Shown: piece after piece, positions 1 to 34,511 of the stretch
Layout: the number at the start of each line of letters is the position of its first letter
How positions within the stretch are numbered: position 1 is the stretch's first letter
From: Butyrivibrio sp.
GTDB taxonomy: Bacteria > Bacillota > Clostridia > Lachnospirales > Lachnospiraceae
Direction: 5' to 3'
DNA length: 34,511 nucleotides
Assembly: GCA_024694565.1 (NCBI GenBank)
Contig: JAILJR010000198.1
Span: forward strand, 1-34,511
Notes under the pieces: model-generated
Told to the model about the DNA's origin: nothing
What the model saw: the letters and a program-made list of their open reading frames with translations, nothing else
Databases searched by the model: none
Made by a program: the position numbers and the translations under genes

Positions 1-56
<56 letters not shown>

Positions 57-255
57 AATAGTTCATCCCGTTCAGAACTTAAGCTTGGCTTTTGTTCTGT
101 CCGTTTTACTTTTGGTTTGTTTATTCTGAAATAATTCTCAACGAATTTTTCAGGGTTGCATTACTGTTTATTTGTCAAGGTGCAGGAGCTCTAAAGCCGC
201 TCCATTGCTGCGTTTTCGCTGTTTGTTTTTATTCATCAGCGCCGCAACGAATAAT
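57..255 (-). other. 16S rRNA leader (transcribed spacer before 16S)
   Basis: These roughly 200 bases lie between the P1-type promoter at 256-284 and the mature 16S 5' end. I see no gene here; the short open frames across it have no credible start site or protein character. Small inverted repeats using GAAC/GTTC occur around 61-100 and could belong to the pre-16S processing stem, but the partner sequence downstream of 16S is outside the window. I could not identify a convincing boxA antitermination site. Confidence 0.6.
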
Positions 256-284
256 AATTTACCACTGTTCCAATTCAATGTCAA
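256..284 (-). promoter_or_regulatory. rRNA operon promoter (P1-type, sigma-A)
   Basis: On the minus strand there is a perfect -35 TTGACA (complement of 279-284), a 17-base spacer and a -10 TAAATT (complement of 256-261). Immediately upstream, 285-330 is almost entirely A/T with phased A and T runs, as in an rRNA UP element. Position and orientation fit the 16S gene about 200 bases downstream. There is no competing gene to drive, so assignment to the rrn operon is strong; the transcription start itself is inferred. Confidence 0.85.
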
Positions 285-365
285 CACATTTTTCAAAAAA
301 TATTTTAAGTTTTTTAAGTTTCCTTTTAACCGCTTGTTTGCTGGCTTTGCAAATCTTAAATACAA

Positions 366-415
366 AAAAGTTCTTCGTATAATTTGCTTTACAATGATTT
401 ATACGAAGAACTTTT
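366..415 (-). terminator. Intrinsic terminator of the lipoprotein gene
   Basis: A perfect 17-bp inverted repeat, AAAAGTTCTTCGTATAA at 366-382 and its complement at 399-415, encloses a 16-base loop. On the minus strand the stem is followed by a run of T (complement of the A-run at 364-369). It ends transcription of the lipoprotein gene at 482-1462 before the rRNA promoter begins. The A-rich and T-rich flanks make it potentially bidirectional. The gap from the gene's stop codon is about 65 bases. Confidence 0.88.
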
Positions 416-439
416 CTTTATGGCATTAAATATTTTAAT

Positions 440-475
440 CTCAACATCATATTATGAGTCGCCCGACAAAAGCTC
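440..475. repeat. Short copy of the dispersed GAGTCGCCCGAC repeat
   Basis: Positions 456-475 read GAGTCGCCCGACAAAAGCTC, identical to 34283-34302 and, inverted, to 34469-34488 in the large foldback element at the other end of the window. The base before (T) also matches, and after one difference the next bases (CCA) match again. The adjacent 12-mer CTCAACATCATA at 440-451 also occurs in the foldback arm (34486-34497), but here its orientation relative to the core is flipped. The copy lies just beyond the stop codon of the lipoprotein gene and before that gene's terminator, so it would be part of the mRNA 3' end. Confidence 0.8.
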
Positions 476-481
476 ACCATA

Positions 482-1462
482 TTATTCCAAAGCATATGTT
501 GTTGTTGATCCATTTCTGGTTACGACCATCCCAAGATTCTGTATGTTCGTAGCTTCACTTGAGCTGATCTGTGTCAGCACCACAACACTCTGGTGAGCTC
601 TTGACTCAATATTTCCTGAATAAGATGCAAGATCATTTGGCAGGAATGTAACTGATGAATACCCAATATTCTTGCCATTCAGAATAATCTGGAACATCAG
701 GTTCATCGGAATAAAGTTTACTGACCTGTCCCTGTCAGAACCATTGTAAAGATCAAACCTCAGTACAAGCAGCTTTTTGCCCTTATCTGCATTTACAACA
801 TAGCTCTTTGAGCTCTCAGGATAGGTACTTGATACCATATACCCCTGGTAGGACAAAAAGATATCATCAACAACTTCTTTTGACTCTTCAGAAGACAAAA
901 CTATAGCATTTTTATCTGATGCTGTACCTTCTTTTTCGGAGCTGTCACTTGCGGTTTCTTTTTCTTTCTCCTGCACCTTCTCCGGAGCAGCTTCTGATGA
1001 TGAGGAAAGGGCTGCAGCATCCGCAGTGTCAGTTGAAGCGGCTGTCGAAGCTGCATCCGAAGTTTCAGATGAAGAGGAGGTCGCTGCTTCATCCAAAGAA
1101 GCCATATCACCCGATGCATCCGTAACTTCTATTGTGTCATCTAAGGTTTCTACAGTATCTCCTGCCACATCAGTCTGTTCTTCAATCTCTGGTTCTGCCG
1201 GTTCCGGAGTTTCCACAACCTGCTCTTGTGAAATGCCGGTAGTTCCTTCCTCTTTTTTACGCTGCTTTTGGAGCTGGGCAGCATCGACATAAATAAGTCT
1301 CTCCTGCCCGTTATTTGAGTATTTCATCAATACACCGGCAGCATATTCTATAGTATGATTGTATTCATCCTCTGTCATGGAAGGAAGGCCTCCCCCACAG
1401 GCAGTGAGAAATGCCGCTACTAATATCGCAAGTACTAATGCCGGATACTTTTTTACATACAT
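482..1462 (-). CDS. Secreted lipoprotein with DUF4352-like C-terminal domain
   Basis: 326 residues. The N terminus is a lipoprotein signal: MYVKKYP, a hydrophobic stretch, then the lipobox LTAC with the lipidated cysteine at residue 22. Residues about 75-200 are a low-complexity Ser/Thr/Ala/Glu linker. Residues about 200-326 form a compact domain with alternating strands (KLLVLRFDLYNGSDRDRSVNF ... SVVVLTQISSS) that resembles the immunoglobulin-like DUF4352 family seen in many Gram-positive lipoproteins; this family call is from general resemblance. The start is supported by an AGGGGG box at the right distance upstream. Function is unknown; it should sit on the outer face of the membrane. It has its own candidate promoter and a strong terminator, so it is probably monocistronic. 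Confidence 0.8.
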   Translation of the reverse strand: MYVKKYPALVLAILVAAFLTACGGGLPSMTEDEYNHTIEYAAGVLMKYSNNGQERLIYVDAAQLQKQRKKEEGTTGISQEQVVETPEPAEPEIEEQTDVAGDTVETLDDTIEVTDASGDMASLDEAATSSSSETSDAASTAASTDTADAAALSSSSEAAPEKVQEKEKETASDSSEKEGTASDKNAIVLSSEESKEVVDDIFLSYQGYMVSSTYPESSKSYVVNADKGKKLLVLRFDLYNGSDRDRSVNFIPMNLMFQIILNGKNIGYSSVTFLPNDLASYSGNIESRAHQSVVVLTQISSSEATNIQNLGMVVTRNGSTTTYALE

Positions 1463-1494
1463 ATCATTTCCCCCTAAACATCCGCGATCTTATG

Positions 1495-1524
1495 CTTATG
1501 TAAGCCTTCGAAAAGGATCGTCAA
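1495..1524 (-). promoter_or_regulatory. Candidate promoter for the lipoprotein gene
   Basis: Minus-strand -35 TTGACG (complement of 1519-1524), 18-base spacer, -10 CATAAG (complement of 1495-1500). It lies about 30 bases upstream of the ribosome binding site of the 482-1462 gene, in the 152-base gap after the kinase stop codon. The same gap holds a 9-bp inverted repeat (1550-1558 with 1587-1595) with a 28-base loop and no T-run. The -10 is weak, so this is a candidate only. Confidence 0.4.
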
Positions 1525-1614
1525 TAAACACAAAGCCCACCGGATTTTCTCCTGCTGCTAAATTAAGCCTTACCGAAATTTTGTATGCAGCAGGAAACAG
1601 AAATATTCAGCCAA

Positions 1615-3117
1615 TTACTTGGTCTCAAGTTCAAAATAGAATTCTACGCCATTGTCATAATTTGTTACGCCATATTGCTGGCCCATGCCTTCCATGATGG
1701 CCTTAACGATGGAAAGTCCTACACCGCTTCCTCCATACTCTCTTGTTCTGGCTTTGTCGACCTTGTAAAACTTCTCCCATATATGATCGATGCTTTCCTC
1801 CGGTATCGGAATGCCCGTGTTAAAAACACAGACTCTGACCTTGCTGTCTGTCTGGTTAAGCTTTACCTCTATGATCTTTTCACCACTGACATGATTCAGA
1901 GCATTGCTAAAATAATTCTGGAAAACTTCTTCAACTAAAAATTCGTCTCCCCATACAAATATCGGCGAATAATCGTCAAATTTTACAGTTGCACCCTTTT
2001 GTTTTACCAGCATTTGTGCAGATTTTAAATAATTGCTGACAAGCTCGACTATATTAAATCTTTCCATATTGGCAACATCCTTGCCAAATTCAAGCTGATT
2101 CAGCGTAAGAAGCTTTTTTACCATGATATTCATCTTGGATGACTCATCCATTATTACTTCACAGTAAAAATTTCTGCTTTCCTCGTCATCGTTGATGTCC
2201 TCCTTAAGACCTTCCGCATAGCCCTGAATAAGAGCTATGGGTGTCTTAAGCTCATGAGATACATTGGACAAAAACTCCTTGCGCATCTCATCTATTTCTT
2301 CCTTCTTTTCAATATCCTGCCGTAGAGCAAGGTTTGCATTTTTAAGTTCTTTTATGTTCTCTTCAAGAGTTTCCGAGAGCTCATTCATATTCTGTCCAAG
2401 AGAGTCTATCTCGTTTTTGTAGATATTCTCACTGGTGTACTTCGCCTCAAAATTGAACTTCTTCATTTCATCTGAGATGAGATAGAGCTTTTTGATGGGG
2501 TCTGTAACCTTTTTTGATATATAGAGCATAAGTGCTGAACCAACAACAAGAGCAATGACTGCCACATACATCATAAAAGTGTTGGATATTGTGACATTGT
2601 CCTGAATGCTCTCCATGGTCGACCTTACAAGCACAAGGTCTCCACCCTCAACTATCCCCCACATCTCCATATATTTTCTTCCGGTCTTTCTGTCAATATC
2701 CTCCTGGATGGTATAATCGTCCTGATGATCAAGTATATTCTTTCTGACAACATATTTGCCATCGGAGTTGGGATTGAGAATATTATCCCACAGTATTATA
2801 CCTATATATTCCGGATCACTGCTGTTGCTCTTTACGGTCCTTGAATCGGCATCAAGAACAATCATTTCAATATTGTAACGCTCACATATACGGCTGAGCT
2901 CAAGATCAAATTCATCGGTGTTGATGCCTCCGTTATTTATCGCCGCCTCAATGCTGCTATACGCTGAAACTATGTTCTCTCTCTTGTTCTTTTCGTAATA
3001 GCTCTCCATAAAAGTAAGATTTGCAATAATACACAAGCCAAATGTGCCAAGCATTATCGCGATAAACGTTGCGCTTATCTCAAATCTTATGGAATGAATT
3101 TTGTTTTTGCTGTCCAA
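1615..3117 (-). CDS. Two-component sensor histidine kinase
   Basis: 500 residues, a classical membrane sensor kinase. Transmembrane segments at about 14-35 and 181-201 flank an extracytoplasmic sensor region of about 145 residues. A HAMP linker follows (about 202-255), then a dimerisation/phosphoacceptor domain with NVSHELKTPIALIQGY (phospho-accepting His288) and a HATPase domain ending in the G-box GGSGVGLSIVKAI. The start is a TTG codon; the preceding GAGGG box overlaps the last stop codon (TGA) of the NRPS remnant upstream, so kinase translation may have been coupled to that gene. The likely partner is the response regulator at 5088-5762, from which it is separated by the remnant. The stimulus is unknown. 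Confidence 0.93.
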   Translation of the reverse strand: MDSKNKIHSIRFEISATFIAIMLGTFGLCIIANLTFMESYYEKNKRENIVSAYSSIEAAINNGGINTDEFDLELSRICERYNIEMIVLDADSRTVKSNSSDPEYIGIILWDNILNPNSDGKYVVRKNILDHQDDYTIQEDIDRKTGRKYMEMWGIVEGGDLVLVRSTMESIQDNVTISNTFMMYVAVIALVVGSALMLYISKKVTDPIKKLYLISDEMKKFNFEAKYTSENIYKNEIDSLGQNMNELSETLEENIKELKNANLALRQDIEKKEEIDEMRKEFLSNVSHELKTPIALIQGYAEGLKEDINDDEESRNFYCEVIMDESSKMNIMVKKLLTLNQLEFGKDVANMERFNIVELVSNYLKSAQMLVKQKGATVKFDDYSPIFVWGDEFLVEEVFQNYFSNALNHVSGEKIIEVKLNQTDSKVRVCVFNTGIPIPEESIDHIWEKFYKVDKARTREYGGSGVGLSIVKAIMEGMGQQYGVTNYDNGVEFYFELETK

Positions 3118-3128
3118 TTTTAAATCCC

Positions 3129-4999
3129 TCAGGTCCCGAAATGCTCAAAATCTTCGTCAAAAAAGCCAAGTCCGTTCAGCACACCCATAAAGCGTCTGAA
3201 GAAGTCCCAGGATGTAAGCGGCCAGGCAAAACAAAGCCTGTAAAGCACCTGCAGAGTGAACTCCCTGTCCATTATAAGAATCTTGCGCTCCCTCTCACCT
3301 GTGCTGTAGGAATATGCCATCAGACTTGTGAGCATTGTGGCCTTCATCGGATCACTCTGGGCCTTTGCAAAGGTATCTGATTTTCAAGGTCAATAAAGCT
3401 CATACCCCTGAAAGCCTTTTGTGGAATATTTATGCCAAAACGGTCAAATACAAAAGCTGACAGACGTATTACTCCGATACTTGTCAATCCCGCCTGCTCT
3501 AAGGGAATTGTGCGCGGCATACGCATATTCCCGGTTATCTCACCGATCACCTTTAAAACTCTTCCTCGAGACGATTGTTTGCTTTATCCTCCTGTTCGCA
3601 TCCGTTGTCTTCAGAACCTGTGTAAACAGGCTCAGGAAGTGCCCTGCGATTTACTTTTCCGTTCTGATTAAGAGGAATAGCCTCAATCTGCATAGTTACG
3701 GCAGGAATCATATAATAGGGCTTTCTTTCTACGATGAACTCATTCAGTTCGTTACTATCAATTTTCTTATCGCTGACAATATATGCAACAATGTGCTTCT
3801 CTCCGGTAAGCTTGTCCTCGAAGGTCTGCACTGTAGCATCGGCAATGTCAGGATACTCTCTGATTACGCTTTCCACTTCTGTAAGCTCGATGCGGAAACC
3901 ACGTACCTTTACCTGCCCGTCATTGCGGCCAATAAAATTCTCCGGCGGATAAGATGGATCCAGGGGGCTGATATCCGGCTCCTGCCTTCAATACGCCGAG
4001 TGATGCTGTCACCATATATTCGTTCCTGTGAATCATCACAGAAACCACTTTTCCTTTACCGATTCCCTTTTGTTTAAGGGCAAAGGCTATCCGATCAGAT
4101 GCTTCATCAATCTGAGCATAGCTTCTTTTGCCATCACTCAGGATCAACGCAGTTTCTTCAGGACGAGCCTTAGCATTTGCTCTGAACAGGGTTACTACAT
4201 CCTGTCCCGGCAAATACTCTTTGTGCTCATCAATAAAGCCTTCCAGAGCAGAAAGCTGTTCTTTTGTTGTAATATCAACTTCTTCAAAGTTCAAAGCAGT
4301 AAGGAACTCATTTGCTGTCTTTTCAAAAGATGAAGCAAAAATCTCAATACTTTCCGGTTCAAAAAGATCCGTGCGCCATGATATGCGAAGAGAAAGCTCT
4401 TCATTATTACGAAATACTTCAGCTATGAGCTACTTATTTTTATCATCAATTTCAGGATTATCGATATTTGTCTTTATACTTGTAATCTCTGAAGAATTAT
4501 CATTTCCGTCATGATATATAAAGAATGTTGGAATACTCAGATTAAACTGAGACAGGATTTCATCAAAAGAAAGGCTGTCATTTTTCAATGAGCCTTTTAT
4601 CTGCTTGTCAAGGGCTAAAAGATGATCGCCTATGCTTTCCTTATCTTTAAACCTCTCAAGTACAGGAACAGTCTTAAAAGCAGCACCTGTATTATCAAAA
4701 GATACTCCGTTGCCGGTTACAAACGCATAAAGCGCTTCATCTGATCCACTAAAGCAGCTCAGAAGATATCCGTATGCACCCGCATAAAAAATCCCGGAAC
4801 TTATCCCAAGTTTATTTTCAAATTCAGAAATTTTGCCGGCGTCAAGGCAAAGCTTTCGATCCAGATACAAAGCTCCCGGCTTTCCATTCTCTTTGTCATG
4901 GATCAGGGTACTGTTTAACTCAACGTCAGCAAGCAGGTCGTTGTACCAGTCTTTTGTGTTTACATGTTCTGTGTTTAAAGCGTCATTATTAGCGACCAT
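3129..4999 (-). pseudogene. Decayed nonribosomal peptide synthetase (C-A-PCP remnant)
   Basis: The minus strand encodes, in broken frames, one NRPS module. From 4999 (ATG after a good AAGGAGG box) comes the C-terminal half of a condensation domain, interrupted by an in-frame TAG at 4430-4432. The same frame continues into an adenylation domain with RSYAQIDEASDRIA (A1 region) and LKAGAGYQP (A2). At about 3935-3955 a frame change coincides with a jump straight from A2 to A8 (GRNDGQVKVRGFRIEL), so A3-A7, roughly 300 residues, are missing. NQNGKVNRRALP (A10) follows. A one-base shift in a T-run near 3550 leads into a carrier domain with the phosphopantetheine serine in AGLTSIG. Another shift near 3375 leads to an unrecognised C-terminal segment ending at 3129. 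It cannot make an active synthetase. Confidence 0.88.
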
Positions 5000-5087
5000 T
5001 TTAACCTCCTTATAAAGTACCTCTGACCTTTTGTACCCGATATAACTTCTTACCTCGGGACTCATAAAAATAAAAAAATGTAACTAT

Positions 5088-5762
5088 TCAGGCCTCAAAT
5101 TTGTAGCCCATTCCCCAGATTGTCTTTATCATATCACCCTTTGCTCCAAGCTTTCCTCTTAGCTTTTTGACGTGTGTATCTATGGTCCTTGCATCACCAA
5201 AGTAATCATAGTTCCAGACGCTGTTGAGAATCTTTTCTCTTGAGAGGGCAACTCCCTTGTTTTCTATAAAGAATGATAAAAGCTCAAATTCCTTGTAGCT
5301 GAGTTCTATCTCTTTTCCGTCAACCTGTACCGAGTGTGCGACCTTGTTCAGGACTATGCCCCCTATCTCCATTATTTCTCCGCCTGTCACCTGGTTTGTT
5401 CTGCGCAGTATGGCAGAAACCCTTGCGACAAGAATCTTTGGAGAAAAGGGTTTGGAGATATACTCATCAACTCCAAGTTCAAATCCAAGAAGCTCATCAC
5501 GCTCCTCAGACTTTGCCGTCAGCATAATTATAGGCACCTTTGATGTGCTCCTTATTTCTCTGCAGACCTCCCATCCGTCGCGCCTTGGCATCATGACATC
5601 GAGAATAATGAGTGCAATATCATTGTTCTCATAAAAGACATCAAGTGCCTCCTGCCCGTCAGATGCTTCAATTACAATATATCCGTCCTTTGTAAGAAAG
5701 TCCTTTACAAGCTTTCTCATTCTGCTCTCATCATCGACAACAAGTACCTTTAGGTCTTCCAC
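5088..5762 (-). CDS. OmpR/PhoB-type response regulator
   Basis: 224 residues. The receiver domain has the acidic pair at D10/D11, phospho-accepting Asp55 in LIILDVMMP, Thr82 in MLTAK and Lys104 in ISKPF. A winged-helix DNA-binding domain follows, ending in the typical TIDTHVKKLRGKLG ... IKTIWGMGYKFEA. The start is GTG, preceded by GAGGAGG with a 10-base spacer. Together with the kinase at 1615-3117 it forms a two-component system, but the two are now separated by about 1.9 kb of NRPS remnant. Upstream, only 15 bases separate it from the small membrane protein, so they share a transcript. Confidence 0.94.
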   Translation of the reverse strand: MEDLKVLVVDDESRMRKLVKDFLTKDGYIVIEASDGQEALDVFYENNDIALIILDVMMPRRDGWEVCREIRSTSKVPIIMLTAKSEERDELLGFELGVDEYISKPFSPKILVARVSAILRRTNQVTGGEIMEIGGIVLNKVAHSVQVDGKEIELSYKEFELLSFFIENKGVALSREKILNSVWNYDYFGDARTIDTHVKKLRGKLGAKGDMIKTIWGMGYKFEA

Positions 5763-5777
5763 TGCAAATGTACCTCC

Positions 5778-6392
5778 TCAATTATCAGTTACCGCACTTT
5801 CATTATAAAACTCAGATGTATCCTCTATCCCAAGCTCTCTCTCTGCCAGTCTCACCTTTCTCTCTCTCTCTGTGAGATCCTGCTCCCAGGCAGAATAGCG
5901 ATTAGTGATATTCCTTCTGTAGTTAACAATGTTGTCGCTGTCACTGTTATAAACAATTATAAACATCACAATAACCAGTATCGCAAGGATAATATTTAAA
6001 ACAATCGGAAAGACCCGTCCAAACTTTACGTCTTTTGGGGGTCTTTCCGGCTTTATCCGCTGCTTTACTGACAAATTTTCAATTGCAGAATGTCTTGTCA
6101 TGGAAATATTAAGCGGGATTGGAATGAGGTCTTGTTCAGAGATTCCACTCTCAATGAGCTTCGTTCTGACCTCCATAAGATATCCCCAGCCAACCGGCGT
6201 CTTGAATATCTTATTCTCGATGGCCTTCTCATAGACAGCCTTCATTTCTCCCTGGCCTCTGTTCTTAAACCTTGCCTTGAGAACACCTATCTTTTGCAGA
6301 TCCATTACGCCTTTTTGGGCGTCTTCCTCAGACATAAACTCATATCCGCCACTTATATACTTACTTCTGCTGTCATTAACATCAGTTGCCAT
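5778..6392 (-). CDS. Uncharacterised single-pass membrane protein
   Basis: 204 residues from ATG at 6392; no family recognised. A cytoplasmic, charged N-terminal part of about 130 residues (with MSEEDAQKGVMDLQKIGVLKAR and a Lys/Arg-rich stretch just before the membrane) is followed by one transmembrane helix (VFPIVLNIILAILVIVMFIIV). The C-terminal tail is short and charged with coiled-coil character (WEQDLTERERKVRLAERELG). The ATG overlaps the end of glgX by 11 bases, with a GGAG box inside glgX, so the two are translationally coupled; an in-frame TTG at 6413 is a less likely start. Its place between glgX and a response regulator hints at, but does not prove, a signalling role. Confidence 0.75.
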   Translation of the reverse strand: MATDVNDSRSKYISGGYEFMSEEDAQKGVMDLQKIGVLKARFKNRGQGEMKAVYEKAIENKIFKTPVGWGYLMEVRTKLIESGISEQDLIPIPLNISMTRHSAIENLSVKQRIKPERPPKDVKFGRVFPIVLNIILAILVIVMFIIVYNSDSDNIVNYRRNITNRYSAWEQDLTERERKVRLAERELGIEDTSEFYNESAVTDN

Positions 6393-8559
6393 ATCCTGCT
6401 CCGTAGGATGCAATAAATACGCTAACGCTTCTGGCCTTCATGGTCTTGTTTCTCCATGTCAGAGGCTTGGGCCTGTTGTAAAAATACTTTCCCGATTCAT
6501 CTCCCGTATCAACGCACATCGCCCAGAATGAGCCTTCAGGAGGATTAGGAAGCATTATCTGTATATCCTCCCAATATGAATTGATCGCAAGATAAACTAT
6601 ATCGTCGTGCCCCTTCTTCTTGACAAATCCGGCAAATCTGACACAGATGACCCTTGTTTCCTTAGTGATATTACTGTTATCAGGATTCTCGGTATGGACA
6701 GTTATCGAAGGATACCCGCATCTGGCAGGTTCAAGATCCTTTCGTATGCACGGATGCTTTCTCCTGAACTGAATCATATTTCGATAAAAGTCAAAGTAGA
6801 GTTTGTTCTTTTCAAGAAGCGTCCAGTCAAGCCAGGATATTTTATTGTCCTGACAGTAGGCATTGTTGTTTCCATACTGTGTATTTGCAAACTCATCACC
6901 GGCATAGATCATGGGAGTTCCTCTGCTGCACATCAAAACAGCAATAGCATTTCGCATCATCCTGAACCGCAAATCGTTGATTGCAGGATCATCTGTCTCA
7001 CCTTCAACACCGCAGTTCCAGCTCCTGTTGTCATTGGCTCCGTCAGTGTTATTCCAGCCGTTGTCCTCGTTGTGCTTTTGATTGTAGGAATAAAGATCAT
7101 GTAGTGTAAAGCCGTCATGACAGGTAATGAAATTCACGGATGACTCATAGCCCAAATACGAGCCTCCGTACAGATCCAATGAGCCTGTAATTCTCTTGAC
7201 AGCTTCAGGTGCTGTCCAAATATCACCCTTCAAAAAGCAGCGCAGATCATCTCTGTATTTGCCATTCCACTCAGCCCACCTCTTCCAGGCCGGGAAGTTG
7301 CCTACCTGATACATTCCGCCTGCATCCCAGGCCTCAGCGATAAGCTTGACATTTCCAAGCACAGGATCATAAGCAAGTCTCTGAATGAGCGGAGGCTTCT
7401 CCATAGGAGCTCCATCCTGGTCTCTTCCAAGTATACTTGCCAGATCAAACCTGAATCCATCAACCCTGTATTCAACAGCCCAGTAGCGAAGGCACTCAAC
7501 GATATACTCCTGAACCATTGGATGGTTACAGTTCATAGTATTGCCGCAGCCACTAAAGTTGTAGTACTGACCGTAAGGAGTCAGCAGATAATAAATATTG
7601 TTGTCAAAACCCTTAAACGATATGAAAGGACCGTTTTCATTTCCCTCAGCCGTATGATTGAACACAACATCAAGGATAACCTCTATTCCGTTATCCTTAA
7701 GGGTCTTGATCATATGTTTCAGCTCGACGCCTTCTTTGTTGTATTCACTCTGAGATGCATAGCTTGTATTCGGGGCAAAAAAGCTTATTGTGTTATAGCC
7801 CCAATAGTCTAGGAGCGTCTTGCCATTTATCTCTCTCTTATCTCTTGTCTCGTCAAATTCAAATATGGGCATCAGCTCAACGGCTGTTACTCCAAGTCTC
7901 TTTAAATAGTCAACCTTTTCCTTGATACCCTCAAAGGTACCTCTGTATCTGACGCCTGAAGAGGGATCCATTGTAAAGCCCCTGACATGCATCTCATATA
8001 TAACCGAGTCACTCATCGGAATCTTGAGGCTGTTGGTGTCATTCCACTCAAAATTGTCTCTTACAACCCTCGCTCTGTAGGAGCCGTCCTTATTGGGACT
8101 CTGGCCCCATATCCTCTGCCCGGAAACAGCCTTGGCATATGGATCAAGGAGCAGATGATTCTTGTCAAATAAAAGTCCCTTTTCCGGGTTCCAGGGACCC
8201 TCAACACTATAGGAATACTCCAGGTTCTCTATATCAAGGCCAAAAACTATCATGGAATAAACTTTTCCAATTCTATAGCTCTCAGGAAAGGGAATCTGCG
8301 CGAATGGCTTGGACTCTCCTCTGTTAAAGAGAAGAAGCGTGATTGCTGTCGCCCCATTTGAATAGGCAGTAAAATTAACGCCATCAGTTAGCATGGTGGC
8401 GCCATTTATGTTATAGAAGCCAGGTCTGATACGATATCCACTGACAACATCAAGAGCGAGCATCTGTCTTCCGACTTCATATTTTCTCAGCTCTCTGACC
8501 TGTCTCTCACCCATCTCTACGGTCTTTTTGCTTTGTCTGTGTCTTCTATACTCATTCAT
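6382..8559 (-). CDS. glgX: Glycogen debranching enzyme / isoamylase (GH13)
   Basis: 725 residues. An N-terminal CBM48-like beta domain (GYRIRPGFYNINGATMLTDGVNFTAYS) precedes a GH13 barrel with all four conserved regions: DVVFNH (297-302), GFRFDLASIL with nucleophile Asp372, LIAEAWDAGG with acid/base Glu409, and TCHDGF with His481-Asp482. Length and motif wording match GlgX/isoamylase enzymes that hydrolyse alpha-1,6 branches of glycogen or amylopectin limit dextrins in the cytoplasm. The assigned ATG has no Shine-Dalgarno box: the upstream bases are only A and T. A start at the later ATG (residue 16, MGERQVREL) is possible. It is first in a tight cluster with the small membrane protein. Confidence 0.93.
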   Translation of the reverse strand: MNEYRRHRQSKKTVEMGERQVRELRKYEVGRQMLALDVVSGYRIRPGFYNINGATMLTDGVNFTAYSNGATAITLLLFNRGESKPFAQIPFPESYRIGKVYSMIVFGLDIENLEYSYSVEGPWNPEKGLLFDKNHLLLDPYAKAVSGQRIWGQSPNKDGSYRARVVRDNFEWNDTNSLKIPMSDSVIYEMHVRGFTMDPSSGVRYRGTFEGIKEKVDYLKRLGVTAVELMPIFEFDETRDKREINGKTLLDYWGYNTISFFAPNTSYASQSEYNKEGVELKHMIKTLKDNGIEVILDVVFNHTAEGNENGPFISFKGFDNNIYYLLTPYGQYYNFSGCGNTMNCNHPMVQEYIVECLRYWAVEYRVDGFRFDLASILGRDQDGAPMEKPPLIQRLAYDPVLGNVKLIAEAWDAGGMYQVGNFPAWKRWAEWNGKYRDDLRCFLKGDIWTAPEAVKRITGSLDLYGGSYLGYESSVNFITCHDGFTLHDLYSYNQKHNEDNGWNNTDGANDNRSWNCGVEGETDDPAINDLRFRMMRNAIAVLMCSRGTPMIYAGDEFANTQYGNNNAYCQDNKISWLDWTLLEKNKLYFDFYRNMIQFRRKHPCIRKDLEPARCGYPSITVHTENPDNSNITKETRVICVRFAGFVKKKGHDDIVYLAINSYWEDIQIMLPNPPEGSFWAMCVDTGDESGKYFYNRPKPLTWRNKTMKARSVSVFIASYGAGYGN

Positions 8560-8620
8560 ATTATAATTTTATCATAATTTTGATGAAAAAAACCTTAAAA
8601 ATACAGAAAACTAATCACAC

Positions 8621-8655
8621 AAAAATTAAGAGAGCACTCATCAGAATGCTCTCTT
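8621..8655 (-). terminator. Intrinsic terminator of the carboxyltransferase operon
   Basis: AAGAGAGCA (8628-8636) and its exact complement (8647-8655) form a 9-bp stem with a 10-base loop. On the minus strand it is followed by AATTTTTG (complement of 8621-8627). It lies about 25 bases beyond the stop codon of the OadA-like gene and closes the operon that begins at 14015. On the plus strand a T-run also follows the stem. Confidence 0.85.
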
Positions 8656-8681
8656 TTTGATCAAATATTCTTCTTTATGAT

Positions 8682-10094
8682 TTATACAGGATATGCTCCG
8701 TTTTTGGTGTCAGCAGCTGTTACGTCAACCTTGTCCTGCTGAGCCATTCTGTATTTGAAGAAATCTGTTGCAACCTGTGGGAACAGTGCATAAGACAGTA
8801 CATCCTCGTCCTGCTGCTTCCAAGGCTTAACTTCTTCCTCGAACTGTTTGAGCTTGGGCTCAAGCTTGTCAGCAGGTCTGCAGGTGATTACTTCCCTGTC
8901 ACCGATGATCTTCTTCTGAACATCAGGATTGAAGGGCTTTATTGTCTTTCCATATTCACCGGCAAGAAGGTCCTTAGTCTGGTCAGTAGCAACCTTGTAT
9001 CTCTCGCCCATAAGAACGTTCATTACTGCCTGCGTTCCAACGATCTGTGATGAAGGTGTAACAAGCGGAGGCTCACCAAAGTCCTTACGAACCTGAGGAA
9101 TTTCCTCAAGAACTGTATCATACTTGTCACTTGCATTCTGCTCTTTCAGCTGGCTAACCATGTTGGAAAGCATTCCGCCTGGTACCTGATACATAAGAGT
9201 CTTGATGTTAACACCAAGAACCTTAGGATCCATAAGTCCGCTCTTAAGACACTCTTCTCTGTAAGGTCTGAAGTGATCTGCAATCTTTGCAAGAAGCTTC
9301 TGATCAAGACCTGTCTCGAAGGGCTGGCCTTTAAATGCCTCAACCATAACCTCTGTTGCAGGCTGAGATGTACCAAGTGCAAATGGAGAAATTGCGCAGT
9401 CAATGATATCAACACCTGCCTCAGCAGCCTTCATGTATGTCATGCTGGCAACACCTGAGGTGTAGTGAGTGTGCAGGTCGATAGGAAGCTTTGTTGCACT
9501 CTTAAGAGCCTTGACAAGCTTCTCAGCCTCATAAGGAAGAAGAAGTCCTGCCATATCCTTGATACAGATAGAATCTGCACCCATGCTCTCAATATCCTTG
9601 GCAACGCTCATCCAGTATTCTTCAGTGTAAGCATCACCAAGTGTATATGCAAGAGCTATCTGAGCATGACCACCCTCTTTTTTAGTAGCCTTTACAGATG
9701 CTTCAAGGTTACGAAGGTCATTCAGACAGTCAAATATTCTGATATTGTCAATACCGTTTGCAATAGATTTCTGAACGAAGTACTCTACTACATCATCGGG
9801 ATAGTGCTTGTATCCAAGGATATTCTGTCCACGAAGAAGCATCTGAAGCTTTGTGTTCTTAAATCCTGCGCGGAGCTTACGGAGTCTCTCCCACGGATCC
9901 TCTTTAAGGAATCTCATGCAGGCGTCGAACGTAGCACCTCCCCAGCACTCAACTGCATTGTATCCAACCTTATCCATTGTATCAATTATCGGCAACATAA
10001 CCTCAGTGGGCATTCTGGTTGCGATAAGAGACTGATGCGCATCACGAAGTACAGTCTCATTGATACGAACCGGCTTTTTTTGTATTTCTGCCAT
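8682..10094 (-). CDS. oadA: OadA/5S-type carboxyltransferase (pyruvate/oxaloacetate)
   Basis: 470 residues of the pyruvate carboxylase/oxaloacetate decarboxylase carboxyltransferase fold. Metal and carbamyl-lysine site residues are visible: RDAHQSLIATR with Asp18, ICIKDMAG with the carboxylated Lys179, and DLHTHYTSG with His208 and His210. It moves a carboxyl group between biotin and pyruvate/oxaloacetate. Classical OadA is near 590 residues with a C-terminal biotin domain; this protein ends before that domain, and the biotin carrier is the separate gene at 11330-11692, as with the 5S subunit of Propionibacterium transcarboxylase. An AAAGGA box precedes the ATG. It is the last gene of the operon. 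Confidence 0.9.
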   Translation of the reverse strand: MAEIQKKPVRINETVLRDAHQSLIATRMPTEVMLPIIDTMDKVGYNAVECWGGATFDACMRFLKEDPWERLRKLRAGFKNTKLQMLLRGQNILGYKHYPDDVVEYFVQKSIANGIDNIRIFDCLNDLRNLEASVKATKKEGGHAQIALAYTLGDAYTEEYWMSVAKDIESMGADSICIKDMAGLLLPYEAEKLVKALKSATKLPIDLHTHYTSGVASMTYMKAAEAGVDIIDCAISPFALGTSQPATEVMVEAFKGQPFETGLDQKLLAKIADHFRPYREECLKSGLMDPKVLGVNIKTLMYQVPGGMLSNMVSQLKEQNASDKYDTVLEEIPQVRKDFGEPPLVTPSSQIVGTQAVMNVLMGERYKVATDQTKDLLAGEYGKTIKPFNPDVQKKIIGDREVITCRPADKLEPKLKQFEEEVKPWKQQDEDVLSYALFPQVATDFFKYRMAQQDKVDVTAADTKNGAYPV

Positions 10095-10140
10095 ATCTGT
10101 TATCCTTTCTATACAAAATTTTTAATTAAATACGAAACTT

Positions 10141-11283
10141 TTATACACCAAATACAGCCATAAATGTTCCGGCTACGACTGCTGTACCGATAACTCCGGC
10201 AACATTGGGTCCCATAGCGTGCATGAGCAGGAAGTTGGAAGGATCATACTCTGAACCAACCTTCTGTGAAACACGGGCTGCCATAGGAACCGCTGAAACT
10301 CCGGCAGATCCAATAAGCGGATTGATCTTGCCTCCTGTGATAAAGCAAAGGAGCTTACCCAAAAGACAACCGGCTGCAGTTCCAAAAGCAAAGGCTATAA
10401 GACCGAGAACAACGATGATAAGTGTTGTTGTGTTAAGGAAAGCCTCAGCACTTGTTGTAGCTCCTACAGAAGTTCCCAGGAGAATAACAACGATATACAT
10501 AAGCGCATTGGAAGCTGTATCCTGGAGCTGACGTACAACGCCTGACTCTCTGAAAAGATTTCCAAGCATCAGCATTCCGATAAGAGGAGCTGTTGTAGGA
10601 AGAATCATGCTTACAACAATCGTAACAATGATAGGGAACAGAATCTTTTCAAGCTTGGATACTTCGCGGAGCTGCTGCATCCTTATCTTTCTCTCCCTGT
10701 CAGTTGTGAGTGCCTTCATTATAGGAGGCTGGATCATAGGAACAAGTGCCATGTAGGAATAAGCTGCCACAGCAATAGGTCCGAGGATTGATGTCTGATG
10801 AAGCTTTGAAGCCAGGAAAATTGATGTAGGGCCGTCTGCTCCACCGATAATTGATACAGCAGCTGCCTGCTGATCATTAAATCCAAAAAAGATTGCCATG
10901 AAGTAAGCTGAAAAGATACCGAACTGAGCGCCGGCTCCCATCAGGAAGCTTATAGGATTGGCAATAAGTGGTCCAAAGTCTGTCATAGCTCCTACGCCAA
11001 GGAATATCAGTGAAGGAAGGATGGCATACTCGTCGAGAATGTAAAAATAATGTAAAAGTCCGCCTGCTGCACCGGCTGTAGGCTCTGCCATAATTTCAGG
11101 ATAGATATTAACCAGCAGCATACCAAAAGAAATCGGCACAAGAAGCAGGGGCTCAAATCCCTTGGCAATGGCAAGATACATGAAAATAAGCGCCACAACA
11201 ACCATTATGTAGTTGCCGGGGGTCATTGTCGTAAATGCCGTCTGTTGCCAGAGATTAGATAATGTATTAGCTATGTAATCCAT
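10141..11283 (-). CDS. oadB: Na+-pumping decarboxylase beta subunit
   Basis: 380 residues, strongly hydrophobic, about nine to eleven membrane segments. Family signatures are intact: [13 protein letters not shown] with the key aspartate, [13 protein letters not shown] with the polar residues of the Na+ path, and a C-terminal [14 protein letters not shown] ... [17 protein letters not shown]. Members (OadB, MmdB, GcdB) decarboxylate carboxybiotin and export Na+. It sits between the biotin carrier and the OadA-like subunit. A GAGGA box precedes the ATG. The name oadB is by family; the substrate of the whole enzyme depends on the two carboxyltransferases encoded with it. Confidence 0.94.
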
Positions 11284-11329
11284 TTGTATCCTCTTTCTGT
11301 TTTTTCAAACTGTGATTTCAAAACGCTGA

Positions 11330-11692
11330 TCAGTTAAGTGTAGCGAGAACTCTTCCTGCTTCAACAGAATCACCGGCAGCTACATCGATACTTGCAACTG
11401 TTCCATCTGAAGGAGCAACCATAGGGATCTCCATCTTCATAGACTCAAGAGTGATAACAGCGTCGCCCTTCTTTACAGCCTCTCCTACGTTCTTCTCAAT
11501 ACGAAGGACCTTTCCGGCTGCTCCGGCTTCAATCTTGACAGAGCCTGCACCGGCACTTGCCTTCTTTGCAGGTGCTGCAGGAGCCTTTACAGGTGCTTTA
11601 GCGGGAGCTGCTGCAGGAGCTGCACCGCCTGCTCCCTCTTCTACTGTTACATCATATACGTTTCCGTTAACGGTTATAGTATAGTTTTTCAT
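11330..11692 (-). CDS. Biotin carboxyl carrier protein
   Basis: 120 residues from the ATG at 11692, which has an AAAGGA box; an upstream in-frame start at 11728 is less likely. A short N-terminal strand region (MKNYTITVNGNVYDVTVEE) leads to an Ala/Pro/Lys-rich flexible linker (about 21-50) and a biotinyl domain with ESMKMEI (biotinylated Lys86). It shuttles carboxybiotin between the two carboxyltransferases and the membrane pump. Size and layout match the 1.3S subunit of transcarboxylase and MmdC/GcdC-type carriers. Confidence 0.95.
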   Translation of the reverse strand: MKNYTITVNGNVYDVTVEEGAGGAAPAAAPAKAPVKAPAAPAKKASAGAGSVKIEAGAAGKVLRIEKNVGEAVKKGDAVITLESMKMEIPMVAPSDGTVASIDVAAGDSVEAGRVLATLN

Positions 11693-11709
11693 AATTGTTT
11701 TCCTTTCGA

Positions 11710-12567
11710 TTATCTGTTTTTCTTCCAATTGCTGTTTACTCTTCTAATGGACCTTACCTGGAAACCTTCAACAGAAGCACTTCCCTCATACGCTGCAATA
11801 GCTGCTGCAATTACTGCAACAAGCTCCTCGTCGTTTGAAAGATCCTCTTCCTTGTCAGCAATCTGCGTGATAGTGTTTTCGATTGACTTCTCAGTGATCT
11901 CCTTATCACTTTCCTTTTTCTTTCCGGCTCCGTTAATAATCGGGAACAGAGAAATGATAAGTGAAATGATGATCAGGATTGTGAAGGCCATTCCCATTCC
12001 AAGAAGTGTATTCAGTCCGGCATTCTGGAGCTTCTCACCTGTGGTCTTGTTGACTGTAACACCCATGTCGGTAGGTTCAAAGTTGTTGCCCATATAAATC
12101 TGAAGGAGTGCTGAATGCTTTGTTCCCTGAATGGTTCCGTCAATCACAAGAACGCCTTCTTTGTTGATATAGTACTGGACATCTATTACTTTTATATCAT
12201 TCGGAAGTGTTTCCGGCGAGTTGTAACCGATATCATTCAGCGCCTTATACCAGCTATCATAACCTGACTTGTTGACATTGTAATAATCGTCGTTGAATGT
12301 AAGCTCTCCTGTCTGCGGATTGACAATCATAGCCATGTCAAAATAGACATTCTCCTCAAAATTGTCAGGAGTTACTCCATTCATGTAGAGGTTCTCAAAA
12401 ATATCATCCTCAACGACATTCACATAATCAGTAATCTGCTGGGATGTGAATAATTTGGTGTGATATCTGCTTCCTTCTACAGTATTATAATTTACCGTAC
12501 TGCCGCAGGCAGTCAGTCCGAGAAGGCAGCTTATCATCACTCCCAAAGCCAAAATTTTATGTTTCAT
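11710..12567 (-). CDS. OadG-family subunit fused to a lipoprotein domain
   Basis: 285 residues from the ATG at 12567, preceded by GGGAG; an upstream ATG at 12585 overlaps the previous stop codon (TAATG). The N terminus is a lipoprotein signal with lipobox LTAC (Cys21), then about 160 residues predicted to be outside the cell (DUF-like, with YYINKEGVLVIDGTIQG). One membrane helix (MGMAFTILIIISLIISLFPII) follows, then a cytoplasmic tail ending EELVAVIAAAIAAYEG ... FQVRSIRRVNSNWKK, the signature of OadG/MmdD-type gamma or delta subunits. Those are usually near 80-120 residues, so the extracytoplasmic lipoprotein part is extra. It likely anchors and stabilises the pump complex. Confidence 0.85.
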   Translation of the reverse strand: MKHKILALGVMISCLLGLTACGSTVNYNTVEGSRYHTKLFTSQQITDYVNVVEDDIFENLYMNGVTPDNFEENVYFDMAMIVNPQTGELTFNDDYYNVNKSGYDSWYKALNDIGYNSPETLPNDIKVIDVQYYINKEGVLVIDGTIQGTKHSALLQIYMGNNFEPTDMGVTVNKTTGEKLQNAGLNTLLGMGMAFTILIIISLIISLFPIINGAGKKKESDKEITEKSIENTITQIADKEEDLSNDEELVAVIAAAIAAYEGSASVEGFQVRSIRRVNSNWKKNR

Positions 12568-12584
12568 TTTGAGTGCTCCCTTCA

Positions 12585-14015
12585 TTAAACTGTGCCATGT
12601 TTCTTGGCAGGACGCTCATCTCTCTTTGTAAAAAGCATCTCAAAGGCGCCTACCACATACTTTCTGGTATCTGCAGGCTCTACGATCTCATCTACATAGC
12701 CCCTTGCAGCAGCGCTCTTAACATTATTCTGAAGCTTGGCATACTCTGCAGCTGTCTTGGAAACTGTTTCTGCATCCTTGCCATCGCAGAGGATCTTTGC
12801 AGCAATATCTGCATTCATGGTTCCAATCTGAGCATCCGGCCAGCTGATAGTCACATCAGCACCGATTGCTTTGGAATTCATAACAACATAAGCACTTCCG
12901 AAGGCTTTCTCGGTAATGAGGTTAACCTTGGGAACTGTAGCATTTGCCAGAGCATACACAAGTCTTCCGGCTGCCTTGGACACATGTCTCTCATCACACT
13001 TGGATGAGCCAAAGCCGGATGCATTTGTAAGTGTAAGAACAGGCAGGTCAAAGGCATCGCAGAAGTTTATAAACTCAGCAGCCTTGTCAAGAGCATGTGC
13101 AGTGAGTCTGTCCTCAAACTTCTCGCTCTCCTTGCCGTTTTCATCAAAGATCACTGTACGGTTGCCAACTATACCTACCGTTGCACCGTTGAGCTTGATA
13201 AAGCCTGTAACCATCTCTTTTGCATAGTTTCTCTTTGTCTCAAAGAATATGCCATTGTCTGAAATCTGTCCTGCAATAACAGCGGGATCACCTGCTGCTC
13301 CGTCAAGGTTCTCGCAGAGTCTGTTGAGGTCATCAGTGCACTCTGCGTAAGAATCTGTATCCTCATTGTTTGAAGGCAGCATAGATACAAGTTCCCTGAT
13401 CTGGGTGTAAATTGTATCCTCATCGGCAACAACATCAACAGTACCTACCTCACTGCTCTGCCACTTTGCGCAGGAAGTATCCAGCTTCTCCTTGTAATTC
13501 CCCTCAAGTACGTTTGGAGAATTAACAAAGAGTCTGCCCTTTGAAGACTCCATGAATGTGAAGTCAGTGATCGAAGGAATAAGTGCAAGTCCTCCACCGC
13601 AGCTTCCAAATACTGCTGTAATCTGAGGTACAACCCCGGAAGCTTCCACCTGCTTTAAATAAATCTCACCAAACGCGTTGAGTGCATCGCATCCCTCCTG
13701 AAGACGCATACCTGCCGAATCGATAAGTCCGATTACAGGTGAGCCGGTCTTGATGGCAAGGTCGTACAGGCGAACGATCTTCCTGGCATGCATTTCACCG
13801 ACTGATCCGCCAAGTACTGACGAATCCTGGCTGTAAACATATACCAGGTTACCGTCAATAACACCATATCCGGTAACAACGCCGTCTGATGGTGTCTCTT
13901 CCTGTTTCAAATTGAAATCCGTGTTTCTTGCGGTCACAAGTGCGCCAATTTCAACGAAACTGTTTTCATCGAGCAAAGCATTGATTCTTTGACTCGCTTG
14001 TGAAGAACTACTCAT
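12585..14015 (-). CDS. MmdA/12S-type acyl-CoA carboxyltransferase
   Basis: 476 residues from the ATG at 14015, with a clear GGAGG box. It has both halves of the crotonase-fold carboxyltransferase: an N-terminal half with GSVGEMHARKIVRLYDLA, GLIDSAGMRLQEG and FGSCGGGLALIP, and a C-terminal half with NASGFGSSKCDERHVSKAAGRLVYALA, ITEKAFGSAYVVMNSKAIGAD and WPDAQIGTM. The closest known roles are methylmalonyl-CoA decarboxylase alpha subunit, the 12S subunit of transcarboxylase, and propionyl/acetyl-CoA carboxyltransferases. The acyl-CoA cannot be fixed from sequence inspection. It is the first gene of the five-gene operon. Confidence 0.9.
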   Translation of the reverse strand: MSSSSQASQRINALLDENSFVEIGALVTARNTDFNLKQEETPSDGVVTGYGVIDGNLVYVYSQDSSVLGGSVGEMHARKIVRLYDLAIKTGSPVIGLIDSAGMRLQEGCDALNAFGEIYLKQVEASGVVPQITAVFGSCGGGLALIPSITDFTFMESSKGRLFVNSPNVLEGNYKEKLDTSCAKWQSSEVGTVDVVADEDTIYTQIRELVSMLPSNNEDTDSYAECTDDLNRLCENLDGAAGDPAVIAGQISDNGIFFETKRNYAKEMVTGFIKLNGATVGIVGNRTVIFDENGKESEKFEDRLTAHALDKAAEFINFCDAFDLPVLTLTNASGFGSSKCDERHVSKAAGRLVYALANATVPKVNLITEKAFGSAYVVMNSKAIGADVTISWPDAQIGTMNADIAAKILCDGKDAETVSKTAAEYAKLQNNVKSAAARGYVDEIVEPADTRKYVVGAFEMLFTKRDERPAKKHGTV

Positions 14016-14066
14016 TTCTTTACCTCCGTAAATGTATTTATATTGCATATTACCGCAACTTTAGTC

Positions 14067-14095
14067 AGAATATAGTATAACATAAAACCGCTCAA
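14067..14095 (-). promoter_or_regulatory. Candidate promoter of the carboxyltransferase operon
   Basis: Minus-strand -35 TTGAGC (complement of 14090-14095), 17-base spacer, -10 TATTCT (complement of 14067-14072); TATACT and TATATT lie in the same stretch at less favourable spacing. It directly abuts the scpB terminator T-run and lies about 50 bases upstream of the first ATG. Both boxes match consensus at only four positions. Confidence 0.4.
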
Positions 14096-14130
14096 AAAAA
14101 AGAAGAATGCAGAAAAAAGTTATGCATTCT
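14094..14130 (-). terminator. Intrinsic terminator after scpB
   Basis: AGAATGCA (14104-14111) and TGCATTCT (14123-14130) form an 8-bp stem with an 11-base loop. On the minus strand it is followed after TC by a run of eight T (complement of 14094-14101). It is about 40 bases beyond the scpB stop and separates the chromosome-segregation genes from the carboxyltransferase operon. Confidence 0.88.
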
Positions 14131-14168
14131 CCTTTTATGTTCAAAATATCGTCGATGATAAGCTTTTG

Positions 14169-14738
14169 TCATATGTCCAGTTTGAGATTTATTTCCTGTT
14201 CTGCCTGGGCTTTGAACTCCTCTACCTGAACGGTTCCTATGGTCGGGAGCTCTTCAAGGCTCCTTACACCAAAGCTTCGAAGAAATTCCTCAGTGGTGCC
14301 AAAGAGCAATGGGCGGCCCGGAGCGTCAAGCCTTCCAAGCTCCTGGACAAGGCCAAATTCCACAAGACGGTTTACGGCATGGTCGCTGTTTACCCCCCTT
14401 ATCTTTTCTACTTCAAGCCTTGTGATAGGCTGCTTGTAGGCTATGATCGACAAGGTTTCCATCAGAGAATCCGTCAGAGTTGCTTTCTTAGGCGACTTGG
14501 CAATCTTTACAAGATATTCGTACATCTCTTTTTTAGTACAGAGCTGAACGGCTTTTTCCAGCTCTATTAAGCCTATGCCGCTGTCGGTCTTTTTATATTT
14601 GTCCTTGAGATACTCTATAAATCCCCTTACCTCTTTGGGCTCTGCATCCATGGCCTTAGCCATTGCGTTTATCTCCACGGATTCACCCATCGTAAACAGA
14701 ATTGCCTCAACGATAGCTGCTCCTTCTTCTCTGTTCAT
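14169..14738 (-). CDS. scpB: Segregation and condensation protein B
   Basis: 189 residues, the usual size. Two winged-helix domains are recognisable, with AAIVEAILFTMGESVEI at the start, then TLSIIAYKQPITRLEVEKIRGVNSDHAVNRLVEFGLVQELGRLDAPGRPLLFGTTEEFLRSFGV, which is strongly characteristic of ScpB. It is the kleisin-associated subunit of the SMC-ScpAB condensin that compacts and segregates the chromosome. The start lies one base after the scpA stop codon, so the two are co-translated. Confidence 0.96.
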   Translation of the reverse strand: MNREEGAAIVEAILFTMGESVEINAMAKAMDAEPKEVRGFIEYLKDKYKKTDSGIGLIELEKAVQLCTKKEMYEYLVKIAKSPKKATLTDSLMETLSIIAYKQPITRLEVEKIRGVNSDHAVNRLVEFGLVQELGRLDAPGRPLLFGTTEEFLRSFGVRSLEELPTIGTVQVEEFKAQAEQEINLKLDI

Positions 14739-14739
14739 A

Positions 14740-15489
14740 TCAGCCAGCCTTTCTGGAAGTTATCATAATATCTCCAAAGGTCTCTTCCTGCTCTATTTCA
14801 ATCTCACCAAGCTTCATTTCCTCAAGCATCACAAGAAAAGTGACTATGATCTCAGTCTTGGAATGCGACTTTTCCAGAAGGGACCTGAAGCTGAAGCGCT
14901 GATGCTCACGTATGTATGCCCGAATATACAGTGTCTTTTCGTCCATATCTATCTCTTCCTTCTCGATATTTCCGAATTTACTCCTGATCGGGTCAACCTT
15001 ATCCTCCTGGCGTTTTAAAAGATCATGAAATATCTCATTTAGCTTAGTCAGTGTGGCATCACCGATGAGATTGGTTAAGTCAAGCGGCATCTCATAATCT
15101 TTTACTTCCCTTGGAAGGTTCTTGTGTCTGTACCACTGAAGCTGTGCGTCCAGCTGTCTGTCCCGAAGCTCCAAAGCCATGTACTTATACATTTTGTACT
15201 CGAGCAGCTTTTCCACAAGCTCAGCTCTCGGATCCTCTTCCTCGCCTTCCTCATTGACTTCCCTTGGAAGCAGCATTTTGCACTTTATATCGATAAGTGT
15301 AGCAGCCATTACAAGAAATTCACTTGTGACATCCATATCCTCCCTTTTCATGGCGCTGATATACGCCATATACTGCTCGGTTATTGTCACAATAGGAATA
15401 TCATATATATCAACCTGGTTTTTGTCGATCAGATGCAGAAGAAGATCCAACGGTCCTTCAAACACCTGCAGTTTAATTTCAAGTGACAT
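14740..15489 (-). CDS. scpA: Segregation and condensation protein A
   Basis: 249 residues. The N terminus is the hallmark of ScpA kleisins: FEGPLDLLLHLIDKNQVDIYDIPI ... ITEQYMAYI, then FLVMAATLIDIKCKMLLPRE with an acidic loop. The C-terminal winged helix (FRSLLEKSHSKTEIIVTFLVMLEEMKLGEIEI) binds the Smc head. The ATG overlaps the end of the phosphoesterase gene by 11 bases, with GGGGAG inside that gene, so the three genes are one transcript. Confidence 0.96.
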   Translation of the reverse strand: MSLEIKLQVFEGPLDLLLHLIDKNQVDIYDIPIVTITEQYMAYISAMKREDMDVTSEFLVMAATLIDIKCKMLLPREVNEEGEEEDPRAELVEKLLEYKMYKYMALELRDRQLDAQLQWYRHKNLPREVKDYEMPLDLTNLIGDATLTKLNEIFHDLLKRQEDKVDPIRSKFGNIEKEEIDMDEKTLYIRAYIREHQRFSFRSLLEKSHSKTEIIVTFLVMLEEMKLGEIEIEQEETFGDIMITSRKAG

Positions 15490-16369
15490 CCATTACTCCC
15501 CTGATCTTAATTAGTGAAACCTCCCCGGGATTGAATATCCTCACATGAATTGTATGGGTTCCAAGCCCGCAGCTGAGAATCATAGTATGACCATCAAGCT
15601 CATATTTTCCTCCGCTGTATTTTGGAAAAAGAGTGATTGCCGGCGATATTACGCCCCCTAAAAAGGGAAGCCTTACAATTCCTCCGTGGACGTGACCGGA
15701 TACGGTAACATCAGCCCCCCATTTTGCGTATTCCTCAAAATAAATAGGATTGTGGGCGATAAGGACCTGTAACTTATTCTTTTCAGCCATGTTCATATTC
15801 CCAAGCTTTAAAGCCATAAGCTCAGGTTCCATTTTCTTTTTCGTGACCTTCTGAAAATAGTCAAGATCAAGATCCAGACCGCTTATGCGTATATTCTTTC
15901 CCTCAATATCCACAGACTGGTTTTCAAGATATATAACGCCTGCTCTTTGGAGCCTGCTTCTGTATCTGTCAAAAAAGTTATTGTACTCCTTTGTATACAG
16001 CTTTATCTTCTCTTCGTGATTGCCGTTTGCGGCATATACCGGACGTTTCTTTGCAAGCTCACACAAAAGATGTGCTCCGGTTTCTGCATCGAGCTCACCC
16101 TTTATCTTTCTTGCTATGAACATGTCCCCGCCGCAAAGTATCACATCAGGGTCAAGATCATCAATAGCGCTTATGAGCCTCTTGTTTTCCTCGCCAAAGG
16201 TATAGCTGTGAAGATCTGTTAAGAAGACGAAGGTGTAATCTCCTTTGATCTTGGAGGTATTTATTTCATACCTTCGCACAATAAAGCTGTGGGTATCATG
16301 ATATATCACAAGAATACCCACTACTATCAGTACAATGACTACCATTACTATAATTATTGCCAGTTTCAT
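15479..16369 (-). CDS. Membrane-anchored calcineurin-like phosphoesterase
   Basis: 296 residues. One N-terminal membrane helix (IIIVMVVIVLIVVGILVI) is followed by a metallophosphoesterase domain with every metal-binding motif: FLTDLHS, CGGDMF, NGNHEEK, IAHNP and SGHVHGG. It resembles YkuE/YaeI-type enzymes, which act at the outer membrane face on lipid or phosphodiester substrates; the substrate here is unknown. Its ribosome binding site is weak (TAGG). Its ATG lies only 17 bases past the rpsU terminator T-run, so its expression probably depends on read-through from rpsU or on an unseen promoter inside rpsU. Confidence 0.9.
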   Translation of the reverse strand: MKLAIIIVMVVIVLIVVGILVIYHDTHSFIVRRYEINTSKIKGDYTFVFLTDLHSYTFGEENKRLISAIDDLDPDVILCGGDMFIARKIKGELDAETGAHLLCELAKKRPVYAANGNHEEKIKLYTKEYNNFFDRYRSRLQRAGVIYLENQSVDIEGKNIRISGLDLDLDYFQKVTKKKMEPELMALKLGNMNMAEKNKLQVLIAHNPIYFEEYAKWGADVTVSGHVHGGIVRLPFLGGVISPAITLFPKYSGGKYELDGHTMILSCGLGTHTIHVRIFNPGEVSLIKIRGVMDVT

Positions 16370-16386
16370 AAATTACCTATTATGAT

Positions 16387-16413
16387 AAAAAAGCCCCTGG
16401 ATTATCCAAGGGC
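16387..16413 (-). terminator. Intrinsic terminator (attenuator) after rpsU
   Basis: GCCCCTGGA (16393-16401) pairs with 16405-16413, giving nine pairs with one G-U and a 3-base loop. On the minus strand the stem is followed by six T (complement of 16387-16392). It sits just beyond the rpsU stop codon and 17 bases before the next start codon, so it would act as an attenuator for the phosphoesterase-scpA-scpB genes. Confidence 0.85.
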
Positions 16414-16426
16414 CTTTCGCATTGAT

Positions 16427-16603
16427 TTAGTTATATTTGCGCTTTCTTGCTGCTTCAGACTTCTTCTTACGTCGAACGCTAGGCTTCTCGTAGTGTTCTC
16501 TCTTACGAATCTCCTGCTGGATACCAGCCTTAGCGCAGCTTCTCTTAAAACGACGCAGCGCACTATCCAAAGTCTCGTTTTCTTTTACTACTACAGTTGA
16601 CAT
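16427..16603 (-). CDS. rpsU: Small ribosomal subunit protein bS21
   Basis: 58 residues, the normal size for bS21: [39 protein letters not shown], and a very basic tail [19 protein letters not shown]. It is part of the 30S subunit near the 16S 3' end and helps initiation. The longer open frame that continues upstream is not used: the ATG at 16603 is preceded by GGAGGG with an 11-base spacer. It has its own promoter downstream of alaS and a structured leader. Confidence 0.97.
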
Positions 16604-16622
16604 CTCTACTCTTACCCTCCCT

Positions 16623-16680
16623 TCAGTCCCATTAAGTACATGACTGATTGGGTTATTTGTCATGCCTTGAGTCTTTAGGC
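16623..16680 (-). promoter_or_regulatory. Structured 5' leader of rpsU with competing hairpins
   Basis: Three inverted repeats lie in the roughly 80-base leader: GCCT/AGGC (16664-16667 with 16677-16680), CATGAC/GTCATG (16639-16644 with 16659-16664), and TCAGTC/GACTGA (16623-16628 with 16642-16647). The last two share bases 16642-16644 and cannot form at the same time. The third ends just before the GGAGGG ribosome binding site. This is seen in the sequence; a regulatory role is inference. Confidence 0.4.
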
Positions 16681-16695
16681 TCACATAACATGAAT

Positions 16696-16724
16696 ATTTA
16701 ACCATGAATTCGGCCATTCGTCAA
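16696..16724 (-). promoter_or_regulatory. rpsU promoter
   Basis: Minus-strand -35 TTGACG (complement of 16719-16724), 17-base spacer, extended -10 TGG-TTAAAT (-10 is the complement of 16696-16701). It lies in the 158-base gap between the alaS stop and the rpsU start, about 90 bases upstream of rpsU. Confidence 0.7.
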
Positions 16725-16761
16725 GTGTATTTTTAAAAATCTTTAAATTTATTGCAATCAA

Positions 16762-19419
16762 TCAGGCATGGATCTGCTGTCCAAGAACATTTTCAGCTTC
16801 TTTTAGGGCATCTGCTATACCGGCAGGATTCTTTCCGCCGGCCTGAGCCATGTTCGGACGTCCACCGCCGCCGCCGCCAACCTTGGGTGCAACAGCTTTG
16901 ATAAGATTACCTGCATGTGCGCCTTTTTTGATTGCTCCGTCGGTAGCCATTGCAACAAGACTTACCTTGCCATCAGCTTCAGATACAAGAACGACAACAC
17001 CTTCACCCAGCTTTGTCTTCATCTGGTCTCCAAGGTCACGCAGTCCGTTCATGTCAACACCCTTTACAGCTGCAGCAAGGAGCTTTACTCCGTTTACTTC
17101 CTTCACCTGATCCGATACATCACCAAGGGCTGCCTGTGCTTCCTTACTCTTTAGTGATTCATTTTCACTTCTAAGTGCCTTTAACTCATCCTGGAGCTTT
17201 CTGATATGCTCTGATATATCGGAAGGGTTTGATTTCAGAAGCTTTGCTGCGTTGTTCAGGTTATCTTCAACATTCTTGTAATAGTTTCTGGCATTGCTTC
17301 CCGTAAGAGCCTCGATACGTCTTACTCCGGCTGCAACTCCGCTCTCGGATACGATTTTAAATATTCCCACATGACTTGTGTTGGATACATGTGTACCGCC
17401 GCAGAGCTCTATCGAGAAATCACCCATTTTTACTACGCGGACCCTATCGCCGTATTTTTCGCCAAACAGCGCCATTGCTCCGGTCTTTTTGGCTTCTTCC
17501 ATAGTCATTTCTTCTGTCACTACAGGAAGCGCCTCTGCAATCTTTTCATTTACAAGGTCCTCAACCCTTGAAAGCTCTTCAGCCGTCATAGCCTGGTGAT
17601 GCGAAAAGTCAAAACGTGTCTTGTCAGGATCCTGATATGAGCCTGCCTGTTCAACATGATCGCCGAGCACCTCCCGCAGAGCCTTCTGAAGAAGGTGGGT
17701 TGCCGAATGGTTCCTGCAGGTCTTTGCTCTGTTCTCTTCATCAACCTTAAGTGTAACGGTATCGCCGCACTTAAAGCTTCCCTCAAGGACAGTTCCAATA
17801 TGAGCTGTTCTTCCTCCTGCCACATGAACTGTCTCGGCAACCTCAAACCTTGCTTCGCCGTTTTCGATTATACCTATATCTCCGACCTGTCCACCCATGG
17901 TTCCGTAGAACGGTGTCCTGTCTGTTATTATAGTTCCCTTCTGTCCCTTGGTAAGCTCATCGGCAAGCGCATCCTGCTGCGACATTGCAACAATCCTGCC
18001 CTCTGAAACAGTCTGTGTATATCCGGTAAATGTACATGAAACGGATTCGTCAAGAGTGTCAAAGGCTGAAACTCCAGATTCAAGAGTAGCTGCAAAGTTC
18101 TGACTATCTCTGGCCTTCTGCTTCTGCTCCTTCATGGCTCTCTCAAAGCCTTCTGTATCTACCGTGAGTCCTTCTTCTGCTGCGAGCTCTACTGTGAGTT
18201 CAAATGGGAATCCAAAGGTATCATACAGGAAGAACGCGTCTTTACCTGCTATTTCCTTTTTGCCCTCTGCAGCTCCTGCGGATATTATCTTTTTAAACTC
18301 CTTTATACCGTTCTCAAGGGTGCTCTCAAAACGATCGATCTCCCTTCCGAGCTCAGTGAGCACAAATTCATGATTTCTTGTAAGGTTCGGATAGCTTTCC
18401 TTATAAATCTCATCCATAAAAATACCGGCAATCTCAAGGATATTCGCCTTTTTAAGACCAAGGATCCTTGCATGTCTGACTGCACGTCTTATAAGTCTTC
18501 TCAATATATATCCGGCACCTGTATTTGACGGCACAAGCTTCGCTTCATCGCCGATAAGCATAACCGCTGTGCGGGTATGATCGGCCAGAATCCTCATTGA
18601 TCTTGTGAGCTTCTCATCCTCGTCATATTTAACATTTGCAGCTTTTTCTATGTAGCTGATCACAGGGGCAAAGACATCAACCTTATAAACATCCCTGCTT
18701 CCGTTGAGAAATGCAAGGATTCTCTCAAGCCCCCAGCCTGTATCAACATTTTTCTGCTTAAGAGGAGTCAGACTTCCGTCATGATGCTTTTCATACTGCA
18801 TGAAAACATCATTTCCGAGCTCTGTATACTTGCCGCAGCTGCACCCCGGGCCGCAGTCAGGACCACAGTCCTGCCTGTCAGCAATATAGAACATCTCACT
18901 GTCAGGCCCGCAGGGTCCGTACTCAAGTCCCCACCAGTTATCCTCAGCAGGAAGATAATAGATGTTTTCCTTCTTGAAGCCGGATGCAATTCTGTAACCA
19001 GCCCCCTCTTCATCTCTTGGTGCGTTCTCATCTCCTGCGAAGACAGTTGCTGCCAGATGATCTGCATCAAAGCCAAAAACCTCAGTAAGAAGCTCATAGC
19101 TCCATTTGCATCTCTCCTCCTTGAAGTAATCTCCAAGCGACCAGCTTCCCATCATCTCAAAGAAGGTTACATGGCTCTTGTCACCCACAGAATCAATATC
19201 ATTGGTCCTTACGCAGCCCTGAACATTGCACAGCCTCTTGCCAAGAGGATGCTTTTTGCCGAGCAGATAAGGCATAAGCGGCTGCATTCCTGCCACGTTG
19301 AACATTACACCTGTTGATCCGTCAGAAACAAGAGAAACTGCTCCAACATCAACATGTCTCCTGTCTATATAAAACTGCTTCCATGTTTTGCGCAGTTCAT
19401 CGGCAGTAAATTGTCTCAT
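16762..19419 (-). CDS. alaS: Alanyl-tRNA synthetase
   Basis: 885 residues, the usual full length. Class II core at the N terminus (FNVAGMQPLMPYLLGKKHPLGKRLCNVQGCVRTNDI, FFEMMGSWSLGDYFKEE, DTGWGLERI), tRNA-recognition region, editing domain with the zinc motifs HSATHLLQ and ELCGGTHV, and a C-terminal DHHA1 domain with PKVGGGGGGRPNMAQAGG. It charges tRNA-Ala and clears mischarged Ser/Gly. The ATG has GGAGG nine bases upstream. A strong hairpin lies in the spacer from glyQS; no T-box is present. Cysteine clusters around residues 180-200 (DCGPDCGPGCSCG) form an insertion common in Clostridia. Confidence 0.97.
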   Translation of the reverse strand: MRQFTADELRKTWKQFYIDRRHVDVGAVSLVSDGSTGVMFNVAGMQPLMPYLLGKKHPLGKRLCNVQGCVRTNDIDSVGDKSHVTFFEMMGSWSLGDYFKEERCKWSYELLTEVFGFDADHLAATVFAGDENAPRDEEGAGYRIASGFKKENIYYLPAEDNWWGLEYGPCGPDSEMFYIADRQDCGPDCGPGCSCGKYTELGNDVFMQYEKHHDGSLTPLKQKNVDTGWGLERILAFLNGSRDVYKVDVFAPVISYIEKAANVKYDEDEKLTRSMRILADHTRTAVMLIGDEAKLVPSNTGAGYILRRLIRRAVRHARILGLKKANILEIAGIFMDEIYKESYPNLTRNHEFVLTELGREIDRFESTLENGIKEFKKIISAGAAEGKKEIAGKDAFFLYDTFGFPFELTVELAAEEGLTVDTEGFERAMKEQKQKARDSQNFAATLESGVSAFDTLDESVSCTFTGYTQTVSEGRIVAMSQQDALADELTKGQKGTIITDRTPFYGTMGGQVGDIGIIENGEARFEVAETVHVAGGRTAHIGTVLEGSFKCGDTVTLKVDEENRAKTCRNHSATHLLQKALREVLGDHVEQAGSYQDPDKTRFDFSHHQAMTAEELSRVEDLVNEKIAEALPVVTEEMTMEEAKKTGAMALFGEKYGDRVRVVKMGDFSIELCGGTHVSNTSHVGIFKIVSESGVAAGVRRIEALTGSNARNYYKNVEDNLNNAAKLLKSNPSDISEHIRKLQDELKALRSENESLKSKEAQAALGDVSDQVKEVNGVKLLAAAVKGVDMNGLRDLGDQMKTKLGEGVVVLVSEADGKVSLVAMATDGAIKKGAHAGNLIKAVAPKVGGGGGGRPNMAQAGGKNPAGIADALKEAENVLGQQIHA

Positions 19420-19440
19420 AAAAAATGTCCTCCAATCAAT

Positions 19441-19477
19441 GTCCTAAGGTTTACCTCAGTAAGGTATTCCTTAGGAC
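19441..19477 (-). promoter_or_regulatory. Hairpin in the glyQS-alaS intercistronic leader
   Basis: GTCCTAAGG (19441-19449) and its exact complement (19469-19477) enclose AA/AA internal loops and a second stem TACCT/AGGTA with a 5-base loop, giving a 14-bp interrupted stem. It is not followed directly by T-residues: the six T come about 15 bases later, just before the alaS ATG, so it is not a normal terminator. The alaS ribosome binding site (GGAGGAC on the mRNA, complement of 19427-19433) contains AGGAC, which could also pair with the GTCCT of the upstream arm. A regulatory or mRNA-processing role is inferred. Confidence 0.5.
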
Positions 19478-19511
19478 TTTCAATAGATTTTATATTTGTA
19501 AACCAATCAGT

Positions 19512-20921
19512 TTAGAATGTAAACTTATCCGCAAAGAAGGCATCCAGCTCATCTATTGCAACTCTCTCCTGCTCCATGCTGTCTCTGAATCTGACAGTTA
19601 CCTTTTTGTCGGTCTCGGAATCAAAGTCATAGGTCACGCAGAAAGGCGTTCCGATCTCGTCCTGACGACGATATCTCTTTCCGATATTTCCCCTGTCATC
19701 AAATTCACAGTTATACTTCTTTGAGAGCATTGCATAAACCTTTTCAGCACCCTCGGAAAGCTTCTTGGAAAGAGGAAGTATACCGATCTTGACAGGAGCG
19801 ATAGCAGGATGGAATCTGAGAACCGTGCGCATATCAGGCTTTTCCTCTGTTCCGATATTCTCCTCGTCGTAGGCCTCGCATAGAAATGCAAGAGTTACAC
19901 GGTCTGCTCCAAGTGAAGGCTCTACTACAAAAGGAATATATTTCTCGTTGGTCTCATCATCAAAATACTCCATTGATTCTCCGGAAGTCTCCTGATGTCT
20001 TGAGAGGTCGTAATTGGTCCTTGATGCTATACCCCACAGCTCACCCCAGTCAGTAAACGGGAATGCGTATTCAATATCTGTTGTGTGATCGCTGTAGAAT
20101 GAGAGCTCTTCAGGATCGTGGTCGCGGAGTCTTAAATTCTCCTTCCTGATTCCAAGGGAAAGAAGCCATTCATAGCAGAACTTTCTCCAGTGCTCAAACC
20201 ACTCTGTCTGTGTCCCGGGCTTGCAGAAAAACTCAAGCTCCATCTGCTCAAATTCCCTTGTCCTGAAAGTAAAGTTACCGGGAGTTATCTCATTTCTGAA
20301 GCTCTTACCAATCTGACAAATACCAAACGGCACCTTCTTTCTTGATGTCCTCTGAACATTCTTGAAATTGACAAAGATACCCTGGGCAGTCTCTGGGCGA
20401 AGGTAAACTGTATCCTTTGCATCCTCTGTTACTCCCTGGAAGGTCTTGAACATGAGGTTAAACTCTCTGATACCTGTAAAATTGTGCTTGCCACAGGAAG
20501 GACATGGAATATTGTGCTCCCTGATAAAGCTCTCCATCTCATCATGTGACCAGCCGTCGACAGATGTCTCAAGCTCTATATCATTTTCTGCAGCAAAATC
20601 CTCTATGATCTTGTCCGCCCTGAAACGCTCATGACATTCCTTGCAGTCCATAAGAGGATCCGAAAAGCCTCCAAGATGTCCTGAAGCAACCCATGTCTGT
20701 GGATTCATAAGAATTGCGCAGTCAACTCCTACGTTGTAAGGACTTTCCTGAACAAACTTCTGCCACCATGCCTTCTTGACATTATTCTTAAATTCTACGC
20801 CAAGATTGCCATAGTCCCATGTGTTTGCCAGTCCGCCGTATATCTCAGAGCCGGGATATACAAATCCTCTTGCCTTTGCCAGCGTAACTATCTTGTCCAT
20901 TGTCTTTGCCGATTTTTCCAT
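19512..20921 (-). CDS. glyQS: Glycyl-tRNA synthetase, single-chain alpha2 type
   Basis: 469 residues of the one-subunit class II enzyme found in Gram-positives, archaea and eukaryotes, not the alpha/beta type. Visible signatures: [26 protein letters not shown] at the start; the zinc-like cysteine sites DCKECHERF and PCPSCG; motif 2 region [24 protein letters not shown]; and motif 3 [18 protein letters not shown]. The anticodon-binding domain forms the C terminus ([24 protein letters not shown]). The gene precedes alaS by 92 bases and is 21 bases after a lipoprotein gene, leaving no room for a T-box leader. Confidence 0.97.
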
Positions 20922-20942
20922 ACCTTCAATATCCTCTCTTTT

Positions 20943-21548
20943 CTATTTTGAAAGAAGGAGCTGCACAGTCTCATCTGTCACTTCGGAGAGCACAGCCTCT
21001 TTTTTTCCGTTAAGTTCGACCCCATCTGTCATGTAGTCTATATTGAATGGGGCAATTATATTAGCTCTTTCATTGGTAATTACCACATGTCTTTCCGGAT
21101 GATCAGAAATAATGCTCAAGTCGATTGCATTTCCATCCCTTCCATGGAGCCTGTCTGATATTGTGTAGCCCTTATTATTTGCCTCTTCAACAGTCCCGAA
21201 GAAAAGCATGGTATCATTGAAATCGGCGTAATCCTTTGCGGATTTGTAATTCATTGACAGCTTTACACTTGAGCCGTCATCTGATAGAGATGCATCTTCA
21301 AAAAATACCCTGGGGCTTATATAGTCTGCATTGAAGTTCTCAATCTCGCTGACTGCCATCTCCTTTAATTCGTCAATGTTGTAATAGGATTCGCCAAATT
21401 CGTCGAAAACAACGCTCTTTACTTCCCCCTGTGCATCGATCTGAATTGTGGATACTTCTTTTTCGCTCTCACCACAGCCGGAAAGTGCTAAAAGCGGCAG
21501 AGTCAGTAGAAGCGCTGCGAACATTTTCTTTTTCATAAATATCTTCAT
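20943..21548 (-). CDS. Small lipoprotein of unknown function
   Basis: 201 residues if started at the ATG at 21548. The N terminus is a lipoprotein signal (MKIFMKKKMFAALLLTLPLLALSGC, lipid-attachment Cys25). The mature part has no recognised family; it contains SEKEVSTIQIDAQGEVKSVVFDEF, suggesting repeated strands, and ends EVTDETVQLLLSK. The start is uncertain: no good ribosome binding site lies at standard distance before 21548 (GAGAGG is 15 bases away), and in-frame starts exist at 21536 and as far up as TTG at 21599, next to the recO stop. It lies between recO and glyQS in the same direction. Confidence 0.72.
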   Translation of the reverse strand: MKIFMKKKMFAALLLTLPLLALSGCGESEKEVSTIQIDAQGEVKSVVFDEFGESYYNIDELKEMAVSEIENFNADYISPRVFFEDASLSDDGSSVKLSMNYKSAKDYADFNDTMLFFGTVEEANNKGYTISDRLHGRDGNAIDLSIISDHPERHVVITNERANIIAPFNIDYMTDGVELNGKKEAVLSEVTDETVQLLLSK

Positions 21549-21600
21549 TACTTTAAAACAACATCCTCTCTTAAAAACAAACAAAGACATTATATCCAAA

Positions 21601-22260
21601 TTACAACCTTAAATCAAATGTTGCAAGTATTTCAAGGCTTTTTAAAGGTCTGTCTATAAATCTGTTTCTGAAAAAATGCGCCACTTCGGCAAGCTCATCA
21701 AGTACACTGTCACTTACAGAAAAGGTAAAGAGCCTTTCCAATGGAGTAGTCTCAATATATTTAAGGGCGTAAAGTGCATCACCGGAAAGCACAGGCTTAT
21801 CCGGCGGTCCGGGATATTCTCCCTCTATTATAAGGCTTCTGATCTCAAAGACGCAGCGCACCAGAGTATTGGGAAGCGCATCATGAAGCAGTGCCTTCAG
21901 AGAAATATACAAAAGATTTAAAAGTGACACATCTTCACAGTTTTCTCTTGTATAATATGAGGTCAGCTCAAGGAAAAAGGTGCCATAACAGGCACCTTCA
22001 AGGTCATTCCTGAATCCCTCAAAATAATTATCTATGTCAGCCTCAACTATTGTATAAGAATTTCTTCCGGCAAACAGCTTAAAAGTTCCAAAGCAAAAGG
22101 GCTCGACAGAGCCGGAAAGTTTTCCGGCCGGCTTTCGCGCTCCTTTTGCAAAGGCAGTGATCCTGCCCTTTTCCCTTGTAAAGATAGTTGCAACCCAGTC
22201 ATAGTCGCCGCTGGGGCTGTGTTTAATAATAATCCCCCTCACTGCAATAATGTCTTCCAT
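21601..22260 (-). CDS. recO: DNA repair protein RecO
   Basis: 219 residues, slightly short for RecO. The N-terminal OB fold is clear (VRGIIIKHSPSGDYDWVATIFTREKGRITAFAKGARKP), followed by the helical domain (CYGTFFLELTSYYTRENCEDVSLLNLLYISLKAL, then ALKYIETTPLERLF). RecO loads RecA with RecR and anneals SSB-coated strands. The four-cysteine zinc finger found in many RecO proteins is absent; the corresponding loop reads EYPGPPDKPVLSG. The gene follows era by nine bases, a common pairing in Firmicutes. Confidence 0.92.
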   Translation of the reverse strand: MEDIIAVRGIIIKHSPSGDYDWVATIFTREKGRITAFAKGARKPAGKLSGSVEPFCFGTFKLFAGRNSYTIVEADIDNYFEGFRNDLEGACYGTFFLELTSYYTRENCEDVSLLNLLYISLKALLHDALPNTLVRCVFEIRSLIIEGEYPGPPDKPVLSGDALYALKYIETTPLERLFTFSVSDSVLDELAEVAHFFRNRFIDRPLKSLEILATFDLRL

Positions 22261-22269
22261 GAGCTGCTC

Positions 22270-23298
22270 CTACTTAAGGTCCTTATAATCATAACCAAAA
22301 TTTTTCATCTGAAATCTGTCATCCCTCCAGTCACGTCTCACTTTTACAAAGAGCTGGAGATTGACCTGACATCCAACCATTTCCTCAATATCTTTTCTTG
22401 CGGCAGAACCGATCTTTTTAAGCATACTGCCGCCCTTTCCGATAACAATTCCCTTGTGGGAATCCTTCTCACAGATAATTGTGGCATCAATATCCATAAT
22501 CCCCTCAGGATCATATTCCGGGTCTTCCTCAAAGGCCGGCATTTGCTGCAAAGACTCATCCAGGGGCCTGTTCTTTTTGGGTGGGTGCTGATGTCTCTTT
22601 TTCTTTGGCTGCTGCTCCTTTGGCATTCTCATCCTCATGGTCTCAATTGTTACCGCAATGCCGTGCGGAACCTCATCCTTTAAAAGACGAAGAGCCTTTT
22701 CCCTGATTATTTCAGCTGCAATCTGTCTCTCGGGCTGATCTGTAAGTGTGTCTTCGTCGTAGTAAGGTGGTCCTGCAGGAAGAAATTCCTTTATTGCAGC
22801 TACAACCCCGTCAACATTCTGATCCTTCAGAGCAGAGACCCTTACTGTCCTCGAAAAAGAAAGCTCCTTACTGTAGGTATTCTCACAGGCATCAAGAACA
22901 TCCGCTGATACGGTATCGGACTTGTTGATGATAAGAATGACCGGTTTTTTGGAGTCCTTAAGCTCATCCAAAATTGATTTTTCAACTTCACCTATGTAGG
23001 TTCCGGGCTCGACCAGAAAGAGGACCACATCAACCTCGTCGATAGTACTCTTCGCAACCTTGGTCATATATTCTCCGAGCTTGTTTTTGGTATCATGGAT
23101 GCCCGGTGTATCAAGGAATATCATCTGTGCCTCATCATCGGTAAAAACAGTCATGATCCTGTTTCTTGTAGTCTGAGGCTTGTTTGATGTGATTGCTATC
23201 TTTTGCTTTATCAGATGGTTCATAAGCGTGGACTTGCCAACATTTGGCCTGCCTATCAGCGTTATGAACCCGGTTTTAAAATTTCTTTCTGTTTCCAT
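22270..23298 (-). CDS. era: GTPase Era, with an insertion in the KH domain
   Basis: 342 residues from the ATG at 23298 (AAAGG box). GTPase motifs: G1 GRPNVGKST, G2 region with TTRNRI, G3 FLDTPGIHD, G4 NKSD, G5 VSAL. The C-terminal KH domain has GIVIGKGGSMLKKIG. Era binds the 16S 3' end and assists 30S maturation. Typical Era is about 300 residues; here about 40 extra residues (near 226-270), a Lys/Pro/His-rich segment followed by an acidic one, separate VTIETMRMR from ATIICEKDSHKG inside the KH domain. Confidence 0.95.
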   Translation of the reverse strand: METERNFKTGFITLIGRPNVGKSTLMNHLIKQKIAITSNKPQTTRNRIMTVFTDDEAQMIFLDTPGIHDTKNKLGEYMTKVAKSTIDEVDVVLFLVEPGTYIGEVEKSILDELKDSKKPVILIINKSDTVSADVLDACENTYSKELSFSRTVRVSALKDQNVDGVVAAIKEFLPAGPPYYDEDTLTDQPERQIAAEIIREKALRLLKDEVPHGIAVTIETMRMRMPKEQQPKKKRHQHPPKKNRPLDESLQQMPAFEEDPEYDPEGIMDIDATIICEKDSHKGIVIGKGGSMLKKIGSAARKDIEEMVGCQVNLQLFVKVRRDWRDDRFQMKNFGYDYKDLK

Positions 23299-23317
23299 TA
23301 TCACCTTTGGACTTGTC

Positions 23318-24463
23318 TTATTTCACTTCACTATTTGCATCGCCGGACTTTTTTTCATTATCAGGCTTCTGATTCTGTACAGGCTGTGATGCTTGAACAT
23401 TCACCTGATTTTGTCCCTGTACCGGAGCCTTAAAGCCATTCGGACTTACCATTTGTGCATTTTGATAACCGGCTGCCATTATTGCCTGACCGGCTGCCAA
23501 TTTCTTTGCATTATTCCTTTTGGATATATCCATGATTTTCTTTACGATAAATACAATAATGCAAACTACAAGCAGGAAAACAATGATCTGCGGAATACTG
23601 GAAACAAAGGCTACACAGAGCTCAACAAAGCCATCTGCAATGCTCTGCACACTTTCCATAAAGCCATTTCCCATTCTGGTAAAGGCACTTTCCTTCTCAA
23701 CAGGGGTATACTTCGCAACCTCTGTTACATAAAGAATAATGGTACTGTAATCCACAAGGTTGTCATAGCTTCGAAGCTGTGACTCTATGCTTTCAAGCTC
23801 ATATCTTACGTCCGCAAGCTTGTCCTCAATAGCAATAATGTCCTCTATTGTCTCTGCCTTCTCCATTATGTCAAGAAGCCGCTTTTCCTCGGTCTTTAAT
23901 GAATTCTTCCTGCTCTCGGTGTCGACATATTTAAGAGTTACATCATCAACTGTGACGGATTTTCTCGTAATATTTGTGTTGCCCTCGACTGAATCAACAA
24001 ACTCATCCAGTCTGGAAGCAGGAATCCTTATGGTCAGATTCGCATCTCTGGTTGAATACTTTGAATTTGAGCCGTTATAGACATTACTTGATTCAATGTA
24101 TCCGCCAAGCTCCTTTACCTTATTCTCTACACTTATGATCGTTTCGGAAAGATCCTCGGTCTCAGCAGTAAGATTTACAGTAGTAATCAGCTTTCTGTTC
24201 TGATTTTGCTGCTCCTCAACCTGTGGACCGGTGGATCCGCCATTTCCATCATAGGCTTCTTCAGAATATTCAGCCTCACCGGCTGCCGCTGCCGTATCAT
24301 ACATGCCATAGTCATATTCAGCGGCAGTTTCAGTGGCATAAGCGCCCTCGGCACTGTTTCTGGAAGCACTTTTGTAATCAGAGGAAGCAGATGATCCACA
24401 TCCTGAAACCAGAAGCATCACTGAAGACACACATGCTAAAGCAAATAATGAACTCTTTCTCAT
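23318..24463 (-). CDS. DUF4349 lipoprotein
   Basis: 381 residues. A lipoprotein signal ends in VSGC (Cys22) and is followed by a Ala/Glu/Tyr-rich linker. The DUF4349 domain starts near residue 90 (RKLITTVNLTAETEDLSETIISVENKVKELGGYIESS) with ANLTIRIPASRLDEFVDSVE and YVDTESRKNSLKTEEKRLLDIMEKAETIEDIIAIEDKLADVRYELESIESQLRSYDNLVDYSTI, a coiled-coil-like hairpin, then a C-terminal membrane helix (IIVFLLVVCIIVFIV) and a Gln/Asn-rich tail. The layout predicts an extracytoplasmic domain tethered at both ends. GAGGAGG precedes the ATG. Function of DUF4349 is not established. Confidence 0.88.
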   Translation of the reverse strand: MRKSSLFALACVSSVMLLVSGCGSSASSDYKSASRNSAEGAYATETAAEYDYGMYDTAAAAGEAEYSEEAYDGNGGSTGPQVEEQQNQNRKLITTVNLTAETEDLSETIISVENKVKELGGYIESSNVYNGSNSKYSTRDANLTIRIPASRLDEFVDSVEGNTNITRKSVTVDDVTLKYVDTESRKNSLKTEEKRLLDIMEKAETIEDIIAIEDKLADVRYELESIESQLRSYDNLVDYSTIILYVTEVAKYTPVEKESAFTRMGNGFMESVQSIADGFVELCVAFVSSIPQIIVFLLVVCIIVFIVKKIMDISKRNNAKKLAAGQAIMAAGYQNAQMVSPNGFKAPVQGQNQVNVQASQPVQNQKPDNEKKSGDANSEVK

Positions 24464-24528
24464 AACACTTTCCTCCTCTTTAATCGCCGGTTTATTACAA
24501 ACTTTTTTCCAATATAGCAGTCTGCTGT

Positions 24529-27468
24529 TTACTGCTTGTTTACAAGCTGTTCTACATTATCAAACAGTTCCCTGCTCTCATCAATCTTTTCAGCAGAACC
24601 TATGACGCATATGCAATTATCAGACATAAACGCGTCTACATATTCAGCAAGCTTTCTGATGGTGTCCTTTGTGGTACCAAGAAGCTCATCTCTGTTTTTC
24701 TGGATATTCTCCATTTTTGCATGGCACAGATATGCCGTAAGTCCATATGAGCCCTTTACATAAGGAGTCTTGGGGGTATCAAGATCGGATATCGCCCCGA
24801 TTATGTATTGCAGTATTGTCCTGTCATCAGCATCAAAGCTTCTAAGATAATCAGCTGCCTTTTCAAATACTTCTATACTGTTCTTTAGATTGGGATCCCT
24901 GTAGGTAACAAAAGCGCTGTCCCCGTTCTTGGCGAAGCTGCTCATGCATCCGTATGCCCCGCCCAGTACCCTGATGTTCTTCCACAGATAATCATATCCC
25001 ATCATGACCTTAAGAACCCGTAATGCACCATTATAGCTGTGGCCGTCCTTTACGAAATTACCGGCCCTGCATACATACTGAACCTGTCCGGCTGTCCTGA
25101 AGGCTTCGTTTTTCCTTGAAGGAACAAGCAAAAGTGCCCCCTTCTTTACCTCATCGGTATATAGAGCTGATGTAAACTCCTTCACCTCATCCTCAATTCC
25201 GATATACTCCTTCTCTGAAGACGTCACGTCAACAAGCAGATTTTCAGGCCGGAATATCAGAACGCAAAGCTGCTTAAGCTTTGATACAAGGTCTGATATG
25301 CCTTCATCGGTCTTTATGGTTTTACACAGCTTTTCAAGATGTCTGAAGTACCCGATACCGGTTGTTGAATCTGATATCATTGACGACTGTGATATATAAG
25401 ACATGGCCCGCAGAGCCGCTGCCTGGTGGCCTGCTGAGGAAAGATCTGATGAGAGTCTTGCATACTGCTCACCAAATATCTCGCGGAGCCTCTTGGGATC
25501 ATCAAATATGCTCCTGGTGAGTATCTCCCTGACAAGCTCAAAGGCACAGTGAAGGTTATCGTGAAGAACCTTTACACTGATCTCAAACCTGGTAGTAAAC
25601 TTTGTCACATCATCTGAATCGGTATAGGTACTTATTGAGCCACTTATTCCTCCGGTCTTTATGTTGATCTCATTGTAAAGATCACCGTATTCATAGTTTT
25701 CTGTATTGAGCATTCCAAGCACCTTCTTAAGTGAAGCTGCATACGGAATCAGCTCGGCATCGACATCCTTGAGGTCAAAAACAAAGTTGAGGTAGGATAT
25801 GCCATTTGTAAAGATGTCGTGGAACAGCACATCTGTTTCACCTGCCTTACGAAGCTCATATATAAACTTCTCAGACTCTTTTCTCATATCCGCAAGTGTC
25901 AGAAGCGGGATCTTTGCAAGATCTTCGGCAGAATCAGGGGCATCCTGATACTCCTTCAGCTCCTTCGTCTTTTTAACTATGTTCCTGATCTCTTCTTCTG
26001 AAAGTGAAGCTTTATATTCCTTAAGCTTCCTTTTCAGTTCCGCATCCTTTTTCTCGGTAAGTCCCGTCTCAGGCTTTAGGATCACCAGCGTCCTGTGATT
26101 GTTATCAAGAAGGTATTTCCGGACAAGCTCCTCAAAATAATTGCCCTCTGCCTCCTTCTTGAGCTCGGCAAACGTATCATTTGCCTCTACATTTATCCAT
26201 GGCTTGTAGTCATCATAAAGCCAGCTGTCAAGACACTGCAGACCATACATAAGTCCCTTGGGATATCGTCCGAAATCCGCCTCACGATACTTGAATTCGT
26301 CATAGGAAAGACCGGCAAAAAGAGATTTCTTGTCAATTCCGTTCTTAACCTGATCTTCTAAGACCTGTCTGATCGTGTCTACAAACTCATCCTTTTTGGT
26401 CTCATCTGCATTCTTGGCAATTATTGAAAACAGAGGCTGCCTTATTCCATTATCATATGAACTGTATACATCCTGTCCGATCCCCTTATCAATCAATGCC
26501 TTTTTGATCGGTGCGCCTGGCGCAGAACAAAGTGCATAATCAAGAATGTCAAAGGCAACATACAGCTTTTTGTCCAGTGGTGAGCCAACACTGAAGTTGT
26601 AAGACAAATATGCGTTGTTGATGAGCTCATCATCATGAAGAACAGGATAGCTCTTTATAACCTCCCTTGGCTTGTCAAAAGGCTTCTGAATGCGAATCTG
26701 CGAATCCACATCTATGCGGTCAAATTCAGAGAGGTAGTTTTTATCAATAAAATCCAGCTTCTGTGCCATATCGATATTGCCGTAAAGATAGATATAGCTG
26801 TTTGAGGGATGATAATAATTCCTGTGGAAATCCAGATACTCTTCATATGTAAGAAGCGGTATAACCTCAGGATCACCGCCCGACTCAATTCCATACGTGG
26901 TATCAGGATAAAGAGAGTTCTGTATCTCTCTTGAGAGCACGTCATCAGCAGATGAAAAGGCTCCCTTCATCTCGTTGTAGACAACACCATTGATGGTAAT
27001 ATCAGACTCTTCATTCTCCATCTCATAGTGCCAGCCCTCCTGAGCAAATATCTTGTCAGTCTTGTAAATATTCGGATAAAAGACTGCATCAAGGTATACG
27101 TGCATCAGATTTTGAAAATCCACATCATTGCAGCTTGCCACAGGATAAACGGTCTTATCGGGATAAGTCATTGCATTAAGGAATGTATTCAGTGACCCCT
27201 TTGCAAGCTCAACAAAAGGATCCTTGACCGGAAATTCCCTTGATCCGCACAGTACAGTATGCTCAATAATGTGAGCAACACCTGTGGAATTCCTTGGCGG
27301 TGTCCGAAAACCTATGGCAAATACCTTATTCTCATCATCATTTGACAAAAGAGCTATTCTTGCTCCTGTCTTTTTATGCCTCATCAGATAGCTTTCTGAA
27401 TTCAGATCTTCTATTCTTCTCTTCTCAATAATTTCATACGAGGATAATTCTTCCAGTCTCATCCGCAT
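24529..27468 (-). CDS. M16C zinc metallopeptidase (presequence protease-like)
   Basis: 979 residues, full length for the PreP/falcilysin branch of insulinases. The inverted zinc motif HIIEH (His66, Glu69, His70) is followed by the downstream ligand Glu166 in VVYNEMKGAF. LCGSREFPVKDPF and LNTFLNAMTYPDKTVYPV are typical of M16C. The second, catalytically inactive half follows after a long helical linker near residue 500-530. Members degrade unstructured peptides in an enclosed chamber. There is no signal peptide, so it is probably cytoplasmic. AAGGAG precedes two in-frame ATGs (27468 and 27462) with spacers of 4 and 10 bases. Confidence 0.94.
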   Translation of the reverse strand: MRMRLEELSSYEIIEKRRIEDLNSESYLMRHKKTGARIALLSNDDENKVFAIGFRTPPRNSTGVAHIIEHTVLCGSREFPVKDPFVELAKGSLNTFLNAMTYPDKTVYPVASCNDVDFQNLMHVYLDAVFYPNIYKTDKIFAQEGWHYEMENEESDITINGVVYNEMKGAFSSADDVLSREIQNSLYPDTTYGIESGGDPEVIPLLTYEEYLDFHRNYYHPSNSYIYLYGNIDMAQKLDFIDKNYLSEFDRIDVDSQIRIQKPFDKPREVIKSYPVLHDDELINNAYLSYNFSVGSPLDKKLYVAFDILDYALCSAPGAPIKKALIDKGIGQDVYSSYDNGIRQPLFSIIAKNADETKKDEFVDTIRQVLEDQVKNGIDKKSLFAGLSYDEFKYREADFGRYPKGLMYGLQCLDSWLYDDYKPWINVEANDTFAELKKEAEGNYFEELVRKYLLDNNHRTLVILKPETGLTEKKDAELKRKLKEYKASLSEEEIRNIVKKTKELKEYQDAPDSAEDLAKIPLLTLADMRKESEKFIYELRKAGETDVLFHDIFTNGISYLNFVFDLKDVDAELIPYAASLKKVLGMLNTENYEYGDLYNEINIKTGGISGSISTYTDSDDVTKFTTRFEISVKVLHDNLHCAFELVREILTRSIFDDPKRLREIFGEQYARLSSDLSSAGHQAAALRAMSYISQSSMISDSTTGIGYFRHLEKLCKTIKTDEGISDLVSKLKQLCVLIFRPENLLVDVTSSEKEYIGIEDEVKEFTSALYTDEVKKGALLLVPSRKNEAFRTAGQVQYVCRAGNFVKDGHSYNGALRVLKVMMGYDYLWKNIRVLGGAYGCMSSFAKNGDSAFVTYRDPNLKNSIEVFEKAADYLRSFDADDRTILQYIIGAISDLDTPKTPYVKGSYGLTAYLCHAKMENIQKNRDELLGTTKDTIRKLAEYVDAFMSDNCICVIGSAEKIDESRELFDNVEQLVNKQ

Positions 27469-27482
27469 CCTGCTCCTTATTC

Positions 27483-29567
27483 TTATATATCGAAATCATC
27501 TCCCGGGTTGAGCGGGAAATCAAAATCTACTCCGTTCCTCTTCTTCCTGGGAGCTGTACCTGTCACCTTAAGCTTCTGGCCGCTTCCATCGGCGCCTGCA
27601 ATTTTCTTAAGCTGAGGCAGCTTCATCCTTGGTGTCATATCTGCATCCTCATCATCCTCCGGAAGAACCATTCCCTCAGGAATATAGCGCCGCTTTCCTT
27701 TATCCTGTCTTGTTACCATTTCGGGCACCTTTGACAACTGATCCAGCTGCCTGATGGCTTCCTGCAGATCTCTGGCACTTTCCGCCCTTTCGTCAAGCGA
27801 GATCACATATTCATCCACGGGTTCCGGTTCAGGCATCTGAGTTTCATTATCCCCCGGTGACTGATTGCCTAATGTTGAATACACCGGTACTTTCTGAACC
27901 TCAGATACATATTCCATCTTCATTTCAGAAGAAGCTTTTTCTTCCGGGATCTCTTTTTCAGCTCTGTACCCGAATGCTTCATTTTGCGAATTGTCAGTAT
28001 CTGAAGGCTCCTGCGGTGCTTTTCCGGAGTCATCCTCATGCAATGCCCCCTCTGATAATTGCCCGCTTCTGCCCGTTGTCTCAGCTCCCGCTTCATTTAC
28101 AAAAGCTTTTCCGGATGCTTCGTCTACAGAGTCTTCCGGTGAAGAGCCTTGCTCTTCTTCGCCATGAGAATCCTCACCTGATGGCTCTTTTTCATTTGTC
28201 TCTTTATCATCCGGCTCTTGTGAATCATCATCCAGGTCCTCATAGAACTCTTCCTCTTCCTCTTCTTCATCGTCTTCGGTATTGTTCTCGAGGCCATCGC
28301 TGTCAACCGTAAGTTCCGGCCGGACATCTTCGGTTTCATCTGCTCTGAGGGTTATTAAAGAGGCGACACAGGCAAGAATAAAGCTGTAATATATTGTCAC
28401 TATTACCTGTGAATTCATTATTGTAGGTCCCATGAACGGAACCGTGGCAAATACAAGCAGCATAGATAAAAGCCAGGGTGATATCTTTTCTATATTCCTG
28501 TTTTTCCAATAGCCTGCGATAACGCCTGACATACCGATAACTGTAAGTAAATACAGTATCTTGTAATCAGTGTAGGTCCAGAAAGTGCTGAAGGTATTTG
28601 TATTGTAAAAAAAGTACTCTATCCAGTGCTGCAGTCTTGCACCTAGCATATGCGCTCCAGCTTCCTGGGATAACAGCAAAAGAAAAGTTAGTGCACCGGA
28701 CAGGATTATGAATAAGAGCCTTTTCAGTCCACTCTTTATATCAGACCCACATACCACCAGACTTGCCAGAAGAAAGGGTATTATAAGGATGAACGTTCCG
28801 GCATCAACATAGGTCATAAAGCCTATAACAACGCCAACAAGCACAAAACCAATTATCCAATAGCGTGACGTGTATACATTTCTGCCAATACCCTTAAGCA
28901 GCAGTGCAACAATGAACAGTTCTATTCCGAACATCGCAATGAAAAGAGAGTCCGTACTTAGTTCAAGTCCCGAGAAGGCATTTGTGAATACAGGCATAAA
29001 TGAAGCATATGCCACAAAAATAAACGCAGCAGCCCTGCCCAAAAGCATTCTTACCGTCATGGTGCCAAGAATGATAAAAACCGTAAAGCAGACAATCTGA
29101 AAAAAGAATGGAACCGAAATCAGATTTCCGGTAAAATACAAAACCGGCCGAAGGAGTCCCGAATAAACAATGGACAAAAGATCAAATTCATACGCAGGAG
29201 GCACTCCCACCATTGCATTTTCATAAAGACTGTAATTGCCTGTTATGTCTGAACTGGTAATAGAAAGGATCTCAATCCTGTAGATGATCCCTCCCACTAT
29301 GACGATAAACAGCAATACCGAATATATTATCCTGAATGATCCTGTTTCATATACATTCGGATCAAAAGAATCGCAAAGCTTTCCCAGACTATTAGTAATA
29401 ACAGACATGGCAAGAACGCTGAGAACGGTCAGAATTACAGAATACGCAAGGCGGTTTTCCTGCGGAAACAGTCCGGAAAAGAAACTATAGCTTCCCACCA
29501 TGAGAATATTGAACAACAAAAATATAACCCATACGCCTGTTGCCGGCCATGTTCGCTTTAGTTTCAT
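27483..29567 (-). CDS. Large polytopic membrane protein with acidic C-terminal tail
   Basis: 694 residues; not assigned to a family. Residues 1 to about 407 are hydrophobic with roughly 10-12 membrane helices, beginning after MKLKRTWPATG. The pattern of long loops and helices resembles GT-C-type glycosyltransferases or other polyprenyl-linked sugar enzymes, but I see no definite catalytic motif. Residues about 408-694 are a soluble, low-complexity tail: an acidic run near 422-452 (EDDEEEEEEEF), then Glu/Ser/Asp-rich sequence, then a basic-rich end (KKIAGADGSG ... RKKRNGVDFDFPLNPGDDF). Start follows a GGGGG box. It is probably cotranscribed with the M16 protease, 14 bases downstream. Confidence 0.8.
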   Translation of the reverse strand: MKLKRTWPATGVWVIFLLFNILMVGSYSFFSGLFPQENRLAYSVILTVLSVLAMSVITNSLGKLCDSFDPNVYETGSFRIIYSVLLFIVIVGGIIYRIEILSITSSDITGNYSLYENAMVGVPPAYEFDLLSIVYSGLLRPVLYFTGNLISVPFFFQIVCFTVFIILGTMTVRMLLGRAAAFIFVAYASFMPVFTNAFSGLELSTDSLFIAMFGIELFIVALLLKGIGRNVYTSRYWIIGFVLVGVVIGFMTYVDAGTFILIIPFLLASLVVCGSDIKSGLKRLLFIILSGALTFLLLLSQEAGAHMLGARLQHWIEYFFYNTNTFSTFWTYTDYKILYLLTVIGMSGVIAGYWKNRNIEKISPWLLSMLLVFATVPFMGPTIMNSQVIVTIYYSFILACVASLITLRADETEDVRPELTVDSDGLENNTEDDEEEEEEEFYEDLDDDSQEPDDKETNEKEPSGEDSHGEEEQGSSPEDSVDEASGKAFVNEAGAETTGRSGQLSEGALHEDDSGKAPQEPSDTDNSQNEAFGYRAEKEIPEEKASSEMKMEYVSEVQKVPVYSTLGNQSPGDNETQMPEPEPVDEYVISLDERAESARDLQEAIRQLDQLSKVPEMVTRQDKGKRRYIPEGMVLPEDDEDADMTPRMKLPQLKKIAGADGSGQKLKVTGTAPRKKRNGVDFDFPLNPGDDFDI

Positions 29568-29599
29568 TTTCTTAGGACCCCCGTAGTTAAAAAATTATA

Positions 29600-30340
29600 T
29601 TAGTTTTCTTCAGGCTCATCCCAATTGTGATATACCGCCTGAACATCATCATCCTCGTCAAGAAGGTCAAGGATTCTCTGAAGACATTTGACATTCTCAG
29701 GATCTGTTACCTCAACATAATTCTGAGGAATCATTGTAACCTCAGCAGAAGCTGTAGCAATTTTTTGAGCGCTGAGTGCTTCAACTACTGCCTGAAAATT
29801 ATCAGGAGATGTCAGGATCTCGAAGCTGTCTTCCTCCTCGTTAAAATCGTCAGCTCCTGCATCCAGTACAAGCATCATCAGATCATCTGAGGCCATGCTG
29901 CACTCTTCCTTGTCTATTAGAATCTGTCCCTTGTTGTCAAACATATATGACACACAGCCGGGTGTTCCAACATTTCCATTCCCCTTTGAAAATGCTGCCT
30001 TGACGTTTGATGCTGTCCTGTTCTGATTATCTGTGAGAGCTTCAACAATGATTGCCGTGCCTCCGGGGCCATATCCTTCGTAGGTGATGTTCTTGTAATC
30101 AACACCGCCTTCAGCTCCCGATGCCTTCTTGATTCCTCTCTCAATTGTATCATTTGGCATGTTATTTGCCTTGGCTTTGGCTATTACCGTAGCAAGCTTA
30201 AAGTTGTTTGCCGGATCGGGTCCGCCCTCTTTAACAGCAACTGCAAGCTCTCTTCCGATAATGGTAAAGATCTTCCCCTTAGCCGCATCATTCTTTTCCT
30301 TTTTGTGTTTGATGTTTGCAAATTTTGAATGTCCTGACAT
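29600..30340 (-). CDS. YebC/PmpR-family regulatory protein
   Basis: 246 residues, standard for the family. N terminus MSGHSKFANIKHKKEKNDAAKGKIFTIIGREL is the family hallmark, followed by KANNMPNDTIERGIKKASG, ITYEGYGPGGTAIIVEALTDNQNRTASNVKAAFSKGNGNVGTPGCVSYMF and the C-terminal MIPQNYVEV. YebC proteins were described as transcription regulators; more recent work assigns some a role in translation of proline-rich stretches. A GAAAGGA box precedes the ATG. Confidence 0.95.
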   Translation of the reverse strand: MSGHSKFANIKHKKEKNDAAKGKIFTIIGRELAVAVKEGGPDPANNFKLATVIAKAKANNMPNDTIERGIKKASGAEGGVDYKNITYEGYGPGGTAIIVEALTDNQNRTASNVKAAFSKGNGNVGTPGCVSYMFDNKGQILIDKEECSMASDDLMMLVLDAGADDFNEEEDSFEILTSPDNFQAVVEALSAQKIATASAEVTMIPQNYVEVTDPENVKCLQRILDLLDEDDDVQAVYHNWDEPEEN

Positions 30341-30362
30341 AAAAACTTCCTTTCACACTAAT

Positions 30363-31718
30363 CTATTTTGCTACTTCAACTTCATCTTCCGCTTCCTCCT
30401 TGGGATGCAGCTTTGTGATAAGTACACTTGCCACCATATGATTCGAAACGGAAAGAATCTTGAAATTATAGCCATCTACAGTTACATCGAAGTTCTCATC
30501 CTGCTCCGGTATTCTGTCGAGCTTGGATATAATATAACCGTTCAGGGTTTCAAACTCCGTCTCCTCAAAGGAGATCTTAAAACGTTTTTCCAGCACCTCA
30601 ATAGGAGTTTTCCCATCTGCTGTGTACTGCCCCGCTGTTTTTGTGGGCTTGATAAAGTTTTCATCCTCGTCGTACTCATCCATGATATTGCCGACGATCT
30701 CTTCCAATATGTCCTCCATTGACACAAGACCTGCTGTCTGGCCATACTCATCTATTACAATAACCATCTGGGTCTTTGATGACTGCATGCTGTGGAACAG
30801 TGAGTCAATATTCCTTGTCTCAGGAACAAACTTTGGCTGCCTTAAAAGTCCTTTTATCTTTTTGATAGGCAGCTCCTTGTCTGTTTCCTCCGAAAGCTTT
30901 TTCATCGCATCGCGAATATGCATTATTCCGATGATATGGTCTATGTCTTCAAGATATACCGGGAACCTGCTGTTGTTGGTAGCCAGCATAAATTCCACTG
31001 CCTCATTCAGACTCACATTTGCATCTATCGCGACCATTGCATTCCTGTTTGTCATGATATCCTGGGCTTCCTTGTCAGAAAACTCAAAGATATTTGAGAT
31101 CATATCTGCCTCAGATTCCTGAATAACGCCCTGTTCCTGACCTTCAGAGACCATGGACTTGATCTCCTCCTCAGTGACATCCGAAGGATTGTCGTCTCCC
31201 CGAATACCGAATATATATAGAAGCCCACGTTCAAGCCCCCGGGTTACCATCACAAAAGGGTATAATATGTTCTTTAAAAAACTCGCCGGATAATAGCAGG
31301 CATACAGCCACTTCTTTGATGATCTTGCAGCCAGTCTTGAGGGAATCATGATTCCAAAGCACAGGACAAGGATTGCAATAATCAGACCTGTCAGAGCTGT
31401 TGCCAACGTGGCTGTTACAGTTCCTTCAGCTATTTTGAAAAGCCTCGTAAAATACGAACCGATACTCAAAGCTACAAAGCCGCCAAGAATCATGTTCACA
31501 ATAACTGAAAACAACTGCATTGATTCTATATGAACAGATTGGTCATCCAGAAGCTTTATCAGCGTGTTGCTGACAGCATCTCCTCTCTCTGCGCTTTTTT
31601 TCTCAATCTCTTCCTTGCTCGCATGCTCAAGAGAAGCACTGAAGCCGTACATAATTATATTCATAACGAGAATAACAAAAAAAGCGAAAATACTGACTGA
31701 AGGCAAGCCTTCGTCCAT
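30363..31718 (-). CDS. CNNM/CorC (hemolysin-like) membrane transporter-type protein
   Basis: 451 residues from the ATG at 31718, which has GGAGG with an 8-base spacer; the upstream in-frame ATGs at 31751 and 31733 lack this. Domains in order: CNNM transmembrane region (about 10-150, three to four helices), paired CBS domains (DIMTNRNAMVAIDANVSLNEAVEFM ... VVIDEYGQTAGLVSMEDILEEIVG), and a CorC/HlyC domain (ETEFETLNGYIISKLDRIPEQDENFDV). The family handles Mg2+ or Co2+ efflux or cation homeostasis. It appears to be the first gene of a long minus-strand run. Confidence 0.93.
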   Translation of the reverse strand: MDEGLPSVSIFAFFVILVMNIIMYGFSASLEHASKEEIEKKSAERGDAVSNTLIKLLDDQSVHIESMQLFSVIVNMILGGFVALSIGSYFTRLFKIAEGTVTATLATALTGLIIAILVLCFGIMIPSRLAARSSKKWLYACYYPASFLKNILYPFVMVTRGLERGLLYIFGIRGDDNPSDVTEEEIKSMVSEGQEQGVIQESEADMISNIFEFSDKEAQDIMTNRNAMVAIDANVSLNEAVEFMLATNNSRFPVYLEDIDHIIGIMHIRDAMKKLSEETDKELPIKKIKGLLRQPKFVPETRNIDSLFHSMQSSKTQMVIVIDEYGQTAGLVSMEDILEEIVGNIMDEYDEDENFIKPTKTAGQYTADGKTPIEVLEKRFKISFEETEFETLNGYIISKLDRIPEQDENFDVTVDGYNFKILSVSNHMVASVLITKLHPKEEAEDEVEVAK

Positions 31719-31863
31719 AATATCATCCTCCATGAATGATTCTGTGAACAATACTTACGTTTTTCAAAAAACAGTCCACAGTTTAAAAATTCATTTGACA
31801 CTAAAATAAAATGCAATGTCAAAAGAACACAAAATATCAAGATACACTATACCACATTTTGAC

Positions 31864-31892
31864 TTGAGGTACTACTTTTTTTCATATAAAAT
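31864..31892 (+). promoter_or_regulatory. Promoter of the J-domain membrane protein gene
   Basis: -35 TTGAGG (31864-31869), 17-base spacer, -10 TAAAAT (31887-31892), about 47 bases before the ATG at 31939, with GAGGAG as ribosome binding site. It lies in the 220-base divergent gap opposite the CNNM gene; I could not find an equally good promoter facing that gene. Confidence 0.65.
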
Positions 31893-31938
31893 GGATAAGT
31901 GCGTTTTATAGAAGTTTTAAAGACAGAGGAGTTTCACA

Positions 31939-33090
31939 ATGATATCATTTCTGACTATGTCAGTTACAGCGATTACCAATGCAATAATATATGTACTGAA
32001 AGCTTTCTTTTCTTTAGTTTTATGGTTCGTAAAATTTCTCTTAAGAGGTATAAAAATCTGCTATTCTTTACTGCCTCTTACCACGCTTGCCTTTGTGGTA
32101 CTTATTTTTGTTGATGTGTTCTTGATCGTCACAAAGCAAAACCCATTCCCGGAAGAAATTATTACTCTAAGAGCCGCAGAACGAAGTACTGCCATGATGG
32201 ATTCGCTTCGGCAGTGGTGGATAATGGAGGTTTATTCCTATAAAGGAAATGCTTCATATTATCTCTTGCTCTTTATTTCAGTCATGATGTTTTTGCCTGT
32301 TATGACTGTTTTTCTGTCCATTTCTGTTTTTCTGACCTTTGGCAGGCTTCTGTTTTTTGCACTTATTGCTGACGGTGCTTTGTATATCATACTCACTTTT
32401 CTCGGAAAGCCTTTTTTTGTGCAGGCTCTTGACCGGTACTACAGGCTCTTCCCGGATGCCGGAATAAAGCATGAAGAAAAAAACTACGCAAGGCTTCTTA
32501 AAATGCGAAACAGAGAGCTTCAAAATGACCTGAGACGGGCTGATTTTTACAGAGATTCAGATTTCTATTCATCGGATGATGAACGGTACAGAGAAAATGA
32601 TTACGTAGAATATGTAGAAGAATATGATGAGGAAGAATTTGATGAGGAATTTGATGAAGCCTATGGTGAAGATGACGAGTTCTATGAGGATTATGAATAT
32701 GAAGAAGACGGATATGATGTAGATAAATATGAAGCTGATGAAGAAGACAATGTTGAAATAAACGCTGATATGTTTGCAAAAAGAAAGGCTCCCGACACAA
32801 CTCACGGCTTTGATCAGAGACAATCTGAGCAGCAATACAAGGATACGTACCGGAAAGAGAAAGACAACTCGCAGTTCGATCAGCAAAATAAAACAGGTTC
32901 AGGCTCTGCACCTAAAGGAAGTTCAGGAAGCTTTGACTTTTTTGCCGGCTGCAGCAGCAGGGAATCCGTAGACAAAAAATACAAATCACTGGTCAAGCTC
33001 TACCATCCTGATAACATGGACGGCGATACCGCCGCCCTTCAGGAGATCAATGTACAGTACGCCAAAGCTAAAAAGCAATTTGAAACTTAA
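31939..33090 (+). CDS. Membrane-anchored J-domain protein
   Basis: 383 residues, the only plus-strand gene. About four N-terminal membrane helices (for example near 13-33, 43-63 and 105-150) precede a long, acidic, Tyr-rich segment (about 195-275, with EYVEEYDEEEFDEEFDEAYG). A charged spacer follows, then a C-terminal J-domain (about 330-383) with helix II KKYKSLVKLYHPDN, including the HPD tripeptide that activates DnaK, and helix III QEINVQYAKAKKQ. It would recruit DnaK to the membrane. GAGGAG precedes the ATG. The stop codon overlaps that of alr on the other strand. Clients are unknown. Confidence 0.85.
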   Translation: MISFLTMSVTAITNAIIYVLKAFFSLVLWFVKFLLRGIKICYSLLPLTTLAFVVLIFVDVFLIVTKQNPFPEEIITLRAAERSTAMMDSLRQWWIMEVYSYKGNASYYLLLFISVMMFLPVMTVFLSISVFLTFGRLLFFALIADGALYIILTFLGKPFFVQALDRYYRLFPDAGIKHEEKNYARLLKMRNRELQNDLRRADFYRDSDFYSSDDERYRENDYVEYVEEYDEEEFDEEFDEAYGEDDEFYEDYEYEEDGYDVDKYEADEEDNVEINADMFAKRKAPDTTHGFDQRQSEQQYKDTYRKEKDNSQFDQQNKTGSGSAPKGSSGSFDFFAGCSSRESVDKKYKSLVKLYHPDNMDGDTAALQEINVQYAKAKKQFET

Positions 33091-34253
33091 GTATAACAAC
33101 GTGGTACTCTTTTACTGATGTCACAGGTAAGCTCATAGTTAAAGCGGCCGCTTAATTCACCGAGAAATTCCGCGGTAATCTCTTCGCCCGAGGACGAGTC
33201 CTTTCCAAGAAGAATGACGCTGTCCCCTTCCTTGACATCAGGGATATCAGTTACATCCACCATGAACTGGTCCATGCAGACTCTTCCAAGAATTTTTGCT
33301 CTTCTTCCATGAATTAATACATAGCCTTTGTTGGAAAGACTTCTTGGATATCCGTCACCGTAGCCGACAGGTATCGTCGCTACCTTTGTAGGCTCTTTTG
33401 TCACAAAGGTTCCGCCATAGCTTACGGGTGTCCCTTCGGGAACAGTCTTGAGCATGACGATGTGACTTATCAGCTCCATCGCAGGCTTTAAATCTATTAT
33501 ATCCTTTGGAACTTCATCGGATGGCCACATTCCATACATCGTGACACCGGCCCTCACCATGTCCATGGAGGACTCAGGAATTGCAATGATGCTTGCGCTG
33601 TTCGCGCAGTGCTTTATTGCAATATGTAAGCCCGTGTTTTCCTCCAGCTTATCAAGAAAGCACTTAAAGATTTCCTCCCTCTGTCTTGCATTGGTCAGAT
33701 CACTCTCGTCAGCTCTTGCAAAATGAGTAAATGCCCCCTCTACAGAGATTCCCTCCATACCGGTTAATGCCTTTACAAAATCAATTCCTGCTTCATCAGG
33801 AGTTATTCCGATCCTGCTCATTCCTGTGTCGACTGCAATATGAACCGGTGCTGAACCTGTAAGCTCTCCTTTTTCTATGAGCCTTCTTGCACAGGCATCC
33901 AGCTCTTTTGCCATATCAAGACGAAATACCGCCGGTCTTATTCCCTCTTTAAGCATTCTCTCATATGCATAAGGAAATGTGTAGCCAAGAATGAGGATGG
34001 GCTTTTTAATACCGGCATCCCTGAGTTCGAAGGCTTCTTCAGCCGTTGCCGTCGCATATCCCCAGATATAATCAAGCTTCTCCAGCTCATGTCCGATATC
34101 CACTGCCCCATGCCCATAGGCATCGGTTTTTATAACAGCCATGATCTTAGCCCCCGCAGGAATATTCTTTCTCATAGCCTCAAGATTGTATTTTATGGCA
34201 TCCAGATTGATCCTCGCCACCACTCTGGAAAACCTGTTATTCGCATTATCCAT
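33087..34253 (-). CDS. alr: Alanine racemase
   Basis: 388 residues. The PLP lysine is Lys42 in AVIKTDAYGHGA; the catalytic tyrosine of the partner subunit is in AGVTMYGMWPS. MSRIGITPDE, FTHFARADESD and VATIPVGYGDGYPRSLSNKGYVLI are characteristic, with GRVCMDQFMVDVTDI in the C-terminal beta domain. It converts L- to D-alanine for peptidoglycan. The ATG at 34253 is preceded by AGGGGGAAG, which lies inside the left arm of the foldback repeat. The gene is convergent with the J-domain gene; their stop codons overlap in CTTAAG. Confidence 0.96.
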   Translation of the reverse strand: MDNANNRFSRVVARINLDAIKYNLEAMRKNIPAGAKIMAVIKTDAYGHGAVDIGHELEKLDYIWGYATATAEEAFELRDAGIKKPILILGYTFPYAYERMLKEGIRPAVFRLDMAKELDACARRLIEKGELTGSAPVHIAVDTGMSRIGITPDEAGIDFVKALTGMEGISVEGAFTHFARADESDLTNARQREEIFKCFLDKLEENTGLHIAIKHCANSASIIAIPESSMDMVRAGVTMYGMWPSDEVPKDIIDLKPAMELISHIVMLKTVPEGTPVSYGGTFVTKEPTKVATIPVGYGDGYPRSLSNKGYVLIHGRRAKILGRVCMDQFMVDVTDIPDVKEGDSVILLGKDSSSGEEITAEFLGELSGRFNYELTCDISKRVPRCYT

Positions 34254-34259
34254 TTTCTA

Positions 34260-34330
34260 CTTCCCCCTGATTGTATGATGTTGAGTCGCCCGACAAAAGC
34301 TCGCCAGTCCGGCCCCGGCTGTGCATATTG
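34260..34330. repeat. Left arm of a 71-bp perfect inverted repeat
   Basis: This arm is exactly complementary to 34441-34511. It starts with CTTCCCCCTGATTGTATGAT and contains the core GAGTCGCCCGACAAAAGCTC (34283-34302), then a GC-rich stretch GGCCCCGGC. With one mismatch the pairing extends to 34334/34437. The outer end carries the alr ribosome binding site, so the arm is also the 5' leader of alr. Confidence 0.97.
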
Positions 34331-34361
34331 CACAGGAGGCTGAGAGGCCCTATGAGCTCGT

Positions 34362-34398
34362 CGGTACTTAGGCACCGTATTTTGGTGCCTTAGTACCG
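34362..34398. repeat. Nested inverted repeat inside the foldback element
   Basis: CGGTACTTAGGCACC (34362-34376) and GGTGCCTTAGTACCG (34384-34398) form a 15-bp stem with one central mismatch and a 7-base loop (GTATTTT). It is nearly at the centre of the larger inverted repeat. No T-run follows on either strand, so it is not an intrinsic terminator. Confidence 0.9.
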
Positions 34399-34440
34399 CT
34401 ACGAAGCGAAAGGAGCGAAAGCGTGCCCGAAGAGATTGTA

Positions 34441-34511
34441 CAATATGCACAGCCGGGGCCGGACTGGCGAGCTTTTGTCGGGCGACTCAACATCATACAA
34501 TCAGGGGGAAG
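34441..34511. repeat. Right arm of the 71-bp inverted repeat (window edge)
   Basis: Exact complement of 34260-34330, ending at the last base of the window. It ends with AATCAGGGGGAAG reading plus, the same purine-rich box that serves alr on the minus strand. If a plus-strand gene begins just beyond the edge, this arm would be its leader; that cannot be seen here. Confidence 0.95.

Follow-up and report, generated by a model that had tools for sequence, protein, structure and literature searches.

An inverted repeat in front of alr

The window analyzed here, 34,511 nucleotides long, is one complete contig (C48) out of the 249 contigs of a 3.47-Mb Butyrivibrio assembly that is 82% complete. At its right edge, which is the contig end, a long inverted repeat stands in front of the alanine racemase gene alr (33087..34253, minus strand, recognized by Pfam PF01168 and PF00842), raising the question of what this structure is and how it came to lie there. 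The inverted arms, 34260-34334 and 34437-34511, are 75 nt long, 99% complementary and separated by a spacer of 102 nt. Reading inward, the outer 71 bp are perfect, as a preliminary description of the sequence had reported, and 34331 is the first position to mismatch. The second inverted repeat noted there at the centre is present as well (34363-34376 and 34384-34397); by our own reading it measures 14 bp and not 15. Three terminator-like sites were detected in 34100-34511, compared to 0.3 in shuffled sequences, and two of them are located within the arms. No promoter-like site was found in the same interval.

The inverted repeat contains a high-copy, probably mobile element

The 252 bp were compared to the own genome with BLAST, scoring the best 40 of 223 first-look candidates, which yielded at least 102 matches at no fewer than 41 places of strong and two of weaker, partial similarity. 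The commonest edges were query positions 23 and 230, corresponding to window positions 34282 and 34489 and defining a repeat of 208 bp with the ends TGAG...CTCA, termed E here (34282..34489, plus strand). Its terminal inverted repeats, assigned by inverted-repeat detection and scoring of arm types, are a left arm (34282..34335) and a right arm (34436..34489, both plus strand). The arm had initially been equated with the alr leader. This holds for the outer 22 bp, but about 53 bp of each arm belong to the repeat family. The 208 nt fold with -155.6 kcal/mol (z = -18.8), a value that none of 200 shuffled sequences equals.

A covariance model of the central part of E (see below) finds at least 142 matches in the own genome. 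Flanks were scored for 39 complete copies from this genome; 28 core matches that are cut by a contig end or have unrecognized termini, among them the window copy, were set aside. Identical direct flanks of at least 5 bp are present in 19 of the 39 copies (eleven with 5 bp, seven with 6 bp and one with 9 bp), two copies show an identity of 4 bp and the other 18 one of 0-2 bp. Randomly paired flanks reach 5 bp or more in 2.2% of cases. The 19 duplicated flanks all begin with T and 17 of them end with A, showing that the duplicated targets are varied T...A pentamers. Because flank duplications occur in 19 of 39 copies compared to 2.2% by chance, we read E as a MITE-like mobile element; like bacterial MITEs it is short, present in high copy number, bounded by terminal inverted repeats and associated with target-site duplications. 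A MITE-like foldback element had been one of the preliminary interpretations, together with the expectation that a genome search would retrieve intact copies with common edges and target duplications. The search of the own genome bore this out, with many copies that share their commonest edges and with flank duplications mostly of 5-6 bp.

The core of E is a conserved folded structure

At the apex of the element lies a core of about 88 nt (approximately 34345..34432, plus strand), delimited by the span shared by matches in the genus, by the covariance model and by covariation. It folds as a three-way junction, carries a GNRA loop and shows strong compensatory change. An alignment of 23 cores from the genus contains 25 pairs, 14 of which have compensatory changes; the covariance model was derived from it and matches the window at 34327-34452 with 142.5 bits. 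A second alignment was built ignoring structure and comprises 39 sequences, namely the window and 38 of 56 model matches, excluding second copies per locus, partial, insertion-bearing and out-of-family matches and a small number of other rows. De novo, 24 pairs were obtained, with double changes in 22. With the structure derived from this same alignment, and favored by that derivation, 95.7% of the cells pair, and the covariation score is 0.586 versus 0.170 in shuffled alignments, none of 500 of which reached it; sliding the partner columns by 1-3 lowers the pairing to 22.5-45.7%.

The long central hairpin (34363..34397, plus strand) has double changes in 15 of its 17 helix pairs in the 39-sequence alignment. 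The small hairpin (34415..34422, plus strand) closes with the tetraloop GAAA in the window and with GNRA in 37 of the 39 sequences, the exceptions being AAAA and AAGA. In the genus set 22 of 23 small loops are GNRA, one of them read with an extra closing pair. At paired columns G-U was counted 19 times versus 6 times for A-C (own count, loop-closing column omitted). The GNRA loop and the excess of G-U over A-C point to the plus strand as the folded one. As far as the sequences tell, this is compatible with RNA and single-stranded DNA alike and does not decide between them. On the opposite strand the model gives a weak match (34319-34435, minus strand, 27.7 bits), indicating that the core is itself nearly palindromic. 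Rfam gave no match up to an E-value of 5 in 33000-34511 and no core match at gathering score in 20 further loci, so that the core of these regions corresponds to no Rfam family.

Distribution and genomic setting of the core

DNA similarity detects the core in 34 of 79 genomes of the genus, the own genome included, and the covariance model in 159 of 396 genomes of the family, representing 138 of 317 genera. In a phylum sample 5 of 398 genomes had matches; four are members of the family and one, with three matches, lies outside (G797). Copy numbers differ strongly between genomes. Eight hand-chosen genomes, one of them known to be without a match, had at least 142 (own genome), at least 138, 41, 16, 16, 7, 5 and 0 matches when up to 150 of the best candidates were scored in each. 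Phages and plasmids yielded no match by blastn, and viral contigs none to one strict pattern. Three genomes of the genus carry the same element together with the same downstream gene end (L077, L078 and L079, compared by eye), and some copies thus appear to have been inherited in place.

The orientation of the core was tallied for the 128 of 162 copies with callable neighbors, using rough ORF calls. At positions between tandem genes 47 cores point with and 42 against the genes; a further 27 copies lie between convergent and 12 between divergent genes. By the same rough ORF calls, 28 of the 162 copies overlap an ORF of at least 80 aa. Genome G245 has 14 cores with and 19 against the GC skew, 8 of 41 being excluded as borderline (own count). 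The skew of this genome flips its sign more than twice, so that its map is not that of a simple two-arm chromosome, and no clear strand bias relative to GC skew was seen in it. With no clear bias in either gene orientation or skew, the core is unlike a cis-regulator of one sense. Most likely its benefit goes to the element itself, either because a protein binds there or because the fold renders read-through transcripts tolerable. A TwoAYGGAY RNA (two loci) or a T-box leader (one locus) neighbors the element at a distance of no more than about 400 bp (L099, L108 and L111).

Different arms surround the same core

A second arm type, R2, with the termini TGATGTTGAGGTCAAAAG, is found around the same core. 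The 39 complete copies consist of 23 with two E arms, 11 with two R2 arms and 5 E/R2 hybrids, of which one has a 5-bp duplication, one a 4-bp duplication and three a flank identity of 0-2 bp. Allowing up to two mismatches, the own genome contains 73 R2 and 177 E termini, while reversed control patterns were not found at all. At least two further arm types were seen in 20 additional loci of this genome: one shares the tip TGATG and the CAAAAG box with E and R2, and another starts with TACAATTCAGT. The arms of the subfamilies are dissimilar in sequence, yet each pairs with its own partner arm. For arms of 45 nt from 52 copies of other genomes, a set with some near-duplicates, the mean pairing energy is -38.9 kcal/mol versus -14.6 kcal/mol between different copies, and 46 of the 52 lie past the 5th percentile of the between-copy null. 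The arm pairing and the further arm types therefore argue that in these elements, as judged from sequence, it is the middle that stays constant and the arms that are replaced, the opposite of what ordinary MITEs show. There are also short palindromes that have E termini but lack the core, and these too are bordered by direct flanks (L170, L169 and L125, by eye); such core-less forms may be deletions in place.

Element ends often face each other at a fixed distance. Of 101 element ends inspected, 14 face an end of another element at a spacing of 5 bp (12 cases) or 6 bp (2 cases), and every one of these 14 has a partner with the other arm type (L054, a weak terminus match, among them). Only three other neighbors lie within 60 bp, at 3, 24 and 42 bp. 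Locus L003 contains three copies of one 5-bp sequence: the first precedes E, the second separates it from R2 and the third follows R2. The simplest reading of the abutting ends would be that a single pentamer was used for insertion repeatedly, and their spacing of exactly 5-6 bp provides a testable rule of target choice. The window itself holds the remnant of such a junction at 433..484 (plus strand), which by sequence reading and termini matches consists of an R2 end, TATTA, a 25-bp stub of an E arm and again TATTA.

Further variants were observed in other genomes. G245 contains a size class of 311-314 bp (L174-L177 and L186) in which an additional multi-hairpin segment of roughly 107 nt is inserted into the core. 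Its arms (L178-L181 and others) end with AGGGGCTGTAAAAAA, a terminus pattern with 82 hits versus 11 control hits, and A and T runs are often found alongside. Because of these arm ends and flanking runs, the short derivatives of this genome look like bidirectional transcription terminators. In G182 whole elements form tandem arrays with units of 187 and 178 bp (L182 and L183).

No transposase or other autonomous partner was found in the examined regions between terminus pairs, for which 100 of the 177 E termini were listed in this 82% complete genome. These regions encode a peptidase M15, a leucine-rich protein, a zeta-toxin-like domain and an esterase/GH43 protein. In L121 (94-1263), facing R2 termini 1.17 kb apart enclose the gene for the D-alanyl-D-alanine carboxypeptidase-like peptidase M15, which is perhaps a passenger.

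The alr locus and the mirrored 22 bp

The outermost 22 bp of the inverted repeat are the alr leader on the left (34260-34281) and its mirror image on the right (34490..34511). None of the 39 other complete copies mirrors more than 3 bp of its flank, and the mean run is 1.1 bp versus 1.2 bp in random pairs. When the first 49 bp of both arms are compared, all 49 positions agree in the window copy versus 39-46 in the 23 other complete E copies. Furthermore, the left arm of the window is a mixture of left and right type: its diagnostic score is 0, compared to -4 to -2 for 33 left arms and -2 to 4 for 35 right arms. Since the mirror lies at a contig end, has no match in 39 copies and comes with perfectly agreeing arms and a mixed left arm, the last 22 bases of the window are probably an assembly foldback. 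Gene conversion instead of assembly could also have made the arm perfect and mixed the left arm. Ten contigs of the own genome besides the window start or stop within an E copy or at most 3 bases from one. Copies of E fragment assemblies, and false palindromes such as the one reported for the window can result.

In all 29 relatives fetched, out of 74 with an alr match, nnrD/E immediately precedes alr in the same orientation, with a gap of -2 to 108 bp; no core was found between the two genes in any of the 29. In the own genome nnrD lies on another contig (C93), where it is followed by an E copy with the flank TACAA. Beside the window copy, towards alr and six bases beyond the TGAG end, stands TTGTA (34271..34275, plus strand), which reads TACAA on the other strand and is probably the 5-bp target duplication. 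The position of nnrD beside an E copy and the same pentamer on the alr side suggest that a copy of E was probably inserted between nnrD and alr. The far side of the E copy on C93 carries a different sequence, with a flank identity of only 0-2 bp, and the order was therefore presumably broken by the assembler or by recombination between E copies.

This arrangement bears on two proposals of the preliminary description. A duplicated leader serving two divergent genes is rejected because nnrD/E and alr share a strand in all 29 relatives fetched and because the mirror occurs only at the contig end; the second ribosome binding site box pointing out of the window is, with the mirror unique to this end, probably not real DNA here. 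The palindromic assembly artefact considered as a counter-explanation probably does apply to the outermost 22 bp, but not to element E.

Explanations for the element and its copy at alr

Taken together, we consider it likely, with a probability of about 0.72, that E is a non-autonomous MITE-like transposon with a conserved folded core, that one copy was inserted between nnrD and alr, and that the last 22 bp are an assembly foldback. The copy number, fixed edges, inverted termini, duplications, core-less relatives and covarying core can be read from the sequences themselves. In the proposed course of events, a transposase acting in trans would recognize the tips, several arm types having TGA... 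and CAAAAG in common, and staggered cuts would duplicate a T...A target of 5-6 bp. The core at the apex would adopt the three-way junction with the GNRA loop on one defined strand, either of RNA or of single-stranded DNA, and would be retained since it is helpful to the element. It might bind a host or transposon protein or shape read-through transcripts such that insertions are tolerated. Recombination at the common core would swap arms between subfamilies. Finally, a copy would have inserted between nnrD and alr, and the assembly would have folded the alr leader back over the last 22 bp.

That the core is instead a host regulatory or structural RNA, its repeats being copies kept by selection and not mainly a selfish element, is improbable given the missing orientation bias (47 with versus 42 against tandem genes), the range from 0 to at least 142 copies across eight genomes and the flank duplications. 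Such an RNA would account for the strong covariation and the GNRA loop, for the same element at the same gene in three genomes (L077-L079, by eye), for some copies that immediately precede a start codon and point the same way (by eye) and for the TwoAYGGAY or T-box RNAs near 3 of 20 loci. Movement as a single-stranded DNA hairpin, of the REP/IS200 or integron attC-like kind with the fold read by a single-strand recombinase, would agree with the strand-specific fold and with the excess of G-T (19) over A-C (6) at paired columns; loops of the GNRA type are also stable when made of DNA. We regard it as hardly likely, as the 5-6-bp flank duplications indicate staggered double-strand cuts and G245 shows no clear GC-skew strand bias (14 with, 19 against, 8 excluded), whereas REP/IS200-type elements make no target duplication and are strand-biased.

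Equally far-fetched is a real mirror of the alr leader, in which arms arise by inverted duplication of neighboring DNA (snap-back synthesis) and the window shows a fresh case. Subfamily arms that are unrelated but pairing would be expected from this process and the window copy does mirror 22 bp of unique flank, but only this contig-end copy shows a mirror (3 bp at most in 39 others), its left arm mixes both arm types, and the expected neighbor nnrD is found elsewhere, beside the matching pentamer. Almost no weight is given to an invertible segment acting as a phase switch before alr: long inverted arms do flank an asymmetric center, but the same element occurs at many places with varied neighbors and 34100-34511 contains no promoter-like site. 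A more far-reaching reading of E deserves tentative consideration, although we think it rather unlikely. Here it would be the core of about 88 nt that is truly selfish, as a functional module of folded RNA, or of single-stranded DNA, distributed family-wide; its disposable arms would be exchanged with other elements or renewed by inverted duplication of neighboring DNA, and its movement would therefore not be tied to one transposase.

Relation to known repeats and significance

REP/REPIN palindromes are much shorter than E and rely on single-strand chemistry, which is not known to duplicate the target. Like E they are abundant intergenic hairpins (PMC2817692). The repeats bcr1-bcr18 of the Bacillus cereus group are, in the portions of the reports at hand, interspersed, MITE-like and 100-400 bp long; bcr1 reaches up to 130 copies with a mean of 39 per strain, and bcr10 and bcr18 have conserved secondary structures and are transcribed (PMC6542083, PMC3446304). 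They resemble E in being interspersed, high in copy number and MITE-like, and no clear autonomous partner is named for them in these portions. However, bcr1 is described there from one species group and with a TTTAT motif, while E targets varied T...A pentamers, and a family-wide core in unrelated arms does not appear in these portions, setting bcr apart from E by description (PMC6542083, PMC3446304). With such varied targets E shows no association with TTTAT, and with one matching genome outside its own family in the phylum sample it does not follow the B. cereus group.

BOX of Streptococcus pneumoniae, as far as the available text goes, is modular like E, has termini and target duplications, is tightly folded if transcribed and favors gaps between convergent genes, with a size of 67-637 bp (PMC3049150). 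In BOX the ends boxA and boxC are constant and the middle boxB may be absent or repeated, whereas E keeps its middle and varies its ends; BOX is also set apart by its description mainly from S. pneumoniae and S. mitis (PMC3049150). Correia/NEMIS, ERIC and similar MITEs share inverted termini and target duplications with E and, in the excerpts of the review at hand, are under 200 bp long and give long stem-loop transcripts (PMC2229807). Correia/NEMIS and ERIC usually have TA ends and are A+T-rich, and no structured core common to unrelated arms is mentioned for them in these excerpts (PMC2229807). As described in the available parts of these sources, neither bcr nor BOX nor the reviewed MITEs have one family-conserved core inside unrelated arms. 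No published description of the E repeat was found in the open-licence PMC literature, outside of which many journals lie.

The combination of a conserved middle with exchangeable arms is unusual, as is the abutment of two arm types at exactly 5-6 bp. What defines a MITE is its ends, but in these elements it is the middle that persists, in 138 of the 317 genera sampled, and the ends that are replaced. That so widely distributed a covarying structure finds no match in Rfam points to an unrecognized RNA- or DNA-structure function in a major family of gut and rumen bacteria.
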